DNA of 64,000 nt from positions 1 to 64,000 of the forward strand of contig NZ_OLMR01000001.1 of assembly GCF_900291955.1 (NCBI RefSeq), written 5' to 3'. Origin of the DNA: Pseudoruminococcus massiliensis (lineage in GTDB: Bacteria; Bacillota; Clostridia; Oscillospirales; Acutalibacteraceae). Below, one piece after another: positions 1 through 64,000 of this stretch (within the stretch, counting starts at the first letter, position 1; the number at the start of each line of letters is the position of its first letter). A program made the translations under genes and the position numbers. Under the pieces are notes generated by a model. That model was not told the origin of the DNA. It ran no database searches and saw nothing but the letters and a program-made list of their open reading frames with translations.

Positions 1-2
1 CC

Positions 3-140
3 AACCGCAGAACTTACTCTTCCTTTGATGAACTGAAACTGAGCATTTTTCAGTATATCAACGGTTTCTACAATTCTTTCAGACCTCATTCTCACAATAA
101 CGGCCTCTCTCCTGATCAGGCAGAAATGAATTTTTTGTAA
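3..140 (+). CDS. IS3-family transposase (OrfB), 3' end only
   Basis: An open frame runs in from the window edge and ends at TAA 138-140. The visible 45 residues include NSFRPHSHNNGLSPDQAEM, the usual C-terminal end of the DDE integrase domain of IS3-family OrfB transposases, which carry RPH followed by L-[ST]-P. The catalytic residues lie outside the window. The gene is on the opposite strand to the phage genes that follow, as expected for an inserted element. The family call is fairly secure; the subgroup cannot be told. Confidence 0.8.
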   Translation, partial: NRRTYSSFDELKLSIFQYINGFYNSFRPHSHNNGLSPDQAEMNFL

Positions 141-181
141 AATTTGCTCTTTTACTTGTCTACTTTATTGACTATGGTCCA
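141..181. mobile_element. right end of the IS3-family element (approximate)
   Basis: The sequence between the transposase stop and about 181 ends in GACTATGGTCCA, so read from outside it begins TGGACC, as IS3-family terminal repeats often do. The minus-strand frame of the neighbouring gene reads out of its own sequence into this end and stops there (residues MDHSQ-stop). That places the junction at about 181. The other end and any target duplication are outside the window. Confidence 0.5.
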
Positions 182-470
182 TTGAAGATTTTTGTTTTTC
201 TTTTATTATATCACTCTTATCCGACTTTTCAAGTCTTTCAGAGGATTTATCTGAACCGTTTTTCTTCCTTTTTGACTGTGCTGAGCGTGGCCTTTTTCCT
301 TTACCGAACTGTCCATTGCTTTCTCGACGTTGACCGTCCCAGCGTTGCTCTGTTTCTTCATTCATACTGTCAGCTATCTGCTGATTTACACTCTGCCCAA
401 ACATTGTTGTTTGATTTGTGTTTGGGGTATAGATTGTATTCGTTTTCGGGCATAGAAAAACCGCCCTCAA
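165..470 (-). pseudogene. MuF-associated variable-tail protein, copy 1, truncated by the IS element
   Basis: The first ~60 residues (from CPKTNTIYTPNTNQTTMFGQ through SMNEETEQRWDGQ) are almost the same as in the gene at 735-1427. A Lys/Ser-rich linker ending SDKSDIIK follows. The copies then part, and this one runs into the end of the IS3 element, where five or so residues of IS origin precede the stop. The first in-frame start is a TTG inside a terminator-like hairpin, so the true start is doubtful. Differences between the two copies in the conserved part are silent in this frame, which supports it as the original coding frame. The missing tail would have been a toxin-like domain such as the one in copy 2 (inference). 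Probably no longer functional. Confidence 0.6.
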
Positions 471-479
471 GGAGCGGTT
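200..479. repeat. long direct repeat, copy 1
   Basis: Matches 1124-1400 at an offset of 921 bases over the well-conserved part (331-479 against 1252-1400), with only a handful of substitutions. Similarity continues more loosely, with small indels, to about 200. It includes the GC-rich hairpin at 459-479 and the shared N-terminal part of the two tail proteins. It is probably a recombination homology for exchange of downstream tails. Confidence 0.8.
459..479 (-). terminator. hairpin terminator, copy 1
   Basis: The minus strand reads AACCGCTCC-TTGA-GGGCGGTT followed by five T. It lies just after the stop of the 483-722 gene, so it would end that transcript. The same hairpin occurs at 1380-1400 after the equivalent small gene. 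Confidence 0.7.
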
Positions 480-482
480 GAT

Positions 483-722
483 TTAGTACCAAACAGCAAT
501 TACTTCTTTTGGTATTTCAGATAATTGTGTTAATTCTGCAAGTTTTTTACGAACATGAGCAACATATAACTTTTTTCCATATTCATATTCTGAATATTTT
601 ACATCTATAATTTCTTGTGATTTAATGTTCATTGTAACATGACCTGCTTTTGTACAATCTTCGGGAGTATAATCACAAGATATATTATCTTTAGATATTA
701 AAATATTAAACAATTTTATCAT
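483..722 (-). CDS. small protein, putative immunity partner of the upstream tail domain
   Basis: 79 residues, ATG with AAGGTG about 7 bases upstream, starting 12 bases after the end of the interrupted tail gene (735-1427) and followed by a terminator. The family was not recognised. It has no signal peptide, no membrane segment and one conserved-looking block (KYSEYEYGKKLYVAHVRKKL). A small soluble gene placed immediately after a toxin-like tail and ending the unit is the standard position of an immunity gene in polymorphic toxin loci. The function is therefore inferred from position only. Confidence 0.5.
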   Translation of the reverse strand: MIKLFNILISKDNISCDYTPEDCTKAGHVTMNIKSQEIIDVKYSEYEYGKKLYVAHVRKKLAELTQLSEIPKEVIAVWY

Positions 723-1123
723 TAAATCACCTTCTTAATCACAATATTTTGCAAAATTATATCTGCGAGAGGCTTTAATATGTGCTTCATTTTGAGAAAA
801 ACCTTTTTCCATATATCTTAATTCGGCATATTCATGTTTTAAAAGAATCATATCTTGTTCCTTAAACTTTCCATTTATCAATCTTTGCCATGACTAAGCC
901 ATTTCATAATCAGGGTCAAACCGTCTTTTCCCATCAATTAAATTATGTTCAGATATAAAAACATGATTTTTTATTTTATCAATTTTATGCTTAGCTATAC
1001 CAGTAGCCTCAGAAATTTTTATTGTGTCCGTCTTCATGTGCCTTACAGATTCATAATATTGTGTTGCATGTTTTTCTGCTGCTGGACTAAATGGATTTAA
1101 AGCTCCGCTTATATTTCTTGACT

Positions 1124-1400
1124 TTATTATATCATTCTTATCCGACTTTTCAAGGCTTTTAGAAGATTTTTCGGAGGTTTTTCGCTTTGCTCCTGAACGA
1201 ACTAATCTTCGTCTTTTCCCTTTATCGAATCTGCCGTCACTATCACGAGTCTGACCGTCCCAGCGTTGTTCTGTTTCTTCGTTCATACTGTCAGCTATCT
1301 GCTGATTTACACTCTGCCCAAACATTGTTGTTTGATTTGTGTTCGGAGTATAGATTGTGTTTGTTTTCGGGCATAGAAAAACCGCCCTCAAGGAGCGGTT
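1124..1400. repeat. long direct repeat, copy 2
   Basis: Partner of 200-479. The stretch 1252-1400 is nearly identical to 331-479. The differences near the hairpin fall on third codon positions of the tail-protein frame. Upstream homology is weaker and gapped, so the duplication is not recent. Confidence 0.8.
1380..1400 (-). terminator. hairpin terminator, copy 2
   Basis: Same 9-bp GC-rich stem, 4-base loop and T-run as at 459-479, placed directly after the 1399-1629 gene on the minus strand. Confidence 0.7.
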
Positions 1401-1629
1401 AAAAATCAAAGTTTGTGATTTTATCAAATATATCTGTAAGAGAATTTCCGTTGAAAATTTTTGTAGTCATTACTTCGTCAATACTTTTGGCAGTAATATA
1501 ATCATTGCCGCACCACATTTCAAAATGGCTTTGATTTATCGGGTCAATTCCACAAGGGGTATCGTTATAATCAAAACCGATAAATCCCGAAAGAGAAGCT
1601 ATTCTGTTTTTCAAATCTGATAATTTCAT
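1399..1629 (-). CDS. small acidic protein, putative immunity protein
   Basis: 76 residues (MKLSDLKNRIASLSGFIGFD). The ATG overlaps the TGA of an upstream toxin-like tail fragment as ATGA, so the two were translationally coupled, and a hairpin terminator follows. It has a GIDPINQSHFEMWCGNDY segment and an IFNGNSLTDI segment. I recall similar small hypothetical proteins in Clostridia, without a known function. The immunity role is inferred from the coupling to a toxin tail. Confidence 0.5.
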   Translation of the reverse strand: MKLSDLKNRIASLSGFIGFDYNDTPCGIDPINQSHFEMWCGNDYITAKSIDEVMTTKIFNGNSLTDIFDKITNFDF

Positions 1630-1800
1630 AGTATATCTTCATTCTCCTTTCGCTCTTCATCAGTTAATTCACGCATTGGTCTGCCTATGAGATTTCCATT
1701 TTCATCGTAAATATAATCGTGAGTGTGTTCACCATTTTTCCCATAAGAGCGTTTAGAAATTGTTAAACTGATAATTTTACATCTAATAATTAAATGCGAT
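1626..1800 (-). pseudogene. orphan toxin-tail fragment (C-terminal end only)
   Basis: The frame ending TGA 1626-1628 encodes SKRSYGKNGEHTHDYIYDEN, then GNLIGRPMRELTDEERKENEDIL. There is no start codon or ribosome site of its own. This pattern (GEHxHDYxYDENG, RELTxEERKENxDI) is typical of the last residues of phage-derived MuF toxins. It is probably the displaced end of a former full-length minor capsid protein, kept next to its immunity gene. Confidence 0.5.
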
Positions 1801-1809
1801 TTAGGGCAT

Positions 1810-1998
1810 TTATGAGGAAATTTCCGATTCTAAGGATTCAAATCCTATATTATTATTACATAATGGTTCATTATAATTGTGTTCATAAATAAAGTTTAAA
1901 GGTCTTCCATCTGGAAATGCATCGCAAGTAAAAATCCAACCATCTTTCTTAATGGTTCTCTTATGCTTACAATTATCACAGGGTATGAAATAAAACAT
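1810..1998 (-). CDS. small Cys-rich protein, paralogue 1 (putative immunity)
   Basis: 62 residues from ATG 1998, preferred over the upstream TTG because AAGGAG lies 9 bases before the ATG and only 3 before the TTG. Pattern: CDNC, then a Cys followed by DAFPDGRP, then a late Cys. It shares C-x2-C ... C-x-[AS]-[FY]-P-x-G-x-P with the genes at 2094-2309 and 2696-2878. It follows a short toxin-tail fragment (2005-2093). The four Cys could bind a metal. Soluble; function not known. Confidence 0.6.
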   Translation of the reverse strand: MFYFIPCDNCKHKRTIKKDGWIFTCDAFPDGRPLNFIYEHNYNEPLCNNNIGFESLESEISS

Positions 1999-2004
1999 AG
2001 ACAA

Positions 2005-2093
2005 TTACTCCTTTTTTAAATATTTATCATATAAATTCCTCTCTTGATTTTTAGTATAAATAAAAGCACCTTGTTCTTCTTTTGCAAGAGTGC
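2005..2093 (-). pseudogene. orphan toxin-tail fragment with core junction
   Basis: The frame ending TAA 2005-2007 reads STLAKEEQGAFIYTKNQERN and ends YDKYLKKE. The first seven residues (TLAKEEQ) recur exactly at the start of the JAB-like fragment at 2313-2685 and resemble GIAKEQES in the intact minor capsid protein, at the point where its core ends. This is therefore a core/tail junction with a very short tail left. No start codon. Confidence 0.45.
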
Positions 2094-2095
2094 TT
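2073..2095. repeat. 23-bp junction repeat, copy 1
   Basis: Identical over 23 bases to 2663-2685. Both copies encode STLAKEE on the minus strand and mark where a conserved capsid-protein core joins a variable tail. Copies 590 bp apart, in the same orientation. Confidence 0.85.
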
Positions 2096-2309
2096 ATACA
2101 GATTTCTTATATACAATATCATTATCCTGCTTGTATGGAGTGTTGTGAATTACTTTTCCTGTCCATATTTCAGGAGGTATGCCTTGTGGATATGCTTTAC
2201 AACAATTATGTTTAGGATTTTGCAAGTAAAATATACAATTATCGCATTGACTTCCTAATATTGTTTCAAAAAACACATTATCATCAAAAATAATATCTTC
2301 GCTTGCCAT
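2094..2309 (-). CDS. small Cys-rich protein, paralogue 2 (putative immunity)
   Basis: 71 residues, ATG with GGTGG upstream, starting 3 bases after the stop of the JAB-like fragment. It carries QCDNC, then CC-KAYPQGIPPEIWTGKVIH and a DND motif. The CxAYPxGIPxxIxxGxxxH arrangement is one I recognise from small conserved proteins of Firmicutes with no assigned role. Its coupling to a toxin-like fragment, and two further paralogues within 900 bp in the same position, suggest an immunity family. Its stop codon overlaps the 23-bp junction repeat. Confidence 0.6.
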   Translation of the reverse strand: MASEDIIFDDNVFFETILGSQCDNCIFYLQNPKHNCCKAYPQGIPPEIWTGKVIHNTPYKQDNDIVYKKSV

Positions 2310-2312
2310 AGA

Positions 2313-2685
2313 TTACCACCTCTCAAGTTCAATAACAACACCATATCTTCGTGCAATTCTACGCATAATCATATTTTGGGCTAGAAAATTAGCTTGTTCA
2401 ATATCAATTTTTCCCTTTTTATGCTGAATTAAAATCTTAGCTTTTATAGGTTCAACTAAATCTAAAAATTTTTGATTAAGTTCTTCTCTGCTTGAAAATT
2501 CTTTTTTCCAAATTTCAGGTTGTTTAACAGAATAAACTCCATATTTTGTAACAGCTCTAACCTCTGCAAGATTAAACGCTCTGAGATTATATATATCCGC
2601 AGGAGAAGGTGGGCTATTAGATGGATGATTATGCGATAATATCATACCATTAAGCATAGTCTGTTCTTCTTTTGCAAGAGTGCTT
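2313..2685 (-). pseudogene. JAB/RadC-like (JAMM) tail fragment lacking its N-terminal half
   Basis: After the STLAKEEQ junction the frame encodes MLNGMILSHNHPSNSPPSPA followed by D. This contains the JAMM zinc-protease signature H-x-H-P-x(6)-S-x(2)-D seen in RadC and JAB domains. The rest (EVRAVTKYGVYSVKQP and a helical end) fits the second half of such a domain. The upstream strands and the glutamate expected before the HxH motif are absent, so it is a remnant or an exchange cassette, not an enzyme. JAB domains are known as tails of polymorphic toxins. The first ATG would be at 2657. Confidence 0.55.
2663..2685. repeat. 23-bp junction repeat, copy 2
   Basis: Exact copy of 2073-2095, at the 5' edge of the JAB-like fragment. 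Confidence 0.85.
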
Positions 2686-2695
2686 TTATAAATAA

Positions 2696-2878
2696 TTAAT
2701 TTTTTTCAGAATAGATAGATTCAAAATGTGTTTTATCCTTGTTAATATTTCTGCAAAGATTACTGCTTCCATCAAAAAATATATTCTTAGGTATTCCGTT
2801 GGGATATGAAAAACATTTAAAATTATTATCTTCTTTAAATAAATATTTACAATCCATACATGGTGAAAATACTAACAT
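2696..2878 (-). CDS. small Cys-rich protein, paralogue 3 (putative immunity to the zincin tail)
   Basis: 60 residues. Its ATG overlaps the TAA of the minor capsid protein by one base (TAATG), so it is translationally coupled. Pattern: PCMDC, then CFSYPNGIPKNIFFDG and a late Cys; clearly the same family as 1810-1998 and 2094-2309. Coupling to an intact toxin-tailed capsid protein makes it the best-supported immunity candidate in the array. Function inferred. Confidence 0.65.
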   Translation of the reverse strand: MLVFSPCMDCKYLFKEDNNFKCFSYPNGIPKNIFFDGSSNLCRNINKDKTHFESIYSEKN

Positions 2879-4545
2879 TATTTATGCCACCTTTCAATAT
2901 ATTCTTTAACAAGGCTTATTGCTTCATCAGGAACTTTTTCATTATTTCTTAATCTTACAAATGCTTCAGCAATAGTTTCAGCACCATCTAAAGAAGCATC
3001 TGCATATAACGAAACTCCTGGTACATATAAATTTTGTAATCTTTTATTTTCTAAAAGTAATCCACCCTCAGAATTCAAGTCTTGAAATGTCATTATGTGA
3101 GCCATTTCATGTGCAATAAAATCTTCTACAGATTTAGCTGCAAGAACGCCTCTGTTATAATTTCTTAAAATTCGAGCCTGAAATTCCTTTTGGGAATCAT
3201 TAAAGTAATAACCACCATTGATAACCAATCTATGCTTTAACTTATCGTTTTCAAAATATGGTTGATACTGAAATGGAGTGGTTCTAAATTTATCCCCCAA
3301 ATCTACAACTGTAATTTCATTCAAGTTAACTGTATACTGAGAACAAATTTCATCTATGCCCTTTGAAATTAATTCTCGTGTTTCAGGAGCCATACTTTTT
3401 ATTTTCTCAATTTTTGGTGGTAATTCTATATTCTTTATTATACCACTTTCCTGTTCCTTTGCAATACCAATTACAGTACGGTAATCCTTCAAAAGCTCTT
3501 GATACCGCTCTGATTTTGCAGATTTCATCTTAACAAAAGCAGCAAATGTCTTAGGTGCGTCATTTGGCAAAGCAGTCTTGATTTTCTCATACTGTTTACG
3601 GCTCTCGTTCCGTTTACGCTTGACTTCCTGTTCCTTGGCATACGCTTTACGCTCTTGGTCTGACCGCATATCTTCAAAGGGCTGCATACTTTTTCGGGAA
3701 AAATCTTCCATTTCAGCAGCAGTATAAGCTCCTGCCGGAAGTACCGACAAACGGTGACGGCAGTTTGGGTGTATAGTACTGTAACCGCTTATCAAAGCTG
3801 TATCATAAAGATAGGGAAAATGTAATTCCTGACCTTTAGAGCCTTTGTATTTGCCATTGGCAGCTTCTTTCGTGAGGGCATAAACTCTGCCCTGATACAT
3901 CGAGCAGACTTCACAGGTAGGGCTATGTTCTGTAAACCTCACAAGGTCGTAGCCCCAGTCTTGTCCTTGTATGACTTTAGCTTTATTTTGAGTTTCTGCA
4001 GTAGTTGAGCGAGCAACAGTTTCAGCATATTTTTCAATCGGCATTTTTGTGCCGTTGGCATATTCGACTGCGGTCAGATTTTGCTGTTCAAGCTTCTTTT
4101 CCAGATTCTTCTGCATTTCTCGAATTGTCTGACCTGTTGTGAGCTTCTCTGCGGTCGCTTCAATACCAGCTTCTCTGACTGCGTCCTGCATTCTTCGACC
4201 AACAATGTTAATCGACTTGTTTAAGTCGATATTAGCGTTTTGAGTAATAAGTTCAATCTGACTTATGTTAAGTTCGCTGAACATATTAAACAATCTTGGT
4301 GCGGTATTGTCTTTTAGTAAGTCATCAATTAAGTTTTGCAAGCCTGTTTTGTAGTTTTCTTTGATGAGCTGTTCAACAAGTGCTTTTGAAGATTTTTTCA
4401 GCTTTTTAAGCTCCTTTTGAATCTGCCTTAAAAGCGACCTTTCATAAGCTGCTGCCGAGCCATAAGCCTGTTTACGCTTGATTATCTCAACGAGTTTTTT
4501 CTGTGCTTTCTGATATGTTTCAATCAGCTTTTTCTGCGTATTCAT
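2878..4545 (-). CDS. phage minor capsid / MuF-type head protein with C-terminal zincin-like toxin domain
   Basis: 555 residues. Residues 1-~190 are long charged helices. The region around 205-265 has CEVCSMYQGRVY and then TIHPNCRHRL, the Cys/His pattern of phage minor capsid (Phage_min_cap2/MuF-like) proteins that sit beside the portal and enter the capsid. After a coiled linker ending in DYRTVIGIAKEQES (about 360) comes an unrelated domain with IAHEMAHIM near 480 and ETIAEAFVRL near 525. That is an HExxH plus downstream glutamate layout, as in gluzincin proteases of the lethal-factor type. Capsid proteins with exchangeable toxin domains are the MuF polymorphic toxins. The ATG overlaps the portal stop (TGATG). 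The protease call is by motif only. Confidence 0.75.
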   Translation of the reverse strand: MNTQKKLIETYQKAQKKLVEIIKRKQAYGSAAAYERSLLRQIQKELKKLKKSSKALVEQLIKENYKTGLQNLIDDLLKDNTAPRLFNMFSELNISQIELITQNANIDLNKSINIVGRRMQDAVREAGIEATAEKLTTGQTIREMQKNLEKKLEQQNLTAVEYANGTKMPIEKYAETVARSTTAETQNKAKVIQGQDWGYDLVRFTEHSPTCEVCSMYQGRVYALTKEAANGKYKGSKGQELHFPYLYDTALISGYSTIHPNCRHRLSVLPAGAYTAAEMEDFSRKSMQPFEDMRSDQERKAYAKEQEVKRKRNESRKQYEKIKTALPNDAPKTFAAFVKMKSAKSERYQELLKDYRTVIGIAKEQESGIIKNIELPPKIEKIKSMAPETRELISKGIDEICSQYTVNLNEITVVDLGDKFRTTPFQYQPYFENDKLKHRLVINGGYYFNDSQKEFQARILRNYNRGVLAAKSVEDFIAHEMAHIMTFQDLNSEGGLLLENKRLQNLYVPGVSLYADASLDGAETIAEAFVRLRNNEKVPDEAISLVKEYIERWHK

Positions 4546-5249
4546 CAGACGCCCTCAATCGGTTCAAGTAAGGGTTCTTCCGAGCCAAGGCTTGAATCAA
4601 TATCATCAGAGCGTATCATAGCAAGCTCCGCATCTGTATCAGCAGCGGACATATCATCAAGCCTTTGAATCGCTGTATACTGCGACAGTGTAGCTTTTCC
4701 GCCTGTACGAACTGACATGATTTCAGCGTCCTCTGCTGGGTCGGCAGGTAAGCCGTCATGCCATGTTATAGTGATTTCTTCGGGTGCAATTTCCGTTCCG
4801 AGGATTTCCGCACTTGCTGATATAATCTTTTTGAGTATCGGGTCGAAACGATTCGCAATCCTACGAGCTTTGGCGAGTGGTGACATCATCAATCGTCTTA
4901 AAGCCGAACCGCTTGGAACATCACCTGCCTTATTCGTTAAATCCCCAAACACAGCAGAACCCATTTCCGAAATTGTATAAAGCTGATTTGTGAGAAGCTC
5001 AATCTGTTTAAAGTTTGCGTCCATACTTGCGTCCCAGACAAGATATTCTGGCTTTACTGTATCACTATCACAAGGGAAATAATCTCCAACCTTTGCAAAA
5101 ACAAAAAAGTCCAACTGAATGGCGCAAGCCATCAAGTCGAGCAGGAATAATAATCGTGTGCAAGAAGCCGAAAAACGCCTTGTTTCAAAGGCTTTTGTAA
5201 GGCTGTGAGGTGCAGCTTGTATCCAAATTAGAGTGATTTGACAAAACAA
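4545..5249 (-). pseudogene. phage portal protein (SPP1 gp6-like), truncated at the 5' end
   Basis: From about residue 57 (DYFPCDSDTVKPEYLVWDAS) the frame looks like the last third of an SPP1-type portal: MGSAVFGDLTNKAGDVPSGS, ALRRLMMSPLAKARRI, ITWHDGLP, and an acidic C-terminus. Full portals have 450-500 residues; only about 175 portal-like ones remain. The first 56 residues of the frame do not look like portal sequence and may be a chance frame. No terminase or upstream phage genes follow; instead there is a hairpin and a tetR region. The prophage was probably cut here by deletion. Confidence 0.6.
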
Positions 5250-5293
5250 AACCGCATTAATGCTGAGGTATCAGTGTTAATGCGGTTTTGTTT
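5244..5293. terminator. long perfect hairpin next to the portal remnant
   Basis: 17-bp perfect inverted repeat (AAACAAAACCGCATTAA and complement) with a 16-base loop. T-rich flanks on both sides make it a plausible two-way terminator. It marks the edge of the phage remnant. Confidence 0.55.
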
Positions 5294-5612
5294 ATATGCT
5301 CTATTTAAAAATTTTAGCTCAATGTCAATAGTTTGCGTAATCTGAAAAAATAGAATAAAGTGTAATTGCAAGTGGCAGAAAATTAAACTGTCGCTTGTTT
5401 TATTGTAGAATTGATATGTTTGTTGGAAAACATATGTAAAATACGGATTTTGGTAAAATATTCTCTACTTTTTATCTGTAGGCTCTTTTTCTACCCCCAA
5501 CTTTTATTATAGAGCCTTATGCCTCCCAATCCTTTCGCATGAAACGGTTGTATAAACTGACATTTCTGTTCCAGAAATTTTCGTGTTATAGCATCGCTAT
5601 CATTCCTTTTTT
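5294..5612. other. gene-free stretch, possibly old IS debris
   Basis: No supported gene. At 5482-5518 the arms GGCTCT...AGAGCC flank TTTTTCTACCCCCAACTTTT, which recalls ISL3-type terminal sequences. A short minus-strand frame follows, ending in AL-stop. The signal is weak and I do not claim an element. Confidence 0.2.
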
Positions 5613-5628
5613 GTTAGATTTGTCTAAC
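5613..5628. promoter_or_regulatory. operator-like palindrome, site 1
   Basis: GTTAGATTTGTCTAAC: 6-bp arms GTTAGA/TCTAAC. Site 2 at 5649-5664 differs by two bases and lies 36 bp away. The form (GTTAG-N6-CTAAC) resembles DtxR-type metal-regulator sites. No gene now reads away from it. Confidence 0.4.
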
Positions 5629-5648
5629 CAATACATACAAAACATAAG

Positions 5649-5664
5649 GTTAGATTTAGCTAAC
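5649..5664. promoter_or_regulatory. operator-like palindrome, site 2
   Basis: GTTAGATTTAGCTAAC: 5-bp arms GTTAG/CTAAC with the same six-base spacing as site 1. It lies just beyond the terminator of tetR. Confidence 0.4.
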
Positions 5665-5677
5665 TCGTGTGTCTTTG

Positions 5678-5702
5678 AAATGCCACATCTCTGTGGCATT
5701 TT
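5678..5702 (-). terminator. terminator after tetR
   Basis: AATGCCACA-GAGA-TGTGGCATT on the minus strand, 7 bases after the tetR stop; stem of 9 bp followed by a short T-run. Confidence 0.6.
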
Positions 5703-5708
5703 GGTCTA

Positions 5709-6284
5709 TTAAAATAATTCCTTACAAGTGCCGTTTACCAGCGTTTCCAGCACTTGAGGGTACAGTTCTCCTATTTGCTCCTTGTGCGAAACTGTGAGAA
5801 TTAATCCAAATACAGTAGCGACAGCCAAGGAAGTACCGCACTTTGGCACAAGGTCATATTTCTCCAGAAGCTGGCGAATATGCGTCTCGTCATCGTGGTA
5901 ATGCACTTTTTTCACTTCCTCTGGCAATCTCTGCAAAAGCAGCTTAGCATCGTTTTCTATGAAAATCATGTCGCCAGTATCGGACAGCCGTTTGCATACG
6001 GCAAGGATTACCTTTGCCACACGTTCTGAGGTCGGCAGACTGGCAGTTTCGCTCAATGCTTGGTCAGCCACTCCGTAAAGCTCGGAATGGATGCCCTCCA
6101 AAACTGCGAAGAACAGCATTTCCTTTGATTCATAAAATTTATAGAATGAGCCTTTTGCTATACCTACAGCCTTCGTCAACTGGTCAACAGAGGTTTTCTT
6201 CATTCCCAGCGTGACCGCACAGTGTCTCGTTTCCTTCAGCAGTGCCTTGCGGAGCTGTTCTGTTTCGTATTCGGTAAAAGCCAA
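5709..6284 (-). CDS. TetR/AcrR-family transcriptional regulator
   Basis: 191 residues from TTG 6284, chosen because AAGGAGG lies 7 bases upstream; the longer frame from 6329 has no site and would run over the operator. The N-terminal helix-turn-helix is TSVDQLTKAVGIAKGSFYKF, then YESKEMLF, the usual TetR hallmark (GIAKGSFYKFYESKE). The C-terminal ligand domain is unassigned. It is alone in its unit, facing a palindrome (6302-6331) that lies in its own leader. No divergent efflux pump or enzyme gene lies beside it, so the target is unknown. The GC content is higher than in the flanking genes, which hints at transfer. Confidence 0.85.
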   Translation of the reverse strand: MAFTEYETEQLRKALLKETRHCAVTLGMKKTSVDQLTKAVGIAKGSFYKFYESKEMLFFAVLEGIHSELYGVADQALSETASLPTSERVAKVILAVCKRLSDTGDMIFIENDAKLLLQRLPEEVKKVHYHDDETHIRQLLEKYDLVPKCGTSLAVATVFGLILTVSHKEQIGELYPQVLETLVNGTCKELF

Positions 6285-6301
6285 GGTTGAACCTCCTTGA
6301 A

Positions 6302-6331
6302 ATATGACTATTTTGGTTCTTTTGGTCATAT
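6302..6331. promoter_or_regulatory. candidate TetR operator
   Basis: ATATGAC, 16-base spacer, GTCATAT, immediately upstream of the tetR ribosome site. Two TTTTGG/TTTTGG direct elements lie inside. The position suggests autoregulation. Confidence 0.45.
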
Positions 6332-6407
6332 TATATCATATGTTTTTTGGCTTTTCAAGAGGAGCAAGAAAAAACATAATCCTCTTGCAAATGCTTATTT
6401 ATATATT

Positions 6408-7049
6408 TTAAATCGCCTTATTTTGGCTGTAATATTCGCAAAAGCCGTTCATACAACATTTATCGCATTTTGGTTTTCGTGCGTCACAGACAGCTCTGCC
6501 ATGAAGTACGAGCCTATGACAAAAATCATTGCTTTCTTCTGGTGGAAGAACATCTCTCAATATCTTTTCTATCTTATTTGCATCTTTAATAGAATGAAAA
6601 CCAAGTCTTGAGGTTATCCTTATGCAATGAGTATCAACAACCACAGCAGGCTTTCCAAAAATATCCCCAACAACTAAGTTTGCCGTCTTTCTACCTACGC
6701 CAGGGAGCTTTATCAGCTTTTCGATTGTATCAGGCACTACCCCACCAAAATCCGAAACAAGCATCTGACACATAGCAACTATATCTCTTGCCTTAGTCTT
6801 ATAAAGTCCGCAAGAATGAATATACTTTTCCACTTCTGATATATCAGCCTCTGCGAAATCCTCTGCTGTTTTAAAGCGTTCAAATAATGCTGGAGTAACC
6901 ATATTTACTCGTGCATCTGTACATTGTGCAGCAAGCCTTGTAGCTATAAGAAGCTGTAAAGGTTCAGTATAAACAAGTGAACATATTGCATCAGGATATT
7001 CTTTTTTTAGAGCTTCAATAGCAAGCAATGCTCGCTCTTTTGAATCCAT
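6408..7049 (-). CDS. nth: endonuclease III (DNA glycosylase/AP lyase)
   Basis: 213 residues, the usual family length. Helix-hairpin-helix LPGVGRKTANLV with catalytic Lys121, then VVVDTHC with Asp139, and the [4Fe-4S] loop Cys188-x6-Cys195-x2-Cys198-x5-Cys204. It removes oxidised pyrimidines from DNA and nicks the resulting abasic site. It ends the unit that begins with the PTS enzyme I gene 10 bases upstream; the two are probably co-transcribed, though functionally unrelated. Confidence 0.96.
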   Translation of the reverse strand: MDSKERALLAIEALKKEYPDAICSLVYTEPLQLLIATRLAAQCTDARVNMVTPALFERFKTAEDFAEADISEVEKYIHSCGLYKTKARDIVAMCQMLVSDFGGVVPDTIEKLIKLPGVGRKTANLVVGDIFGKPAVVVDTHCIRITSRLGFHSIKDANKIEKILRDVLPPEESNDFCHRLVLHGRAVCDARKPKCDKCCMNGFCEYYSQNKAI

Positions 7050-7059
7050 CTAATCACCT

Positions 7060-8703
7060 TTATTTTGATTTCTTTTCATTAAGGTCTACTTTTCTTATTT
7101 CAGAACGCATCTCAAGTATTTTGCTTGGAATAATCGAAAAACTATCTGCACCATATCTCAAGAATTTTTCTGTAAGTCGCTTATCAGCAGCAAGGTCACC
7201 ACATATTCCAACAGGAATTTCTGCCTTGTGAGCATTTTGTATGGTCATCTTAATAAGTCTTAAAACCGCTTTATGTGCTGTTATGTAGAAATTTATGAGG
7301 TCCTCATTATTTCTGTCAACAGCCAAGGTATATTGAGTTAAATCATTAGTACCTATGTTTATAAAATCTACCATTTCGGCAAGAATATCGCTTATAACTG
7401 CCGCCGCAGGTGTTTCTACTATAATTCCTATCTGCGTTGATGGGTCATAATTTATGCCCTCTCTCTTTAATTCATCACGAACCTCTTTAGCCGTCTTTTT
7501 AAAGGAACGCACTTCATTTGCAGATGATACCATAGGAATACATATAGAAACCTTACCAAAAGCTGAAGCTCTATATATAGCTCTTAACTGTTTTTTAAGC
7601 ACACTTGGATTTTCAAGAAGAAGTCTTATTCCACGCATACCCATAGCAGGATTACTTTCCTTTGATATATTAAAATAGCTACACTCTTGCTCTGGAAGCA
7701 TATCGAGCATGCATATGTTAGTAACCTTTGTTCCCATCGTTTTAGAGATTGCTCTGTATGCCATAAATTGCTCATCTTCACTTGGCAAAGACGCTCTTCC
7801 GGCAAAGAGGAAATCACTCTTCAAAAAGCCTATTCCCTCTGCATCATTATCTATTGCAACCTGAGCACCGTCTATTGAACCGATTGTTGCAAAAAGTCCT
7901 ATTTTCTTTCCGTCTATTGTTTCAGTAGGAAGATTTTTCTGGCTATTGAGCATTTGACGATATTGTTCATATCGTTCCTTCTTAGACCTATACTGAGAAA
8001 GCATACCCTCTGTTGGGTCAACAAAAAGCTTTCCTTTTTCTCCATCAAGAATGGCATATCTGCCATTTAAACGCTCTAAAACGGCATTTGTATTAGAGAT
8101 AGACGGTATGCCCAAAATTCTTGATATAATAGATGCGTGAGAAGTAAAAGAACCAACAGATGTAATAATACCAAGTATATTTTCTTTTGTGAAAGAAAGT
8201 GTATCACTCGGGTAAAGTTCTCTCGCAGCAATAATAAAAGGCTCTGTTATATTAACCTTGCTTATCTCATTTTCTGACATAAGCGTATTTAAAAGCTTGT
8301 TAGATAAATCGACAATATCATCTGCACGCTCTCTCATATAATCATCTTCTAAATTGGCAAAGATGTTATAAAAATGCTCTGATGTTTTTTTCACAGCATA
8401 TTCGCAATTCATATGTTCATTTATTATTATATTTTTTGAATAATCTCTAAGAGAATTATCGTTCAGAAGCATCTGATGAAATTGGAAAATCAAAGCATTT
8501 TTACCACCGATGCTTTCCTTTGCTCGTTCATTTAAAATGGTTAGCTGGTCATAAACTGCATTTCTTGCTTCTATAAGTCTTGCCATTTCTTTTTCTGTAT
8601 CTGTTATTGTATATTTTGGAATACTCTTTTTTGAATTATTCAAATAAAGAATCTTTCCGATAGCGTAACCCATAGATATAGCTGTTCCATCAAAATTCAG
8701 CAT
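7060..8703 (-). CDS. ptsI: phosphoenolpyruvate-protein phosphotransferase (PTS enzyme I)
   Basis: 547 residues from ATG 8703; an in-frame GTG 4 codons earlier overlaps the AGGTGG ribosome site, so ATG is preferred. N-terminal HPr-binding domain, then the phosphohistidine loop TSHASIISR near residue 190 (the usual GGRTSH appears here as GSFTSH), then the PEP-binding barrel with NPAMGMRGIRLLL, IGTNDLTQYTLAVDRNN and GICGDLAAD near 500. It moves phosphate from PEP to HPr for sugar uptake. HPr and sugar permeases are not in the window. About 25 residues shorter than E. coli enzyme I. Confidence 0.93.
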   Translation of the reverse strand: MLNFDGTAISMGYAIGKILYLNNSKKSIPKYTITDTEKEMARLIEARNAVYDQLTILNERAKESIGGKNALIFQFHQMLLNDNSLRDYSKNIIINEHMNCEYAVKKTSEHFYNIFANLEDDYMRERADDIVDLSNKLLNTLMSENEISKVNITEPFIIAARELYPSDTLSFTKENILGIITSVGSFTSHASIISRILGIPSISNTNAVLERLNGRYAILDGEKGKLFVDPTEGMLSQYRSKKERYEQYRQMLNSQKNLPTETIDGKKIGLFATIGSIDGAQVAIDNDAEGIGFLKSDFLFAGRASLPSEDEQFMAYRAISKTMGTKVTNICMLDMLPEQECSYFNISKESNPAMGMRGIRLLLENPSVLKKQLRAIYRASAFGKVSICIPMVSSANEVRSFKKTAKEVRDELKREGINYDPSTQIGIIVETPAAAVISDILAEMVDFINIGTNDLTQYTLAVDRNNEDLINFYITAHKAVLRLIKMTIQNAHKAEIPVGICGDLAADKRLTEKFLRYGADSFSIIPSKILEMRSEIRKVDLNEKKSK

Positions 8704-8849
8704 AAAATTCACCACCTGTCATTTTAAGAAAATATCGGTTTCACTACGGAAATTTAATATGTTAGGTTTGAATGTTATATAGCACAAATTATATATTTTC
8801 TTTGCCTAAATTTCTTAAAAATAAAATTTTGAATTTAAACCACGATAAG

Positions 8850-8887
8850 TTTGATGAAATTTTAATAAAGCACAATTTTCATCAAAT
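8850..8887. other. inverted repeat in the leader of ptsI
   Basis: TTTGATGAAA...TTTCATCAAA with AT-only loop flanks, about 150 bases before the ptsI start and downstream of its predicted promoter. It could be a leader hairpin or an operator. The rest of 8704-9185 is AT-rich and holds no gene. Confidence 0.35.
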
Positions 8888-8959
8888 AATATTATTCTGC
8901 AATATAACGATATTTTATTTATGATTCAAAAGATATAGTTTCTCAATTTCTTTAATATT

Positions 8960-8988
8960 ATTAAACACGATTTCATTCAATTTGTCAA
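8960..8988 (-). promoter_or_regulatory. predicted sigma-A promoter of ptsI
   Basis: Minus strand: TTGACA (8988-8983), 17-base spacer, TTTAAT (8965-8960). It would give a leader of about 250 bases before ptsI. Confidence 0.5.
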
Positions 8989-9185
8989 TACTTACAGAAA
9001 ACTTTACATTTTATGCTATCTGATTCGTACATCACGCTACATTAAGTTGAAGATTTTTAGTATAAACTAATAAAATTCAAATTGCAATATTGTACAAAAA
9101 AGACACAGCTTTTTCTACTTTATACTGTTTTATTTCAATAATCGAGATATTTTCAGGAATAATATTCAATTCCTACAAATACAAA

Positions 9186-9212
9186 AGCACAGCCCGAAAT
9201 CCGAGCCGTGCT
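9186..9212 (-). terminator. terminator of thrS
   Basis: Minus strand AGCACGGCTCGG-ATT-TCGGGCTGTGCT then TTTTGT, 47 bases after the thrS stop. Confidence 0.75.
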
Positions 9213-9258
9213 AAATGTAGATAAATATTCAACTATAAAAACAGAAATAACTCAAAAA

Positions 9259-11205
9259 TTATTTTTCTTTAGTGTCAACCTCTGTTTTGACCATTTGGAT
9301 AAATTCATCAACAGGAGTATTAGGCATCTCGCCTCTTTTTCTTGAACGAATTGTAACTGTATTAGAAGCAACCTCATTATCACCGATAACAAGAATATAT
9401 GGTATTCTCTCAAGTCTTGCGTTCTTAATCTTAGGGCCGATATTTTCTTCTCTACTATCAACAGTTACTCTCATTCCAAGTGCTGTCAACTTATCTGCGA
9501 TAGATTGTGCATATTCGTTATGAGCTGACTTGATAGGAAGAAGTCTTACCTGCTCAGGTGCAAGCCAGAGTGGAAGTACACCATTAAAACGCTCAAGCAT
9601 ATAAGCAAGAGTTCTTTCGTAACAGCCAAGTGAAGTTCTATGAATAATATAAGGAATCTTCTTTTGACCGTCCTTATCAACATAGTACATTCCAAATCTT
9701 TCTGCCTCGAGCATATCAATCTGGATAGTAACGATTGTGTCTTCCTTGCCGAATACATTCTTATACTGAATATCAAGCTTAGGACCATAGAATGCAGCCT
9801 CATCAATACCAATTTCGTAATCGAGTCCGATATGGTCAAGAATCTTCTTCATAACTGCCTGAGATTCCTCCCACTGCTCCTTTGTACCCTCATACTTATT
9901 ATTCTTATTTTCAGGGTCCCACTGAGAGAATCTGAATGTGCAATTTTCAAGAAGACCTACCGTATCGAGGAAATATTTTGCAAGCTCGAGACAGTTCTTA
10001 AATTCTTCCTCAAGCTGGTCAGGACGGAGAATATAGTGTCCCTCAGAGATTGTAAACTGACGAACTCTGATAAGTCCGTGCATTTCACCACTTGCTTCAT
10101 TTCTGAAAAGTGTAGATGTTTCTGTCAATCTCATAGGAAGTTCTCTGTAAGAACGCTGTTTATTGAGGAATACCTGATACTGGAATGGGCAAGTCATAGG
10201 ACGAAGTGCAAAGCACTCTTTCTCCTCGTCATATGGGTCACCAAGAACAAACATACCATCGAGATAGTGGTCCCAGTGTCCTGAAATCTTATAAAGCTCT
10301 CTCTTTGCGAGAAGTGGTGTTTTTGTCAACAAGCAGCCCTTTGATTGCTCAACATCTTCAACCCATCTCTGGAGTAACTGGATAACTCTTGCACCCTTAG
10401 GAAGAAGTACAGGAAGTCCCTGACCTACATAGTCAACAGTTGTGAAGTACTCAAGTTCTCTGCCTATCTTGTTGTGGTCACGCTCCTTAGCCTCCTCAAG
10501 CATCTTGAGATGTTCCTCAAGCATAGATGCCTTAGGGAAAGAAACACCATAAACTCTGCAAAGCTGGCGATTATTTTGGTTTCCACGCCAGTATGCACCA
10601 GTACAGGCTGTGAGCTTAATAGCCTTTACAGGAGCAACAGACATAAGGTGAGGACCTGCACAAAGGTCTATAAATTCGCCCTGCTTATAAAAGCTGATTG
10701 GCTCTCCCTTATCTGCGTGTTCCTTGCAAAGCTCAACCTTATATGGCTCATCTTTTTCCTCAAGAAGTTTAACAGCCTCATCAGGAGAAAGCTCAAACTT
10801 TTCAAGCTCAAGTCCTTCCTTAACGATTTTCTTCATCTCCGCTGTAATCTTTTCTAAGTCCTCAGGGGAGAATGGTTTTTCTACATCGAAATCATAATAA
10901 AAGCCTGTGTCAATCGCAGGGCCAATAGCAAACTTTGCCTCAGGATATAATCTCTTAACAGCCTGAGCAAGAATATGAGATGTAGTATGCCAGAAAGCCT
11001 TTTTACCATCAACATTATCAAAAGTGAGGATAGCAAGCTCACAATCCTCTGTAAGTGGAGTTCTTACATCGCAGACATTGCCATTAATCTTACAGGCACA
11101 CATAGACTTATAAAGTCCTGCACCAAGTGACTTTGCAACCTCTGCAACTGTTGTTCCGCTTTCATACTCTTTAACAACTCCGTCTTTAAGCGTTACCTTA
11201 ATCAT
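9259..11205 (-). CDS. thrS: threonine-tRNA ligase
   Basis: 648 residues. An N-terminal TGS domain (residues 1-60), the N2 editing domain with its HTTSHILAQAVKRLYP motif (about 77-95), then a class II catalytic core. Visible are motif 2 (TSTLFRNEASGEMHGLIRVR), the zinc-ligand MTCPFQYQVF, motif 3 (IIHRTSLGCYER) and the C-terminal anticodon-binding domain (LPIKSAHNEYAQSIADKL). It charges tRNA-Thr. It is a single-gene unit controlled by the T-box leader upstream and closed by a terminator. Confidence 0.98.
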   Translation of the reverse strand: MIKVTLKDGVVKEYESGTTVAEVAKSLGAGLYKSMCACKINGNVCDVRTPLTEDCELAILTFDNVDGKKAFWHTTSHILAQAVKRLYPEAKFAIGPAIDTGFYYDFDVEKPFSPEDLEKITAEMKKIVKEGLELEKFELSPDEAVKLLEEKDEPYKVELCKEHADKGEPISFYKQGEFIDLCAGPHLMSVAPVKAIKLTACTGAYWRGNQNNRQLCRVYGVSFPKASMLEEHLKMLEEAKERDHNKIGRELEYFTTVDYVGQGLPVLLPKGARVIQLLQRWVEDVEQSKGCLLTKTPLLAKRELYKISGHWDHYLDGMFVLGDPYDEEKECFALRPMTCPFQYQVFLNKQRSYRELPMRLTETSTLFRNEASGEMHGLIRVRQFTISEGHYILRPDQLEEEFKNCLELAKYFLDTVGLLENCTFRFSQWDPENKNNKYEGTKEQWEESQAVMKKILDHIGLDYEIGIDEAAFYGPKLDIQYKNVFGKEDTIVTIQIDMLEAERFGMYYVDKDGQKKIPYIIHRTSLGCYERTLAYMLERFNGVLPLWLAPEQVRLLPIKSAHNEYAQSIADKLTALGMRVTVDSREENIGPKIKNARLERIPYILVIGDNEVASNTVTIRSRKRGEMPNTPVDEFIQMVKTEVDTKEK

Positions 11206-11252
11206 TTTTCAACAGCTCCTTATTAAAATAGAATTTACCAAACAGACAAAAT

Positions 11253-11500
11253 AAAAACCGCCCCAAAGCATCACTAAGGATACACTGGGACGGGGAATTT
11301 TCACCGTGGTTCCACCCAAGCTTAACGGATAATATAATAAAAATCCGTCATCTCGTTAATGTCCATAACGCAGGCAGGCGTTACTGCTTATTTCGCAGTA
11401 ATGTTCAAAGGCGGTGTCGTTAATCATAGTTTCTGCAAAGGCTTTCAGCCGATGACCTCTGCTCTCTTTTGAAACCGTATTTGAAAAACGCTTCCTTATC
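11253..11500 (-). ncRNA. T-box riboswitch leader of thrS
   Basis: Minus strand, in order: stem I with GAGCAGAGG and GGCTGAAAGCC, a segment AACGACACCGCC that may hold the Thr specifier ACC, the T-box core GGGTGGAACCACGG at 11317-11304, and a terminator at 11295-11253 (arms CCGTCCCA and TTGGGGCGG, then TTTTT). Uncharged tRNA-Thr binding to the specifier and to the T-box bulge should favour the antiterminator and let thrS be transcribed. The specifier assignment is tentative; the T-box itself is clear. Confidence 0.93.
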
Positions 11501-11531
11501 ATTACATTTAATCTATTTGATTTCTAATGCT

Positions 11532-11560
11532 AATATAGCACTTTAAAAATGCTTTGTCAA
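11532..11560 (-). promoter_or_regulatory. promoter of the thrS T-box transcript
   Basis: Minus strand TTGACA (11560-11555), 17-base spacer, TATATT (11537-11532); both boxes near consensus. The -35 box is only 14 bases beyond the stop codon of the secreted beta-helix gene. Confidence 0.75.
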
Positions 11561-11574
11561 TAGATTTTTTCTGC

Positions 11575-14097
11575 TTATTTTTTAGTTGTAACAGACAAAG
11601 CTTTTGAAATATCTCCCTTTAAAGTACCACTATTTGTTTTCTTAAATGCCATAACTTTATAAGTATATTTTGTATTTGGGTTAAGACCTGTAACTCTTAC
11701 TGAAATACTATTTTCATTATTAAATGTTATAAGGGTTTTATAGCTATTTGATTTTGCGTCATATCTATATACATAGTATCCAGTAGCATCCGAAACCTTA
11801 TTCCATTTAAGAGTTATGGTATTTTTTGTAGATGTTCCAGTAAACTTATCTGTTGCTTTTAAAAGTGTAGTATAGCTTACAGTTTTAGAATAGCTTGAGT
11901 TTATAACATTGCCATTTGATTTATAATAGGCAGTAATTCTATAAGAATAGCTTTTATTTGGAGTAAGTCCGCTATCTATGAAAGAAACTATAGAATTTCC
12001 CTCAATGGTCTTTATCTTTTTATAAATGCCGTTATTGTCTTTTCGGTATACATAATATCCGCTTGCATTTTCACTTTTACTCCATTGAAGTTTTATTTTA
12101 GTAGATGTACGACCTCCAAGCTTAACACCTTGCGGAATACTTGGCAATGTTCCTTTTGCTTTATTGTCTGTCTTTATTACATCAACATTATTGTTGCTTG
12201 ATTTACCTGTAATAACAGCCTGTCCTTTTTTATTATTATTTGAATTACATAAAGTTGCTTTATTCGACCTACTATTGCCTGAAATTGTAAGTCCATAATT
12301 CTTATTAGCTGAGAAAGAAGATGCGCTTACGATATTATTAGCAGAGTTATAAATCAAAACACCGTTTCCGCCATTGTTTTTAGAAACATTATTTGTAAGT
12401 GTATTACTTGAGCTTGAACCGCTCACAGCTATTCCACTCTTTTTATTCGAGTCTACTTTTACTCCTATAACTTTATTGCTACTTGAGGAATTGCTTATTA
12501 TAATTCCGTAATTTCCGTTGCCCTTAACGTCACTTATATTCTTTACAGTATTTGCACTGCTTGAATTCAATGAAATTCCATTCACAGAATTTCCAAGAAC
12601 GTTGCCACCTATAATCTGATTTTCATTTGAATAGGTATTAAGTGAGATGCCATTGCCTGTACAATCAGTAATAGTATTAGTTTTTATAATATTTTTATCA
12701 CTTGCTGAAAGATGTATACCATTTCCACCAGTACCATTAATCTGATGGCAAGTATTATTTTCTATTGTATTATTATTGCTTTGCCTTAGATAAATGCCTC
12801 TGCTGTTTTCATTGCCTTTAGAATTTGAAAAATCTACTATATTGTTATAGATTTTGCTATCGTTCATAAGCTTTCCAGAAATTCCAGCGTCTATTCTACC
12901 AAGTGCTGTAATAGTATTATTTAAAATATCCACACCCTCAACAAAATAATTTCCTTCTAAAATTGAGTTTGAATTATTAGCTTCATTAATAGTTGTACCC
13001 CAAGCACGAATACCAAAAATATATGGAAGATTTTCAGTTGCACTTGAGCTTATTGAGATTATATTATTTGAAATAGTAGATTTTGACTGTGAATCTATAT
13101 TTGTACTGCCAACCTTTGGATTATTATATAGAGTTGGCTCCATATATTTAAAATCAACACCAGAACCCACATTCCTCATAATATTATTTGAAATATTGCA
13201 ATCTTTCCAATTTAATGCAAGGATTGACTGCTGAGTAATATTTTCAAAGATATTATTTGTCACTTCTACATTTTCAAAATACACTCCATTTACAGCTGTA
13301 TGATTTCCAACACCTCTATTTACATTTTTAAAAGTATTATTCGATATTTTTACATTTATGCAAGGTGTATCATCAAAAGCCGGATAGCCTACGAAAACTT
13401 CTGGGCTATACATAACATCAAGCTGAATAGCCTCTTTTCCACCGGAAATACCACCATCTTTATAACCTTCAAAGGTACAACCTGTGATTGTAGCACCATC
13501 AATACCACCAAGTTCAAGATGATGTGAACCAACATTATTAGTTATGGAAAGATTTTCGAGAGTTATATTTGTAGCGTGTGCAAACCTAAAGCTTGAAAAT
13601 ACCTTGCATTTTCCTTCGCCATATTTTTGGCTTTCTGCATTTCCGTCCCATATTCCACCAACAATTTTAATATTCTTATATCCTGAATATCCATATAACT
13701 TATTTTCACCTTTTGGAAAGGCTGTTCTCAGCATACCACCCGAAAAGCTTTGCTTGATTATATGAGCGCCCTCAGCACAGATTTGTGTATTACTATAAAT
13801 TTCAAGTGCAGAGGAGATAGTATAAGTACCCTTAGGGATAATAATTCTATACGGAACACTATCCATTGCAAAATCTCTTGCAACATCAAGTGCCTGCTGA
13901 ACTTTAGCTGTAATATCCGAACCGTTTTTGGCTTCGATTTGAATATCAATAATTTTTATAGTTTTATCTGATACAGTATTTTGTGTAACTATTGATTTTG
14001 AAGTATCATTGTTTGTTTTTGCATTTGCAGTTATAGGCACTGCCTGAATCATAGTTGCTGCAACTAATGCTACTAAAATAATTTTAAATCGTTTCAT
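11575..14097 (-). CDS. secreted right-handed beta-helix protein with two Fn3 domains
   Basis: 840 residues. Signal peptide MKRFKIILVALVAATMIQAV, cleaved after a site near ANA (about 26). Residues 50-~640 consist of short turns rich in Asn and Ser with repeating N-T-I-x-x-N and N-x-G-I motifs, typical of parallel beta-helix (pectate-lyase-like / NosD-type) folds. Two fibronectin type III modules follow, at about 652-742 and 745-840, each with GYYVYR and a final YTT/VTT strand. Exported, probably polysaccharide-active or surface-binding. No catalytic residues could be assigned, so the substrate is not claimed. Single-gene unit, divergent from the Xer recombinase gene. Confidence 0.82.
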   Translation of the reverse strand: MKRFKIILVALVAATMIQAVPITANAKTNNDTSKSIVTQNTVSDKTIKIIDIQIEAKNGSDITAKVQQALDVARDFAMDSVPYRIIIPKGTYTISSALEIYSNTQICAEGAHIIKQSFSGGMLRTAFPKGENKLYGYSGYKNIKIVGGIWDGNAESQKYGEGKCKVFSSFRFAHATNITLENLSITNNVGSHHLELGGIDGATITGCTFEGYKDGGISGGKEAIQLDVMYSPEVFVGYPAFDDTPCINVKISNNTFKNVNRGVGNHTAVNGVYFENVEVTNNIFENITQQSILALNWKDCNISNNIMRNVGSGVDFKYMEPTLYNNPKVGSTNIDSQSKSTISNNIISISSSATENLPYIFGIRAWGTTINEANNSNSILEGNYFVEGVDILNNTITALGRIDAGISGKLMNDSKIYNNIVDFSNSKGNENSRGIYLRQSNNNTIENNTCHQINGTGGNGIHLSASDKNIIKTNTITDCTGNGISLNTYSNENQIIGGNVLGNSVNGISLNSSSANTVKNISDVKGNGNYGIIISNSSSSNKVIGVKVDSNKKSGIAVSGSSSSNTLTNNVSKNNGGNGVLIYNSANNIVSASSFSANKNYGLTISGNSRSNKATLCNSNNNKKGQAVITGKSSNNNVDVIKTDNKAKGTLPSIPQGVKLGGRTSTKIKLQWSKSENASGYYVYRKDNNGIYKKIKTIEGNSIVSFIDSGLTPNKSYSYRITAYYKSNGNVINSSYSKTVSYTTLLKATDKFTGTSTKNTITLKWNKVSDATGYYVYRYDAKSNSYKTLITFNNENSISVRVTGLNPNTKYTYKVMAFKKTNSGTLKGDISKALSVTTKK

Positions 14098-14251
14098 TAA
14101 ATCTCCTCGTAATCAAATATATAATAGCTTAAAAAATCGTATAAACTTATTATATCCAAAATTTATATATTTTTCAAGAATTTGTTAATAAAAAAATATG
14201 CAATTTATCACAAACTTTTCAATATTTTTTTGACATCGAACTGTCGAAACT

Positions 14252-14280
14252 TTGAATTTATAAAATCATTATGTTATAAT
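14252..14280 (+). promoter_or_regulatory. promoter of the Xer-like gene
   Basis: TTGAAT (14252-14257), 17-base spacer, TATAAT (14275-14280), 30 bases before the ATG. A second TTGACA at 14230 may serve an overlapping start. Confidence 0.6.
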
Positions 14281-14309
14281 TAAAATAATAGCTTTTATGG
14301 GGTGAACTT

Positions 14310-15314
14310 ATGAAAAAACAATATCTTGACGAATCCTTTGAACTTTTACAGCAATTTCTCAGCTATATGCAAAATGTAAAAGGTCGTTCAGAAAATACAG
14401 TTAATGAATACTTTATTAGTTTGCGTACATTTTTCAGATATATGAAAAAACATAAGGGAATTGTTGATGAAAATATCGAAGAAGAAAAAATCGCAATAGA
14501 TGACATAGACCTTGATTTTATAAAGACAATCAGCTTTAATGATATAAGCTATTTTATGAACTATTGTATAAGTACACGAAATAATGGAGCAGCAGCTCGT
14601 GCAAGAAAATCTTGTGCAATAAGAGTTTTTTTTAACTTTTTATATCAAAAGCTTAATTTAATTGACTACGACCCCTCAAAGGGACTTGATACGCCAAAAC
14701 TATCAAAAAAATTACCTAAGTTTCTCTCTTTAGAGCAAAGTATAGAACTACTTAATACCATCGATGGAAAGTACAAAGAGCGTGATTATTGCATACTGAC
14801 ACTATTCTTGAATTGTGGTATGCGTCTTTCAGAACTTGTCGGAATAAATCTTACTGACATAAACTATGAAGAAAAAACCTTAAGGCTTTTTGGCAAGGGC
14901 AGCAAGGAAAGAATCGTATATCTTAATGAAGCCTGCATATCTGCAATTAAGGACTATCTTCCCCTTCGACCTAACGGAAGTATCAAATCATCTAAAGATA
15001 AAAATGCTCTTTTCATCAGCAGAAATGGAAACAGAATAAGTCCTAAAACTGTTCAATGGCTTGTCAAAAAATATCTTTCCGAAATCGGTCTCACATCTCC
15101 AAATGGCTCTACTGGATATTCTGTTCACAAATTAAGGCACACTGCTGCTACGCTGATGTATCAGCACGGAAATGTTGATATAAGAATACTCAAAGATATT
15201 CTTGGTCATGAAAGTCTTAGCACTACCGAAATTTATACACATCTTTCAAGTACTCAAATGGAAAAAGCGGCTGAAAGCAATCCTCTTGCAAAAGTCAAAA
15301 AAAGAAAAGATTAA
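14310..15314 (+). CDS. xerC: tyrosine recombinase, XerC/XerD type
   Basis: 334 residues; GGGGTGA ribosome site 8 bases upstream of the ATG. N-terminal SAM-like core-binding domain (about 10-115) and C-terminal catalytic domain with all residues in place: Arg172 (GMRLSELV), Lys196 (GKGSKER), His273 and Arg276 (HKLRH), His300 (LGHESL) and the nucleophile Tyr309 (TEIYTH). Family members resolve chromosome dimers at dif sites. It stands alone and is not linked to an integrative element here, and the length fits a housekeeping Xer. Whether it is XerC or XerD cannot be told from sequence alone. Confidence 0.9.
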   Translation: MKKQYLDESFELLQQFLSYMQNVKGRSENTVNEYFISLRTFFRYMKKHKGIVDENIEEEKIAIDDIDLDFIKTISFNDISYFMNYCISTRNNGAAARARKSCAIRVFFNFLYQKLNLIDYDPSKGLDTPKLSKKLPKFLSLEQSIELLNTIDGKYKERDYCILTLFLNCGMRLSELVGINLTDINYEEKTLRLFGKGSKERIVYLNEACISAIKDYLPLRPNGSIKSSKDKNALFISRNGNRISPKTVQWLVKKYLSEIGLTSPNGSTGYSVHKLRHTAATLMYQHGNVDIRILKDILGHESLSTTEIYTHLSSTQMEKAAESNPLAKVKKRKD

Positions 15315-15316
15315 AA

Positions 15317-15356
15317 AGACAGCATAACTCGTCCAAAAAACGATTTATGCTGTCTT
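15317..15356. terminator. two-way terminator between xerC and the Dabb/zinc-ribbon gene
   Basis: AAGACAGCATAA...TTATGCTGTCTT, 12-bp stem, A-rich and T-rich flanks, between two convergent genes. Confidence 0.8.
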
Positions 15357-15375
15357 AATTTATAAGTACATTTTA

Positions 15376-17313
15376 TTATTCAGCTATATCAGGATTGCTA
15401 TATCCACAGTGGCAAACTGAAACAAAATTATTGTTAAGCTTTCCGCACTGTGGGCATTTCCAAGCATTTGACTTAGGAATAAAGGATTTATCATCTTCCT
15501 TGATTTCCCCGAAATCAAAATCAAATGGCTTTGCTTCGCCACAGCCACAAGTACCAACATAATTATGGTTATATTTTCCACATCTTGGGCATTTCCAAAA
15601 CTTAGTCATATCAAATTCTTGCTTTTTTTCCTTTTCTTTCTCTTTCTTCTTGCGTCCGAAGAATGACTTCTTTTCTGGTTTTGCTGGAGGTGGTGTTGGT
15701 GCCTTAACTGGTGCTGGAGGTGGTGTTGGTGCCTTAACTGGTGCTGAAGGTGGCGTTGGCGCCTTAACTGGTGCCGGAGGTGGCGTTAGTTCTGAATTTT
15801 TAGATGCTCTTGAAGCAGGTTTACCAAAGCCTAACTTATGTTCGCCAAACTTCAAACCACTAGCCTCTTCCTTATTCATAGAAGAAACTTCCATAGGTAT
15901 AGGTTTTGGCATATCTGTACCAATTTCTTTTTGAGGAGTTGATGCAATATCTGAAGCTTTCATTGGAGCAAATGGAGGAAGACTATTTGAATCATCAGAA
16001 CTTAAACCGCCTGTAATTGGATTTACTGTAAATCCATCTGGTTTAATATATCCACATTTGCAATCAGTTATGAAATTAGCGTGTAAAGCACCACATTCAG
16101 GACATCTCCAAGCATTTGAAGGTATTTCTTCTTGTACTTGATTTTGTTCAGTATTATCATCTGAAATAAAATCATTTAACGGCTTAGATGTACCGCAACC
16201 ACAAGTACCAACATAGTTAGCATTTAAACGGCCACATGATGGGCAACGCCATTTATTGCTCATATCGACTTCTTGCGGAGTTTCTTCTTCGTTTTTATTT
16301 TCAAAAAGGCGTGATTTTCCATGTTTTACAGGTATAGGAGGAATATCAGATTCGTTTACTTTAGACTTTGGTGCAACAGGCGTAGGTGCAGTTTCAACTG
16401 GCTTTTCGACCTTGATTGGCTTCTCAACTTCGACTGGCTTCTCAACCTCGACTGGCTTTTCGACCTCGACTGGCTTCTCAACCTTGACTGGCTTTTCAAC
16501 CTCGACCGGCTTCTCAACCTCGACTGGCTTTTCAGGCTCACTTGCAACTTCAAAACCATATGGGTCTTCTTCATCAACAATAGCTTCTAATACATCATAA
16601 TCTTCCTGAGCCTCTTTAATAGACTTCTGTATAAAATCAGGAATAATATTATAATCTGGTTCGGGTTCTTCTGTTGGAACAAAATCAATTGGAGCATTTA
16701 TACCAGGAATAACTGGTCTTACAAGGCTTTGATATTCGTCCGAAGCGGTTTGAATATCAGAAACATCTATCTGTAATTTCTTATCAGCAGCTTTTGATTT
16801 TTCTGATGTTTTGCTCTGCTCTGCCTTTTCAGCAAAAGCTTCTGCTGGCTTTGCATCTTCAATTTTTTCAGCAGGAGATTTTACTTTTTCAATAGGTGGC
16901 TCACCAATCTTAGGTTTTTCGATATTTGTAACAAGTACTATTGGTTCAGGTGAACTTATTTTAGACTCTTTCTTTTCATCGAAATCAAGTATATCTGGTG
17001 ATATATCAAGGAAATCAGGGTCCTCAGGTACGAAATCGAAAGCCACTCTTTTTTCTGCAATAGTTGAAATAAATTTTTTGCATTTAACATGGTCTGGGTG
17101 ATTCTGATAGAATTTCAAAGCTCCTGGAGATTTCAGAACAGCACATAGAACAACATCATATTCAGAAGTAAAATCTAAATTATAGCCAAGCTCAACAGAC
17201 TCAAGACCTTTAATTCTCCCATCCAAAGAATAGAGCATTTTGACCATTTGTTCCATATTCTTTTCTTTATCTTCATTGTCTTTGATTTTCCAAAAAACAA
17301 TATGCTTTAACAT
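15376..17313 (-). CDS. Dabb-domain protein with low-complexity linker and four zinc ribbons
   Basis: 645 residues. Residues 1-~97 (MLKHIVFWKIKD, ..., NHPDHVKCKKFI) form a stress-response alpha/beta-barrel (Dabb) domain. A long acidic linker follows, with about nine EKPVEV-type hexads (about 255-305). Zinc ribbon 1 (WRCPSCGRLNANYVGTCGCG) lies near 355 and ribbon 2 near 400. Then comes an Ala/Pro linker with four APVKAPTPP-type units (510-555) and ribbons 3 and 4 near 570 and 620. Each ribbon reads W-x-C-P-x-C-G-x(5)-N-[FY]-[VI]-x(2)-C-x-C-G. No signal peptide or membrane span. Single gene. The combination is unfamiliar; function unknown. Confidence 0.8.
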   Translation of the reverse strand: MLKHIVFWKIKDNEDKEKNMEQMVKMLYSLDGRIKGLESVELGYNLDFTSEYDVVLCAVLKSPGALKFYQNHPDHVKCKKFISTIAEKRVAFDFVPEDPDFLDISPDILDFDEKKESKISSPEPIVLVTNIEKPKIGEPPIEKVKSPAEKIEDAKPAEAFAEKAEQSKTSEKSKAADKKLQIDVSDIQTASDEYQSLVRPVIPGINAPIDFVPTEEPEPDYNIIPDFIQKSIKEAQEDYDVLEAIVDEEDPYGFEVASEPEKPVEVEKPVEVEKPVKVEKPVEVEKPVEVEKPVEVEKPIKVEKPVETAPTPVAPKSKVNESDIPPIPVKHGKSRLFENKNEEETPQEVDMSNKWRCPSCGRLNANYVGTCGCGTSKPLNDFISDDNTEQNQVQEEIPSNAWRCPECGALHANFITDCKCGYIKPDGFTVNPITGGLSSDDSNSLPPFAPMKASDIASTPQKEIGTDMPKPIPMEVSSMNKEEASGLKFGEHKLGFGKPASRASKNSELTPPPAPVKAPTPPSAPVKAPTPPPAPVKAPTPPPAKPEKKSFFGRKKKEKEKEKKQEFDMTKFWKCPRCGKYNHNYVGTCGCGEAKPFDFDFGEIKEDDKSFIPKSNAWKCPQCGKLNNNFVSVCHCGYSNPDIAE

Positions 17314-17476
17314 ATTGGTATCCTCCTAACAATAAAGTTTTTAAAACGATTTAAGCATCATAAATTTTACCATATTTTATCAATAATTTCAAGCACTTTT
17401 GAATAATTTTAATATATTTTAGAATATTTTTTAATTTTAACTACAAAACTAATTTATTATTAAATTATTTATTCTC

Positions 17477-18259
17477 TCAAAGAAGTTTAGAAAGCTTTTC
17501 TGCACTCCTCATAAGTTCTGAAACATCATCAAAGTTATTTTTATAAATTTCAATAATCACATCTCCGTCATAGCTTATTTTTCTGCATTCTGAAAAAAAC
17601 TCCTTATAATTAAAATCCCCATAAAATGGGAGCAGGCAATCTTTTCCGTTAGTATGGTCATTGATATGAATATGTTTCAAGCTATTTCCCATTGAATCTA
17701 AAATTTCAAAAGGACTATATCCAGAACGCACTGCCTGTTTTAAATCAAGCGTAAATTTTGCACTATCTGGAATAATCTTTCTCATAGTTTTTATAAAATC
17801 CGGTGATGATGCACGAAACTTATTTACATTTTCGTGCAAAGTTTCTACCCCGAATTTTCTTCCCCTTTTCGCAATAATATCAAAGCGTTTGCAATATTCT
17901 TCATCAGAAAGATTATATCTATCTGGAAAAACTCCACCATGAAGTATGAGCTTTTTTGCCCCTAAAATCTGAGCTCCCCTATAAAATTTCTCGTAAAAAT
18001 CTACAGTATCATAAAATCTTCGTCCATAGTTTGAGAAAAATAGAAATGGCTCCATTCCCGATAAAAATGGGTGTATAGACACAACCTCACAATTATTTTT
18101 CAGAATATATTCGTTAAGCTTTTCAAGATATTCAGGCTCAAGCTCAGAAAATGAGTTGAAGAAAATTTCTATTATGCGAAATCCGTTTTCTATAAGTGTA
18201 GCTACGGCTTTTTCTGTTTCCATAGGATATAAACAAGCTGTTGATGCACCAATTCTCAC
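17477..18259 (-). CDS. sugar phosphate isomerase/epimerase-like TIM-barrel protein
   Basis: 260 residues of the AP-endonuclease-2 / xylose-isomerase-like barrel (PF01261 type). Metal-ligand candidates along the barrel: VSIHPF (His), LILHGG (His), ETLHENV (Glu, His), TLDLKQ (Asp), HIHINDHTNGKD (His, Asp, His) and DVIIEIYK (Glu). Substrate not predictable. Cytosolic, single gene, with a 160-base AT-rich gap on each side. Confidence 0.82.
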   Translation of the reverse strand: MRIGASTACLYPMETEKAVATLIENGFRIIEIFFNSFSELEPEYLEKLNEYILKNNCEVVSIHPFLSGMEPFLFFSNYGRRFYDTVDFYEKFYRGAQILGAKKLILHGGVFPDRYNLSDEEYCKRFDIIAKRGRKFGVETLHENVNKFRASSPDFIKTMRKIIPDSAKFTLDLKQAVRSGYSPFEILDSMGNSLKHIHINDHTNGKDCLLPFYGDFNYKEFFSECRKISYDGDVIIEIYKNNFDDVSELMRSAEKLSKLL

Positions 18260-18349
18260 AAGTTTTCCTCCGATTTATAAACTTTATTATTATTTTATGA
18301 TATATTCAGATTTAATTCAAGTCTTTTTGATATAACTCAATAAAATCTA

Positions 18350-18375
18350 AAGCTTCGCTCAAGCCTTTTCAAAGC
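18350..18375. repeat. fragment of the modular palindromic repeat family
   Basis: AAGCTTCGCTCAAGCCTTTT matches, in inverse orientation, the unit with AAGCTT and a GAGCGAAAC end seen at 25.5, 44.2, 46.8-47.2, 51.9 and 61.7 kb. It lies between the epimerase-like gene and a terminator. Confidence 0.6.
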
Positions 18376-18389
18376 ACAGAAGGGTAGAA

Positions 18390-18420
18390 AAAATCCCCCT
18401 GCTTTTCAGCAAGAGGATTT
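18390..18420 (-). terminator. terminator of the tandem lipoprotein unit
   Basis: Minus strand AATCCTCTTGCT-GAAA-AGCAGGGGGATT then TTTTTT, 10 bases after the stop. Confidence 0.8.
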
Positions 18421-18430
18421 ATTTAATTTA

Positions 18431-19378
18431 TTAAGATTTTGAACTTGTTGAAGCCTTGCTTGATTCTGCACTTGAAGAACCATCTACTGCATAAGAATAT
18501 TCTTCTGCCTGAATAAGCTTGTAATCTGATGGATAATCAAATTCTCCATCAGGAATTTCGTGTGTCATAGAAACAATTCTAAGGGCATAGTAATCATTAC
18601 CATTAATGATTTTCATTCCCTTAAATTCCTTGTTATCGAAATAATATTTTACATGCTGTTCTTCGACTTTTGAAGATTCTGATGAAGCGGAAGACGATTC
18701 ATTTACTATGATTTTATACTCTTCATAGTCCATTTCCTTGTCACCAAATTTTTCTTTTCCGCTCTTGAGCATTTCTATATTAGTAATATAGAAAAGCTTT
18801 GCAAGATATTCTGTATAGTTCTCTGCATAGCCTTTCTCAAACTTAGACCAAGTTATAGTCTTTTTTGTATCATCAATAACATATCCCTTGTCATCTTTAA
18901 CAATAGACTTACTAAGGTTATCCTTAGAATCACCTGTTGCCGCAGAAATATTATTTCCGTCACGAGTTATTATAACAACCTTTGATGAATTTGATGCTGT
19001 AGCAAACATATCAATTTCAAGGCGATACTTATCTTCATCAAGCTCTACAAAGAAATTATGTAAGCCATCTTTGAGCAAAGCTCCTGCATTTTTTGCCATA
19101 GCTGCATTTGAAAGCTTATTTGTATCAGAAATTTCTGAAGAAGATGTTGTTTCAGATGAATTACTGCCTGAAGATGTACTCTCTGAAGAACCACTATTAG
19201 TTTCAGAAGAAGTCTTATTTTCTGAACTTGAAGAACTCCTGCTTTCACTATCTGATGCAGAGCTTGATATTCCACCTTCTGCTTTAGAAGCGTTTGTTTC
19301 TGTACCAGAATCATTATTACAAGCAGCAAAAGAAGTTAGTATGAGTGCTGATAATATAATTGCAAAAAATCTTTTCAT
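18431..19378 (-). CDS. Ser-rich lipoprotein, paralogue 2
   Basis: 315 residues. Signal sequence with lipobox TSFAAC (Cys20), then about 60 residues of mostly Ser/Glu/Thr (a wall-spanning linker), a folded domain (about 90-290) with DKKTITWSKFEKGYAENYTE and KYYFDNKEFKGMKIINGNDY, and a Ser-rich end. Homologous along its whole length to the gene 20 bases upstream (19398-20309), with the same order of lipobox, linker, domain and tail, so a tandem duplication. Exported and membrane-anchored. The domain fits the broad LppX/LolA-like type of small lipoproteins, but I do not assign it. Confidence 0.78.
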   Translation of the reverse strand: MKRFFAIILSALILTSFAACNNDSGTETNASKAEGGISSSASDSESRSSSSSENKTSSETNSGSSESTSSGSNSSETTSSSEISDTNKLSNAAMAKNAGALLKDGLHNFFVELDEDKYRLEIDMFATASNSSKVVIITRDGNNISAATGDSKDNLSKSIVKDDKGYVIDDTKKTITWSKFEKGYAENYTEYLAKLFYITNIEMLKSGKEKFGDKEMDYEEYKIIVNESSSASSESSKVEEQHVKYYFDNKEFKGMKIINGNDYYALRIVSMTHEIPDGEFDYPSDYKLIQAEEYSYAVDGSSSAESSKASTSSKS

Positions 19379-19397
19379 TTTATTACTCCTACTTTCT

Positions 19398-20309
19398 TTA
19401 GTTTAATGAAGTTGAAGACGCTGTTGAAGAAGCAGCTGAATCCTCAGAAAGCTCACTTCTTTCTGTAAGTGTATAATCTGATGGATATTCAAAATCGGCA
19501 TCACTTACATTTTGACTAAGCTCAATAATCATTGTTGTATAGTAATAATTGTTCTGCGTATGTTTTAAGCCTGCTAACTTTCCATTGCTATCAAAATAAT
19601 ATTTTGCTCTTTCAACCTTTTTTTCTCCTGATGATTCAGCAGAAGATTCACTTGCAGATGAGTTACTTTCAGGCTCTTTATATTCTTCATAGTCATACTC
19701 TGTGCCATTTATTGTTTCCTTGCCACTTCCGCAAAGTTCAAGTGAGCTAATATAGAAAATATTTGCAGTATAAACTGTAAAATTATCAACAAGATTATCT
19801 TCTACATTTGCCCATGTTACTGTCTTTTTACTATCATCAACTTCATAGACCTTATTATCTTTAACAATTTGGAGATTTGTATCATAGTCTTCTGCGTCCA
19901 TAAATGAAGATATCTTATTGCCACTTCTCTTAACAGTATTTGTACCCTTAACGACCTTGCCATTTGTAGATTCTGTAAGATATTCAACAGCATACTTTAT
20001 AAGATATTTTTCTGAATCCATAGTATTCATAAATTCCTGCAGAGCTGGCTTTAGGAGTGGTCCACAACCGCTTGGAATTTTCAAATCTGAAATTGAATAC
20101 TTAGTAGATTGGCTTGTTTCTGATGATGTAGTACTCGATTCTGAATTTGATGTAGTCTTTGATTCTGTTTCTGATACAACACTACTTTCTGCGGAAGATG
20201 ATGTATTAGTGGATTCAGCAGAAGATTCTCCATCAGAGCCACTATTACAAGCTGTAAACGACATAGCAATCATTGCTGCCATAATTAGTGCAAGTGATTT
20301 TTTTATCAA
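19398..20309 (-). CDS. Ser-rich lipoprotein, paralogue 1
   Basis: 303 residues from TTG 20309 (GAGGT 8 bases upstream). Lipobox MSFTAC (Cys21), Ser/Thr-rich linker, then a domain with KKTVTWANVEDNLVDNFTVY and KYYFDSNGKLAGLKHTQNNY matching the paralogue, and a Ser/Ala-rich end. First gene of the two-gene unit. A pair of diverged copies kept side by side suggests related but different ligands. Confidence 0.78.
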   Translation of the reverse strand: MIKKSLALIMAAMIAMSFTACNSGSDGESSAESTNTSSSAESSVVSETESKTTSNSESSTTSSETSQSTKYSISDLKIPSGCGPLLKPALQEFMNTMDSEKYLIKYAVEYLTESTNGKVVKGTNTVKRSGNKISSFMDAEDYDTNLQIVKDNKVYEVDDSKKTVTWANVEDNLVDNFTVYTANIFYISSLELCGSGKETINGTEYDYEEYKEPESNSSASESSAESSGEKKVERAKYYFDSNGKLAGLKHTQNNYYYTTMIIELSQNVSDADFEYPSDYTLTERSELSEDSAASSTASSTSLN

Positions 20310-20461
20310 GTAAATAACCTCATTTCATTTATTGCATATTTCAACAAAAATTTTAGAAATCTATATTTTTATAATATCATTCATAAATTTGTGTGTCAAT
20401 ACACAAAAAAGAACAATTCGTAAATTATGAGTAATTAAAGTACCATTAATGAAAATAAAAA

Positions 20462-20486
20462 GAGCCTTGGCAAAAACCAAAGCCCA
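20462..20486 (-). terminator. terminator of spoIIGA-sigE
   Basis: Minus strand GGCTTTGG-TTTTTG-CCAAGGCT then CTTTTTATTTT, close behind the sigE stop. Confidence 0.75.
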
Positions 20487-20491
20487 TATTG

Positions 20492-21217
20492 TTATATAAA
20501 ATTTGACATTTCTAAATCTTTTTTCAACCTTGAAATTATCTTTTTTTCAAGCCTTGATATATAGGACTGAGAAATTTTCAGCTTATCTGCAACTTGTTTT
20601 TGAGTATGCTCGCACTCACCATTTAAACCAAAACGAAGCTCCATAATTTCTCGTTCTCTGCCAGAAAGCCTGCTTACTGCTTTAAGCAATAGCTTATGTT
20701 CAGATTCACGCTCAATATTACAGTTTACGCTATCATCATCACAACTCAATATATCTGAAATAAGAAGCTCGTTGCCGTCCCAATCAACATTAAGTGGTTC
20801 ATCTATGGAAATTTCGTTTTTTTGCTGTGAGCTTTTTCTTAGAAACATAAGAATTTCGTTTTCAATACAACGAGAAGCATAGGTTGCAAGCTTAATATTT
20901 TTTTCGGGATTAAAGGTTCTCACTGCCTTTATAAGACCTATCGTTCCGATAGAAATTAAATCCTCTACGCTTGCTGATTTTGATTCAAACTTTTTTGCAA
21001 TATAAACTACAAGCCTTAAATTATGTGTAATCAAAGTTTCTCTTGCCGATTCGTCGCCCTCGGCTAATTTTTTCATCACAAGCTCTTCCTCATTCTTTTT
21101 AAGAGGTGCAGGAAGTGTTTCTGAACCGTTTATGTAATGAACCTCACCAAATTTTAAAAGTCTATGCTTTAGCAACTTAAATCTGATTATACATATAATT
21201 TTTTGAAAAATGTTCAT
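20492..21217 (-). CDS. sigE: RNA polymerase sporulation sigma factor SigE (pro-form)
   Basis: 241 residues, sigma-70 type. An amphipathic N-terminal extension (about 1-28, [20 protein letters not shown]) corresponds to the pro-sequence. Region 2 runs from [20 protein letters not shown] to [20 protein letters not shown]. Region 4 ends with [20 protein letters not shown]. In Bacilli and Clostridia SigE is the first mother-cell sigma factor and is activated by cleavage of its pro-sequence by SpoIIGA, encoded 14 bases upstream here. Order, size and context all agree. Confidence 0.95.
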
Positions 21218-21231
21218 ACCGTTTTCCTCCG

Positions 21232-22095
21232 CTAATTTAATATAATTTCTGATGGAATTATTGCAGAAAAACTCTCTGATAACCTTCTGCTTGTTACAGC
21301 TATATATGCCTCTGACTCTATATTTTTTCCGTTTAAAATAACCTTTATAGAATCAGGCTTAAACGCTGGTAATAAACCCTCTCCACCTACGCTATTATAT
21401 GGAACAAGTCTTATACCACTTACATAATCACAAGAAGTATCACTAACAGAAACAGTCTTTGCAAGATAATCAGAAATCTCACTTGGCAAAACTACTTCAA
21501 GCTTTTCTCTTTCTGCGACTATAACAGGTAAATTTGAGAATGGTTCTTTCAGCATATTCCCTGTGTCTGTCTTAGCGATAAGCTTAACACTTTTTTCATT
21601 ATTCTCAACCACAAGCCAACAAATTTCCTGACTTGCTAAAGAACGACCACTCACTCTGCAAATAATACGAATAATTATGTAACAGGCTAAAATTATCCCT
21701 ACAAGCATAATCGGTGAAATATCTATATAAACAGCACCATTCCTTATAGCGACAGGTGGCGAAAACAGCATAAAAAAAGCAATACAAGCTCCGCAGAAAC
21801 AAAAAGTTATAAGAAAATATGCTGATACTGATTTCAAAAAGGATTTTCTGCTTGTCGGAAAAAATGTTGCAAAAACCACCGCAAAAGCCGTCACAAGACG
21901 AATTATAAGACTTAAAAATTCATTCATCGGCGGTAGAAATATTACAAAGGACGAAGTCGCTCCAACCAAGCCTCCTAAAACCATTCTTCGGTATCTTGCC
22001 TTTAGCGAAAGAAATTTTCTTACCGACAACAACAGCATAAAGTCGATAATGAAATTTACGCAAAACAGTATGTCTATGTATATAACCCTATGCAA
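21232..22095 (-). CDS. spoIIGA: sigma-E processing peptidase SpoIIGA
   Basis: 287 residues. Five hydrophobic helices in residues 1-~160 ([19 protein letters not shown] onward), then a cytosolic aspartic-protease-like half with [20 protein letters not shown] around 180, the D-T-G-N motif of the family. It cleaves pro-SigE at the septum of the mother cell. Start: TTG 22095, with GGGGGTGA 6 bases before it. That ribosome site lies in the 3' arm of a 12-bp hairpin (22103-22136). Confidence 0.92.
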
Positions 22096-22102
22096 AAAAT
22101 CA

Positions 22103-22136
22103 CCCCCGACTGTGTTTATTATCTCACAGTCGGGGG
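22103..22136 (-). terminator. hairpin that overlaps the spoIIGA ribosome site
   Basis: Perfect 12-bp stem (CCCCCGACTGTG with its complement) and a 10-base AT loop, followed on the minus strand by TGATTTTTTG. It sits after purD and could end the purine operon. Its 3' arm also contains the Shine-Dalgarno sequence of spoIIGA. See the similar case at 32430-32462. Confidence 0.7.
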
Positions 22137-22169
22137 CTGAATTTATGTCATATTTTAGAACCCAAACAA

Positions 22170-23438
22170 TTACTTTCTTGTTCTGCCTATATCTTTTCTG
22201 TAATGAGCACCGTCAAAGCTGATTTTCTCAACAGCCGCATAAGCGTTATCAAGGGCTTTCTCAAGAGTTTCTCCCTTTGCAGTAACACCGATTACTCTAC
22301 CGCCGTTTGTATAGAACTTTCCGTTCTCAAACTTAGTTCCTGCGTGGAAAACAACTGCACCGTCAACCTGACCGTTTTCATCAAAGCCGTCCATCTCGAT
22401 ACCCTTCTTATATGCCTCAGGATAGCCACCACTTGCCATAACTATGCAAGCAGCATTATCCTTTGACCATTTGATGTCTACTTGGTCAAGCTTTTCATCA
22501 ATAACAGCATTGACAATATCGACCAAATCGCTATCAAGAAGTGTAAGGACAACCTGTGCCTCAGGGTCACCGAAACGAGAATTGTATTCGATAACCTTAG
22601 GACCATCTGGTGTGAGCATAAGTCCAAAGTAAAGACAACCCTTGAAAGGTCTGCCCTCTTTGTTCATAGCCTCAACAGTTGGCATAAAGATTGTCTTCAT
22701 ACAAACTTCTGCCATATCATCTGTATAATAAGGGTTAGGGCTGATTGTTCCCATACCGCCTGTGTTAAGTCCCTTGTCACCGTCTAATGCACGCTTATGG
22801 TCCATAGAGGAAATCATAGGCTTGAGTGTCTTGCCGTCAGTAAATGCAAGAACAGAAACCTCAGGGCCTGTAAGAAACTCCTCGATAACAACATTGTTGC
22901 CAGATTCGCCAAATTTCTTATCTTCCATAATTTCCTTAACTGCGTCTTTAGCTTCTTCAAGACTCTGTGCAATAATAACGCCCTTACCAAGAGCAAGTCC
23001 GTCAGCCTTTATAACTGTTGGGAACTTATTCTGTTCCTCGATGTATGCAATAGCCTTTTCAGGGTCAGAGAAAACCTCATAACCAGCAGTTGGAATGTTA
23101 TATTTTTTCATAAGGTTCTTAGAGAAAACCTTACTGCTCTCGATTTCAGCAGCCTTTGCAACAGGACCGAAAGCTCTGATTCCCGCATCATTAAGAGCGT
23201 CAACAACACCTGCAGCAAGTGGGTCATCAGGTGCAACAAAAACAAGGTCTATATTCTTTTCCTTAGCGAAAGCAATTATATTCTCTTTATCCATAACGCT
23301 GATATTAACACACTCAGCGTCCTTCGAAATACCGCCATTACCTGGGGCACAATAAATTTTTCCTGCTTTAGGACTTTCCTTTAATTTCTTGATAAGTGCG
23401 TGTTCTCTGCCACCGCTTCCAAGCATAAGTATATCCAT
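22170..23438 (-). CDS. purD: phosphoribosylamine-glycine ligase
   Basis: 422 residues, ATP-grasp fold. Opening MDILMLGSGGREHALIKKLK, nucleotide loop IKADGLALGKGVIIA, GSSMDHKRALDGDKGLNTGG-type segment (here MISSMDHKRALDGDKG), and metal/ATP residues FGDPEAQVVL. It joins glycine to phosphoribosylamine, step 2 of purine synthesis. Last gene of the purine operon, 36 bases after purH. Confidence 0.97.
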   Translation of the reverse strand: MDILMLGSGGREHALIKKLKESPKAGKIYCAPGNGGISKDAECVNISVMDKENIIAFAKEKNIDLVFVAPDDPLAAGVVDALNDAGIRAFGPVAKAAEIESSKVFSKNLMKKYNIPTAGYEVFSDPEKAIAYIEEQNKFPTVIKADGLALGKGVIIAQSLEEAKDAVKEIMEDKKFGESGNNVVIEEFLTGPEVSVLAFTDGKTLKPMISSMDHKRALDGDKGLNTGGMGTISPNPYYTDDMAEVCMKTIFMPTVEAMNKEGRPFKGCLYFGLMLTPDGPKVIEYNSRFGDPEAQVVLTLLDSDLVDIVNAVIDEKLDQVDIKWSKDNAACIVMASGGYPEAYKKGIEMDGFDENGQVDGAVVFHAGTKFENGKFYTNGGRVIGVTAKGETLEKALDNAYAAVEKISFDGAHYRKDIGRTRK

Positions 23439-23474
23439 TTTATATACCTCTTTTCTATGAAGTTAAGGTTTTTA

Positions 23475-24650
23475 TTAGTGATGGAAAAGTCTGATTCCTG
23501 TAAATGCCATTGCGATATTGTACTTATTACAAACCTCAATAACATTATCATCACGAATAGAACCACCTGGCTGTGCAATAAATTCTACACCACTCCTGTG
23601 AGCTCTTTCAATATTGTCACCGAATGGGAAGAATGCGTCTGAACCAAGAGATACTCCACTGAATGTTTTGAGCCATTCCTTTTTCTCCTCACGAGTAAGT
23701 GGTTCTGGCTTTTCTGTGAAGAACTGTTCCCAGATACCGTCCGCAAGAACATCTTCGTAATCATCAGAAATATAAACATCAATAGTGTTGTCACGGTCAG
23801 GACGGCGAATATCCTCCTTGAATGGAAGTGCCATAACCTTTGGATTCTGGCGGAGATACCATATATCAGCCTTGTTTCCTGCAAGTCTTGTGCAATGGAT
23901 TCTTGACTGCTGACCTGCACCAACACCGATAGCCTGTCCGTCCTTTGCATAACAAACAGAATTGGACTGTGTATACTTAAGTGTAATCAAAGCAATAATC
24001 AAATCACGCTTTGCCTCATCAGTGAAAGTCTTGTTGTCTGTTGGGAAGTTCTTGAGCAACTCCTCGTCAATCTTGAGGCTGTTTCTGCCTTGCTCAAAAG
24101 TAATACCATAAACCTGCTTATGTTCAATAGCTGCTGGAACATAGTTAGGGTCAATCTTAACTATGTTATATGTTCCTCTTCTCTTGCTCTTAAGGATTTC
24201 AAGTGCTTCATCTGTATATCCAGGGGCGATGATACCGTCAGAAACTTCACGCTTGAGAATTAAAGCTGTTTCCTTGTCGCAGACATCAGAAAGAGCCGCC
24301 CAGTCACCGTATGAGGACATTCTGTCCGCACCACGAGCCTTTGCATATGCACTTGCAATAGGAGAAAGCTCTAAATCGTCAACAAAATAAATCTTCTTGA
24401 GAGTATCAGAAAGTTCTGTTGCAACGGCTGCACCAGCTGGGCTTACATGCTTAAAAGACGCTGCTGCTGGAAGTCCTGTTGCTGCTTTAAGCTCTGAAAC
24501 CAACTGCCAGCTATTGAAAGCATCAAGGAAATTGATATAACCAGGCTTACCATTGAGAACCTCGATAGGTAAATCTGCTCCATTTTCCATAAAGATTCTT
24601 GATGGCTTCTGATTAGGGTTACAACCATATTTGAGTTCTAATTCGTTCAT
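23475..24650 (-). CDS. purH: AICAR formyltransferase (PurH transformylase domain alone)
   Basis: 391 residues from ATG 24650; the ATG three codons earlier touches the AAAGGA site and is too close. It has only the transformylase part of PurH: KYGCNPNQKPSRIF at the start, SFKHVSPAGAAVATEL with the Lys-His pair, SNSVCYAKDGQAIGVGAGQQ and PGGSIRDDNVIEVCNK at the end. It transfers a formyl group to AICAR. The usual N-terminal IMP cyclohydrolase (MGS-like) half is missing, and the PurO-type enzyme directly upstream supplies that step. Confidence 0.94.
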   Translation of the reverse strand: MNELELKYGCNPNQKPSRIFMENGADLPIEVLNGKPGYINFLDAFNSWQLVSELKAATGLPAAASFKHVSPAGAAVATELSDTLKKIYFVDDLELSPIASAYAKARGADRMSSYGDWAALSDVCDKETALILKREVSDGIIAPGYTDEALEILKSKRRGTYNIVKIDPNYVPAAIEHKQVYGITFEQGRNSLKIDEELLKNFPTDNKTFTDEAKRDLIIALITLKYTQSNSVCYAKDGQAIGVGAGQQSRIHCTRLAGNKADIWYLRQNPKVMALPFKEDIRRPDRDNTIDVYISDDYEDVLADGIWEQFFTEKPEPLTREEKKEWLKTFSGVSLGSDAFFPFGDNIERAHRSGVEFIAQPGGSIRDDNVIEVCNKYNIAMAFTGIRLFHH

Positions 24651-24667
24651 TCTGTTCATTCCTTTTA

Positions 24668-25375
24668 TTATGAATTTTTGTTTACGATACGGGATTCAGT
24701 CTTGCCTGTTTTGATGTCAATATATCTTGCAAAGAATGAAACCTTATTATCAGGATTAAGGCTTTCCCAAACCTGCTTTGTAAATTCGTCAATATCACCT
24801 GAAAGCTTTATACGCTTTGGCTCACCCTTAAATGACGGAATAGGATTGCCGTCATGCTCATATGTATGAATAAAGTGTCCCTCGCCAGAAATAGGCTCTG
24901 CATACTCATAGAAAAATCTGAGTACAGCTTTTTCTCTGTTATTATCACTCTTGAGAATAGACATTTTATATGAGAATGTTCCGTTGTGACGATTTACGAT
25001 ACCCGAAATTCTCGGTGTAAAATTCGGGGGGTCTGGCTCGAATGTACGAGTTCTTAGAGCGTCCTCAAAGGATTTTCCCTCAAGAATAAAATCACGAACA
25101 GTATCCGTCTGGTCGCCGTTTGTGACAACTGTTGTTTCACCGATTTCTCTTACTGGTGCATAGATAATCAAAGATGGGTCTTGAAGCTTTGATTCATCGA
25201 AAGCCTTTGTTTTAAGGTCTGCACCCTCAGCAACAAAAATTCTGTTACGGCTGTTTTCGCTTCTGCCCATAATGAAATAGCCGATAACTATTTTCTCGCC
25301 ATCATCACTTTTTCCTATAATAATTCCTCTGCCTGGATATGTGTTTCCACTTAATTCTTCTTTAATATCTATCAT
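24668..25375 (-). CDS. purO: IMP cyclohydrolase, PurO type
   Basis: 235 residues from ATG 25375 (GGAAG 6 bases upstream); the longer frame from 25480 starts inside repeat DNA. Opening NTYPGRGIIIGKSDDGEKIV, then YFIMGRSENSRNRIF and a C-terminal SFFARYIDIKTG. This matches the archaeal-type IMP cyclohydrolase family (PF07826), which closes FAICAR to IMP. It is followed after 17 bases by the transformylase, so the two genes replace bifunctional PurH. It is separated from purN upstream by 241 bases that hold a mosaic repeat. Confidence 0.9.
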   Translation of the reverse strand: MIDIKEELSGNTYPGRGIIIGKSDDGEKIVIGYFIMGRSENSRNRIFVAEGADLKTKAFDESKLQDPSLIIYAPVREIGETTVVTNGDQTDTVRDFILEGKSFEDALRTRTFEPDPPNFTPRISGIVNRHNGTFSYKMSILKSDNNREKAVLRFFYEYAEPISGEGHFIHTYEHDGNPIPSFKGEPKRIKLSGDIDEFTKQVWESLNPDNKVSFFARYIDIKTGKTESRIVNKNS

Positions 25376-25446
25376 TTTCGACTTCCTTTCGTTTACTATT
25401 TTATGCTTTTTCACCCATTGGGTAATTACTTCCTCCGCGTGAATAA

Positions 25447-25600
25447 AAGTCGGTTTAGAATATCGAGGTTTTGCTTGCAAAACCGACTACGCGTCTTGGG
25501 GGCGGCGGCTCGCCGCTTTAAAAAGGCTTGAGCGAAACTTTTAACTGTCTTAAATTAAGTTAGTTAACAAATCGTAGGGGCGAACTTTGTTCGCCCGTTC
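25447..25600. repeat. modular palindromic repeat inside the purine operon
   Basis: Modules in order: TCGAGGTTTTGCTTGCAAAA (also near 51.75 and 61.86 kb), CGCGTCTTGG, GGCGGCTCGCCGC, AAGGCTTGAGCGAAACTTTT, TGTCTTAA tail, and GGCGAACTTTGTTCGCC. It fills the gap between purN and purO and could form hairpins in the operon mRNA. Confidence 0.8.
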
Positions 25601-25616
25601 AGTAGCACATTTTTCA

Positions 25617-26246
25617 TTACTTACTACGAATATGAACCTTTCCATCTACAACTTCCAATCTATCTTGACAGAAAAGTGATACTGCCTCTGGGAGAATCTT
25701 CCACTCACACTGTTCCATAACTCTGCGTTGAAGTGTTTCAGGTGTATCGTCCTCAAGAACATCAACAGCCTTTTGCAAAATGATAGGTCCACCATCGCAT
25801 ACCTCATTTGCAAAATGAACTGTCGCACCTGTAACCTTAACGCCCTTTTCAAGTGCTGCTTCGTGAACTCTAAGTCCATAAAAACCTTTTCCGCAGAATG
25901 ACGGAATAAGTGCGGGGTGAACATTCATTATTCTATTTGGATATGCACGAGAAACTATCTCATCAAGAATAATCATAAAGCCTGCATAAACAATCAAATC
26001 AGCCTTTTCTTCTTGAAGAAGTCTTAAAATTTCCTTGCTGTAAGAAACGGAATCAGGATATTCCTTTCTCGGACAAACTATCCCCTTGATGTTATGCTTT
26101 TTTGCTCTTTCAAGGGCATAAGCACCTTCTTTAGATGCTATAACGCAAGTAATCTTGCCACCCTTGATTATTCCGCTCTCCTGTGCGTCTATCAAAGCCT
26201 GAAGATTAGTGCCTCCGCCCGAAACGAGAACAACTATATTTTTCAT
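25617..26246 (-). CDS. purN: phosphoribosylglycinamide formyltransferase
   Basis: 209 residues. VSGGGTNLQALIDA opening, MNVHPALIPSFCGKGFYG with the catalytic Asn/His, and VTGATVHFANEVCDGGPII with the catalytic Asp. It formylates GAR with 10-formyl-THF, step 3 of the pathway. It follows purM with an 18-base gap. Confidence 0.97.
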   Translation of the reverse strand: MKNIVVLVSGGGTNLQALIDAQESGIIKGGKITCVIASKEGAYALERAKKHNIKGIVCPRKEYPDSVSYSKEILRLLQEEKADLIVYAGFMIILDEIVSRAYPNRIMNVHPALIPSFCGKGFYGLRVHEAALEKGVKVTGATVHFANEVCDGGPIILQKAVDVLEDDTPETLQRRVMEQCEWKILPEAVSLFCQDRLEVVDGKVHIRSK

Positions 26247-26264
26247 ATTATACTCTCCCGAAAA

Positions 26265-27299
26265 TTAGCAGATGATAACACCCTCATCACTTTCAACAAG
26301 CTCACCAAGAACATAAGCTTCTTCGCCTGCTGCCTTGATTGCTGCGATAGCCTTATCTGCGTCAGCCTTGTCTACTACAACTGTCATACCAACACCCATA
26401 TTAAATGTGTTGAACATATCGTGCTCAGGAATGTTACCAACCTTAGCAATCAAATCGAATATTGGAAGAACCTGTACATCAGCTCTTGCAATCTTAGCAG
26501 AAAGTCCCTTTGGAAGTGAACGAGGAATATTCTCATAGAAGCCGCCGCCAGTGATATGAGAAATAGATTTAACCTTAACTGCGTCAAGTAAAGACTGAAC
26601 AGCCTTAACATAAATCTTAGTAGGTGTAAGAAGTGTTTCGCCAAGAGTTGCACCAAGCTCATCATAATATGTAGAAAGAGTTTCCTCATTTACATAGAAT
26701 ACCTTACGGACAAGTGAAAAGCCGTTTGAGTGAACACCGCTTGATTTAATACCAATCATTACATCTCCGGCTTTTTGTGTTGATGGGTCAAGAATCTTGT
26801 CCTTATCTACAACACCAACAGAGAAACCAGCAAGGTCATATTCATCAACTGGATAGAAACCAGGCATTTCAGCAGTTTCTCCGCCAATCAATGCACAACC
26901 ACTCTGAATACAGCCTTCTGCAACGCCAGAAACGATTGAAGCAACCTTCTCAGGAACATTCTTACCTACTGCGATATAGTCAAGGAAGAATTGTGGCTTT
27001 GCACCGCAGCAGATGACATCGTTTACGCACATAGCAACACAGTCAATACCAACTGTATCATGCTTATCCATAAGGAAAGCAATCTTCAGCTTTGTGCCAA
27101 CACCGTCTGTACCGGAAACAAGAACAGGCTTTTTGATATTCTCAACATCAAGCTCGAAAAGACCGCCAAAGCCGCCTATTCCTGAAAGAACACCAGAAGT
27201 CATTGTCTTAGCGACATGAGCCTTCATAAGTTCAACCGCCTTGTAACCTGCTGTAACATCAACACCTGCAGCCTTATAGCTGTCACTATAGCTTTTCAT
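26265..27299 (-). CDS. purM: phosphoribosylformylglycinamidine cyclo-ligase (AIR synthetase)
   Basis: 344 residues. [58 protein letters not shown] and [15 protein letters not shown] are all present. It closes FGAM to AIR with ATP. GGAGG lies 6 bases before the ATG. Third gene of the operon, 51 bases after purF. Confidence 0.98.
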
Positions 27300-27350
27300 A
27301 TTGTACCTCCGAAAAATATATTTTAATTATTTTACCAAACAAATTTTAGC

Positions 27351-28778
27351 TTAGAGTTTCTTTGAATACTTATCCTCGTGTGATTGTCTTGAAGCCTCTA
27401 TCGGATAATCTCCGCTGAAGCAAGCGTCACAGAAATCAATCTTACATTCATCAGCAATTCTATGCAAACCGTCTATGCTTAGGAAACCAAGAGAATCTGC
27501 ACCGATTTCAGCACACATCTCATCAATACTCTTATGTGCAGCTATGAGATTATCTGTGCTGTCAATATCTGTGCCAAAATAGCAAGGATACTTAAATGGT
27601 GGAGAAGAAATTCTAAGATGAACTTCCTTAGCTCCTGCTTTCTTTAGCATTGAAACAATATGCTTACTTGTTTCGCCTTTAACGATAGAATCATCAATGA
27701 GAACAATTCTTTTGCCCTGAACATTTGATTTCATAGCGTTAAGCTTGATTCTCAAGTTATATTGAGCGTGTTTTTTTCTATTGTTGTGAGCTCTGCCGAT
27801 AAATCTGTTCTTTACAAGTCCAACGCCATATTGAATACCTGATTGCATTGAATAACCGATAGCAGCGTCAATTCCGCAATCAGGAACAGCACATACCATA
27901 TCAGCCTCAACAGGGTGTTCCTTAGCAAGCTCAATGCCTGCTCTCTGTCTTGCAATATTTACGCACATACCGTCAAGAACTGAATCAGGTCTTGCAAAGT
28001 ATACGAACTCAAAAATACATAGGCTTGTCTTACCACCACAATTATTCTTATAGCTGTGTACGCCCTCATCATCAATTACAACCATTTCGCCCGGTTCGAC
28101 ATCTCTTACAAATTCTCCGCCAAGGCTATCGAAAACGCAAGATTCACTTGTGATAATATAATTCTTACCAAGCTTACCAATACAAAGTGGTCTGAATCCT
28201 CTCGGGTCACGCACACCAATTAAGCGTGACGGTGCCATCATTACCATTGAATACGCACCCTTAATTTTATCCATAGCATTCAGAACGGCTTCTTCTATGC
28301 TTGCAGTTTCAAGTCTTTCTTGAGCTATGATATATGCGATAACCTCAATATCACTATTTGATTGGAAAATCGCACCGCCACGATGAAGATGTTCTCTAAG
28401 CTCAGAATAATTAGTCAAAGCACCATTAAGAGCAAGTGAAAGCTGACCATTGACATATCTCATAAGAAGAGGCTGAATTGATGTTCTGTCGTTTGCAACA
28501 GATGCTGTTGTATGACGAACATGACCAAGAGCAATTTTAGCCTTTTTAAGTCTTGAAAGTTCCTTTTCAGGGAGAGCCTCTGGCACAACGCCAAAGCCCT
28601 TGACAACGCTCATATTGCCGTTATCGTTTATTGCAATACCGGCACCGAGAGTTCCTCTGTGCTGTAAAGCATAAAGTGCAAGATATGTTTCGTCAATAAT
28701 ATCAGTTGCATCATTTCCGAAAATACCAAACACACCACATTCATCGTGGATTTTATCCTCAATAAATAAATCTGTCAT
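27351..28778 (-). CDS. purF: amidophosphoribosyltransferase
   Basis: 475 residues. Cys14 (after MTDLFIEDKIHDE) begins CGVFGIFG and would become the N-terminal nucleophile after propeptide removal, as in the Bacillus-type enzyme. The glutaminase half has GHVRHTT. The PRTase half has the PRPP motif IVLIDDSIVKGET and the Fe-S-type cysteines near VCAVPDCGIDA and CDACF. It commits PRPP to purine synthesis. Confidence 0.97.
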   Translation of the reverse strand: MTDLFIEDKIHDECGVFGIFGNDATDIIDETYLALYALQHRGTLGAGIAINDNGNMSVVKGFGVVPEALPEKELSRLKKAKIALGHVRHTTASVANDRTSIQPLLMRYVNGQLSLALNGALTNYSELREHLHRGGAIFQSNSDIEVIAYIIAQERLETASIEEAVLNAMDKIKGAYSMVMMAPSRLIGVRDPRGFRPLCIGKLGKNYIITSESCVFDSLGGEFVRDVEPGEMVVIDDEGVHSYKNNCGGKTSLCIFEFVYFARPDSVLDGMCVNIARQRAGIELAKEHPVEADMVCAVPDCGIDAAIGYSMQSGIQYGVGLVKNRFIGRAHNNRKKHAQYNLRIKLNAMKSNVQGKRIVLIDDSIVKGETSKHIVSMLKKAGAKEVHLRISSPPFKYPCYFGTDIDSTDNLIAAHKSIDEMCAEIGADSLGFLSIDGLHRIADECKIDFCDACFSGDYPIEASRQSHEDKYSKKL

Positions 28779-28817
28779 TATTTTAACTCCTATTTATTTC
28801 AAGGTGAATCGAAATAA

Positions 28818-29336
28818 TCAGTTCTTGCCCAAAAGTTCCTTAACCTTATCTTGAATAGCCTTGTCCTTAGCCTCTACGCCATTCTTCATCTTGACCTTCT
28901 CGTCCTCAAGCTTTTTAGCAAGCTCATCATCAGAAAGTGCAAGCATCTGTACAGCGAGGATTGCAGCATTTGCAGCACCGTCAATAGCTACTGTTGCAAC
29001 AGGAATACCAGAAGGCATTTGAACAGTTGCGAGAAGTGCGTCAAGTCCGTCAAGAGTTGAGGACTTTATCGGAATACCGATTACAGGAAGTGTAGTATTA
29101 GCTGCAAGAACTCCGCCGAGATGTGCAGCCTTACCTGCTGCTGAAATAATTACACCAAAACCGTTTGCCTTAGCTGTTTTGGAGAAATTTTCCGCAGCCT
29201 CAGGTGTACGGTGAGCGGACATTACATGAACCTCAAACGGAACTCCGAAAGAATCAAGAGTTTTTATTGCTCCTGAAACTGTTGGAAAATCGCTGTCGCT
29301 TCCCATGATAATAGCTACTTTTTTCTTTTCTGACAT
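28818..29336 (-). CDS. purE: 5-(carboxyamino)imidazole ribonucleotide mutase
   Basis: 172 residues, class I PurE. IMGSDSDFPTVSGAI, VMSAHRTPEAAENF and ISAAGKAAHLGGVLAA are the active-site blocks. It makes CAIR from N5-CAIR, so a purK should exist elsewhere. First recognised purine gene of the operon. AAAGGGG upstream of the ATG. Confidence 0.96.
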   Translation of the reverse strand: MSEKKKVAIIMGSDSDFPTVSGAIKTLDSFGVPFEVHVMSAHRTPEAAENFSKTAKANGFGVIISAAGKAAHLGGVLAANTTLPVIGIPIKSSTLDGLDALLATVQMPSGIPVATVAIDGAANAAILAVQMLALSDDELAKKLEDEKVKMKNGVEAKDKAIQDKVKELLGKN

Positions 29337-29371
29337 TTTAATCTATCCCCTTTTTAATAATTTATGATTTA

Positions 29372-29653
29372 TCAAGGCTGCATTTTGCAAAGTGAAAACT
29401 CATCAAGATTTCCTCTCCATTTTCCATGGAAGAAACCTAAGAATAATTTTCTGCCCTCTTCCATAGGCATATCATTTTCATAGAGGGCAAGCTTTGGATT
29501 TTCCTCTGTTAATACGCCTATTTCTGTATGTAATATATCATCATTCCAAAATGCCTGCACAACAGATATGGAACTATAATCATAACCTTTATAATCTTCT
29601 AAATTAAGATTAGATTCGCAATATTCAACAAATTGTTGAGTAAATTTATACAC
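29372..29653 (-). CDS. unknown small protein at the head of the purine operon
   Basis: 93 residues from GTG 29653 (AGAGGA 6 bases upstream). Aromatic-rich with a YDYSSISVVQAFWNDDILHT segment; soluble, no signal peptide. Not recognised. It lies 35 bases before purE on the same strand and behind the terminator of the SPFH unit, so it is probably the first gene of the purine transcript. Confidence 0.6.
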   Translation of the reverse strand: MYKFTQQFVEYCESNLNLEDYKGYDYSSISVVQAFWNDDILHTEIGVLTEENPKLALYENDMPMEEGRKLFLGFFHGKWRGNLDEFSLCKMQP

Positions 29654-29687
29654 AGGGTTTCCTCTTTTACTTCATAATAAACAACAC

Positions 29688-29714
29688 AAGGCTGTGGATA
29701 TGCTCCACAGCCTT
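29688..29714. terminator. terminator between the SPFH unit and the purine unit
   Basis: AAGGCTGTGGA-TATGC-TCCACAGCCTT: 11-bp perfect stem. It lies about 100 bases after the SPFH gene and before the small unknown gene. Confidence 0.75.
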
Positions 29715-29814
29715 AGTTGTCATCTGTTTTTGAATACACTTATACATACTTTTCCGAAAATTGAATTTTCACGCAATGTAAAGTGCATTGTCATAACCTC
29801 CGAGAATTAGTTTT

Positions 29815-30768
29815 TCAGCTATTTGTTTCAGTTGTTTGAGCCTGATGTTCAGGCTTCGGGGAAATATCTATATTTTTATCCGAAACCATTTCTTTCAGTG
29901 TTGCGGCAAGAGTTGCCATAGATTGAATCTCGGACGGAATAATAATCTTTGTTGCTCTGCCGTCGGCAGCCTTTTCAAAAGCTTCAAGGCTCTTAAGTGC
30001 AATAACCTTATCTGTTGGAGAAGCTTCGTTCAACATCTTTAAGCTGTCTGCATAAGCCTTTTGAACTGTCATAATAGCCTCAGCTTCACCCTGTGCCTCA
30101 CGAATCTTACTCTCCTTAATAGCATCAGCCTTGAGGATAGCAGATTCCTTTAAACCCTCTGAAACAAGAATCTGAGAACGCTTATCGCCCTCTGCGTCAA
30201 GAATCTTTGCTCTTCTTTCACGCTCTGCCTTCATCTGCTTTTCCATAGCAGCCTGAATTTCTCTCGGCGGAAGAATGTTTTTAAGCTCAACACGCTTAAC
30301 CTTAATTCCCCAAGCGTCTGTTGCTTCATCAAGAATAACCTGAATCTTAGTGTTAATAACATCTCTTGAAGTAAGAGTATTGTCGAGCTCAAGGTCACCT
30401 ATGATGTTACGGAGAGTTGTTGCAGTAAGGTTTTCAATAGCTGCAATAGGATTTTCAACACCATAAGCATAAAGCTTAGGGTCTGTGATATAGAAGTAAA
30501 CAACAGTATCAATCTGCATTGTTACATTATCACGAGTAATAACTGGCTGAGGTGGAAAATCTACAACCTGCTCTTTTAAAGAAACTCTTTTAGCAACTCT
30601 CTCAATAAATGGAATCTTCAAGTGCAGACCTGTTGACCAAGTTGTCTTATAAGCACCAAGTCTTTCTATAACATATGCGTGTGATTGCGGAACAATCTGA
30701 AAGTTTTTTATAATAATAATAATTAGGATAATTGCAAGAATCAAAAGCACCCAACCTATTGGTTGCAT
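29815..30768 (-). CDS. SPFH/stomatin-like membrane protein (QmcA type)
   Basis: 317 residues. One N-terminal membrane helix (WVLLILAIILIIIIIKNF), then an SPFH domain (IVPQSHAYVIERLGAYKTTW to VELKNILPP) and a coiled coil with AEREKRAKILDAEG-like repeats (MKAERERRAKILDAEGDKRS). Such proteins form large membrane rings and organise membrane microdomains. It is encoded 25 bases after an NfeD-like gene, its common partner. Confidence 0.92.
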   Translation of the reverse strand: MQPIGWVLLILAIILIIIIIKNFQIVPQSHAYVIERLGAYKTTWSTGLHLKIPFIERVAKRVSLKEQVVDFPPQPVITRDNVTMQIDTVVYFYITDPKLYAYGVENPIAAIENLTATTLRNIIGDLELDNTLTSRDVINTKIQVILDEATDAWGIKVKRVELKNILPPREIQAAMEKQMKAERERRAKILDAEGDKRSQILVSEGLKESAILKADAIKESKIREAQGEAEAIMTVQKAYADSLKMLNEASPTDKVIALKSLEAFEKAADGRATKIIIPSEIQSMATLAATLKEMVSDKNIDISPKPEHQAQTTETNS

Positions 30769-30793
30769 AATAACACTTCTTTCTTAAAATTTA

Positions 30794-31234
30794 TTATTTC
30801 TTAGTTTCTACGATTAGCTTTACTCCCTCTATACTTTTAATATAAACCTCAGTATTTTCGGGAATAATCTCATCATTATCTGCGACAGCACTCCATACAT
30901 CGCCCATAACTTTTACTCTGCCGACCTCTTTTCTACCGTTTATCTGCGTAAGAACTGTACCTGTTTTTCCGATAAACATATCTGCATTTGTTGCAGTTTT
31001 TTCAAATTTCATTAGCTTTTTGGCAAGTGGTCTTGTAAGTATAATTGCAACAGCCGTTACCACTAAGAAAATTATAATCTGCAAGTAAATCGGGGCATCA
31101 CAAAATTCTGCAATAATAGCAGCAATGCCACCCAAAGCCATCCAGATAGCTGTCAGCTGAACAGATGTAATAAATTCAACAAAGCATGAACAGATAATCA
31201 CACATAGCCAAATCCAAGGCATTTGCTCTTCCAT
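30794..31234 (-). CDS. NfeD-like membrane protein
   Basis: 146 residues. Three or four hydrophobic segments in residues 1-70 and a C-terminal OB-fold (IGKTGTVLTQINGRKEVGRV onward, ending VEGVKLIVE-like strand IEGVKLIVETKK). The short NfeD form lacks the ClpP-like protease domain. It forms a two-gene unit with the SPFH protein. Confidence 0.9.
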   Translation of the reverse strand: MEEQMPWIWLCVIICSCFVEFITSVQLTAIWMALGGIAAIIAEFCDAPIYLQIIIFLVVTAVAIILTRPLAKKLMKFEKTATNADMFIGKTGTVLTQINGRKEVGRVKVMGDVWSAVADNDEIIPENTEVYIKSIEGVKLIVETKK

Positions 31235-31263
31235 ATTCTCACCTCACAATCAGGATAACATTC

Positions 31264-31297
31264 ATTTCATATCAAGCAACACACCTCGATATGAAAT
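31264..31297. other. perfect inverted repeat upstream of the NfeD-like gene
   Basis: ATTTCATATC, 14 bases, GATATGAAAT; 30 bases upstream of the NfeD start. It could be an operator or a leader hairpin. The remaining 31235-31555 is AT-rich promoter DNA between divergent genes. Confidence 0.4.
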
Positions 31298-31555
31298 AAC
31301 CGCTATACAGTTGAATACAAGGCATTGATTTTATATAGATTTATTTTACCATATATGCCGTAAAAAATCAAATATTACATAAAAAAAGCTAATTAAAAAT
31401 TCTTTTATATATTTCGAATGCATTTAATTAAAGTATATTTTTTGAAAAATTCTCTAAACTATTTCAAATTTCACCCCAAATATGCTATAATATGATTGTT
31501 ATATCTACAAAATATGTAAAATCAAATTTTAAGTATATATCACGAGGTGTAAACT

Positions 31556-32152
31556 ATGGATTTTGACGCATTTACAGGTGGCGTAGAGCCAGGTGGTCTG
31601 CGAAATAAAAGCGATATATGTATCCTTATCTGTTATCTTATAAATTCAGCAAATCGACCACTGAAAAAAGAGGATATTGTTTCCGTCATAGTAAATAATG
31701 GACTTGCCAATTACTTTGAAACAAATGATGCAATGTATGACCTCCTCCAAAGTGGAAATATTGCAGAATTTGAGAATACGAAAGATTATTATATTCTTAC
31801 TGGCAGAGGAAAAATGATTGCAAACCAGCTTGATACCACATTGCCGTTTACAACAAGAGATAAAGCACTTTCCGCTTGTATATCACTTCTTGCCAAGCAA
31901 AAGCTTCAAAAAGAAAATCCCGTTAAGGTTGAAAAGCTTGAAAACGGCGGATATAATGTTTCTTTCTCAATTACTGACGGAAGTATGACACTTATGAGCT
32001 TTACAGTATTTATGCCTGACTATTCACAGGTTAATCTGATAAAGCGTTCATTTTATAATGACCCACAATATATTTATACTGTTCTGCTTGCCGCTCTCAC
32101 AGAAAATCGTGAAATGATAAAAGACTCTCTTGATAAGCTGATAGCAAAATAA
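31556..32152 (+). CDS. DUF4364 family protein
   Basis: 198 residues. MDFDAFTGGVEPGGLRNKSD opening, winged-helix-like first half (ILICYLINSANRPLKKEDIV, LTGRGKMIANQL) and a beta-rich second half. It fits the DUF4364 family of Clostridia (PF14277), thought to be DNA-binding by fold. AGGTG lies upstream of the ATG. Convergent with bofA, with an 8-base gap. Confidence 0.85.
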   Translation: MDFDAFTGGVEPGGLRNKSDICILICYLINSANRPLKKEDIVSVIVNNGLANYFETNDAMYDLLQSGNIAEFENTKDYYILTGRGKMIANQLDTTLPFTTRDKALSACISLLAKQKLQKENPVKVEKLENGGYNVSFSITDGSMTLMSFTVFMPDYSQVNLIKRSFYNDPQYIYTVLLAALTENREMIKDSLDKLIAK

Positions 32153-32160
32153 ACTTTCTT

Positions 32161-32421
32161 TTAACATATCAGTTGAAGCAACAGCATAGCTGTAACCCCA
32201 GGAATACCAAGAGTAGATGAAATTCCAAGCGAGAGCGGACTTATAGGTATGCTTACGCTTGTAAAAATAGAAATTATATTTATCACAAGCATACACGCAG
32301 GACCTAAAAGCAAACCCAAAAGAGTTGAACGGATAGGGTGTTTTGATTTCATAATCTTTCGTATAGCAACTAAAGCCAAGAATACTCCAACACATATCAA
32401 CAAAATAGCCCACCACGGCAT
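32161..32421 (-). CDS. bofA: BofA-family protein (pro-sigma-K processing inhibitor)
   Basis: 86 residues with two or three membrane helices: WWAILLICVGVFLALVAIRK, then LGLLLGPACMLVINII and LGIPGVTAMLLLQLI. The PLSLGISSTLGIPGVTAMLL end is the BofA signature. In Bacillus, BofA holds the SpoIVFB protease inactive until the forespore signal. The ribosome site GAGGGG lies 8 bases upstream of the ATG, inside a hairpin arm (32430-32462). Confidence 0.85.
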   Translation of the reverse strand: MPWWAILLICVGVFLALVAIRKIMKSKHPIRSTLLGLLLGPACMLVINIISIFTSVSIPISPLSLGISSTLGIPGVTAMLLLQLIC

Positions 32422-32429
32422 AAAATCAA

Positions 32430-32462
32430 CCCCTCATACACTTTTTTACAATGTATGAGGGG
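32430..32462 (-). terminator. hairpin that overlaps the bofA ribosome site
   Basis: Stem CCCCTCATACA with its complement (11 bp), 11-base AT loop, then TTGATTTT-ATG on the minus strand. The plus strand also has a T7 run after the stem, so it may end transcription in both directions. The 3' arm holds GAGGGG, the Shine-Dalgarno of bofA, just as at spoIIGA. Confidence 0.7.
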
Positions 32463-32485
32463 CTGTCTTTTTTTATGCAGAAAAT

Positions 32486-32971
32486 TTATATCGGAACAGT
32501 GTTATTTTCGTCATAAATTCCATAATATATGCTAATAGCTGATGATACCGCAAGACTAATTAAGATATAATCCTCATTTAAAATTTCAAGCTCATGACAT
32601 TCACCAAGCTTACACCAGCTATGCTTTTGATTAGCAACTATATTTTTGCTGTGGTCTGTTAGTTTATAATCTCCTGTTAATAATACACCATCAAAATATA
32701 CGCTTGCTCCATAGATTGCCATAGGCGATTTTGCTTGAGGCGTCATTATAAATATAATTCGTTTTCTGCCAATTCTCACCCTGAAATGTGGAAATGCAAA
32801 AGGAGATGAGGTTATTGCAACAAATTCTTCACCATTCATATTTGAGATTGCCATTTTCTGATTATTACCAGAGATTTCGCCAGAAACCTTAAAAACTTCA
32901 TTGCCATTGAAGTCAAATATCGCAAGTCGTGAATCAACATCAGAATTATCACGAATTATAAAATATTTCAT
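32486..32971 (-). CDS. LURP-one-related / Tubby-like C-terminal fold protein
   Basis: 161 residues from ATG 32971 (GGAGGTGAG 5 bases upstream), preferred over the start 9 codons earlier. A string of beta-strands with FDFNGNEVFKVSG, FRVRIGRKRIIF and YDVHG-like GDYKLTDHSKNIVANQKHSW fits the LURP-one/YxjI type fold, whose bacterial members have no fixed role. It lies 24 bases behind the ImmA-like gene and is probably in the same unit. Confidence 0.65.
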   Translation of the reverse strand: MKYFIIRDNSDVDSRLAIFDFNGNEVFKVSGEISGNNQKMAISNMNGEEFVAITSSPFAFPHFRVRIGRKRIIFIMTPQAKSPMAIYGASVYFDGVLLTGDYKLTDHSKNIVANQKHSWCKLGECHELEILNEDYILISLAVSSAISIYYGIYDENNTVPI

Positions 32972-32994
32972 AATGCTCACCTCCAAGTAATAAA

Positions 32995-33429
32995 TCATTC
33001 AGGAAAATATTTCAGTGTAATAAGCTTTAATGGTATGTGAGTAATTCTTGAAATTTCTACAACGCTAAGTCCTTCATATGTTGAAAAGGTTTCATCTTGT
33101 AGGAGAAGATTAACAGCAAACAAATCTGCTTCACGCTCATATTTTGATGTGCAAAGATGCGTTCTGCTATTAAGGCTGATTGAATTTGTTTCACTATGTA
33201 AAATTATATGTCCTAATTCGTGAGCACATACTACTTTTGCTTCATCTTCATCAACGGTATTATTTATCACAACAACAAAGCTTTTTAAAATTTTTATAAA
33301 AAAGCCACGAACACAATCGGGCAATTCCTGATATATAACATTAATGCCGAGATAATCACAAAGCTCAAATGGCGAATCAGTATTATATTTCTTAACTATA
33401 TTTGAGGTTATTCTTTCGATATTCTCCAT
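32995..33429 (-). CDS. ImmA/IrrE-family metallopeptidase
   Basis: 144 residues. Zinc site HELGHIILHSE with third ligand in YEREADLFAVNLLL. In mobile elements and in the Deinococcus DdrO/IrrE pair, such peptidases cleave an Xre-type repressor. Here the repressor gene ends 3 bases upstream, the standard pairing. Confidence 0.92.
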   Translation of the reverse strand: MENIERITSNIVKKYNTDSPFELCDYLGINVIYQELPDCVRGFFIKILKSFVVVINNTVDEDEAKVVCAHELGHIILHSETNSISLNSRTHLCTSKYEREADLFAVNLLLQDETFSTYEGLSVVEISRITHIPLKLITLKYFPE

Positions 33430-33431
33430 AT

Positions 33432-33827
33432 CTAACCTCCGTTACGGTTCCGACTATTCACCGCAACGGCAGCAGCAACTCTTATTGCATCAATAATCTT
33501 TCTTCTGTCATCGTCGGTTATCGGTTCACCATCAAACATAAGACCACTCTGGTTAGCAAGCATTTCAGTAAATTCGTCTATAACTTCACTAACATTACGG
33601 TTTTCATTCTGATTTAAAGATTTGCCATCATCTAAACCAAGAAGATAGTCTGTAGTAGTATTTAGCACAGCACAAATTTTTAAAAGCATTGTGCTATCTG
33701 GCTCTCTTCTGCCCTGCTCATACATTCCTACCGCTGAAGACGCCACACCTAATTTATTAGCAAGCTCTCTTTGTGTAAAACCACATCGTTTTCTGCAATC
33801 CTTTAGTCGTTCTGAAAATACGCTCAT
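33432..33827 (-). CDS. Xre-family repressor paired with ImmA
   Basis: 131 residues from ATG 33827 (AGAGGTGG 5 bases upstream). Helix-turn-helix FTQRELANKLGVASSAVGMY, then EQGRREPDSTMLLKICAVLN in residues 1-70. An acidic middle (EVIDEFTEMLANQSGLMFDG) and a helical end follow; a peptidase cut would probably fall in this hinge. First gene of a unit with immA and the LURP-like gene; divergent from 34088. Confidence 0.92.
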   Translation of the reverse strand: MSVFSERLKDCRKRCGFTQRELANKLGVASSAVGMYEQGRREPDSTMLLKICAVLNTTTDYLLGLDDGKSLNQNENRNVSEVIDEFTEMLANQSGLMFDGEPITDDDRRKIIDAIRVAAAVAVNSRNRNGG

Positions 33828-33896
33828 AGCTGCCACCTCTTAAAAATATTATAACCATAGTAAATTACGATTATTTTACAACAAATATATTATACC

Positions 33897-33909
33897 ACAC
33901 ATTATGTGT
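33897..33909. promoter_or_regulatory. operator-like palindrome, site A
   Basis: ACACATTATGTGT, 70 bases upstream of the Xre start. It matches site B at 34057-34069 except for the centre (ACACAT-T-[AT]TGTGT). Candidate Xre binding sites. A third AT palindrome (GTAAATTACGATTATTTTAC) lies at 33860-33879. Confidence 0.55.
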
Positions 33910-33961
33910 AAAATCAACAGTTTATAAAAAATTTTTAGCGAACAAATTTTCGAGAAAACTA

Positions 33962-33990
33962 TTGACATTTATTAATTACTTTGATAAAAT
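33962..33990 (+). promoter_or_regulatory. strong promoter facing the 34088 gene
   Basis: TTGACA (33962-33967), 17-base spacer, TAAAAT (33985-33990). The predicted +1 is near 33997, so the RNA starts almost directly with the hairpin at 33999. Confidence 0.7.
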
Positions 33991-33998
33991 TAAACTAT

Positions 33999-34037
33999 AA
34001 AGAGAACATAAGTTTGTCTCAGTTTGATGTTCTCTTT
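33999..34037 (+). terminator. hairpin with T-run at the predicted 5' end
   Basis: AAAGAGAACAT and its 11-bp complement, followed by TATTTTTTG. It has the form of an intrinsic terminator, between the promoter and the first gene. It could attenuate the unit, release an RNA of about 45 bases, or protect the 5' end. Confidence 0.6.
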
Positions 34038-34056
34038 TATTTTTTGAAATTTTATA

Positions 34057-34069
34057 ACACATTTTGTGT
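34057..34069. promoter_or_regulatory. operator-like palindrome, site B
   Basis: ACACATTTTGTGT, 18 bases before the ATG of 34088 and just upstream of its AAGGAGG. Partner of site A. Confidence 0.5.
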
Positions 34070-34087
34070 ATATAAGGAGGATTCTTT

Positions 34088-34300
34088 ATGAATTATAATG
34101 AGATGGCAAGAGAATATAAGATAACCGCTAACGAACTTTTAAAAAAAATAGAAAATCTAAAAATTGAAAAAAAGGGCAGCTATGGTATTCAGCTTAACGA
34201 GCTTAATCACAGAATTAAAATGTTAGAGGAAATGTATGTTGATTGCGATTTCACCGCAAGGGTTATGAAAGCTCGCGCAACAAAGAATATAAAAAATTAA
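34088..34300 (+). CDS. small coiled-coil protein
   Basis: 70 residues, ATG with AAGGAGG 9 bases upstream. Mostly one long helix with heptad-like leucines (ELLKKIENLKIEKKGSYGIQ, LNHRIKMLEEMY). No known domain. It is followed by a sigma-like gene; this small coiled-coil plus sigma-like pair is common in integrative elements and prophages. Confidence 0.7.
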   Translation: MNYNEMAREYKITANELLKKIENLKIEKKGSYGIQLNELNHRIKMLEEMYVDCDFTARVMKARATKNIKN

Positions 34301-34320
34301 ACTTATTATAGGTGGTCAAA

Positions 34321-34629
34321 ATGCGTAAAAAACTTCTTTCCATATCCAATGAAATTGACAATTATACATCGTTTATAAAGTATCAAAGAAAAGGAACAAA
34401 CTTAGGCAGGTTAAATGAATATAAAGACGGACTTCGTAAAATAATAGACAATGAGCTTACTGAAAAACAGCGTTTTTGCTTTTATCAGCGTTATTATGAA
34501 AATCAAAGTATAAAAGAAATCTCAAATATTCTTGGCATAGCTGATGCAACTGTTTATAAGCATATACGCAATGCTATGAAAACAATAAAAAGCTTTGTTG
34601 CAATTTATGGAGATGAATATTTTAAATAA
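34321..34629 (+). CDS. sigma-70 region 4-like regulator
   Basis: 102 residues from ATG 34321 (AGGTGG 5 bases upstream). The C-terminal half ELTEKQRFCFYQRYYENQSI, KEISNILGIADATVYKHIRN and AMKTIK is a region 4 helix-turn-helix of the sigma type; region 2 is missing. Such proteins are found as phage/ICE late-type activators. In the same unit as 34088. Targets unknown. Confidence 0.78.
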   Translation: MRKKLLSISNEIDNYTSFIKYQRKGTNLGRLNEYKDGLRKIIDNELTEKQRFCFYQRYYENQSIKEISNILGIADATVYKHIRNAMKTIKSFVAIYGDEYFK

Positions 34630-34698
34630 AGACTGTCAATATTATTATCAGGCTTTGTAAGCATTATTCAAAACACATAACAAAGGAGGTCATTTATT

Positions 34699-34923
34699 AT
34701 GATGGATAAAATAGCACTTATACTTCTGATAATCGGAGGTCTTAACTGGGGCTCTGTCGGAATTTTCCAATTTGATATTGTTGCCTGGATATGTGGCGGT
34801 CAGACTGGAATTGTTAGTCGAATAATCTATACACTGGTTGCTCTCTCAGCAATATGGTGTATATCACTTCTTTTTAGGGATAACACCGAAACAGGAGATT
34901 CTAACCACGCTAAAGAGCAATAA
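34699..34923 (+). CDS. DUF378 membrane protein
   Basis: 74 residues with two membrane helices (IALILLIIGGLNWGSVGIFQ and IIYTLVALSAIWCISLLF). LNWGSVGIF is the DUF378 (PF04070) signature. AAAGGAGG upstream of the ATG. Separate from the sigma-like gene by 69 bases. Function of the family unknown. Confidence 0.88.
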   Translation: MMDKIALILLIIGGLNWGSVGIFQFDIVAWICGGQTGIVSRIIYTLVALSAIWCISLLFRDNTETGDSNHAKEQ

Positions 34924-34945
34924 ATCCGACATAGTGCATAAAAAT

Positions 34946-34977
34946 AGCGGAGTAACATAATCAACAGTTACTCCGCT
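34946..34977. terminator. two-way terminator between the DUF378 gene and ackA
   Basis: AGCGGAGTAAC-N10-GTTACTCCGCT with A- and T-rich flanks, between convergent genes. Confidence 0.85.
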
Positions 34978-34985
34978 AATTTTTA

Positions 34986-36194
34986 TTATTTACTGATTAA
35001 ATCTCTTGTATCTCTTGCGATAAGAAGTTCTTCATTTGTAGGAATTACAAAAACTTTAATGGTAGAATCTGGTGTAGAAATAAGACCGCCCTTGCCTTTG
35101 ATTGTTTCATTATTAATCTTTTCATCAATCTTAACGCCCATATACTCAAAGTATTTGCATACACCTGTTCTATGGCTCGCCTGATTTTCACCTATACCAG
35201 CTGTGAATATGATAGCTTCACAACCACCGAGAACTACCATATAGCTTCCAATAAACTTAGCAATTTCATATTCAAGCATTTGATGTGTAAGTATTGCTCT
35301 TGGATCACCCTTTGCTGCTGCTGCACAAATATCTCTGTCATCACTTGAAATTCCAGAAACACCAAGCATACCAGATTTTTTATTGAGAAGGTCGCTCATC
35401 TCAGATGGTGTAAGACCTTCCTTTTCAGCAATAAATGTAACAACAGACGGGTCGAGTGTACCTGTACGAGTACCCATCATAAAGCCATCGAGAGGTGTAA
35501 GTCCCATACTTGTATCTACAACCTTGCCACCATCAATAGCTGTTATAGATGAGCCATTGCCAAGATGACAGCTTATAATCTTTGTATCCTTAATATCCTT
35601 GCCAAGAAGCTCTGCACACTTTCCGCTGACATATCTGTGTGAAGTTCCGTGGAAACCATAGCGGCGAATACCATACTTTTCATAATATTCGTAAGGAACA
35701 GGATACATATAAGCCTTAGGTGGCATTGTTGAATGAAAGGCTGTGTCGAATACAGCAACCTCTGGCAAATCTTTGCCAAAAACATTTCTGCAAGCAACAA
35801 TACCCTCAACATGAGCTTTATTATGGAGAGGTGCAAGCGGAATGAGAGATTCTATTCCCTTGATGACATCATCATCTATAAGGACAGATTCTCTATAAAG
35901 TGAGCCGCCCTGAACAACTCTATGACCAACAGCGGCAATATCAGAAATATTCTTAATAACTCCGTTTTCAGGGTCAAGCATAGCCTTTACAACACAGTTA
36001 AAAGCGTCTGTGTGGTTATTCATAGGAAATGGCTTGTCCTTAATCTGAAAACCAGTATGTGACTTAAAAGTAAAGATGCTACCATCTGAACCAATTCTCT
36101 CACAAATACCCTTTGCGAGAACTTCTTCGTTCTCCATATTTATAAGTTGGAACTTTAATGAAGAACTTCCTGCATTAATAACGAGAATATCCAT
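34986..36194 (-). CDS. ackA: acetate kinase
   Basis: 402 residues from ATG 36194 (AAGGAG upstream); the longer frame has no such site. MDILVINAGSSSLKFQLINM, VAVFDTAFHSTMPPKAYMYP, RYGFHGTSHRYV, HLGNGSSITAIDGGKVVDTS and GIGENQASHR are all family blocks. It makes ATP and acetate from acetyl phosphate. No pta gene is adjacent. Single-gene unit, divergent from tmcAL. Confidence 0.97.
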   Translation of the reverse strand: MDILVINAGSSSLKFQLINMENEEVLAKGICERIGSDGSIFTFKSHTGFQIKDKPFPMNNHTDAFNCVVKAMLDPENGVIKNISDIAAVGHRVVQGGSLYRESVLIDDDVIKGIESLIPLAPLHNKAHVEGIVACRNVFGKDLPEVAVFDTAFHSTMPPKAYMYPVPYEYYEKYGIRRYGFHGTSHRYVSGKCAELLGKDIKDTKIISCHLGNGSSITAIDGGKVVDTSMGLTPLDGFMMGTRTGTLDPSVVTFIAEKEGLTPSEMSDLLNKKSGMLGVSGISSDDRDICAAAAKGDPRAILTHQMLEYEIAKFIGSYMVVLGGCEAIIFTAGIGENQASHRTGVCKYFEYMGVKIDEKINNETIKGKGGLISTPDSTIKVFVIPTNEELLIARDTRDLISK

Positions 36195-36296
36195 TATAAA
36201 TACTCCTTTTTGTTGCAAATTTCTTTTTAATTTATTATAATAATAATACATTCTACGGAACATTTCAACTTTTTTTTGATATGAGGGGTGATTTTT

Positions 36297-37487
36297 TTGA
36301 ATCTTTTTTCTGTAATCAGCGAATTTAACCCATTTCACAACGGACACAAATACCTTATAAAATCTATGCGTGAGCAAGGTGCAACTCATATTGTGGCAAT
36401 TATGAGTGGAAACTTTACCCAACGTGGCGAGCCTGCAATTATCAGCAAATATGCAAGAACAAAATCTGCTCTCGAAAATGGTGTTGACCTTGTAGTATTA
36501 ATGCCAGTGACATATTCCACAGCCAGTGCAGAAAGCTATGCCTTTGGTGGAGTCACCCTTGCAGAAGCCTTAGGCTGCTGCAATTCACTTTTCTTTGGCA
36601 GCGAATGTGGTGATATTAAAAAATTAGAAAAAATATGCGAAACTTTTGAAAGTATAAAATTTAAAGCTTGGTTTGCCGGATATGTTTCAAGCAATGAGAG
36701 CTATGCACGAGCAATAGAACTATCGCTTGCAAATATGCTCGGAAATGAATATGCTGATATTATTCGTGCTCCGAATAATCTTCTTGCGGTTGAATATGTC
36801 AAGGCTATTCGTGATATAGGTAGTTCACTTATACCAAAAACAATCATAAGAAGTGGTGTTGCACACGATTCTCAGACTCCTAACGAAAACTATGCCTCTG
36901 CATCATTTATACGCTCTTTGATTAAATCTCATTCAAACTATGAAAAATTTATCCCTGAAAAAAGTTACGAAATCATTTGTAATGCTATTCGTCAAAAAGC
37001 TGCTCCGGTAGATTTTTCAAACCTTGAAAAGCTTATCATTTATCGCCTTAGAACTATGACAGAAAGCGAATATAAGCAACTTCCAAATATCAGTGAGGGC
37101 ATAGAAAACAGATTGCGAAATGTTTCCCTAAATGCAACAAATCTTGAAGAACTTTTTGATAAAATTAAAACAAAACGCTATCCTAATTCAAGGCTAAGAA
37201 GGCTTGTTTTAAGAGCCTTGCTTCATATTACCGAAAGCGATTGTTCTATACCTCCGCAATATATCCGTGTGCTTGGCTTTAATGAAAAGGGTAAGGAAAT
37301 TTTGCGAGAAATGCGTAAAACAGCAAAGTTGCCAATAGTCATGAAAGCTCAGGATATAAAAGAGCTTAGTCTTGAGGCAAGGCGACAGTTTGAATGTGAA
37401 AGCATAGCTGATGATATTTACGCTCTTGCATTACCTAAAACAGGAAAATTTGGCAAAAATTTTACGGAGAATATAATTATAAGATAA
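36297..37487 (+). CDS. tmcAL: tRNA(Met) cytidine acetate ligase (TmcAL/YlbM)
   Basis: 396 residues from TTG 36297, with GGGGTGAT 6 bases upstream; the GTG three codons earlier is part of that site. Nucleotidyltransferase motif ISEFNPFHNGHKYLI, then VAIMSGNFTQRGEPAIISKY and IRAPNNLLAVEYVKAI. The family activates acetate with ATP to make N4-acetylcytidine at the wobble base of elongator tRNA-Met. It follows acetate kinase divergently, a setting I have seen in other Firmicutes. Confidence 0.93.
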   Translation: MNLFSVISEFNPFHNGHKYLIKSMREQGATHIVAIMSGNFTQRGEPAIISKYARTKSALENGVDLVVLMPVTYSTASAESYAFGGVTLAEALGCCNSLFFGSECGDIKKLEKICETFESIKFKAWFAGYVSSNESYARAIELSLANMLGNEYADIIRAPNNLLAVEYVKAIRDIGSSLIPKTIIRSGVAHDSQTPNENYASASFIRSLIKSHSNYEKFIPEKSYEIICNAIRQKAAPVDFSNLEKLIIYRLRTMTESEYKQLPNISEGIENRLRNVSLNATNLEELFDKIKTKRYPNSRLRRLVLRALLHITESDCSIPPQYIRVLGFNEKGKEILREMRKTAKLPIVMKAQDIKELSLEARRQFECESIADDIYALALPKTGKFGKNFTENIIIR

Positions 37488-37489
37488 TT

Positions 37490-37876
37490 ATGCTTGATTT
37501 TACTAAGTTAAATATGGACGAAATCCAAGCCTACTGCAAAAGTGATAAGGCTATCATAAATTTTCAACTTCTTCCGTCTTTTATGATAATACAAGAAATT
37601 GCTATAATCCTTGCAAGCTATGGAGTTACAGAATTTTCTGCTGAAGATGTAAAGGAGCTTTTCACTGCACTTGATATGCACAATGAGAAAGGCAAAAGCA
37701 TTATTCCTTCACGCAAAAAAATTACTGGCGTTCTTGAAACTCAGCCACGAAATTCCATTATCACATTAACAGAAAAAGACGGGATTTTCACTGTAACAAA
37801 ATTTGATGATTCGGGTTATCGTTGCGAAATTGAAAGATTAGTGGCGAGCCGCCACTCCCAAAACACATTCCACTAA
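37490..37876 (+). CDS. unknown protein, 3' end formed by repeat DNA
   Basis: 128 residues, starting 2 bases after the tmcAL stop, so translationally coupled. N-terminal half helical (FMIIQEIAIILASYGVTEFS, AEDVKELFTALDM), then a beta-rich part. Not recognised. The last residues (VASRHSQNTFH) are encoded by GTGGCGAGCCGCCAC and adjoining bases, a module of the palindromic repeat family. The original C-terminus has therefore probably been replaced or extended. Confidence 0.65.
   Translation: MLDFTKLNMDEIQAYCKSDKAIINFQLLPSFMIIQEIAIILASYGVTEFSAEDVKELFTALDMHNEKGKSIIPSRKKITGVLETQPRNSIITLTEKDGIFTVTKFDDSGYRCEIERLVASRHSQNTFH
37841..37861. repeat. palindromic repeat module within a coding region
   Basis: GTGGCGAGCCGCCACTCCCA; the same GGCGAGCCGCC plus CTCCCA join occurs at 51709-51726. 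It forms the last dozen codons of the 37490 gene. Confidence 0.65.
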
Positions 37877-37953
37877 TTAAAAGAATTTAATATAAAAATG
37901 AATTAAGTCCGCTTAACATTCACATACTCTATATATTAAGGAGTGATTTTTGA

Positions 37954-39429
37954 ATGTTAAACGGACTTTATGATTCGAAAAAAAATTATAAAAATCTAAT
38001 AGGTGGCGATTGGCTTTTCGCAACAGATAATGCTAATCTCAAAATCTTCTCCCCTATTGACGGTTCATTGATTGGTACTGTTCCTGCAATGAGCTGTGAG
38101 GATATAGATTATGCTATGAATGTTGCTAAAAAATCTCAAAATTTATGGCAAGAAACACCTATGTATATGAGAGCAGAATATCTCTATCGTGCCGCAGACC
38201 TATTAAAAGAATACAAACAGGTTATTTCTCATGTTATAACTATGGAAATCGCAAAGGACAAAGCCTCTGCCGAAAGCGAAGTAGAACGCACTGTGGATTT
38301 TCTTAGATATACTGCTGATATAGGCAAGTCCCTTGAGGGAACATCTGTATATGGAGAAAATTTTCCAGGCGGAAGTAGAGACAAGCTTTCATATATCACA
38401 AGAGAACCTCTTGGAACAGTTCTTGCAATTTCTCCATTCAATTACCCTGTAAATCTTTCTGTATCCAAAATTGCACCCGCACTTATGGGCGGAAATACTG
38501 TTGTTTTAAAGCCACCCTCTCAAGGCGGTATAAGTGCCTTATATCTTGCCTTGGTATTTAAAGAGGCTGGTTTGCCCGACGGTGTTCTTAATACTGTTAC
38601 AGGCAGTGGCTCTGAAATTGGCGACTACCTCATAACACACCCTAATATTGATTTTATAAATTTTACAGGAAGTACTGCCATTGGTCATCATATTGCAAAG
38701 ACTTGTGGAATGATTCCGATTATGCTTGAACTTGGTGGAAAAGACGCCGCAATTATCCTTGATGACTGCAATCTCGACTATGCCGCCGAACAGTGTGTCG
38801 CTGGTGCGTTCTCTTATTCGGGTCAAAGATGTACCGCTGTAAAACGCATACTTGTTATAGAAAGCATAGCTGACCAATTTGTTGCTCTACTCAAAGAAAA
38901 AACTTTAAAATTAAAAAGTGGTTCTCCACACGAAGATGTAAGCATAGTTCCTCTGATAAACGATAAATCCGCTGATTATGTTTTCGGTTTGATTGAAAAT
39001 GCTGTATCAAAGGGTGCAGAAGTTATCACTGGTGGCACTCGAAACGATAAACTAATCTCGCCAACAGTTTTGGACTATGTAACAACAGATATGGAGGTTG
39101 CGTGGGAAGAACCTTTTGGACCAATCTTGCCTATAATTCGTGTCAAAAACATTGATGAAGCTATTTCAATAGCAAATCGCTCAGAATATGGACTGCAATC
39201 CTCAGTTTTCACAAGTGATATAGGCAAAGCCTTTACAATAGCACGAAAATTAGAAGTCGGAACAGTACAAATAAATAATAAAACCGAGCGAGGACCAGAC
39301 CATTTTCCATTCTTGGGCGTTAAATCCTCTGGTATGGGAACACAAGGTATCAAATATTCAATTGAGGCTATGACAAGACATAAAGCAATCGTTGTAAACC
39401 TTGCCGCCCCTTGCAATAAAAAACGATAA
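37954..39429 (+). CDS. gapN: NADP-dependent non-phosphorylating glyceraldehyde-3-phosphate dehydrogenase
   Basis: 491 residues. ALDH fold with LELGGKDAAI (general base Glu259) and FSYSGQRCTAVKR (nucleophile Cys293). The ending QINNKTERGPDHFPFLGVKS, then YSIEAMTRHK, is the GapN-specific region. These numbers are 9 above those of the streptococcal enzyme. It oxidises GAP directly to 3-phosphoglycerate and makes NADPH, bypassing ATP formation. AAGGAG upstream; own terminator; convergent with pflA. Confidence 0.94.
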   Translation: MLNGLYDSKKNYKNLIGGDWLFATDNANLKIFSPIDGSLIGTVPAMSCEDIDYAMNVAKKSQNLWQETPMYMRAEYLYRAADLLKEYKQVISHVITMEIAKDKASAESEVERTVDFLRYTADIGKSLEGTSVYGENFPGGSRDKLSYITREPLGTVLAISPFNYPVNLSVSKIAPALMGGNTVVLKPPSQGGISALYLALVFKEAGLPDGVLNTVTGSGSEIGDYLITHPNIDFINFTGSTAIGHHIAKTCGMIPIMLELGGKDAAIILDDCNLDYAAEQCVAGAFSYSGQRCTAVKRILVIESIADQFVALLKEKTLKLKSGSPHEDVSIVPLINDKSADYVFGLIENAVSKGAEVITGGTRNDKLISPTVLDYVTTDMEVAWEEPFGPILPIIRVKNIDEAISIANRSEYGLQSSVFTSDIGKAFTIARKLEVGTVQINNKTERGPDHFPFLGVKSSGMGTQGIKYSIEAMTRHKAIVVNLAAPCNKKR

Positions 39430-39436
39430 CAAACAA

Positions 39437-39476
39437 AAAGGACAATGCCGAAATTTTCAAATCAGCACTGTCCTTT
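39437..39476. terminator. two-way terminator between gapN and pflA
   Basis: AAAGGACAATGC...GCACTGTCCTTT with one mismatch, A-run before and T-run after. Confidence 0.75.
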
Positions 39477-39487
39477 AATATTATATT

Positions 39488-40243
39488 TTATTGCAAATAA
39501 TCAGCCGTATGAAGAATTTTCTGAGCTTCTTCAACCTGTTCCTTTGTAGGCACAGGAACACCCTCAAGTGGATATTTCATTTTAAGTTCTTCCCATTTCA
39601 TCAAACCAAGAGTATGATATGGCAAAATCTCTACCCTATCAACTGTATTAAGCTCTGAAATAAACTTATGCATTTCCTCAAGACCTGTCGGGTCGTCAGT
39701 AAGACCAGGAACGAGAACATGACGAAGCCACATTTTCTTTCCGTTATCTGAAAGCCACCTTGCCATTTTGAGAATATTAGCATTATCAAAGCCAGTAAGG
39801 CTCTTATGCTTTTCAGGGTCCATTTCTTTGAGGTCAAGTATAACCAAATCGGTCATAGACATAAGCTTTTTGAATTTATCCATCCATTCGGGATTGTTAT
39901 CATCAAAAGGCTGTCCTGCGGTATCAATCGCAGTATGAACATTATGCTTTTTAGCAATTTCAAAAAGCTCAATCATAAAGTCCATTTGAAGCAGAGGTTC
40001 TCCACCACTTACAGTGATACCACCGTTTTTTGCCCAATATTTACGATAACGATAGATACGCTCAAATAATTTTTCAGCAGTCCATTCCTCAACATTTTTG
40101 CCCTTGCAACTCCAAGTTTCAGGGTTGTGGCAGAACTTGCATCTTAGATTACAGCCCTGCAAAAACACAACAAATCTTACTCCCGGTCCGTCAACAAGAC
40201 CAAATGATTCGAGAGAATGAACATAACCTATTGTATCAGCCAT
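39488..40243 (-). CDS. pflA: pyruvate formate-lyase activating enzyme
   Basis: 251 residues from ATG 40243, two bases after the pflB stop; the frame's earlier ATG would overlap pflB. MADTIGYVHSLESFGLVDGP opening, radical-SAM cluster CNLRCKFCHNPETW (C-x3-C-x2-C), then GGITVSGGEPLLQ. It makes the glycyl radical on PflB. Coupled translation with pflB is likely because no clear ribosome site is present. Confidence 0.96.
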   Translation of the reverse strand: MADTIGYVHSLESFGLVDGPGVRFVVFLQGCNLRCKFCHNPETWSCKGKNVEEWTAEKLFERIYRYRKYWAKNGGITVSGGEPLLQMDFMIELFEIAKKHNVHTAIDTAGQPFDDNNPEWMDKFKKLMSMTDLVILDLKEMDPEKHKSLTGFDNANILKMARWLSDNGKKMWLRHVLVPGLTDDPTGLEEMHKFISELNTVDRVEILPYHTLGLMKWEELKMKYPLEGVPVPTKEQVEEAQKILHTADYLQ

Positions 40244-40245
40244 AA

Positions 40246-42498
40246 TTACATTGTTGCGTGGCAAGTACGAGAAATAACATCAAGCTGCTGCTCACGAGTA
40301 AGGTCGATGAATTTAACTGCATAACCAGAAACACGGATTGTGAAGTTAGCATACTCTTCCTTCTCAGGATGCTCCATAGCGTCGATGAGCTTCTCTTTGC
40401 CGAATACATTAACATTGAGGTGATGTGCACCTTGGTCAAAGTATCCGTCCATAACCTGTACGAGGTTACCTACACGCTCGTCATCTGAATGACCGAGAGC
40501 GTCTGGGTTGATTGTCTGAGTATTAGAAATACCATCAAGTGCCCAGTGATATGGAAGCTTTGCAACAGAGTTAAGAGAAGCAAGAAGACCGCTCTTTTCT
40601 GCGCCGTAGCTTGGGTTAGCACCTGGAGAAAGTGGCTCGCCAGCCTTTCTTCCGTCAGGCATAGAGCCTGTTGCCTTACCATAAACAACATTAGATGTAA
40701 TAGTAAGGATAGAAGTTGTAGGCTCAGAGTTACGATATGTGTGATGCTTCTTAATCTTATCGAGGAATGTTCTGAGAAGCCAGATAGCGATTTCATCAGC
40801 TCTGTCATCATCGTTACCGTAGCGTGGGAAGTCGCCCTCTGTTACATAGTCAACAACGATACCTGTTTCATCTCTTACGGTCTTAACAGTAGCATACTTA
40901 ATAGCACTAAGTGAGTCAACAACATGAGAGAAGCCTGCAATACCTGTTGCAAATGTTCTTCTTACTTCTGTGTCGATAAGAGCCATTTCAGCAGCCTCAT
41001 AGAAGTACTTATCATGCATATACTGAATGAGGTTAAGTGTATTTACATAAAGACCAGCAAGCCAATCCATCATCTTGTCATACTTCTCGATAACCTCATC
41101 ATAGTTAAGGATTTCAGAAGTAATCGGACGATATGCAGGACCACATTGGTCACGAGTCTTAACATCAACACCGCCGTTTATAGCATAGAGCAAGCACTTA
41201 GCAAGGTTAGCTCTTGCACCAAAGAACTGCATTTCCTTACCTGTCTGTGTTGCAGATACGCAGCAGCAGATTGAGTAGTCATCGCCCCATACTGGCTTCA
41301 TAACATCGTCGTTCTCATACTGAACAGAGCTTGTCTTGATAGAAATATAAGAAGCATACTTCTTAAATGTATCAGGAAGAGCTGATGAGTAAAGAACTGT
41401 AAGGTTTGGCTCTGGAGAAGGTCCCATATTCTCAAGTGTGTGGAGGAAACGGAAGTCATTCTTTGTAACCATAGATCTGCCGTCTACACCGATACCACCA
41501 ACTTCGAGTGTAGCCCAAACCGGGTCACCAGAGAAGAGCTGGTTGTAAGAAGGAATACGAGCAAATTTAACCATTCTGAACTTCATAACAAGATGGTCGA
41601 TAAGCTCCTGAGCCTCAGCCTCTGTGAGTTTGCCGTTATCCATATCTCTCTGAATATAAATATCAAGGAATGTTGAGATACGACCAACACTCATTGCAGC
41701 ACCGTTCTGAGTTTTGATAGCTGCGAGATAACCGAAATAGAGCCACTGAACAGCCTCATGAGCGTCCTTAGCAGGAACAGAAATGTCATAGCCATAAGAA
41801 GCAGCCATTTTCTTCATGTCGTTCAAAGCTCTGATTTGCTTAGAAATTTCCTCACGAAGTCTGATAACATCGTCTGTCATTGTGCCGTCGCCACAGTTAG
41901 CGAAATCCTTCTTCTTCTCTTCGATAAGGAAATCTATACCATAAAGAGCAACACGACGATAGTCACCAACGATTCTTCCACGACCATATGTGTCTGGAAG
42001 ACCTGTGATAATCTTGTTGTGACGAGCCTTCTTCATTTCAGGAGTATATGCATCGAAAACTCCCTGGTTATGAGTTGTTGCATACTCTGTGAAAATCTTA
42101 TGAAGCTCTGGGTCTGGAGTATAGCCGTTTGTTTCACAAGCCTGCTCAGCCATTTTGATACCGCCGAGAGGCATAAATGCACGCTTAAGAGGCTTATCTG
42201 TCTGAAGACCAACAACCTTCTCAAGGTCCTTTGTTTCTTCACTTATATAGCCTGGATTATGAGATGTAAGGGTAGAAACGATATGAGTATCCATATCAAG
42301 AACGCCACCCTTAGCTCTTTCTTCCTTTTGAAGTCCTTGGAGAACGCCCCAAAGAGTGTTTGTAGCTTCTGTAGGACCTGCAAGGAAAGATGAATCACCG
42401 TCATATGGACGATAGTTCTTCTGGATAAAGTCACGAGTATTGACTTCTTCTTTCCAGATGCTGCCCTCAAAGCCTTCCCATTGTGTAAATTCTTTCAT
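40246..42498 (-). CDS. pflB: formate C-acetyltransferase (pyruvate formate-lyase)
   Basis: 750 residues from ATG 42498 (AAGGGG 7 bases upstream). Active-site cysteines in [20 protein letters not shown] (near 410; three Cys in a row instead of two) and the glycyl-radical loop RVSGYAVKF (near 725). It splits pyruvate and CoA into acetyl-CoA and formate. Upstream is a 660-base AT-rich control region; downstream is pflA. High expression is suggested by codon use and a strong promoter. Confidence 0.97.
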
Positions 42499-42639
42499 CG
42501 AGAATCCCCTTCCTATATACCAATCTACAACCAGTAAAAATTTTAATGAAGCATTTAACAAGATAAATTCAAATATAAAATTTCCACTAAGAAATTAATC
42601 GAAAAAAATCAGTTAAAGCATCTTTAAGTTGTGTAAGCT

Positions 42640-42668
42640 ATTATAACACACTACAATTTATAGTGCAA
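42640..42668 (-). promoter_or_regulatory. pflB promoter with overlapping inverted repeat
   Basis: Minus strand TTGCAC (42668-42663), 17-base spacer, TATAAT (42645-42640). The spacer and -35 are covered by CACTA-TAAATTG-TAGTG (42665-42649), so a bound regulator would block polymerase. The leader would be about 135 bases. Confidence 0.65.
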
Positions 42669-42669
42669 G

Positions 42670-43200
42670 TTTTTTAATGATATTTCAGGTAAAATTTAAG
42701 CATAATTTTTTTGGAAAAATAAAAAACCACATTATAATTACCACATATAGCACAATTACAATTTAAAAGTCAAAAACCACAATATAATGTTTTTATTTTT
42801 ATAATTACCACTATATATACGATATAACTTTTCAAAAAAATTCTTTGATAAATTTTTGTCAATATTTTTAAAGAGCATAATTTTTTTATTTTTGCTCTTT
42901 AAAAAACTTATTTATTTTTACACTATTGTAAAAGTCTGTTAATAAAAACAATAAAATTTTTTCAGAATATAAGATTTTAAAATTATAACTTTTTAAAAAT
43001 TCAATTTCATAATATATTTTATAAATTCTGACATTTTATATTCAGACAAGCTCAAACAAAAATTATTATAATGTATAAATGAAAATTTAATCATTATTAA
43101 TGTATAAATTTTCATTATGCAAATATTTTTACAACTTTTTGACATTTTCATATATAAACTACGATTGATATAAAAAAAAATAAGAGTATAATTTAATTAA
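42670..43200. other. long AT-rich spacer between pflB and the C39-like lipoprotein gene
   Basis: More than 80 percent A+T by eye; no gene. It contains a repeated AAAAACCACA(A/T)TATAAT ... ATAATTACCAC element at about 42722-42742 and 42773-42811 and scattered TATAAT-like boxes. Possibly a curved or regulator-rich upstream region of pflB. Confidence 0.4.
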
Positions 43201-43225
43201 AATTTTATTAAAGCAAGGAATAAAT

Positions 43226-44056
43226 ATGAAAAAATTAATTATTTTTATCTTGTTAGCAACAGTTCTTCTTTCAGGTTGCTCTGCAAATAATACTTCAAAC
43301 CAACAAACAACTTCATCTGAAAAAACTAAACAAACTATCGCTTCTAAATTTCTGGAGAGCAAGTCTCAAACCACTACTGAAACATCAAAAAATGACAAAA
43401 ATTCAATTCCAGTTGCTTATACTATAAAGAATTTTGAAATTATCGGTCAGCTTCCTGAACTTCCAACTGGTTGTGAAATCACAGCACTCACTATGGTGCT
43501 GAACTATTATGGTCTTAACCCTGATAAGCTTGAGCTTGCAACAGAATATCTTCCAAAAACGGAATATTCAACATACTATAAAGATGGTAAATTAATAGGA
43601 CCTGACTCAGATAACTACTTCTTAGGTGACCCAACAAGCGTATATGGCTATATTTGCGGAACAGGTGCAATAGTAACTGCGGCAAATAGCTTTATATCAG
43701 ATAAAAATGCCAAATATATAGCAAAAGATTTAACTGGCTGTGATTTCTTAGAATTATATAAATATGTTTCTCAAGATAAACCGATTATCGTTTGGACGAC
43801 AATCGAAATGGCAGACAGATGTGAAACAGACGATTGGTATACCGAAAACGGAAAACACTTAGAATGGAGTCAAAATGACCATTGCAGCGTACTTATTGGA
43901 TACACTGAAAAAACAGTGAAAATAGCAGACCCTATTCTTGGTGATGTAGAGTATAGCAAAACTCAATTTGAAAAGGTTCTTACATCTCGTGGTAAAAAAG
44001 CGGTTGCACTCTTTGATAAAAATACTTCTACTTCCTCTTCCTCTAAAACTGAATAA
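43226..44056 (+). CDS. lipoprotein with C39-like (BtrH/papain-type) peptidase domain
   Basis: 276 residues. Lipobox LLSGC (Cys18), Thr/Ser/Lys linker to about 60, then a Peptidase_C39_2-type domain: QLPELPTGCEITALTMVLNY with nucleophile Cys83, DHCSVLIGY with His219, and ADPILGD with Asp235. Membrane-anchored on the outside; substrate unknown, possibly a peptide or wall fragment. Ser/Thr-rich end. Single gene with own terminator. Confidence 0.85.
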   Translation: MKKLIIFILLATVLLSGCSANNTSNQQTTSSEKTKQTIASKFLESKSQTTTETSKNDKNSIPVAYTIKNFEIIGQLPELPTGCEITALTMVLNYYGLNPDKLELATEYLPKTEYSTYYKDGKLIGPDSDNYFLGDPTSVYGYICGTGAIVTAANSFISDKNAKYIAKDLTGCDFLELYKYVSQDKPIIVWTTIEMADRCETDDWYTENGKHLEWSQNDHCSVLIGYTEKTVKIADPILGDVEYSKTQFEKVLTSRGKKAVALFDKNTSTSSSSKTE

Positions 44057-44062
44057 TAAAAG

Positions 44063-44106
44063 AAAAACGACAGTTTACTTCTTATCTTGAAGTCCTGTCG
44101 TTTTCT
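44063..44106 (+). terminator. terminator of the C39-like gene
   Basis: AAAAACGACAG...CTGTCGTTTTCTT, 10-bp stem with a 21-base loop region, directly after the stop. Confidence 0.75.
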
Positions 44107-44228
44107 TAATTTTTAAGCAGATTCAATTCATAATAATTTGTCAGGCAATTTTGCAATCTTAGAAATGAATTTCTGTTCAACTACCTTTGCTGATAAAAGC
44201 ATAAGGAACTTCCGTCCATCAGCCCTAC

Positions 44229-44271
44229 AAGCTTTTTTAAAGCTTGAGCAAAACTTTTAATTTCTATCAAA
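44229..44271. repeat. modular palindromic repeat, short copy
   Basis: AAGCTTTTTTAAAGCTTGAG, then CAAAACTTTTAATTTCTATCAA; same module and tail as at 51.9 and 61.75 kb. It abuts the end of the ABC permease gene. Confidence 0.7.
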
Positions 44272-44296
44272 TTCATACTAATAAATAGAATTTCAT

Positions 44297-45958
44297 TTAT
44301 GCAACAGTTTCATAGATATTTTTAGTTGCTCTTGTTTTACATAACAAATAGCTTATTTTGCAAAAAATAACTAAAGTAATCATTAAACCAATTTCTAACA
44401 TAATTTCGCTTACTCCAACAAAGCTAAAAAGCAAATATGCAATAACACATAAAACCGCTACAAACAATATTGAAAGTGCCATATTATAGAAAATATTATA
44501 GTTTCCTCTCAAGGCATTAACTTCATCGTCCCATACAAGCTTAGGGTTAATAGAATCCATATAAATTCCAAAATATGATGCAGACACAACGGAAAATAGA
44601 CTTATAAGACAAGTAAAAAGTACAAACATACCATTCAACGAAAATAATATTCCTGCGATTATAACATATATAATCATTCCTAAACCACTGATTAAAATTG
44701 CCACACTTGCCTTAATATTTATCTGCGTCATAAAATCTATGGGAATATATTTCATAAACGCAAAGTGGCTTCCCTCTCTTGTGATTGAGCTTGAAGCTAT
44801 GCTATTTGCAGATGTTATAAGCACTGAAATCCCTGATGTACAGAAAGCAAATATAAGTCCAGCAGTAGCATTTCCGTTGCTTAAATCTTTAAAGAATTTT
44901 CCCAAGAAATTATCAGGTCCTTGCAACGCATAAACAAGATAAAGTAAAATCGGCCATACAAGATTTATCACTATACAATTCATAAAGTACGCAGGTGTTC
45001 TTACAAGGATAAGAAGTTCCTTTTTGAAATAGCTTAATGAAACTTCCTTTTCTTTCAATCCCTTTACAGCTTTTCTAAAACCAACAGAATGTTGCTTTGC
45101 AGAGCCTGAACCGCCAATTCCCACAATGCCTTTAAAATACATAAGCTCCGCAAGAAGCAAGAATACAACAAGCGCAACAACATTTATTGTAAGATAGATA
45201 ACTACACCAATAATATCTCCTGAAACACCTGAAACTATAAATCTTATATGTGGCAAAATGATATTCATAACTTTCAGAAGTGAATTATCATTTGCAATAG
45301 CCTGTATAATTGAATTTGTGCTGAAATCGCTCATATTTCCGCAGAAAAGCACAATTCCAAGAATTATAAGCAAGGTTAATACGCCAGTAAGCTTGTTTAC
45401 TCTGTCTTTGTTTTTAATAAAGTGTGTAAAGTACATAGTAACAAGAGCTATTATACCGCAATAAACCATAGGTATTATAGGAAGTGTCAGCATACATAAT
45501 ATTGCCACAAGCCAAGACCATATAGGCAATCCTATAGCAAAAATATATCCCACTATAGCTGCAAAGACTATCATAAACTGCATTATGTTTTCACTTATCA
45601 ACGCTGCTGTAAATTTCGCAGAAATTATCTGATAAGGCTTTAATGGCAGAGGTAATATAGATTCTACATCAGCAGAAAAATAAAAAACATTATAAATTAC
45701 ATTCAAGCCAAACACAAATGAAAAAGCCGAAATTAAATGTAAAAATAGTGCTATTCCCTGTTCTTGACCTCCAAGTTGTGTAAGACCACCAGTTATTGTA
45801 TAAACAACAACTCCGACAAAAAATGATACTGGAAGAATTATTCCGAATACAGCTATAAGTGCCATAGCTGTATTAAAGATTTTCTTTCGTTTTTTCTCGT
45901 CATCGCTGAATTCCACTGATTTAATAAGTATATGTACAAATTTAAGATATAGTCGCAT
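44297..45958 (-). CDS. ABC transporter permease (exporter type)
   Basis: 553 residues with about 12 hydrophobic helices, e.g. ALIAVFGIILPVSFFVGVVV, VLTLLIILGIVLFCG and VVALVVFLLLAELMYF. A middle loop carries EKEVSLSYFKKELLILVRTP, resembling other ABC-2/ABC-type exporter permeases of about 550 residues. It is encoded 23 bases after its ATPase. Cargo not predictable. Confidence 0.82.
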   Translation of the reverse strand: MRLYLKFVHILIKSVEFSDDEKKRKKIFNTAMALIAVFGIILPVSFFVGVVVYTITGGLTQLGGQEQGIALFLHLISAFSFVFGLNVIYNVFYFSADVESILPLPLKPYQIISAKFTAALISENIMQFMIVFAAIVGYIFAIGLPIWSWLVAILCMLTLPIIPMVYCGIIALVTMYFTHFIKNKDRVNKLTGVLTLLIILGIVLFCGNMSDFSTNSIIQAIANDNSLLKVMNIILPHIRFIVSGVSGDIIGVVIYLTINVVALVVFLLLAELMYFKGIVGIGGSGSAKQHSVGFRKAVKGLKEKEVSLSYFKKELLILVRTPAYFMNCIVINLVWPILLYLVYALQGPDNFLGKFFKDLSNGNATAGLIFAFCTSGISVLITSANSIASSSITREGSHFAFMKYIPIDFMTQINIKASVAILISGLGMIIYVIIAGILFSLNGMFVLFTCLISLFSVVSASYFGIYMDSINPKLVWDDEVNALRGNYNIFYNMALSILFVAVLCVIAYLLFSFVGVSEIMLEIGLMITLVIFCKISYLLCKTRATKNIYETVA

Positions 45959-45981
45959 ATAAATTTGTTCCTTTCGATAAT

Positions 45982-46701
45982 TTAATTTTCTGTCATCTCT
46001 AAGAAAATATTTTCGAGAGTCTGATTAAGATGCTGACTTTCAAGATTTTCAAGCGTACCATCATATAGCAGATTACCTTTTTTAATAATGATAACCTTAT
46101 CACAAAGCTTTTCCGCAACTTCAAGAACATGAGTTGAAAAGAAAACTGCATTGCCCTTTTTAGCGTGTTCTCTCATCATTTCTTTAAGCTCATATGAAGA
46201 CTTAGGGTCTAAACCTGTCATAGGCTCATCAAGAATCCAAACAGGTGGATTATGCACCAAGGCTGCAATAACCATAAGCTTTTGACGCATACCGTGAGAA
46301 TAAGACATCATTGGTGAAGATAAAGCATCAGTAAGCTCAAAGCGTTCCGCCAACTCATTTACACGCTTTTTTCTATCATCGTTAGAAACCTTATAAACAT
46401 CTGCAATAAAATTAAGAAATTCAATTCCCTTTAATCTTAAAAACATATCTGGACTATCAGCAATATATCCAATAGAACTTTTTGCCTGAATCATATTTTT
46501 CTTAATATCGAAACCATTTATCTTTATTTCTCCCTTATCAGGTGGCAAAATTCCTGTAAGCATTTTTATAGTTGTAGTCTTACCTGAACCATTTGGACCA
46601 GTAAAACCAACTATTTCACCGCCACGAACCTCAAAACTAATATTATTAACCGCTTTTATAGTCCTATTATAAACCTTTGTAACATTTTTAAATTTTATCA
46701 T
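45982..46701 (-). CDS. ABC transporter ATP-binding protein
   Basis: 239 residues from ATG 46701 (AAGGTG 8 bases upstream). Walker A GPNGSGKTTT, Q-loop region SIGYIADSPDMFLR, signature YSHGMRQKL (SHGMRQ in place of LSGGQ), Walker B VWILDEPMTGLDP and the H-loop FSTHVLE. It powers the permease downstream. Confidence 0.95.
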   Translation of the reverse strand: MIKFKNVTKVYNRTIKAVNNISFEVRGGEIVGFTGPNGSGKTTTIKMLTGILPPDKGEIKINGFDIKKNMIQAKSSIGYIADSPDMFLRLKGIEFLNFIADVYKVSNDDRKKRVNELAERFELTDALSSPMMSYSHGMRQKLMVIAALVHNPPVWILDEPMTGLDPKSSYELKEMMREHAKKGNAVFFSTHVLEVAEKLCDKVIIIKKGNLLYDGTLENLESQHLNQTLENIFLEMTEN

Positions 46702-46819
46702 ACGCATATCACCTTATTTGTAAATTTGCACTATTTTAATGAATTTTTCAAATAAATTATATACTACTTAAACATACAAGTCAATAATAAATGAAAGTAT
46801 ATGCTTTATATCAGCAAAT

Positions 46820-47177
46820 CAGACTTTTCTAAGACACTTAAAAGTTTCGCTCGAGCCTTTTCAAAGGCTCGCCAGGTCGAGGGACGGAGTCCCTCGTGGG
46901 TGTTAAGGGCAACGCCCTTAACATTCTTTGATCCTAAAGAGGTGGACTTTGTCCACCTCTTTATTTTCTTGTGTTAGCAAAATTAGCCCCACAGGGAACC
47001 CCCTGCGAGGGTTCCCTACGAAAAACATTCCACTGGAATGTTTTTCTACCCTCCTGCGCTTTTCGGAGCATAAAGAATTTCGCCGTCTGCGGACGGCGAC
47101 AAGGGCGTTGCCCTTGACCTACGAGCCTTTGAAAAGGCTCGAGCGAAACTTTTGAGTGTCTAAGATAAATTTGTCAG
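46820..47177. mobile_element. MITE-like element with long terminal inverted repeats
   Basis: The ends (46820-46871 and 47122-47177) are inverted copies of about 50 bp: AGACACTTAAAAGTTTCGCT against AGCGAAACTTTTGAGTGTCT, each with an inner hairpin (CGAGCCTTTTCAAAGGCTCG at 46852-46871, and 47122-47141). Between them lie further palindromes: GAGGGACGGAGTCCCTC, TTAAGGGCAACGCCCTTAA, GAGGTGGACTTTGTCCACCTC, GGGAACCCCCTGCGAGGGTTCCC, AAACATTCCACTGGAATGTTT and AAGGGCGTTGCCCTT. No transposase. A short frame at 46928-47155 is only a by-product of the palindromes. Confidence 0.75.
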
Positions 47178-47240
47178 CTATTCGATATTTACTTAATCTG
47201 TGTCAGCAAACTTTTAAATCTTTAATAACTCTAAACCAAA

Positions 47241-47273
47241 AAGTCACAGCAGTTTATAATTCTGCTGTGACTT
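47241..47273 (-). terminator. terminator of cdaA-cdaR
   Basis: AAGTCACAGCAG-N9-CTGCTGTGACTT, 12-bp perfect stem; on the minus strand followed by TTTTGG, 13 bases after the cdaR stop. Confidence 0.85.
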
Positions 47274-47285
47274 CTAAAATTAATC

Positions 47286-48626
47286 TTAATGATTTGAAGC
47301 TGATGAACTTACGCTTGGACTTGAACTTGTATTCGATTTATTTGTAAGCGTAAAGGTTGCGTGATTTTCTCCATCAGAATAATTCCACCAACAAGATTTA
47401 TAGCCATCTATACTTATTTGCAAAGGTTTGGTAATAAATGCCGCTGTGGATTCTGATTCCGTCAAGGTTGCATAAAGTGTAATATCACTTGCTTTCATAG
47501 CATTAACCTCGTTCTCAGGTCCTACTATCGTCACATTAAAGCTATTGCCCGAAAGTTTACCAGTAACCCCCGAAACATTAGACCTAAGCTCCACATTGCT
47601 TACCGTAAAGCTTTTAGATGTGAATTTATCAGTATTAAATTTAAGTGTAACCTTTTCGATTCTGTCAACATTCGTACATGATGTGGGAACTTCAATAGAA
47701 ACACTCATTGTTTTCCTTTCAGCAGAAATCTGTGAGAGGTCAACGGGTTCAGTTTTTATCTCAGTAATACTGTCAATAACCTCATCAGAAGCCGCAAGTT
47801 GAATATATCCGCTCTCAGGACTTTCAATAGAAACCCAGTTATCAGGCATTTCCCATGAATCAGGAATATTAGTAAATTCTACCTTAATAGGCACCTGTTT
47901 AACTTTCAAAACAGGAACAGTAACCTGAACACTATCAAATTCAGCAGTTACATAATCGTTAGAAACCTCCGCTCCATCTTCATCATAAAATCTAAGCGGA
48001 ACATCAAAAGTTTTAGTTTCTGTAAGAGTTTCATTTGAAGTGTATTCTGCTTTTACTGTTGCAATCCTCTTTATATAAGTTTCAGCACCAGAAAGCTTGA
48101 TAGTATCAACCGAAAGTTGATTTTGCTGTTTAAGATATTCACTTCCTGTCTGAACCTGAACATCTTCTTCTATTTTTAGAATTTTTTCTGCTCTCCTATC
48201 AACATAAGCTGTAATTGTCGATGGAGTAACCGTTGAATCAAATTCATAGTCGCTAAGTATGCCTTGCTTTTTAGCACTAAGCTTTAGCTTATATTCGCCT
48301 GGCTTATTAACCTCTGAAACATCTGCTGAAACAAGAATATCACTGCTCTGAACAGAGCCGATAACAAGCTTGTTTCCCTTTATTCTGATTTCAGCCTTTG
48401 TATCCTCAGTCTTCATAACCTCAAGCCCATCTGAAAGATTTGGAATACTTATTGAAATATCCGTTATAGTCTTAACATCAGGATCTGAAGATGTTGACGA
48501 AACAATTATCCAAATAACAAAAGCCATACAGATTGAAAAAATCAATATGTATTTATCATTATATAGGAAGTTATGAAAACTAAAATTTCTTTTAATCGTC
48601 CTCGGACTTCTTTTCCGATTTTTCAT
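47286..48626 (-). CDS. cdaR: YbbR-domain protein, CdaA regulator
   Basis: 446 residues. One N-terminal membrane helix (YILIFSICMAFVIWIIVSST) and then four YbbR-type beta repeats outside the cell, with recurring V-x-L-x-G and P-V-x-V strands. A Ser/Asn-rich end. It overlaps cdaA by 35 bases. In Firmicutes the CdaR partner controls the membrane c-di-AMP synthase CdaA. Confidence 0.92.
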   Translation of the reverse strand: MKNRKRSPRTIKRNFSFHNFLYNDKYILIFSICMAFVIWIIVSSTSSDPDVKTITDISISIPNLSDGLEVMKTEDTKAEIRIKGNKLVIGSVQSSDILVSADVSEVNKPGEYKLKLSAKKQGILSDYEFDSTVTPSTITAYVDRRAEKILKIEEDVQVQTGSEYLKQQNQLSVDTIKLSGAETYIKRIATVKAEYTSNETLTETKTFDVPLRFYDEDGAEVSNDYVTAEFDSVQVTVPVLKVKQVPIKVEFTNIPDSWEMPDNWVSIESPESGYIQLAASDEVIDSITEIKTEPVDLSQISAERKTMSVSIEVPTSCTNVDRIEKVTLKFNTDKFTSKSFTVSNVELRSNVSGVTGKLSGNSFNVTIVGPENEVNAMKASDITLYATLTESESTAAFITKPLQISIDGYKSCWWNYSDGENHATFTLTNKSNTSSSPSVSSSASNH

Positions 48627-49503
48627 TTTTTCGTCCCCTTCTTAAACCCGAAATAATCGGAATTTTTTCTTCTGCGCTCTTAGGCTGTGGAAGTAACAAA
48701 GCTTCCAACTCACCCTTTAGGGTTTCCTTAGTATAATCTCTTGTAAGTACACCATTAACAGCAATAGAAATTGTGCCAGTTTCTTCCGAAACTATAACAA
48801 TAACCGCATCAGAATATTCGCTTATACCAAGAGCCGCTCTGTGTCTTGTGCCAAGGTCTATACTTACTTGGTCATTTTTTGTCAGCGGTAAAATGCAGCC
48901 TGCAGCATAAACCATACCATCTCTTACAACCATAGCACCATCATGAAGTGGAGCTTTGTTAAAGAAAATATTTCCTATAATCGGCGTAGATGGTATCGCA
49001 TTAAGTACTGTACCTGTATTGACGATTTCGCCAAGCTTTGTTTGTCGTTCAAAAACAATCAAAGCACCTGTTTTTGTCTTATGAAACATATCGCATACAT
49101 CTACAACACTATCTATGCAAGCTCTTGTATGCTTTACTGTTTCTTCCTCAGCAGGAGTTGATGCAAGGCTTGTCCAATATTTTCCAAGCTTACTTCTTCC
49201 CATCTGCTCTAAGGCTCTTCTCAATTCAGGCTGAAACAGAATAAGAACTGCCAGAACTGAAAATTGGAAGAAACTACTGAAAAGTGAGCTTAACATTTTA
49301 AGATTAAACTGGAATGAAAGTGCAAACGCAATAATCAGAATAATTATACCCTTAACAAGCTGTTCCGCTCTCGTTTCACGAACCAGCTTTATCACGCTGT
49401 AAATTATAAATGAAACTGCGGCAATGTCAAGTACATCAGTAAGTCGAAAGGTATTCATAAGAGCTATAAAGCCGTTGAATGCCGATTGAACCCATTCCCA
49501 CAT
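48592..49503 (-). CDS. cdaA: diadenylate cyclase CdaA
   Basis: 303 residues from ATG 49503 (AAGGAAG 8 bases upstream). Three membrane helices (about 15-90), then the DisA_N catalytic domain with KAPLHDGAMVV (DGA) and GTRHRAALGISE (RHR). It makes cyclic di-AMP, which controls potassium and wall homeostasis. Acidic/basic tail of about 30 residues. glmM, often third in this cluster, is not here. Confidence 0.96.
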   Translation of the reverse strand: MWEWVQSAFNGFIALMNTFRLTDVLDIAAVSFIIYSVIKLVRETRAEQLVKGIIILIIAFALSFQFNLKMLSSLFSSFFQFSVLAVLILFQPELRRALEQMGRSKLGKYWTSLASTPAEEETVKHTRACIDSVVDVCDMFHKTKTGALIVFERQTKLGEIVNTGTVLNAIPSTPIIGNIFFNKAPLHDGAMVVRDGMVYAAGCILPLTKNDQVSIDLGTRHRAALGISEYSDAVIVIVSEETGTISIAVNGVLTRDYTKETLKGELEALLLPQPKSAEEKIPIISGLRRGRKNEKSEKKSEDD

Positions 49504-49537
49504 ATATTTCACTTCCTTAAAAAATAGACTGTATAAT

Positions 49538-49602
49538 CCCGCAGACAAATCATCTGCGGGTATACTAACACTATCATATAATCTTTGGTAGGCATTTGTC
49601 AA
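49538..49602 (-). promoter_or_regulatory. cdaA promoter with hairpin at the predicted 5' end
   Basis: Minus strand TTGACA (49602-49597, inside the end of the upstream gene), 18-base spacer, TATGAT (49578-49573), +1 near 49566. The stem CCCGCAGA/TCTGCGGG occupies 49538-49560, so it starts a few bases into the RNA. The hairpin may instead be the terminator of the upstream aminotransferase gene. Confidence 0.55.
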
Positions 49603-50753
49603 TGCTTTCTTAAATTATGAATAATTTTTAAAATAGCATTAACAAGATAATCCATATCATTTCTTGTTGTAAACATAGACGGAGATACTCTTACAGCACC
49701 GCCATCAATAGTTCCAAAAAACTCGTGTGCAAATGGTGCACAATGCAAACCAGCTCTTACTGCAATCCCATATTTATCAAGCATAGCCGAAATAGTTTCA
49801 CTATCCATACCCTCTATATTAAAAGATAAAAGCGGAACATAATGTTCGCTTTCAGGTCTATCAGTATAGAGCTTGACTTCCTTTATCTTAGAAAATCTGT
49901 CATATAGATATTGTATAAGACGCATTTCGGAATTTGCTATATTATTAACTCCACGCCTCATAATAAATTCTGTTGATGCCTTTAGCCCAACAATTCCTGG
50001 CAAATTCTGTGTTCCGCTCTCAAATCTATCTGGCAATATTTCTGGCTGTTCAAGAGAATATGAGTTACTTCCTGTACCACCCTCAATAATTGTATCAAGG
50101 GGAATATCAGTATTAAATATAAGCATACCTGTTCCCATAGGACCATATAAACCCTTATGACCAGCACAGCACAGAAAATCAATGCCACTTTCTTTTAAAT
50201 CTATTGGAACGATACCAGCTGCCTGAGCTGCATCAACTGCTATTGGAATACCATAAAGATGTGCAAGAGCTGTAATTCTATCAATAGGAAGCTTTATTCC
50301 CCATACATTAGAAGCATATATGCAAAATATCAGCCTTGTATCTTGATTGATTGCCTTACGGAATGAATCAAGCGTTTTATCATTATCATTAGGATAAACT
50401 CTCGCAACTGTATAGTTTATACCATTTTCAGAAAGCTTTTGCAAAGGACGCATAACAGCGTTATGCTCAAGACACGAAACAACAACATGGTCGCCCGATT
50501 TCAAAAGACCTTTCAGAACCATATTACAAGCTGTTGTACAACTGCCAGTAAAAATTATACTGTTCTCATCAGATGCATTGAAAAAACGCATAAGTGTGTT
50601 TCTTGAGTCAAACATTATCTGCGAAGACCTAATCGCAAGTTGATGTCCTCCTCTGCCCGGATTAGCACCATATTTCATAAATGAATTATTAACCGAGTTT
50701 ATAACTACTCTTGGTTTTGGAAAAGTTGTCGCAGAATTATCAAGATAAATCAC
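49599..50753 (-). CDS. class V aminotransferase / cysteine desulfurase-like protein
   Basis: 384 residues. IYLDNSATTFPKPRVV opening, PLP lysine in CCAGHKGLYGPMGTG, ESGTQNLPGIVGL, and RAGLHCAPFAHE with the Cys that would attack sulfur substrates. This fits the cysteine-desulfurase subfamily with the GLHCAP motif. Overlaps the DUF3343 gene by 4 bases (ATGA). No iscU-like gene nearby. Confidence 0.88.
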   Translation of the reverse strand: MIYLDNSATTFPKPRVVINSVNNSFMKYGANPGRGGHQLAIRSSQIMFDSRNTLMRFFNASDENSIIFTGSCTTACNMVLKGLLKSGDHVVVSCLEHNAVMRPLQKLSENGINYTVARVYPNDNDKTLDSFRKAINQDTRLIFCIYASNVWGIKLPIDRITALAHLYGIPIAVDAAQAAGIVPIDLKESGIDFLCCAGHKGLYGPMGTGMLIFNTDIPLDTIIEGGTGSNSYSLEQPEILPDRFESGTQNLPGIVGLKASTEFIMRRGVNNIANSEMRLIQYLYDRFSKIKEVKLYTDRPESEHYVPLLSFNIEGMDSETISAMLDKYGIAVRAGLHCAPFAHEFFGTIDGGAVRVSPSMFTTRNDMDYLVNAILKIIHNLRKH

Positions 50754-50980
50754 GGCACATTCTCCCTCTCCATTCTTCCGGCAACCCTTATGCCTGCCTC
50801 TTCAAGAATCCTTTGTGCTTCATCAGTCCTTTTAGGAACATATAAACTATATCCGCACGAGCTTCCACGAATATGGCTCGGAGTACGCACTATATCACTT
50901 CTTATACCATATCTCGAAAGAAGCTGTCGTCCTTTCATAGCATAGGTAACAGATGATACCATAATTAAAGGCTTGCCCAC
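50750..50980 (-). CDS. DUF3343 protein
   Basis: 76 residues. MVSSVTYAMKGRQLLSRYGI, SHIRGSSCGYSLYVP and a ferredoxin-like pattern fit DUF3343 (PF11823). It overlaps the downstream class V aminotransferase gene, the usual pairing. The single Cys in SSCGYSL is conserved in the family, as far as I recall, and may carry sulfur or selenium between partners (inference). Confidence 0.82.
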   Translation of the reverse strand: MGKPLIMVSSVTYAMKGRQLLSRYGIRSDIVRTPSHIRGSSCGYSLYVPKRTDEAQRILEEAGIRVAGRMERENVP

Positions 50981-51099
50981 AAAATCACCTCACTGTTCTT
51001 TTATAACAGTTTATGCGGCAAGCCCTTATATTGCAACCTGATAAACAGTTTTTTGCAAATATTATTCAATTACTATAACATAAGTTCTATAAAAATTAA

Positions 51100-51230
51100 A
51101 AATTTCACTCAAGGCGGAGTGCCTCCGCTGTCAAGACGCGTTCTACTTTTTTGTTAAATTAAAACTTGCTATTCGCGTCTAAGCTTTTATCATTTTCGTA
51201 GGGGATTCCCTGAAAGATAAATGCTGACCA
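51100..51230. repeat. modular palindromic repeat, partial copy
   Basis: TTTCACTCAAGGCGGAGTGC, CTCCGC, CAAGACGCGTTCT, then ATTCGCGTCTAAGCTT and GTAGGGGATTCCCT. The modules match those at 51.7 and 61.9 kb but are more eroded. Confidence 0.6.
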
Positions 51231-51265
51231 AAACTTTCAACTTGATGTTTTTTAATTATTATAGG

Positions 51266-51676
51266 TTAAAAACCATCATCAAAATCATCATCAGGCCCAG
51301 CAATACTCTGAGGGTCATAAACCTCACCTTGACGAACTTTCATTCTGAGCCTTTCATTTTCAACGGCCTCTGCAAGACTATCTCTGAATGCTCTTGCATT
51401 TTTAATATTTTTAATTTCAAGAATAGGGTGAGATGCGTCCTTTGATTTAACTGTAACTGTACCAAGCTTAAAAATTTTCTGAAAAAGTGTTTTTGAAAGC
51501 TCCATATCTATAATGCGATATAGCAAAATCTCATTTTCTGTTGAACGCAAAAGTCCCTCATTCAGTATAATTCTCTTTGGAGTAAGTGTATATTTAGTAA
51601 ATGTCCAAGGTATTCCAAATAACAACCAACGCTTTCTTTCTTTCATTATTACATCTTTTGCATATTCTTCTACCAC
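51266..51676 (-). CDS. bacterial PH-domain (YdbS-type) protein
   Basis: 136 residues from GTG 51676 (AAAGGAG 7 bases upstream). TKYTLTPKRIILNEGLLRST, ENEILLYRIIDMELSKTLFQ and GTVTVKSKDASHPILEIKNI form the bPH_2-type beta sandwich. An acidic tail (GPDDDFDDGF). No membrane segments except a weak LLFGIPW. Function unknown. Confidence 0.82.
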   Translation of the reverse strand: MVEEYAKDVIMKERKRWLLFGIPWTFTKYTLTPKRIILNEGLLRSTENEILLYRIIDMELSKTLFQKIFKLGTVTVKSKDASHPILEIKNIKNARAFRDSLAEAVENERLRMKVRQGEVYDPQSIAGPDDDFDDGF

Positions 51677-51705
51677 GATACTTCTCCTTTTCTAACAAAA
51701 TATAA

Positions 51706-51947
51706 AGCGGCGAGCCGCCGCTCCCAAGACGCGTAATCGGTTTTGCAAGCAAAGCCTCGATATTCTTAATCTACTTATATTGCCAAGGTTTAAAGTAATT
51801 ACCAATGAACTACTTTAGGGGGCGAACTTCGTTCGCTCTTAATCAAAGACTTCGCCCTTAAAACCCACCAAAGGCTCCGCCTTTGGAAACTGCAAGCTTT
51901 TGAAAAAGCTTGAGCAAAACTTTTCAGTGTCTTAGGAAAGTCTGTCA
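51706..51947. repeat. modular palindromic repeat, long copy after pfkA
   Basis: Modules: GGCGAGCCGCCGCTCCCAAG, ACGCGTAATCGGTTTTGCAA, GGCGAACTTCGTTCGCTC, CTTCGCCCTTAAAACCCACC, AAAGGCTCCGCCTTTGG, AAGCTTTTGAAAAAGCTTGA, then the tail TGTCTTAGGAAAGTCTGTCA. It directly touches the pfkA stop codon. Confidence 0.85.
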
Positions 51948-51948
51948 A

Positions 51949-53031
51949 TTAGTCGCCAAAGCTTATGCCTGTGAGTCTTGCGGTTTTGATGATTTCACAA
52001 TCAGCAGGTACAGTCTTTAACTTACCAGCAATATCAGAAAGTGCAACAGGTACAACTCTTCCATTTATAAGTGAAACCATACAGCCATAATGCTCATTTA
52101 TAATACATTCTCCGGCAGCCGCACCAAAACGAGTTGCAATAAGCTTATCATAAGGTACAGGACTTCCACCTCTCTGAAAATGTCCTGGAACAGTAACTCT
52201 GGTTTCTTGACCTGTTGCCTTCTCTATCTGAGCGGCAATCTCATAAGAAATTGATGGATACATAAGATTTGCAAGAGCTTCTTTCTTTTGCTTTTTAGGA
52301 AGTGCGGCTCTTTCTTTTGATATAGCACCCTCAGCAACAGCAAGAATCGAAAAATTCTTTCCAGACTTAGTTCTTTGTTTGATACACTTAATAACCTTAT
52401 TTATATCATATGGAATTTCAGGAATCAAAATGACATCAGCACCACCTGCAATACCTGCGTAAAGTGTAAGCCAACCTGCCTTGTGTCCCATAAGCTCAAC
52501 TATAAACACACGGCTGTGAGAAGTAGCTGTTGTGTGTATGCAGTCAATAACCTGTGTTGCAATATCAACCGCACTCTGAAAACCGAAAGTCATATCAGTT
52601 CCCCAAAGGTCATTATCTATCGTTTTAGGCAGAGAAACAACATTTAATCCTTCTTGAGAAAGCATATTTGCAGATTTTTGAGTACCATTTCCGCCGAGAA
52701 TAACAAGGCAGTCAAGCTTCATCTTCTTATAATTTGCTTTCATTGCAGCAACCTTATCTACATTATTTTCTTCATCAATAACACGCATAAGCTTAAACGG
52801 CTGACGAGAGGTTCCGAGAATAGTTCCTCCACGAGTAAGAATACCAGAAAAATCCTCAGGCTTCATAAGGCGATATTCACCCGTAATCAAGCCTCTATAT
52901 CCATCTATAATACCATAAATCTCTATTTCATCTTTCTTATAGTGATTATAGAGAGTCTTGCAAACTCCACGAATTGCGGCATTAAGACCTTGGCAATCTC
53001 CTCCACTTGTTAAAATACCGATTCTTTTCAT
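51949..53031 (-). CDS. pfkA: 6-phosphofructokinase
   Basis: 360 residues from ATG 53031 (AAAGGGG 9 bases upstream). ILTSGGDCQGLNAAIRG, LGTSRQPF, LGGNGTQKSA, LPKTIDNDLWGTD (catalytic Asp), VELMGHKAGWL and VTVPGHFQRGGSP. Against E. coli numbering, Gly104 is kept, which suggests ATP use; position 103 is Asn (GGNGT) and 124 is Lys (PKTIDND), as in longer or PPi-related clades. The phosphate donor is therefore not certain. Confidence 0.92.
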   Translation of the reverse strand: MKRIGILTSGGDCQGLNAAIRGVCKTLYNHYKKDEIEIYGIIDGYRGLITGEYRLMKPEDFSGILTRGGTILGTSRQPFKLMRVIDEENNVDKVAAMKANYKKMKLDCLVILGGNGTQKSANMLSQEGLNVVSLPKTIDNDLWGTDMTFGFQSAVDIATQVIDCIHTTATSHSRVFIVELMGHKAGWLTLYAGIAGGADVILIPEIPYDINKVIKCIKQRTKSGKNFSILAVAEGAISKERAALPKKQKKEALANLMYPSISYEIAAQIEKATGQETRVTVPGHFQRGGSPVPYDKLIATRFGAAAGECIINEHYGCMVSLINGRVVPVALSDIAGKLKTVPADCEIIKTARLTGISFGD

Positions 53032-53304
53032 AAATAAACGCCCCTTTACCTTTAATAATAGAGTGAATTTTTGTACAATTCTACTATCCATTATAATACA
53101 CCAAAGTGTATATGTATAGCAAGAGTTTTTTATGATATATATGCAAAAATGAGGTAAAAACTTTATAATATAGCAAACTGCCGTTCATAAAGCACATAAT
53201 ATTTTGATACTATAAAATAAGTTAAAATTTCTTTAATTAAAGCTTTTTAATAAATTATTACTTTCAATCCACAAAATCTTTTTTAAGTAAAACTTTAATA
53301 TAAT

Positions 53305-53392
53305 AAAATCTCCTATGAAAAATGTACAACTTTCTAAATAGTTAGCCTTTAATCTAACATTTCAAAGTCGGTACACAATAATAGGAGATTTT
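53305..53392. other. 88-base nested hairpin element downstream of prfB
   Basis: Outer arms AAAATCTCCTAT/ATAGGAGATTTT (12 bp), inner GTAC/GTAC, ACTTT/AAAGT and GTTAG/CTAAC pairs in register, so the whole 88 bases can fold into one long hairpin. Followed by T6 on the plus strand. It may be a large terminator, a structured RNA or a very small MITE. The rest of 53032-53304 is AT-rich with no gene. Confidence 0.5.
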
Positions 53393-53401
53393 TTATTTAT
53401 A

Positions 53402-54523
53402 TTATTGATTATCAAGCTCACCAAGACTTGATGCCTTGAGATATGCGTTAATAAAGCCATCGAGGTCGCCGTCCATAACACCATTGATGTTACCAGTTTC
53501 AAAGTTTGTGCGATGGTCCTTAACCATTGTGTAAGGCATAAAGACATATGAACGAATTTGAGAACCCCATGCTATTTCTTTCTGAACTCCCTTAATATCT
53601 TCAATCTTATCAAGATGTTCACGCTCTTTAATTTCAATAAGCTTAGATTTAAGCATTGTCATACAAACTTCTCTGTTCTGGTGCTGGCTTCTCTCAACCT
53701 GACAAGAAACAACTATGCCTGTTGGAATATGAGTAAGACGAACAGCTGAAGAAGTCTTATTAACCTTCTGACCACCTGCACCACTCGCTCTATAAACATC
53801 CATCTTAATATCTTCAGGACTAATTTCGATGTCGATAGTATCATCTATTTCAGGCATAACCTCAAGTGATGCAAAAGAAGTATGGCGTCTGCCTGAACTA
53901 TCAAAAGGAGAAACTCTGACAAGACGATGAACACCAGCTTCACTCTTGAGATAACCATAAGCATTTTCGCCCTCTATCATAATAACGGCACTCTTTAAGC
54001 CTGCTTCATCACCATCAAGATAGTCAACAGTCTTAACCTTAAAGCTGTGGCGTTCTGCCCAACGGTTATACATTCTATAAAGCATTTCTGCCCAGTCCTG
54101 AGCCTCTGTTCCACCTGCACCTGCGTGGAAAGTAAGAATTGCATTATTCTTATCATATTCACCAGTAAGGAGAGTAGAAAGACGCTGTTCCTCAAGACTG
54201 CTCTTTACTTTTTCATATTCAGCAGTTGCCTCATCAAGCAAGGATAAATCCTCTTCTTCATTAGCAAGCTCTATCAACGCATGGGTATCTTCATAGCTTG
54301 CAACGAGTCTGTCATATTGCTCAACCTTATTTTTAAGAGAACCTGTCTTTTGCAAAATCTTCTGTGAATTTTCCATATCGTCCCAGAAACCTGGTTCAGC
54401 GGCTCTGCGTTCAAGCTGTTCGATTTCTGACTTTATAGCACCCATTCCAAGTGCTTCAGATAAATCCTTAATATCAGGCCAAAGCTCCTCTAAAGCAAGC
54501 CTGAGTTCATCAAACTGTACCAT
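53402..54523 (-). CDS. prfB: peptide chain release factor 2
   Basis: 373 residues in one frame. N-terminal helices (WPDIKDLSEALGMGAI), tripeptide SPF (HRLVRVSPFDSSGRRHTS) for UGA recognition, and ASGAGGQKVNKTSSAVRLTH with the GGQ loop. It ends translation at UAA and UGA. The programmed +1 frameshift with internal UGA, found near codon 26 in most prfB genes, is absent. Single gene. Confidence 0.96.
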   Translation of the reverse strand: MVQFDELRLALEELWPDIKDLSEALGMGAIKSEIEQLERRAAEPGFWDDMENSQKILQKTGSLKNKVEQYDRLVASYEDTHALIELANEEEDLSLLDEATAEYEKVKSSLEEQRLSTLLTGEYDKNNAILTFHAGAGGTEAQDWAEMLYRMYNRWAERHSFKVKTVDYLDGDEAGLKSAVIMIEGENAYGYLKSEAGVHRLVRVSPFDSSGRRHTSFASLEVMPEIDDTIDIEISPEDIKMDVYRASGAGGQKVNKTSSAVRLTHIPTGIVVSCQVERSQHQNREVCMTMLKSKLIEIKEREHLDKIEDIKGVQKEIAWGSQIRSYVFMPYTMVKDHRTNFETGNINGVMDGDLDGFINAYLKASSLGELDNQ

Positions 54524-54689
54524 AAATTATCTCCGTTCTGCTGTTATTTTTCTTACTAATTATAACTTAAATTTTTCTAAATGTAAAGTATATTATAATG
54601 CGGTGCTATTATTAGGTTTAATAGTTTATTTGACACATAAAGCTTCAAGTAGTATCATTCATTATAGATTTTAAATGGAGGTTTAAAAT

Positions 54690-55229
54690 ATGCTTATACT
54701 TCAAAACGGACGACCTGATGACGAAACAAACCGCTTGCCAAAAGAAATTCGTACATATGATTTTCTTGATAAGCTCAATATTGAATATCAAAGAATAGAC
54801 CACGAACCAGCAATGACTATGGAAGTCTGTGCTGAAATAGATAAAGCCCTTAAAGCTATGATTTGCAAGAATTTATTCCTCTGCAATCGTCAGGAAACAA
54901 ATTTTTATTTGCTTATGATTCCTGCGGATAAAAAATTCAAAACTAAGGATTTATCCGCACAGCTTAGCGTATCAAGACTTTCTTTTGGCAAAGAGGAATA
55001 TATGGAAAAATTTCTTGATATTACACCAGGCTCTGTCAGTGTTATGGGACTTATGAACGATACCGAAAATAATGTTCGTCTTATAATTGATGAAGATGTT
55101 TTTAAGGACGAATATTTCGGCTGTCACCCTTGTATAAATACTTCCAGTATACGCTTGCGTATGAGTGAACTTACAGACACTATACTCCCTGCTATGAATC
55201 ATATACCAACAATAGTGCACTTACCATAA
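54690..55229 (+). CDS. prolyl-tRNA deacylase (ProX/YbaK family)
   Basis: 179 residues. YDFLDKLNIEYQRIDHEPAM, KAMICKNLFLCNRQ, FYLLMIPADKKFKTKDLSAQ, TPGSVSVMGLMND and an end with GCHPCINTSSIRL fit the ProX-type editing domain that removes Ala or Cys from tRNA-Pro. AATGGAGG upstream of the ATG. Single gene. Confidence 0.88.
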   Translation: MLILQNGRPDDETNRLPKEIRTYDFLDKLNIEYQRIDHEPAMTMEVCAEIDKALKAMICKNLFLCNRQETNFYLLMIPADKKFKTKDLSAQLSVSRLSFGKEEYMEKFLDITPGSVSVMGLMNDTENNVRLIIDEDVFKDEYFGCHPCINTSSIRLRMSELTDTILPAMNHIPTIVHLP

Positions 55230-55241
55230 ATAAATTCGAAT

Positions 55242-55282
55242 AAAAAATACACAGCTCAATTATATCAAGCTGTGTATTTTTT
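55242..55282. terminator. two-way terminator between proX and ispF
   Basis: AAAAATACACAGCT-N11-AGCTGTGTATTTTT, 14-bp perfect stem between convergent genes. Confidence 0.88.
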
Positions 55283-55288
55283 ATACTT

Positions 55289-55768
55289 TTATATTGTCAT
55301 CAATAAAACAACTGCGTGTGCAGCTATTCCCTCTTCTCTGCCTGTAAATCCAAGCCTTTCTTCGGTTGTAGCTTTTACACTTAATTCATCAATATCAAGC
55401 TTCATAGCTTTTGCAAGCTTACTTCTCATTTCGTCTATGTAAGGTCTAAGCTTTGGTGCCTGTGCAAGAATAGTAGAATCTACATTTGAAATTTCGTAGC
55501 CTTTATTTCGTATAAGTTCACAAACCTTTTCAAGTAAAACTAAGCTATCTATATCTTTATATCTATCATCGTTATCTGGAAAATGCTTTCCTATATCTCC
55601 GAGAGCAGCTGCACCAAGCAGTGCATCACATATTGCATGAGCAAGAACATCAGCATCAGAATGACCTAAAAGTCCTTTATAGTGTGAAATTTCAACTCCG
55701 CCGATAATAAGCTTTCTATCCTCAACGAGCTTATGTACATCATAACCATGACCTACTCTGAATTTCAT
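55289..55768 (-). CDS. ispF: 2-C-methyl-D-erythritol 2,4-cyclodiphosphate synthase
   Basis: 159 residues. Zinc ligands in GHGYDVHKL (Asp, His) and His near [26 protein letters not shown], and [20 protein letters not shown]. It catalyses step 5 of the MEP isoprenoid route. It follows the SGNH hydrolase gene by 19 bases; other MEP genes are not here. Confidence 0.97.
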
Positions 55769-55787
55769 AAAATATACCTTTCATTAA

Positions 55788-56486
55788 TCACATAGCTGCA
55801 GCATAATTTTTAAAGGTACTGCACATAATAGACTGACCTTTTTCATTAAGATGTATGCCATCAACACATAAATAACTCTTATAATCACGGATTTTCAAAA
55901 AAGGCTCTCTTATATCTATAAGCGGAAGATTATATTCATAAGCAAGCTTTTCTATTGCGTGTGAATAGCTTTCTTGCTGACGATATATTATAGTTTTATC
56001 TTTAAGCCAGTATAAGACCTTATCACCGTCTACTCCGTCCATACGGCTTATCCAATCAAAATACATCTCAGAGCTTATAGGAGGAAGATTAGACAGAATC
56101 GGCTTTATATTATGCTTAGTAAGTTCATCAACCATATTCTTCATAGAATCCACAAATTCAGGAAGTGGCGTATTAGGCTGGTGTTCTATCTCAGGATTTG
56201 CAGAAACTTTCGCCCAGTTAAAATCGCAGTCATTTCCACCAAATTCCAAAAGAACTGCATCTGCTGAAAATCCCTTTTGCAGGGATTTTTCAAGATTAGC
56301 CTCTGCCTTTGGAGCAGTACAGCCAAAGCGTGAATTATTTTTAATATCTACTGTACTAAAAATTCTTGAGAAAAGATTTACTGCACATTTTTTAGTTGCA
56401 CGATATTTTCCAGTAACCTCATCAAAGATAACTCCCTTAAGTAATGAATCGCCCCAAATACCTATTTTTTGCACTACATTTTTCAT
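55788..56486 (-). CDS. SGNH/GDSL-family hydrolase
   Basis: 232 residues, no signal peptide. Block I IGIWGDSLLKG (Ser14), block II in NSRFGCTAPKA (Gly), block III LEFGGNDCDFNW (Asn), block V DGIHLNEKGQ (Asp, His). Serine esterase or lipase; substrate unknown. Co-transcribed with ispF. Confidence 0.88.
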   Translation of the reverse strand: MKNVVQKIGIWGDSLLKGVIFDEVTGKYRATKKCAVNLFSRIFSTVDIKNNSRFGCTAPKAEANLEKSLQKGFSADAVLLEFGGNDCDFNWAKVSANPEIEHQPNTPLPEFVDSMKNMVDELTKHNIKPILSNLPPISSEMYFDWISRMDGVDGDKVLYWLKDKTIIYRQQESYSHAIEKLAYEYNLPLIDIREPFLKIRDYKSYLCVDGIHLNEKGQSIMCSTFKNYAAAM

Positions 56487-56680
56487 AAACTCACCCTCAC
56501 TTCATAAACTCAGAAAATACTTGAGAGTTTTTAACCTATAAAATGCTTATGCTTAATTATACTACCTAAAAATTCCAAAATAATTACTTAAAAGAAAAAT
56601 AATTTGATAAATAACAATATAATATTTTTAGTTTATAAATCCGCAATATTTTTTCTATAAATAATAACACAATAATACAC

Positions 56681-58171
56681 TTACCAAGGATATGTTTCTC
56701 CGCCCTTTATGTCCAATTCCTTGTAGTAAAGAAGTTCTTCAACAGTTACAAGCTGATAACCTTCCGCTACTAACTTAGGTACTATTTCTTTTATAGCCTC
56801 TGCTGTTGAGCTATGTATATCGTGCATAAGAACAATATTTCCATCGGAAACCCGGCTTATAACAGCTTTTGCTGTTTTGTTTTTATCTAAGTTTTCCCAG
56901 TCTTCTGTATCCACATTCCAGAAAATCAATGGTGTTTTATTAAGAATCTGCTGAACCCTTTCGCTATATGCACCATATGGAGGTCTTAATGCTGTTGTTG
57001 GACTTCCTGTTACATTTTTAACTATCTTATCAACATAATCAGCTTCTTCTTTTATTTCATCATCTGTAAGCTCTGTAAGATTAGAATGGTCTTTAGTATG
57101 ATTGCCAATTTGACAACCAGCATCTGAAATCTTTTTAAGAACATCAGTATTTGCTTCCGCATTATAACCTACAACGAAAAATGTTGCTCTTGCATTATAC
57201 TGTTTCAAAACATCAAGAATAATTTCTGTATTTTCAGAATGAGGACCATCATCAAAAGTTAAGGCAACCATAGGCTTATTAGGGTCTAAATTATCACGAA
57301 TAGTAGATGCCTTTTTGATAGTATTTTTCGCATTTTCAAGAGAAATTTCTAAATATTCATCAAGTTCAGAAAGAGCTATCGGAATTTCATATATCGTACT
57401 TCCAGAACCAAATAACTCTTTCTGGTTCATATAAATAGTACACTTATTATCATTTATAGAATATTCTCCAAAATGAATTTTATCAGCACTTGTAGCAGAT
57501 AAAAATGTTTCATCTGATGTTTTTTTCTTTGTATCAATATTATTATTAAAATAAGTCCTTACATATTCAGAAGCAAAGTTATAAAAGCTATTTTTAAAAA
57601 CTTGTTCATCGTCAAGAAGCTTATCGGTTTCAAGCTCAAACATCATTGTAGAAACATAAGCGGAAATCAGTTTTTTATTATTATCATATTCCTTAGCTTT
57701 AAATACAATCGAAAGATATTTGTCATCTGCTGTTTCTGTAATATAATCAACAGCAGTAAATCTTGCCGAAGATGCCTCTGAACACTTTGAAAAATATGAT
57801 ACTCTATCGTTTATCTCTTTATCAATATTATCAATTTTTGTATAAGGATAATTTATAAGATAATCTTCTGTTTCCACATATAATGCTTCATATTTTTCGC
57901 CACTATATAACATATGTTCAATTTTAGATTTATCTAAAAATGTAGATTTTATATTTGAATCATAAGTATCTCCATTAAAAATTGACATTCCATCCATTAT
58001 AAAAAATGCTGCCACACAGGCGGCAAGAACAAATAATATAGAAATTAAAGTAATAATCCATATATGATTTTTCTTTTTTCTGCCTCTGCCATTTTCTATA
58101 TATGTATTTCTTAACCCCGAATAAGAATACTGTCTGTTAACGCTATAATTATAACGATTCTTATGCCTCAT
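56681..58171 (-). CDS. membrane-anchored polysaccharide deacetylase (NodB domain)
   Basis: 496 residues. Basic, aromatic N-terminus, one membrane helix (about 35-60), an extracellular middle domain (about 80-290, DUF3298/YbcL-like in feel) and a NodB domain from about 300: VALTFDDGPHSENTEIILDV, GNHTKDHSNLTEL, TTALRPPYGAYSERV, FWNVDTEDW and IVLMHDIHSST. The metal residues Asp-His-His are in place. It removes acetyl groups from wall glycans such as N-acetylglucosamine in peptidoglycan. Confidence 0.93.
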   Translation of the reverse strand: MRHKNRYNYSVNRQYSYSGLRNTYIENGRGRKKKNHIWIITLISILFVLAACVAAFFIMDGMSIFNGDTYDSNIKSTFLDKSKIEHMLYSGEKYEALYVETEDYLINYPYTKIDNIDKEINDRVSYFSKCSEASSARFTAVDYITETADDKYLSIVFKAKEYDNNKKLISAYVSTMMFELETDKLLDDEQVFKNSFYNFASEYVRTYFNNNIDTKKKTSDETFLSATSADKIHFGEYSINDNKCTIYMNQKELFGSGSTIYEIPIALSELDEYLEISLENAKNTIKKASTIRDNLDPNKPMVALTFDDGPHSENTEIILDVLKQYNARATFFVVGYNAEANTDVLKKISDAGCQIGNHTKDHSNLTELTDDEIKEEADYVDKIVKNVTGSPTTALRPPYGAYSERVQQILNKTPLIFWNVDTEDWENLDKNKTAKAVISRVSDGNIVLMHDIHSSTAEAIKEIVPKLVAEGYQLVTVEELLYYKELDIKGGETYPW

Positions 58172-58448
58172 AATATAAACAACCTCCTTTTAGTCGTCTT
58201 ATAAGATTTATTCTATCAAATTAAGTATATTTGTCAACACAGCTTCAAAAACTTTGCAAAATTTTAAAGAAATATGTATAAATTTCTTTAGAAAAATTTA
58301 TTTCAAGGACTTTTCTATTGTCCATTTTTTACAGACTTATGCAATATAAATTAGTCACGATAGACATCTGCTGTTCAGCTATACATTTCCCACTATCTGG
58401 TCATATTTGGAGCTTGCACCAATTAGAGTGTACCCATAGTGTTGCAAA
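58172..58448. other. AT-rich gap without a gene
   Basis: Upstream region of the deacetylase gene (minus) and tail end of the YbjN unit. I see no coding or structured feature beyond promoter-like AT boxes. Confidence 0.4.
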
Positions 58449-58454
58449 CAAAAA

Positions 58455-58477
58455 AGTGGTGGATAAAATCCGCCACT
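58455..58477 (-). terminator. terminator of the YbjN-YbjN-AAA unit
   Basis: Minus strand AGTGGCGGAT-TTT-ATCCACCACT then TTTTTGTTTG; 70 bases after the last gene. Confidence 0.82.
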
Positions 58478-58548
58478 CAAGAGTAAGAGATGTTAAGAAT
58501 TTCGCACTTCAAACACATCAAATGCTCAACCTGAACATTGAAATTTTG

Positions 58549-58977
58549 TTAGCTACAAAGCCTATCCGTATATTTCTTGACTACTCCACAAGTATACGAA
58601 ATCATATTCTCTATTTGCTTATCACTTATCAAACTTCCATTAAATGAAGTTGCCATTCTGAACTCTATCGAACCACTATATAAATCATAATCAAAACTGC
58701 CCATATCTAATTCACAAGAGCACTTGCAAATATTCACACAAGCTTCAAATCTGTTATTCTCGTCAATTTGAACATCAAGTGGCGAATAGAGTCTTATAAG
58801 CTGTCTTTCAGCATCAATAGTTATAGTAAATGGTATAAAGCTTGCCTCTCTTTTAACATCAAAATTTACGGTCATTATTTCTTCATCATCATCGAAATCA
58901 TATTTATTTTTTCGAACAATATTCAAAAGCGACCCATAAACTCTATTAGCAGAAATCATTTCATTTTTATCAGCCAT
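58549..58977 (-). CDS. YbjN-domain protein 2
   Basis: 142 residues. NFDVKREASFIPFTITIDAE, ICKCSCELDMGSFDYDLYSG and IEFRMATSFNGSLISDKQIE fit the YbjN fold (PF10722 type), which is like that of type III secretion chaperones. It follows the first YbjN gene by 11 bases and looks like its diverged paralogue: both have F-D-[FY]-D-[IL]-x-[SN]-G-x-I-x-F-R-M-[AT]. Last gene of the unit. Confidence 0.72.
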   Translation of the reverse strand: MADKNEMISANRVYGSLLNIVRKNKYDFDDDEEIMTVNFDVKREASFIPFTITIDAERQLIRLYSPLDVQIDENNRFEACVNICKCSCELDMGSFDYDLYSGSIEFRMATSFNGSLISDKQIENMISYTCGVVKKYTDRLCS

Positions 58978-58988
58978 AAACTACACCT

Positions 58989-59462
58989 CTAAATACCATT
59001 TCTGTCAACAAATTCGTCCAAGCTTATTGAGCCTTCAGCAAGCAATTTAAATTGTTCGCTATATTCATCTAACATACTCAATAAACAGTTTATCATATAC
59101 TCATAAGCTTCTTTTCCAATAAGGCTATCGCAAAAACAATTTGTCATTCGGAAAAATATCTTTCCATTATCAATATCAAAATCAAAACAACCATTTGCAG
59201 TAAAATTATTGATAAAGCAAACTGCTGCCGCTAAATCCTCTGTTCTACTCCTTTTAACTATACAAGGAAGTTCAGATATAAGCATTACAGACATATTCTC
59301 TACATTTACTTTAAATATAAAATCTATATGTAAGCCAAATTTATGAGTCATACAGCTTATGCTAAGATTTTCTTCATCATTCGAATGTTCTATTCTCTCC
59401 TCATCAAGAGCTTTAATAATATTTTTCAAAACAAAATCAATCTGTTTTTTCTTGTCAGACAT
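58989..59462 (-). CDS. YbjN-domain protein 1
   Basis: 157 residues from ATG 59462 (GAGGTAAA upstream), preferred over the start six codons earlier. HIDFIFKVNVENMSVMLISE, AAAVCFINNFTANGCFDFDI and GKIFFRMTNCFCDSLI mirror the downstream paralogue. It is placed 27 bases after the AAA gene. Likely partner or substrate adaptor of that ATPase (inference). Confidence 0.72.
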   Translation of the reverse strand: MSDKKKQIDFVLKNIIKALDEERIEHSNDEENLSISCMTHKFGLHIDFIFKVNVENMSVMLISELPCIVKRSRTEDLAAAVCFINNFTANGCFDFDIDNGKIFFRMTNCFCDSLIGKEAYEYMINCLLSMLDEYSEQFKLLAEGSISLDEFVDRNGI

Positions 59463-59489
59463 TATAAATTTACCTCGCATTAACTACAA

Positions 59490-61490
59490 TTAAAATCCGA
59501 TTGTTATTCTTGATTTTTTAGCAACTAAAGCCTGAAAAGCTCTTTCTGTTGAAGCAAGCTTAAAATCATCTACTGTAAGAGTAAGCTTATTTATTCCACT
59601 CAGCTGCATTCTCATACTTGCTTTTGCACAGGTTCTCTCAAAAAGATTGCGAACAAATCTTGCATTGCTGAAATCCTTAGCTGAAAGAGTTTCATCACTG
59701 ATAGAATTAAAATACTCAGTAACAGCACTTTGGAAATCTTCATCATACTCAAATGAATTGCCAAGCATTTTAAAATAAATTTGGCAAAGCTGTTCTCTAG
59801 TATAATTAGGAAATTCTATAACATAAGGCATACGGCTTGCAAGGCCATTATTACCCTTCATAAGCTCATTCATTTCATCTGTATAGCCCGCCATAATAAC
59901 AACAAAATCATCTCTATGATTTTCCATTTCGGAAATCAGCGTATCGAGTGCTTCTTGTCCGAAATCATTTGTATTATTTTCGTTTCTATAAAGCGAATAA
60001 GCCTCGTCTATAAACAGCACAGAGCCATAGGCATCTCGACACATTTCAGCAGTCTTTGGAGCAGTTTCGCCAACATATCTTCCGCAGAAATCTCTGCCCG
60101 AATATTCAAAGAAATTGCCGTTTCTCAGAACACCGTTTTCCTTTAAAATCTTTCCGATTATTCTTGCAACAGTAGTTTTGCCCGTTCCAGGACTACCTAC
60201 AAATCTCATATGTATGCAAGGATAGCTTATATTTGGAATCCTTCGTGAGAATTTAATATGTGCTATAATTTCCTCTACACTATGCTTAATTTGCTCCATA
60301 CCAATCATATCATCAAGCAAATCCATACCGTTAACGCTATTATTGCTATATGACTGCGAAAGTGAAAGAATATCTTCTTTTCTTATACTTGAATTATCTC
60401 TATCATTCTGTGCATCGCTAAGCTGTTTGCGATATATCATTTCACGAACGATTTTATTGACAGTATTTATACCATAAAACCTGCCATCGCTTTTTTCTTC
60501 CATAACTCTTGCATGAAAAACATCCCATACATCGTTATTTGCAGTAAAGCCCATTTTTGTAAGAAATCTTTCCGCACATTCTGTAAGCTCTTCCATTCCC
60601 AAAGGAGGAAATGAAACTTCTCTCACGAAAAGAATATCCTGCAAAGCTGTATTTATATCATTAAGAACATCTTTTTCAACAAATGGTATTCTAAAAATAA
60701 TAACATTATCATTAGTATAGTCCTCAAGATAAAGCAAGAAATCACGAAATTGCTTTTCAGTAATTTTTGTCATCCATTCGCTTATATCTATTGAAATAAG
60801 CATACCCTTGTTATTTGTATGTGACTGAAAACAATTCATAACTCCTGCAAACGGGTCTACTCTATCATTTCCTTGTGGTGGAAGCTTTACTTCAACAACC
60901 TTTTGCCTATTTCTGAATTTAAATAACTTTAATTCCTCTAAAAGCTCTGCAAAAAGACTCAGATATGTTGTAAATCCACAGCCATCATTTATAGAAAAAA
61001 GATAGTTTTGAAATGCAAAAGCCTCAAAGGTATTATGTCTGATAATACCTGGAGCAATAGTAACGATTTCTCTGATAAGTACCTTAAAATCGTCCGCACC
61101 TATCAAATCCTCTATTTTATCGAGAGCCATAGGTCTTATTACATTTTTGCTTTCAACAATAATAGGTTTCTTTTTTTCAATTATGCTTTCTTCTTTTTCA
61201 ATACTATCTTCAAAAAAATCACCTATACTAAGATTTATTATTTCGTCATTTTCTATATCAAAATTTTCTGATAAAATTTTCTCAACAGCATATGCTATAT
61301 CTTCTTTTGAAATATTTGGAACTTTAACAGCAACTTCGCAATCAGTAAAAGAAGTATAAAGTACTTCAGTTTCTCCATTGAATCTATCATTTATCAAATC
61401 AATAAAAGTGTTTATCGGAAGCTTTTTAGATAGTCTATGTCTTAAAATCCACTCTCCGTCAAACTCTATACTTATTTTTTTAAAGTGCAT
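59490..61490 (-). CDS. AAA+ ATPase, CbbX/EccA-like, with extra N-terminal region
   Basis: 666 residues. The C-terminal half (about 400-660) is a CbbX-type AAA+ domain: Walker A GSPGTGKTTVARIIG near 431, RDFCGRYVGETAPKT pore/Walker-type region, Walker B GSVLFIDEAYSLYR near 490, and sensor VVIMAGYTDEM. Residues 170-350 look like a second AAA-like module with a Walker-B-like GMLISIDISEW but no P-loop. The first 110 residues form a separate domain. First gene of a unit with two YbjN genes. Related ATPases remodel Rubisco or serve type VII secretion; neither is present here. Confidence 0.85.
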   Translation of the reverse strand: MHFKKISIEFDGEWILRHRLSKKLPINTFIDLINDRFNGETEVLYTSFTDCEVAVKVPNISKEDIAYAVEKILSENFDIENDEIINLSIGDFFEDSIEKEESIIEKKKPIIVESKNVIRPMALDKIEDLIGADDFKVLIREIVTIAPGIIRHNTFEAFAFQNYLFSINDGCGFTTYLSLFAELLEELKLFKFRNRQKVVEVKLPPQGNDRVDPFAGVMNCFQSHTNNKGMLISIDISEWMTKITEKQFRDFLLYLEDYTNDNVIIFRIPFVEKDVLNDINTALQDILFVREVSFPPLGMEELTECAERFLTKMGFTANNDVWDVFHARVMEEKSDGRFYGINTVNKIVREMIYRKQLSDAQNDRDNSSIRKEDILSLSQSYSNNSVNGMDLLDDMIGMEQIKHSVEEIIAHIKFSRRIPNISYPCIHMRFVGSPGTGKTTVARIIGKILKENGVLRNGNFFEYSGRDFCGRYVGETAPKTAEMCRDAYGSVLFIDEAYSLYRNENNTNDFGQEALDTLISEMENHRDDFVVIMAGYTDEMNELMKGNNGLASRMPYVIEFPNYTREQLCQIYFKMLGNSFEYDEDFQSAVTEYFNSISDETLSAKDFSNARFVRNLFERTCAKASMRMQLSGINKLTLTVDDFKLASTERAFQALVAKKSRITIGF

Positions 61491-61645
61491 TTATAAATCC
61501 TCCGCAAAATATTTTAACATCATATACTAAAATAAGATGATACTCCGCTATTCAGTTTATCAATTATAATTTTATCATTATACAAAAAAACAGTCAATAG
61601 CTAACAAACTTTCCTCAAAATACTGATTTTCATAACAAAAGAAAT

Positions 61646-61948
61646 TAAGAGGCGAACTTCGTTCGCCTCTTAGAGAGAATGAGATGTTAAGGGCTTCGCC
61701 CTTAAAACCCACCAAAGGCTCTGCCTTTGGAATCCGCAAGCTTTTGAAAAAGCTTGAGCAAAACTTTTAATTATCTTAGGGAAGCTTATTAGCTAAACGA
61801 CAATTCACTGGTAAATTCTTAATTTGCGTCAATAAACTTCTCTTGTCAATGTCGAGGTTTTGCTTGCAAAACCGATTCCGCGACTTGACAGCGGAGGCAC
61901 TCCGCCTCGAGCGAAATTTTTAATTGTCTTAGGGAAGTTTGTCAACTT
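61646..61948. repeat. modular palindromic repeat, double copy after addA
   Basis: First part 61648-61795: GAGGCGAACTTCGTTCGCCTC, TTAAGGGCTTCGCCCTTAA, CCAAAGGCTCTGCCTTTGG, AAGCTTTTGAAAAAGCTT, tail TTATCTTAGGGAAGCTTATT. Second part 61849-61948: TCGAGGTTTTGCTTGCAAAA, GGCGGAGTGCCTCCGC-type stem, GAGCGAAATTTTTAATTGTC, tail TTAGGGAAGTTTGTCAAC. It reaches to 12 bases from the addA stop. Confidence 0.85.
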
Positions 61949-61960
61949 ATCAGCAGTTAC

Positions 61961-64000
61961 TTAGCATATTCTTATCTGTTCTCCAAGCTCCAATGAATAA
62001 ATTATGCACTCAGAAACCTCTATCTCCTCAGATTGTTCTAAAGCATTTTTATAAAGTAAAAGCTGTTTTGAATAACTTTCTGCCAAGCTTTCAACAGAAT
62101 CAATTCTATCCGTCTTATAATCCACAATAACAGCCTTGCCATTTTCAATAAATGCACAGTCAATTGCACCTTGCATAAAAATCGGTATATCTGCTGTTTC
62201 ATCTGTTACGGCTATCTCTGCAAGCTTTGTAGGAATCATAACAGCAAAACGATATTCACGCATAATTCTTTCTGACGATTTCATTCTTGCAAAAAGCTCC
62301 CCGCTCATAAACTTCTTTACGGCGTTTCTGTCTATTGCGTCTGCCTGTTCCTGACTAAGAAAGCCATTAGACACAAGCCTTTTAAGTTCGGTTGTTATAT
62401 TAAAGCTATCCGAAAAAATATCTGCATAATGTAAAAATTCGTGAAAAGCTGTACCTCTCGACGCACCTTTAATCTTACCTGTGTTCATAAACTTAGACTT
62501 AGTTTTTACAATAAAACTCTTTCCTGTGCTTTTATGGCTGACAGATGAAGCAGAAACCTTTGTAGGAATAGCAACAAAGTCTTGATACTTATATTTTGTT
62601 TCTATATTTTCGGCAAGTTTTTTTTCAAGTTCTTTATCTATTGCAATATCAATCATTTTATCTTCTGATTCTTTTTCATGTTCGATAGAATCAGAATCTG
62701 CCACCACAACTTTCCAAATGCTATCTGTCGAAATCGTTTCAATATGCTCAATACCAAAACTATTCAACTGAGCCGACATTGAAGGGTGACGCAAGGCACA
62801 AAGTGCTATCCATTGTGCAAAGGTTTTACAGCTTTCAACAGCATAAGGGTCTATTGCTGTATTATCCGAATCGTTCAATTCATCATAAATAGGCAACTTA
62901 CTAACCAAGCTTAAAAACCAATCGACAACGCCCCTTGTTTTTGTTTCATTGACTGTATTTACAAGATAAAGCTTTTCCTTTGCTCTTGTCAAAGCAACAT
63001 AGAGTATTCGCATTTCTTCACTTATTGCTTCACGCTTTTTCTCCATTGAAACGATAGTGCGAACCTCTGTCGTCTTTGAAAGCATATTTTCCCGGTCATA
63101 GCTTTTAAATGCAACTCCAAGTGTTGGGTGATATACAACCGCATTCGCATCAGAATTTCGCTGTGCAGCAGTTCCTGCAAGAATACAAATAGGAAATTCA
63201 AGTCCTTTAGAGCTGTGAATGGTTATAATCTTAACATCGCCATCAGATTTATTCTGACTACTCGAAAGAACTCCGCCAGTTTCCTTAAGTCTTTCCAACA
63301 TTCGTATAAAACCCGAAAGACCTCTGAAACCGTTTTTTTCATATTCTCTTGCAAGATTAAGAAGTTTTCTTACATTTTTTATTCTTGCCTCACCGTCAAG
63401 CTCAGCACCAACAATAGAAAGAAAACCACTTCTTGCAAAAAATACATCAAGAAAACTATCAGACGGAAGTGTCGATGAAAGCTTTCTATAAAAATACATT
63501 TCATTATTAAAATCTATGCACTTTTTCTGCAAAAGTTCATCTTCTGGATTTTCCAAACCAATATATTCTATCACCGTAGAATATATTTTACCTGAACGAT
63601 TTGCAAGTCTTAGTTTTGCCATATCGTCAGGAGTAAAGCCATAAACAGGACTCATCATTATACTTGTAAGCGGAATATCTTTCTGCGGATTATCCACAGC
63701 TGTAATAAACGAAATAAGAAGCTTAATCTCACTTCGTTCAAACAAATTTCCGCTATTATTTCTTGAAACAGGTATACCTCTTTGTTCGAAAACATCTGCA
63801 TATGTGTCAATATTATTTTGAAGATTTCTCATAAGAATACAAATATCGCTATATTTAGCAGGGCGTGTACTGTTTTTATCCTTAATTTGAAGTTTTCCTA
63901 CGGTATTTTCAATTATATCTGCTATATGATTTGCCTCATCAATCTGCCATGGATTTTCAGGCTTTGAAGCAACTATATGATACTCCGTTTCTGGCTCATC
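61961..64000 (-). CDS. addA: ATP-dependent helicase/nuclease subunit A, 3' part
   Basis: About 680 residues visible; the frame is open to the window edge, so the helicase P-loop half is outside. Visible: YSDICILMRNLQN, SGNLFERSEIKLLISF, the UvrD-type motif V/VI VKIITIHSSKGLEFPICILA and EEMRILYVALTRAKEKLYLV, and the RecB-type nuclease end GTAFHEFLHYADIF with AVIVDYKTDRID. AddAB processes double-strand breaks for recombination. addB would lie upstream, outside the window. Confidence 0.94.
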   Translation of the reverse strand, partial: DEPETEYHIVASKPENPWQIDEANHIADIIENTVGKLQIKDKNSTRPAKYSDICILMRNLQNNIDTYADVFEQRGIPVSRNNSGNLFERSEIKLLISFITAVDNPQKDIPLTSIMMSPVYGFTPDDMAKLRLANRSGKIYSTVIEYIGLENPEDELLQKKCIDFNNEMYFYRKLSSTLPSDSFLDVFFARSGFLSIVGAELDGEARIKNVRKLLNLAREYEKNGFRGLSGFIRMLERLKETGGVLSSSQNKSDGDVKIITIHSSKGLEFPICILAGTAAQRNSDANAVVYHPTLGVAFKSYDRENMLSKTTEVRTIVSMEKKREAISEEMRILYVALTRAKEKLYLVNTVNETKTRGVVDWFLSLVSKLPIYDELNDSDNTAIDPYAVESCKTFAQWIALCALRHPSMSAQLNSFGIEHIETISTDSIWKVVVADSDSIEHEKESEDKMIDIAIDKELEKKLAENIETKYKYQDFVAIPTKVSASSVSHKSTGKSFIVKTKSKFMNTGKIKGASRGTAFHEFLHYADIFSDSFNITTELKRLVSNGFLSQEQADAIDRNAVKKFMSGELFARMKSSERIMREYRFAVMIPTKLAEIAVTDETADIPIFMQGAIDCAFIENGKAVIVDYKTDRIDSVESLAESYSKQLLLYKNALEQSEEIEVSECIIYSLELGEQIRIC

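Follow-up and report, generated by a model that had tools for sequence, protein, structure and literature searches.

What is the function of an operon in which an AAA+ ATPase is followed by two small proteins of the YbjN kind? We addressed this question for one locus of Pseudoruminococcus massiliensis, contained in a stretch of 64,000 nucleotides (contig NZ_OLMR01000001.1, positions 1 to 64,000) that was analysed as a whole and that we define as the window. The first-pass annotation had described a 666-residue CbbX/EccA-like ATPase, two small paralogous genes and a terminator, and we recover this arrangement with all three reading frames co-directional on the minus strand, the ATPase being followed by the two small proteins and then by the terminator (Table 1).

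Table 1. Features of the ATPase-YbjN operon in window coordinates
Feature	Position	Strand	Basis
AAA+ ATPase, SpoVK/CbbX/EccA clade, 666 aa	59490..61490	-	ORF; Pfam; G002 copy
Small alpha/beta domain at the N-terminus (order beta-alpha-alpha-beta-beta-alpha-beta), residues 1-95	61206..61490	-	AlphaFold2 model
D1, degenerate AAA+ domain, residues 121-370	60381..61130	-	Foldseek and holA match
D1 Walker A, degenerate, NDGCGFTT with Phe in place of Lys, residues 168-175	60966..60989	-	alignment
D2, intact AAA+ domain with lid, residues 392-643	59562..60317	-	motifs; CbbX and EccA1 alignments
D2 Walker A GSPGTGKT, residues 432-439	60174..60197	-	alignment of 20 members
D2 pore loop 1, Tyr-Val-Gly, residues 472-474	60069..60077	-	alignment
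Ile-Gly-Phe at the C-terminus, candidate docking motif for ClpP, residues 664-666	59493..59501	-	family comparison
YbjN-fold protein 1, 157 aa from likely start	58989..59462	-	ORF opens 59480; paralogy, profile link
YbjN-fold protein 2, 142 aa	58549..58977	-	AlphaFold2, Foldseek
Intrinsic terminator ending the operon	58450..58478	-	hairpin with a T run after it; -12.9 kcal/mol, z=-3.56

The ATPase matches the Pfam models AAA (4.4e-20) and AAA_lid_6 (2.5e-9) and is 94 % identical to its counterpart in another species of the genus (G002, uncultured Ruminococcus RUG11102), where the whole trio is retained. The best profile matches of the second AAA+ domain (D2) are SpoVK, CbbX and EccA, and these matches span the whole AAA domain. 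D2 has a conserved Walker A, a Walker B reading LFIDEA, a GY sensor-1 (MAGY), the motifs SRMPY and NARFVRN that provide the Arg finger and a second Arg at sensor-2, and AAA_lid_6. Among 20 aligned members the Walker A motif is kept in all, the second residue excepted, and pore loop 1 reads Tyr/Phe, Val/Ile, Gly across the family. The window protein nevertheless misses the cut-offs of all three equivalog models, with 251.3 bits for SpoVK (TIGR02881, cut-off 422.95), 209.4 bits for CbbX (TIGR02880, cut-off 459.25) and 203.9 bits for EccA (TIGR03922, cut-off 466.65). Judged from its sequence, the protein is a member of the SpoVK/CbbX/EccA clade but lies far under every family cut-off.

The N-terminal half of the ATPase has no match in a Pfam search. 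Its predicted structure (pLDDT 84.7, 20 relatives) has a small N-terminal domain, for which the pLDDT in the AlphaFold2 model is mostly 74-91 up to residue 90, a disordered linker and a further domain, D1. The best Foldseek match of the D1 model in the PDB is CbbX (3syl, E=1.6e-11), and the holA profile matches residues 231-350 (E=1.6e-5). The Gly-x-Gly of the D1 Walker A loop (G170, G172) is invariant, the Walker Lys is found in 0 of 20 relatives, and the Walker B position, which reads IDIS in the window protein, is without its Asp-Glu pair in these relatives. The P-loop-less AAA-like region noticed at first pass is thus confirmed and, given these losses, the ATPase reads as a pseudo-AAA/AAA tandem in which D1 is degenerate and D2 is intact.

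The identification of the two small proteins as YbjN holds by fold, even though the Pfam model PF10722 (cut-off 22 bits) calls neither of them. Protein 1 most likely starts at the second ATG, at 59462 and not at 59480, because a GAGGT ribosome-binding sequence lies just 5' of this internal ATG and because the resulting MSDKKK start aligns with the MADK and MADE starts of relatives. With this start, the three genes are separated by 27 and 11 nt. Proteins 1 and 2 are paralogous to each other (23 % identity, E=9e-11). The model of protein 2 (pLDDT 91.3) has the alpha/beta sandwich fold of class I type III secretion chaperones and YbjN, and Foldseek matches it to ExsC (1.8e-4), AmyR (2.5e-3), E. 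coli YbjN (2.9e-3) and DR_1245 (2.9e-3), all at a probability of 1.00. Close family members score 25.5 (G057, above the cut-off) and 17.4 (G161) with PF10722, and the profile of the window YbjN family is linked by hhalign (98 %) to a PF10722 member encoded elsewhere in the same genome. The pair accordingly shares fold and profile link with the YbjN/TY-chaperone superfamily (E. coli YbjN, AmyR, DR1245, BacA, class I type III secretion chaperones) and differs from it in being a tandem of paralogues tied to an AAA+ ATPase or, in relatives, to an AAA-AAA-M41 protein.

We considered a conserved orthology of first and second YbjN positions and rejected it, the tree leaving the pairing unsettled. The window genome encodes two more, solitary YbjN proteins (L111:7547-8026 and L137:7913-8380; G000 C12 and C19). 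Upstream of the operon, the gap between an AddA-like gene and the ATPase (61640-61960) contains a number of palindromic elements, among them a strong terminator at 61646-61672.

The most constant feature of the ATPase outside its AAA+ motifs is its very end. A C-terminal [IVLF]GF is present in all 28 full-length members that we located (17 genera), followed in three of them by one further residue, and the sequence preceding it is mostly variable. Among 627 long reading frames of the neighbourhoods, 24 have this ending, 23 being this ATPase and one a related SpoVK-like ATPase. In ClpX and ClpA, IGF is the ClpP-docking motif and is located in an internal loop of the large AAA+ domain (PMC9035409). 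The terminal [IVLF]GF of the 28 members corresponds to the docking motif [LIV]-G-[FL], except that it is placed at the end of the chain instead of within a loop. In the literature searched we did not find a free C-terminal IGF tail as a ClpP-docking arrangement, known IGF motifs being loops (PMC9035409).

The possibility that a C-terminal IGF characterises all SpoVK-like ATPases was rejected, since control forms of 350-540 aa are devoid of it. In more distant SpoVK-like control ATPases the motif is found at most two residues from the end in 8 of 50, which are 670-725 aa forms except for one contig-truncated case, those placed on the tree constituting a separate clade; ten controls were scored and no canonical SpoVK was found among them. 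This separate SpoVK-like clade (L115, L156, L173, L174, L183, L185, L186, L187), mostly of 670-725 aa, ends in [IVLM]GF plus zero to two residues, and neither YbjN nor clpP was detected in the short flanking stretches covered.

Few kinds of ATPase are believed to serve ClpP, namely ClpX, ClpA, ClpC and ClpE. For the present ATPase family, a clpP gene is found close downstream in three genera, in the order ATPase-YbjN-ClpP in G154 and ATPase-ClpP in G735 and G521. The ClpPs of these operons are 86-89 % identical to one another and mostly 57-66 % identical to housekeeping ClpPs, and by these identities they form a distinct ClpP subfamily. Despite this closeness, the ATPases paired with them are only 43-49 % identical. 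A fourth genome, G559, has the same ClpP (85 %) on another contig, unlinked to its ATPase, and the ATPases of all four genomes form one clade (support 100/100). A ClpP this close occurs in 2 of 278 genomes of the class, G521 and G559, both of which have the ATPase; the ATPase itself is present in 7 of 391 genomes.

A separate case is G178, where an extra clpP lies in a cluster (L192:6827-10763) whose next genes resemble a coupling-protein ATPase; this cluster is possibly a mobile element.

A second peptidase is found with the YbjN proteins. YbjN pairs are located in front of a fused AAA-AAA-M41 protease in three genera (G281, G311, G740), or near a vWA and a tubulin-like gene. Homologous sigma-like and small HxxxCxxC anti-sigma-like proteins precede ATPase-YbjN in G161 and G301, and the same pair precedes both a Card1-ATPase arrangement in G178 and the YbjN pair with AAA-AAA-M41 in G740. 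Because they share the sigma/anti-sigma pair and YbjN, both kinds of operon look like versions of a single function, in which an ATPase with YbjN helpers has its peptidase in trans (ClpP) or in cis (M41). This likeness to FtsH/M41-type proteases has its limit in the peptidase itself, which is fused there and absent from the window operon. Since the sigma/anti-sigma pair of several relatives is of the ECF type, the system may be induced by stress.

At two loci, that of the G311 YbjN pair (L081:8049-15771) and that of the G735 ATPase-ClpP (L146:9494-16134), a gene with a vWA-like N-terminus and a Tubulin_2 protein gene follow, the vWA-like N-terminus being confirmed by Pfam in G311 only and not in G735. 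These common genes suggest a larger shared system.

The best explanation, to which we give an even chance, is that the operon encodes an ATP-driven unfoldase and two YbjN substrate adaptors that together feed the ClpP peptidase. The ATPase would form a ring through its intact D2, by analogy with CbbX and SpoVK, and the catalytically dead D1 would be a structural or substrate-entry tier. The two YbjN proteins, whose fold and linkage are observed, would bind unfolded or specific segments of the client and present them to the ATPase, and the Tyr-Val-Gly pore loop of D2 would thread the client. Six free IGF tails would occupy the hydrophobic pockets of ClpP, the sites at which ClpX docks by its internal IGF loops, in a manner comparable to the HbYX tails of proteasomal ATPases. 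The client would then be degraded by ClpP, a step to which the motif, the operon linkage and the co-occurrence point. Since the window operon has no clpP, the partner in the window genome, which encodes a ClpP at G000:C12:57340-57909, would be the housekeeping ClpP; in some relatives it would be the dedicated ClpP encoded next door, while in others the YbjN pair would serve the fused AAA-AAA-M41. More tentatively, we propose that this is a new class of Clp-type protease, defined by a pseudo-AAA/AAA ATPase that docks ClpP by free C-terminal IGF tails and by YbjN adaptors that alternatively serve AAA-AAA-M41.

Such a system would resemble ClpXP, ClpAP and ClpCP with their adaptors of the MecA and SspB type, which likewise have an aromatic-hydrophobic-Gly pore loop and an IGF motif in the ATPase. 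Further points of likeness are the clpP in the operons of three genera, which the window operon does not have, and the small putative adaptors encoded next to the ATPase. It would differ from them in the AAA+ clade, in the position of IGF at a free C-terminus instead of an internal loop, and in the use of YbjN-fold proteins instead of known adaptors. The component parts are all of known kinds. In the open-access literature searched, we found no description of the combination, of a C-terminal IGF or of a peptidase link in the SpoVK/CbbX/EccA clade. If true, the proposal would provide the first peptidase link for this clade and a new ATPase class for ClpP, a new ClpP docking geometry by a free C-terminus and, for part of the YbjN superfamily, whose function has long been open, a role as proteolysis adaptors.

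Alternatively, the operon may encode a dedicated remodeller that acts without proteolysis in the manner of CbbX and SpoVK, with the ATPase threading part of one specific client, which is thereby activated or reassembled, the YbjN proteins recruiting or protecting this client, and the terminal Gly-Phe having another role such as ring assembly. CbbX and SpoVK, the best-studied members of the clade to which the ATPase belongs, remodel their targets without proteolysis. Narrow, dedicated chaperones without peptidases are the published pattern for this clade, and the survey that described it found no peptidase association (PMC10659427). The window operon is without clpP, many ATPases of the family are solo genes, and the ClpP operons come from a divergent subclade, all of which counts against a ClpP partner. 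SpoIVA is present in 16 of the 19 genomes carrying the genes, a count that has no matched baseline, and a sporulation-stage client is possible. On the other hand, the dedicated clpP in three operons together with the genome-level co-occurrence, the invariant IGF tail, and the exchange with an AAA-AAA-M41 protease under a common sigma/anti-sigma pair and with common YbjN partners speak against this remodeller, and we regard it as unlikely, though a serious competitor.

D2 of the window protein has its Walker motifs, the GY of sensor-1, the Arg fingers and the lid in common with the SpoVK/CbbX/EccA clade (PMC10659427). The window ATPase differs by its 666 aa, by the added degenerate D1 and small N-domain, by the terminal IGF, by the linkage of its family to clpP and YbjN, and by scores of 204-251 against cut-offs of 423-467. 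A tandem D1-D2 of the same kind is found in a Streptomyces beta-helix EccA-like protein (WP_326813255.1; 30 % identity over 535 aligned positions), which in contrast has both Walker sets intact, a beta-helix N-terminus, a location near the type VII gene eccC and no IGF tail.

It is also conceivable that the operon belongs to a conflict or anti-phage system, with the ATPase and a peptidase as effector or sensor and with the CARF nuclease, tubulin-like and vWA partners seen in some genomes. A gene for a Card1-like CARF/PD-(D/E)XK nuclease immediately precedes that of the ATPase in two genera, G735 and G178 (L146:6034-7260, L104:9591-10832), PADLOC matches CARF-PDDEXK in the neighbour of a relative's ATPase, TY-chaperones of the YbjN superfamily have been proposed in ADP-ribose conflict systems (PMC9503650), and the distribution of the ATPase is patchy. 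However, PADLOC finds generic AAA similarity and no system match for the window genes themselves, and the nuclease is absent from the window and from most relatives. Phage and plasmid matches of the ATPase are partial, mostly confined to the AAA region, and none covers 80 % of the query. We consider a conflict system improbable; the same matches led us to reject a mobile-element origin.

To what extent is the ATPase-YbjN association itself conserved? The full-length ATPase is present in 23 of 394 genomes of the order, and YbjN relatives are present in 16 of the 394; six-frame profile matches were used for loci such as G164, G264, G361 and G384. Both families occur together in 5 genomes compared to 0.9 expected (P=0.0012, uncorrected for relatedness, G161 and G301 being of one genus). 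The two genes adjoin each other in four genera (g1, g125, g98 and that of G559), and in G559 the YbjN gene is upstream and not downstream of the ATPase, belongs to a different YbjN lineage and is a true PF10722 match (4.9e-11). A 689-aa reading frame adjoining YbjN in G276 was discarded as a wrong-frame ORF over another gene. Most ATPase genes of the order stand alone, and neither YbjN nor clpP adjoins them. A comparison of neighbours between genera, with no families preselected, returned as specific recurrent families YbjN, ClpP, the sigma/anti-sigma pair and the Card1-like protein, the other recurrent neighbours being generic ABC-type or unidentified matches. The module had been called conserved-looking at first pass; this applies to the ATPase-YbjN linkage, which recurs in three further genera, and not to the exact trio, which we see in the window's genus only.

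A chance neighbourhood, in which a solo ATPase and a YbjN pair came to share a terminator in one genus by accident, would fit this restriction of the trio and the lack of a detected YbjN in G204 and G225, whose ATPases are closest to that of the window, a result that also counts against YbjN adaptors. The adjacency in four genera, once with reversed order and another YbjN lineage, and the excess of genomes with both families make such an accident highly improbable.

Least probable is an accessory role in type VII or other secretion, for which the EccA-like similarity of the ATPase, the secretion-chaperone fold of YbjN and the Streptomyces EccA-like protein near eccC would speak: a secretion role is very unlikely because none of the 19 genomes that carry the genes has a WXG100 protein (the B. 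subtilis control being positive), so that we rejected the type VII link. In addition, the ATPase scores 204 with the EccA model, whose cut-off is 467, and no secretion gene recurs among the ATPase neighbours between genera. Of the chaperone or remodelling system first suggested, the CbbX/EccA-like ATPase with YbjN stands by fold and by recurrent linkage, whereas a tie to secretion does not. The most telling features, which the first-pass annotation lacks, are the IGF tail, the neighbouring clpP in relatives and the exchange with M41; all three point to regulated proteolysis rather than secretion.

YbjN-like genes are also found in another setting. In G048, G158 and G119 (L135:6866-9636, L091, L092) they adjoin an apparent sensor histidine kinase, and in G048 a response regulator is also beside them, these identities being judged by sequence only.
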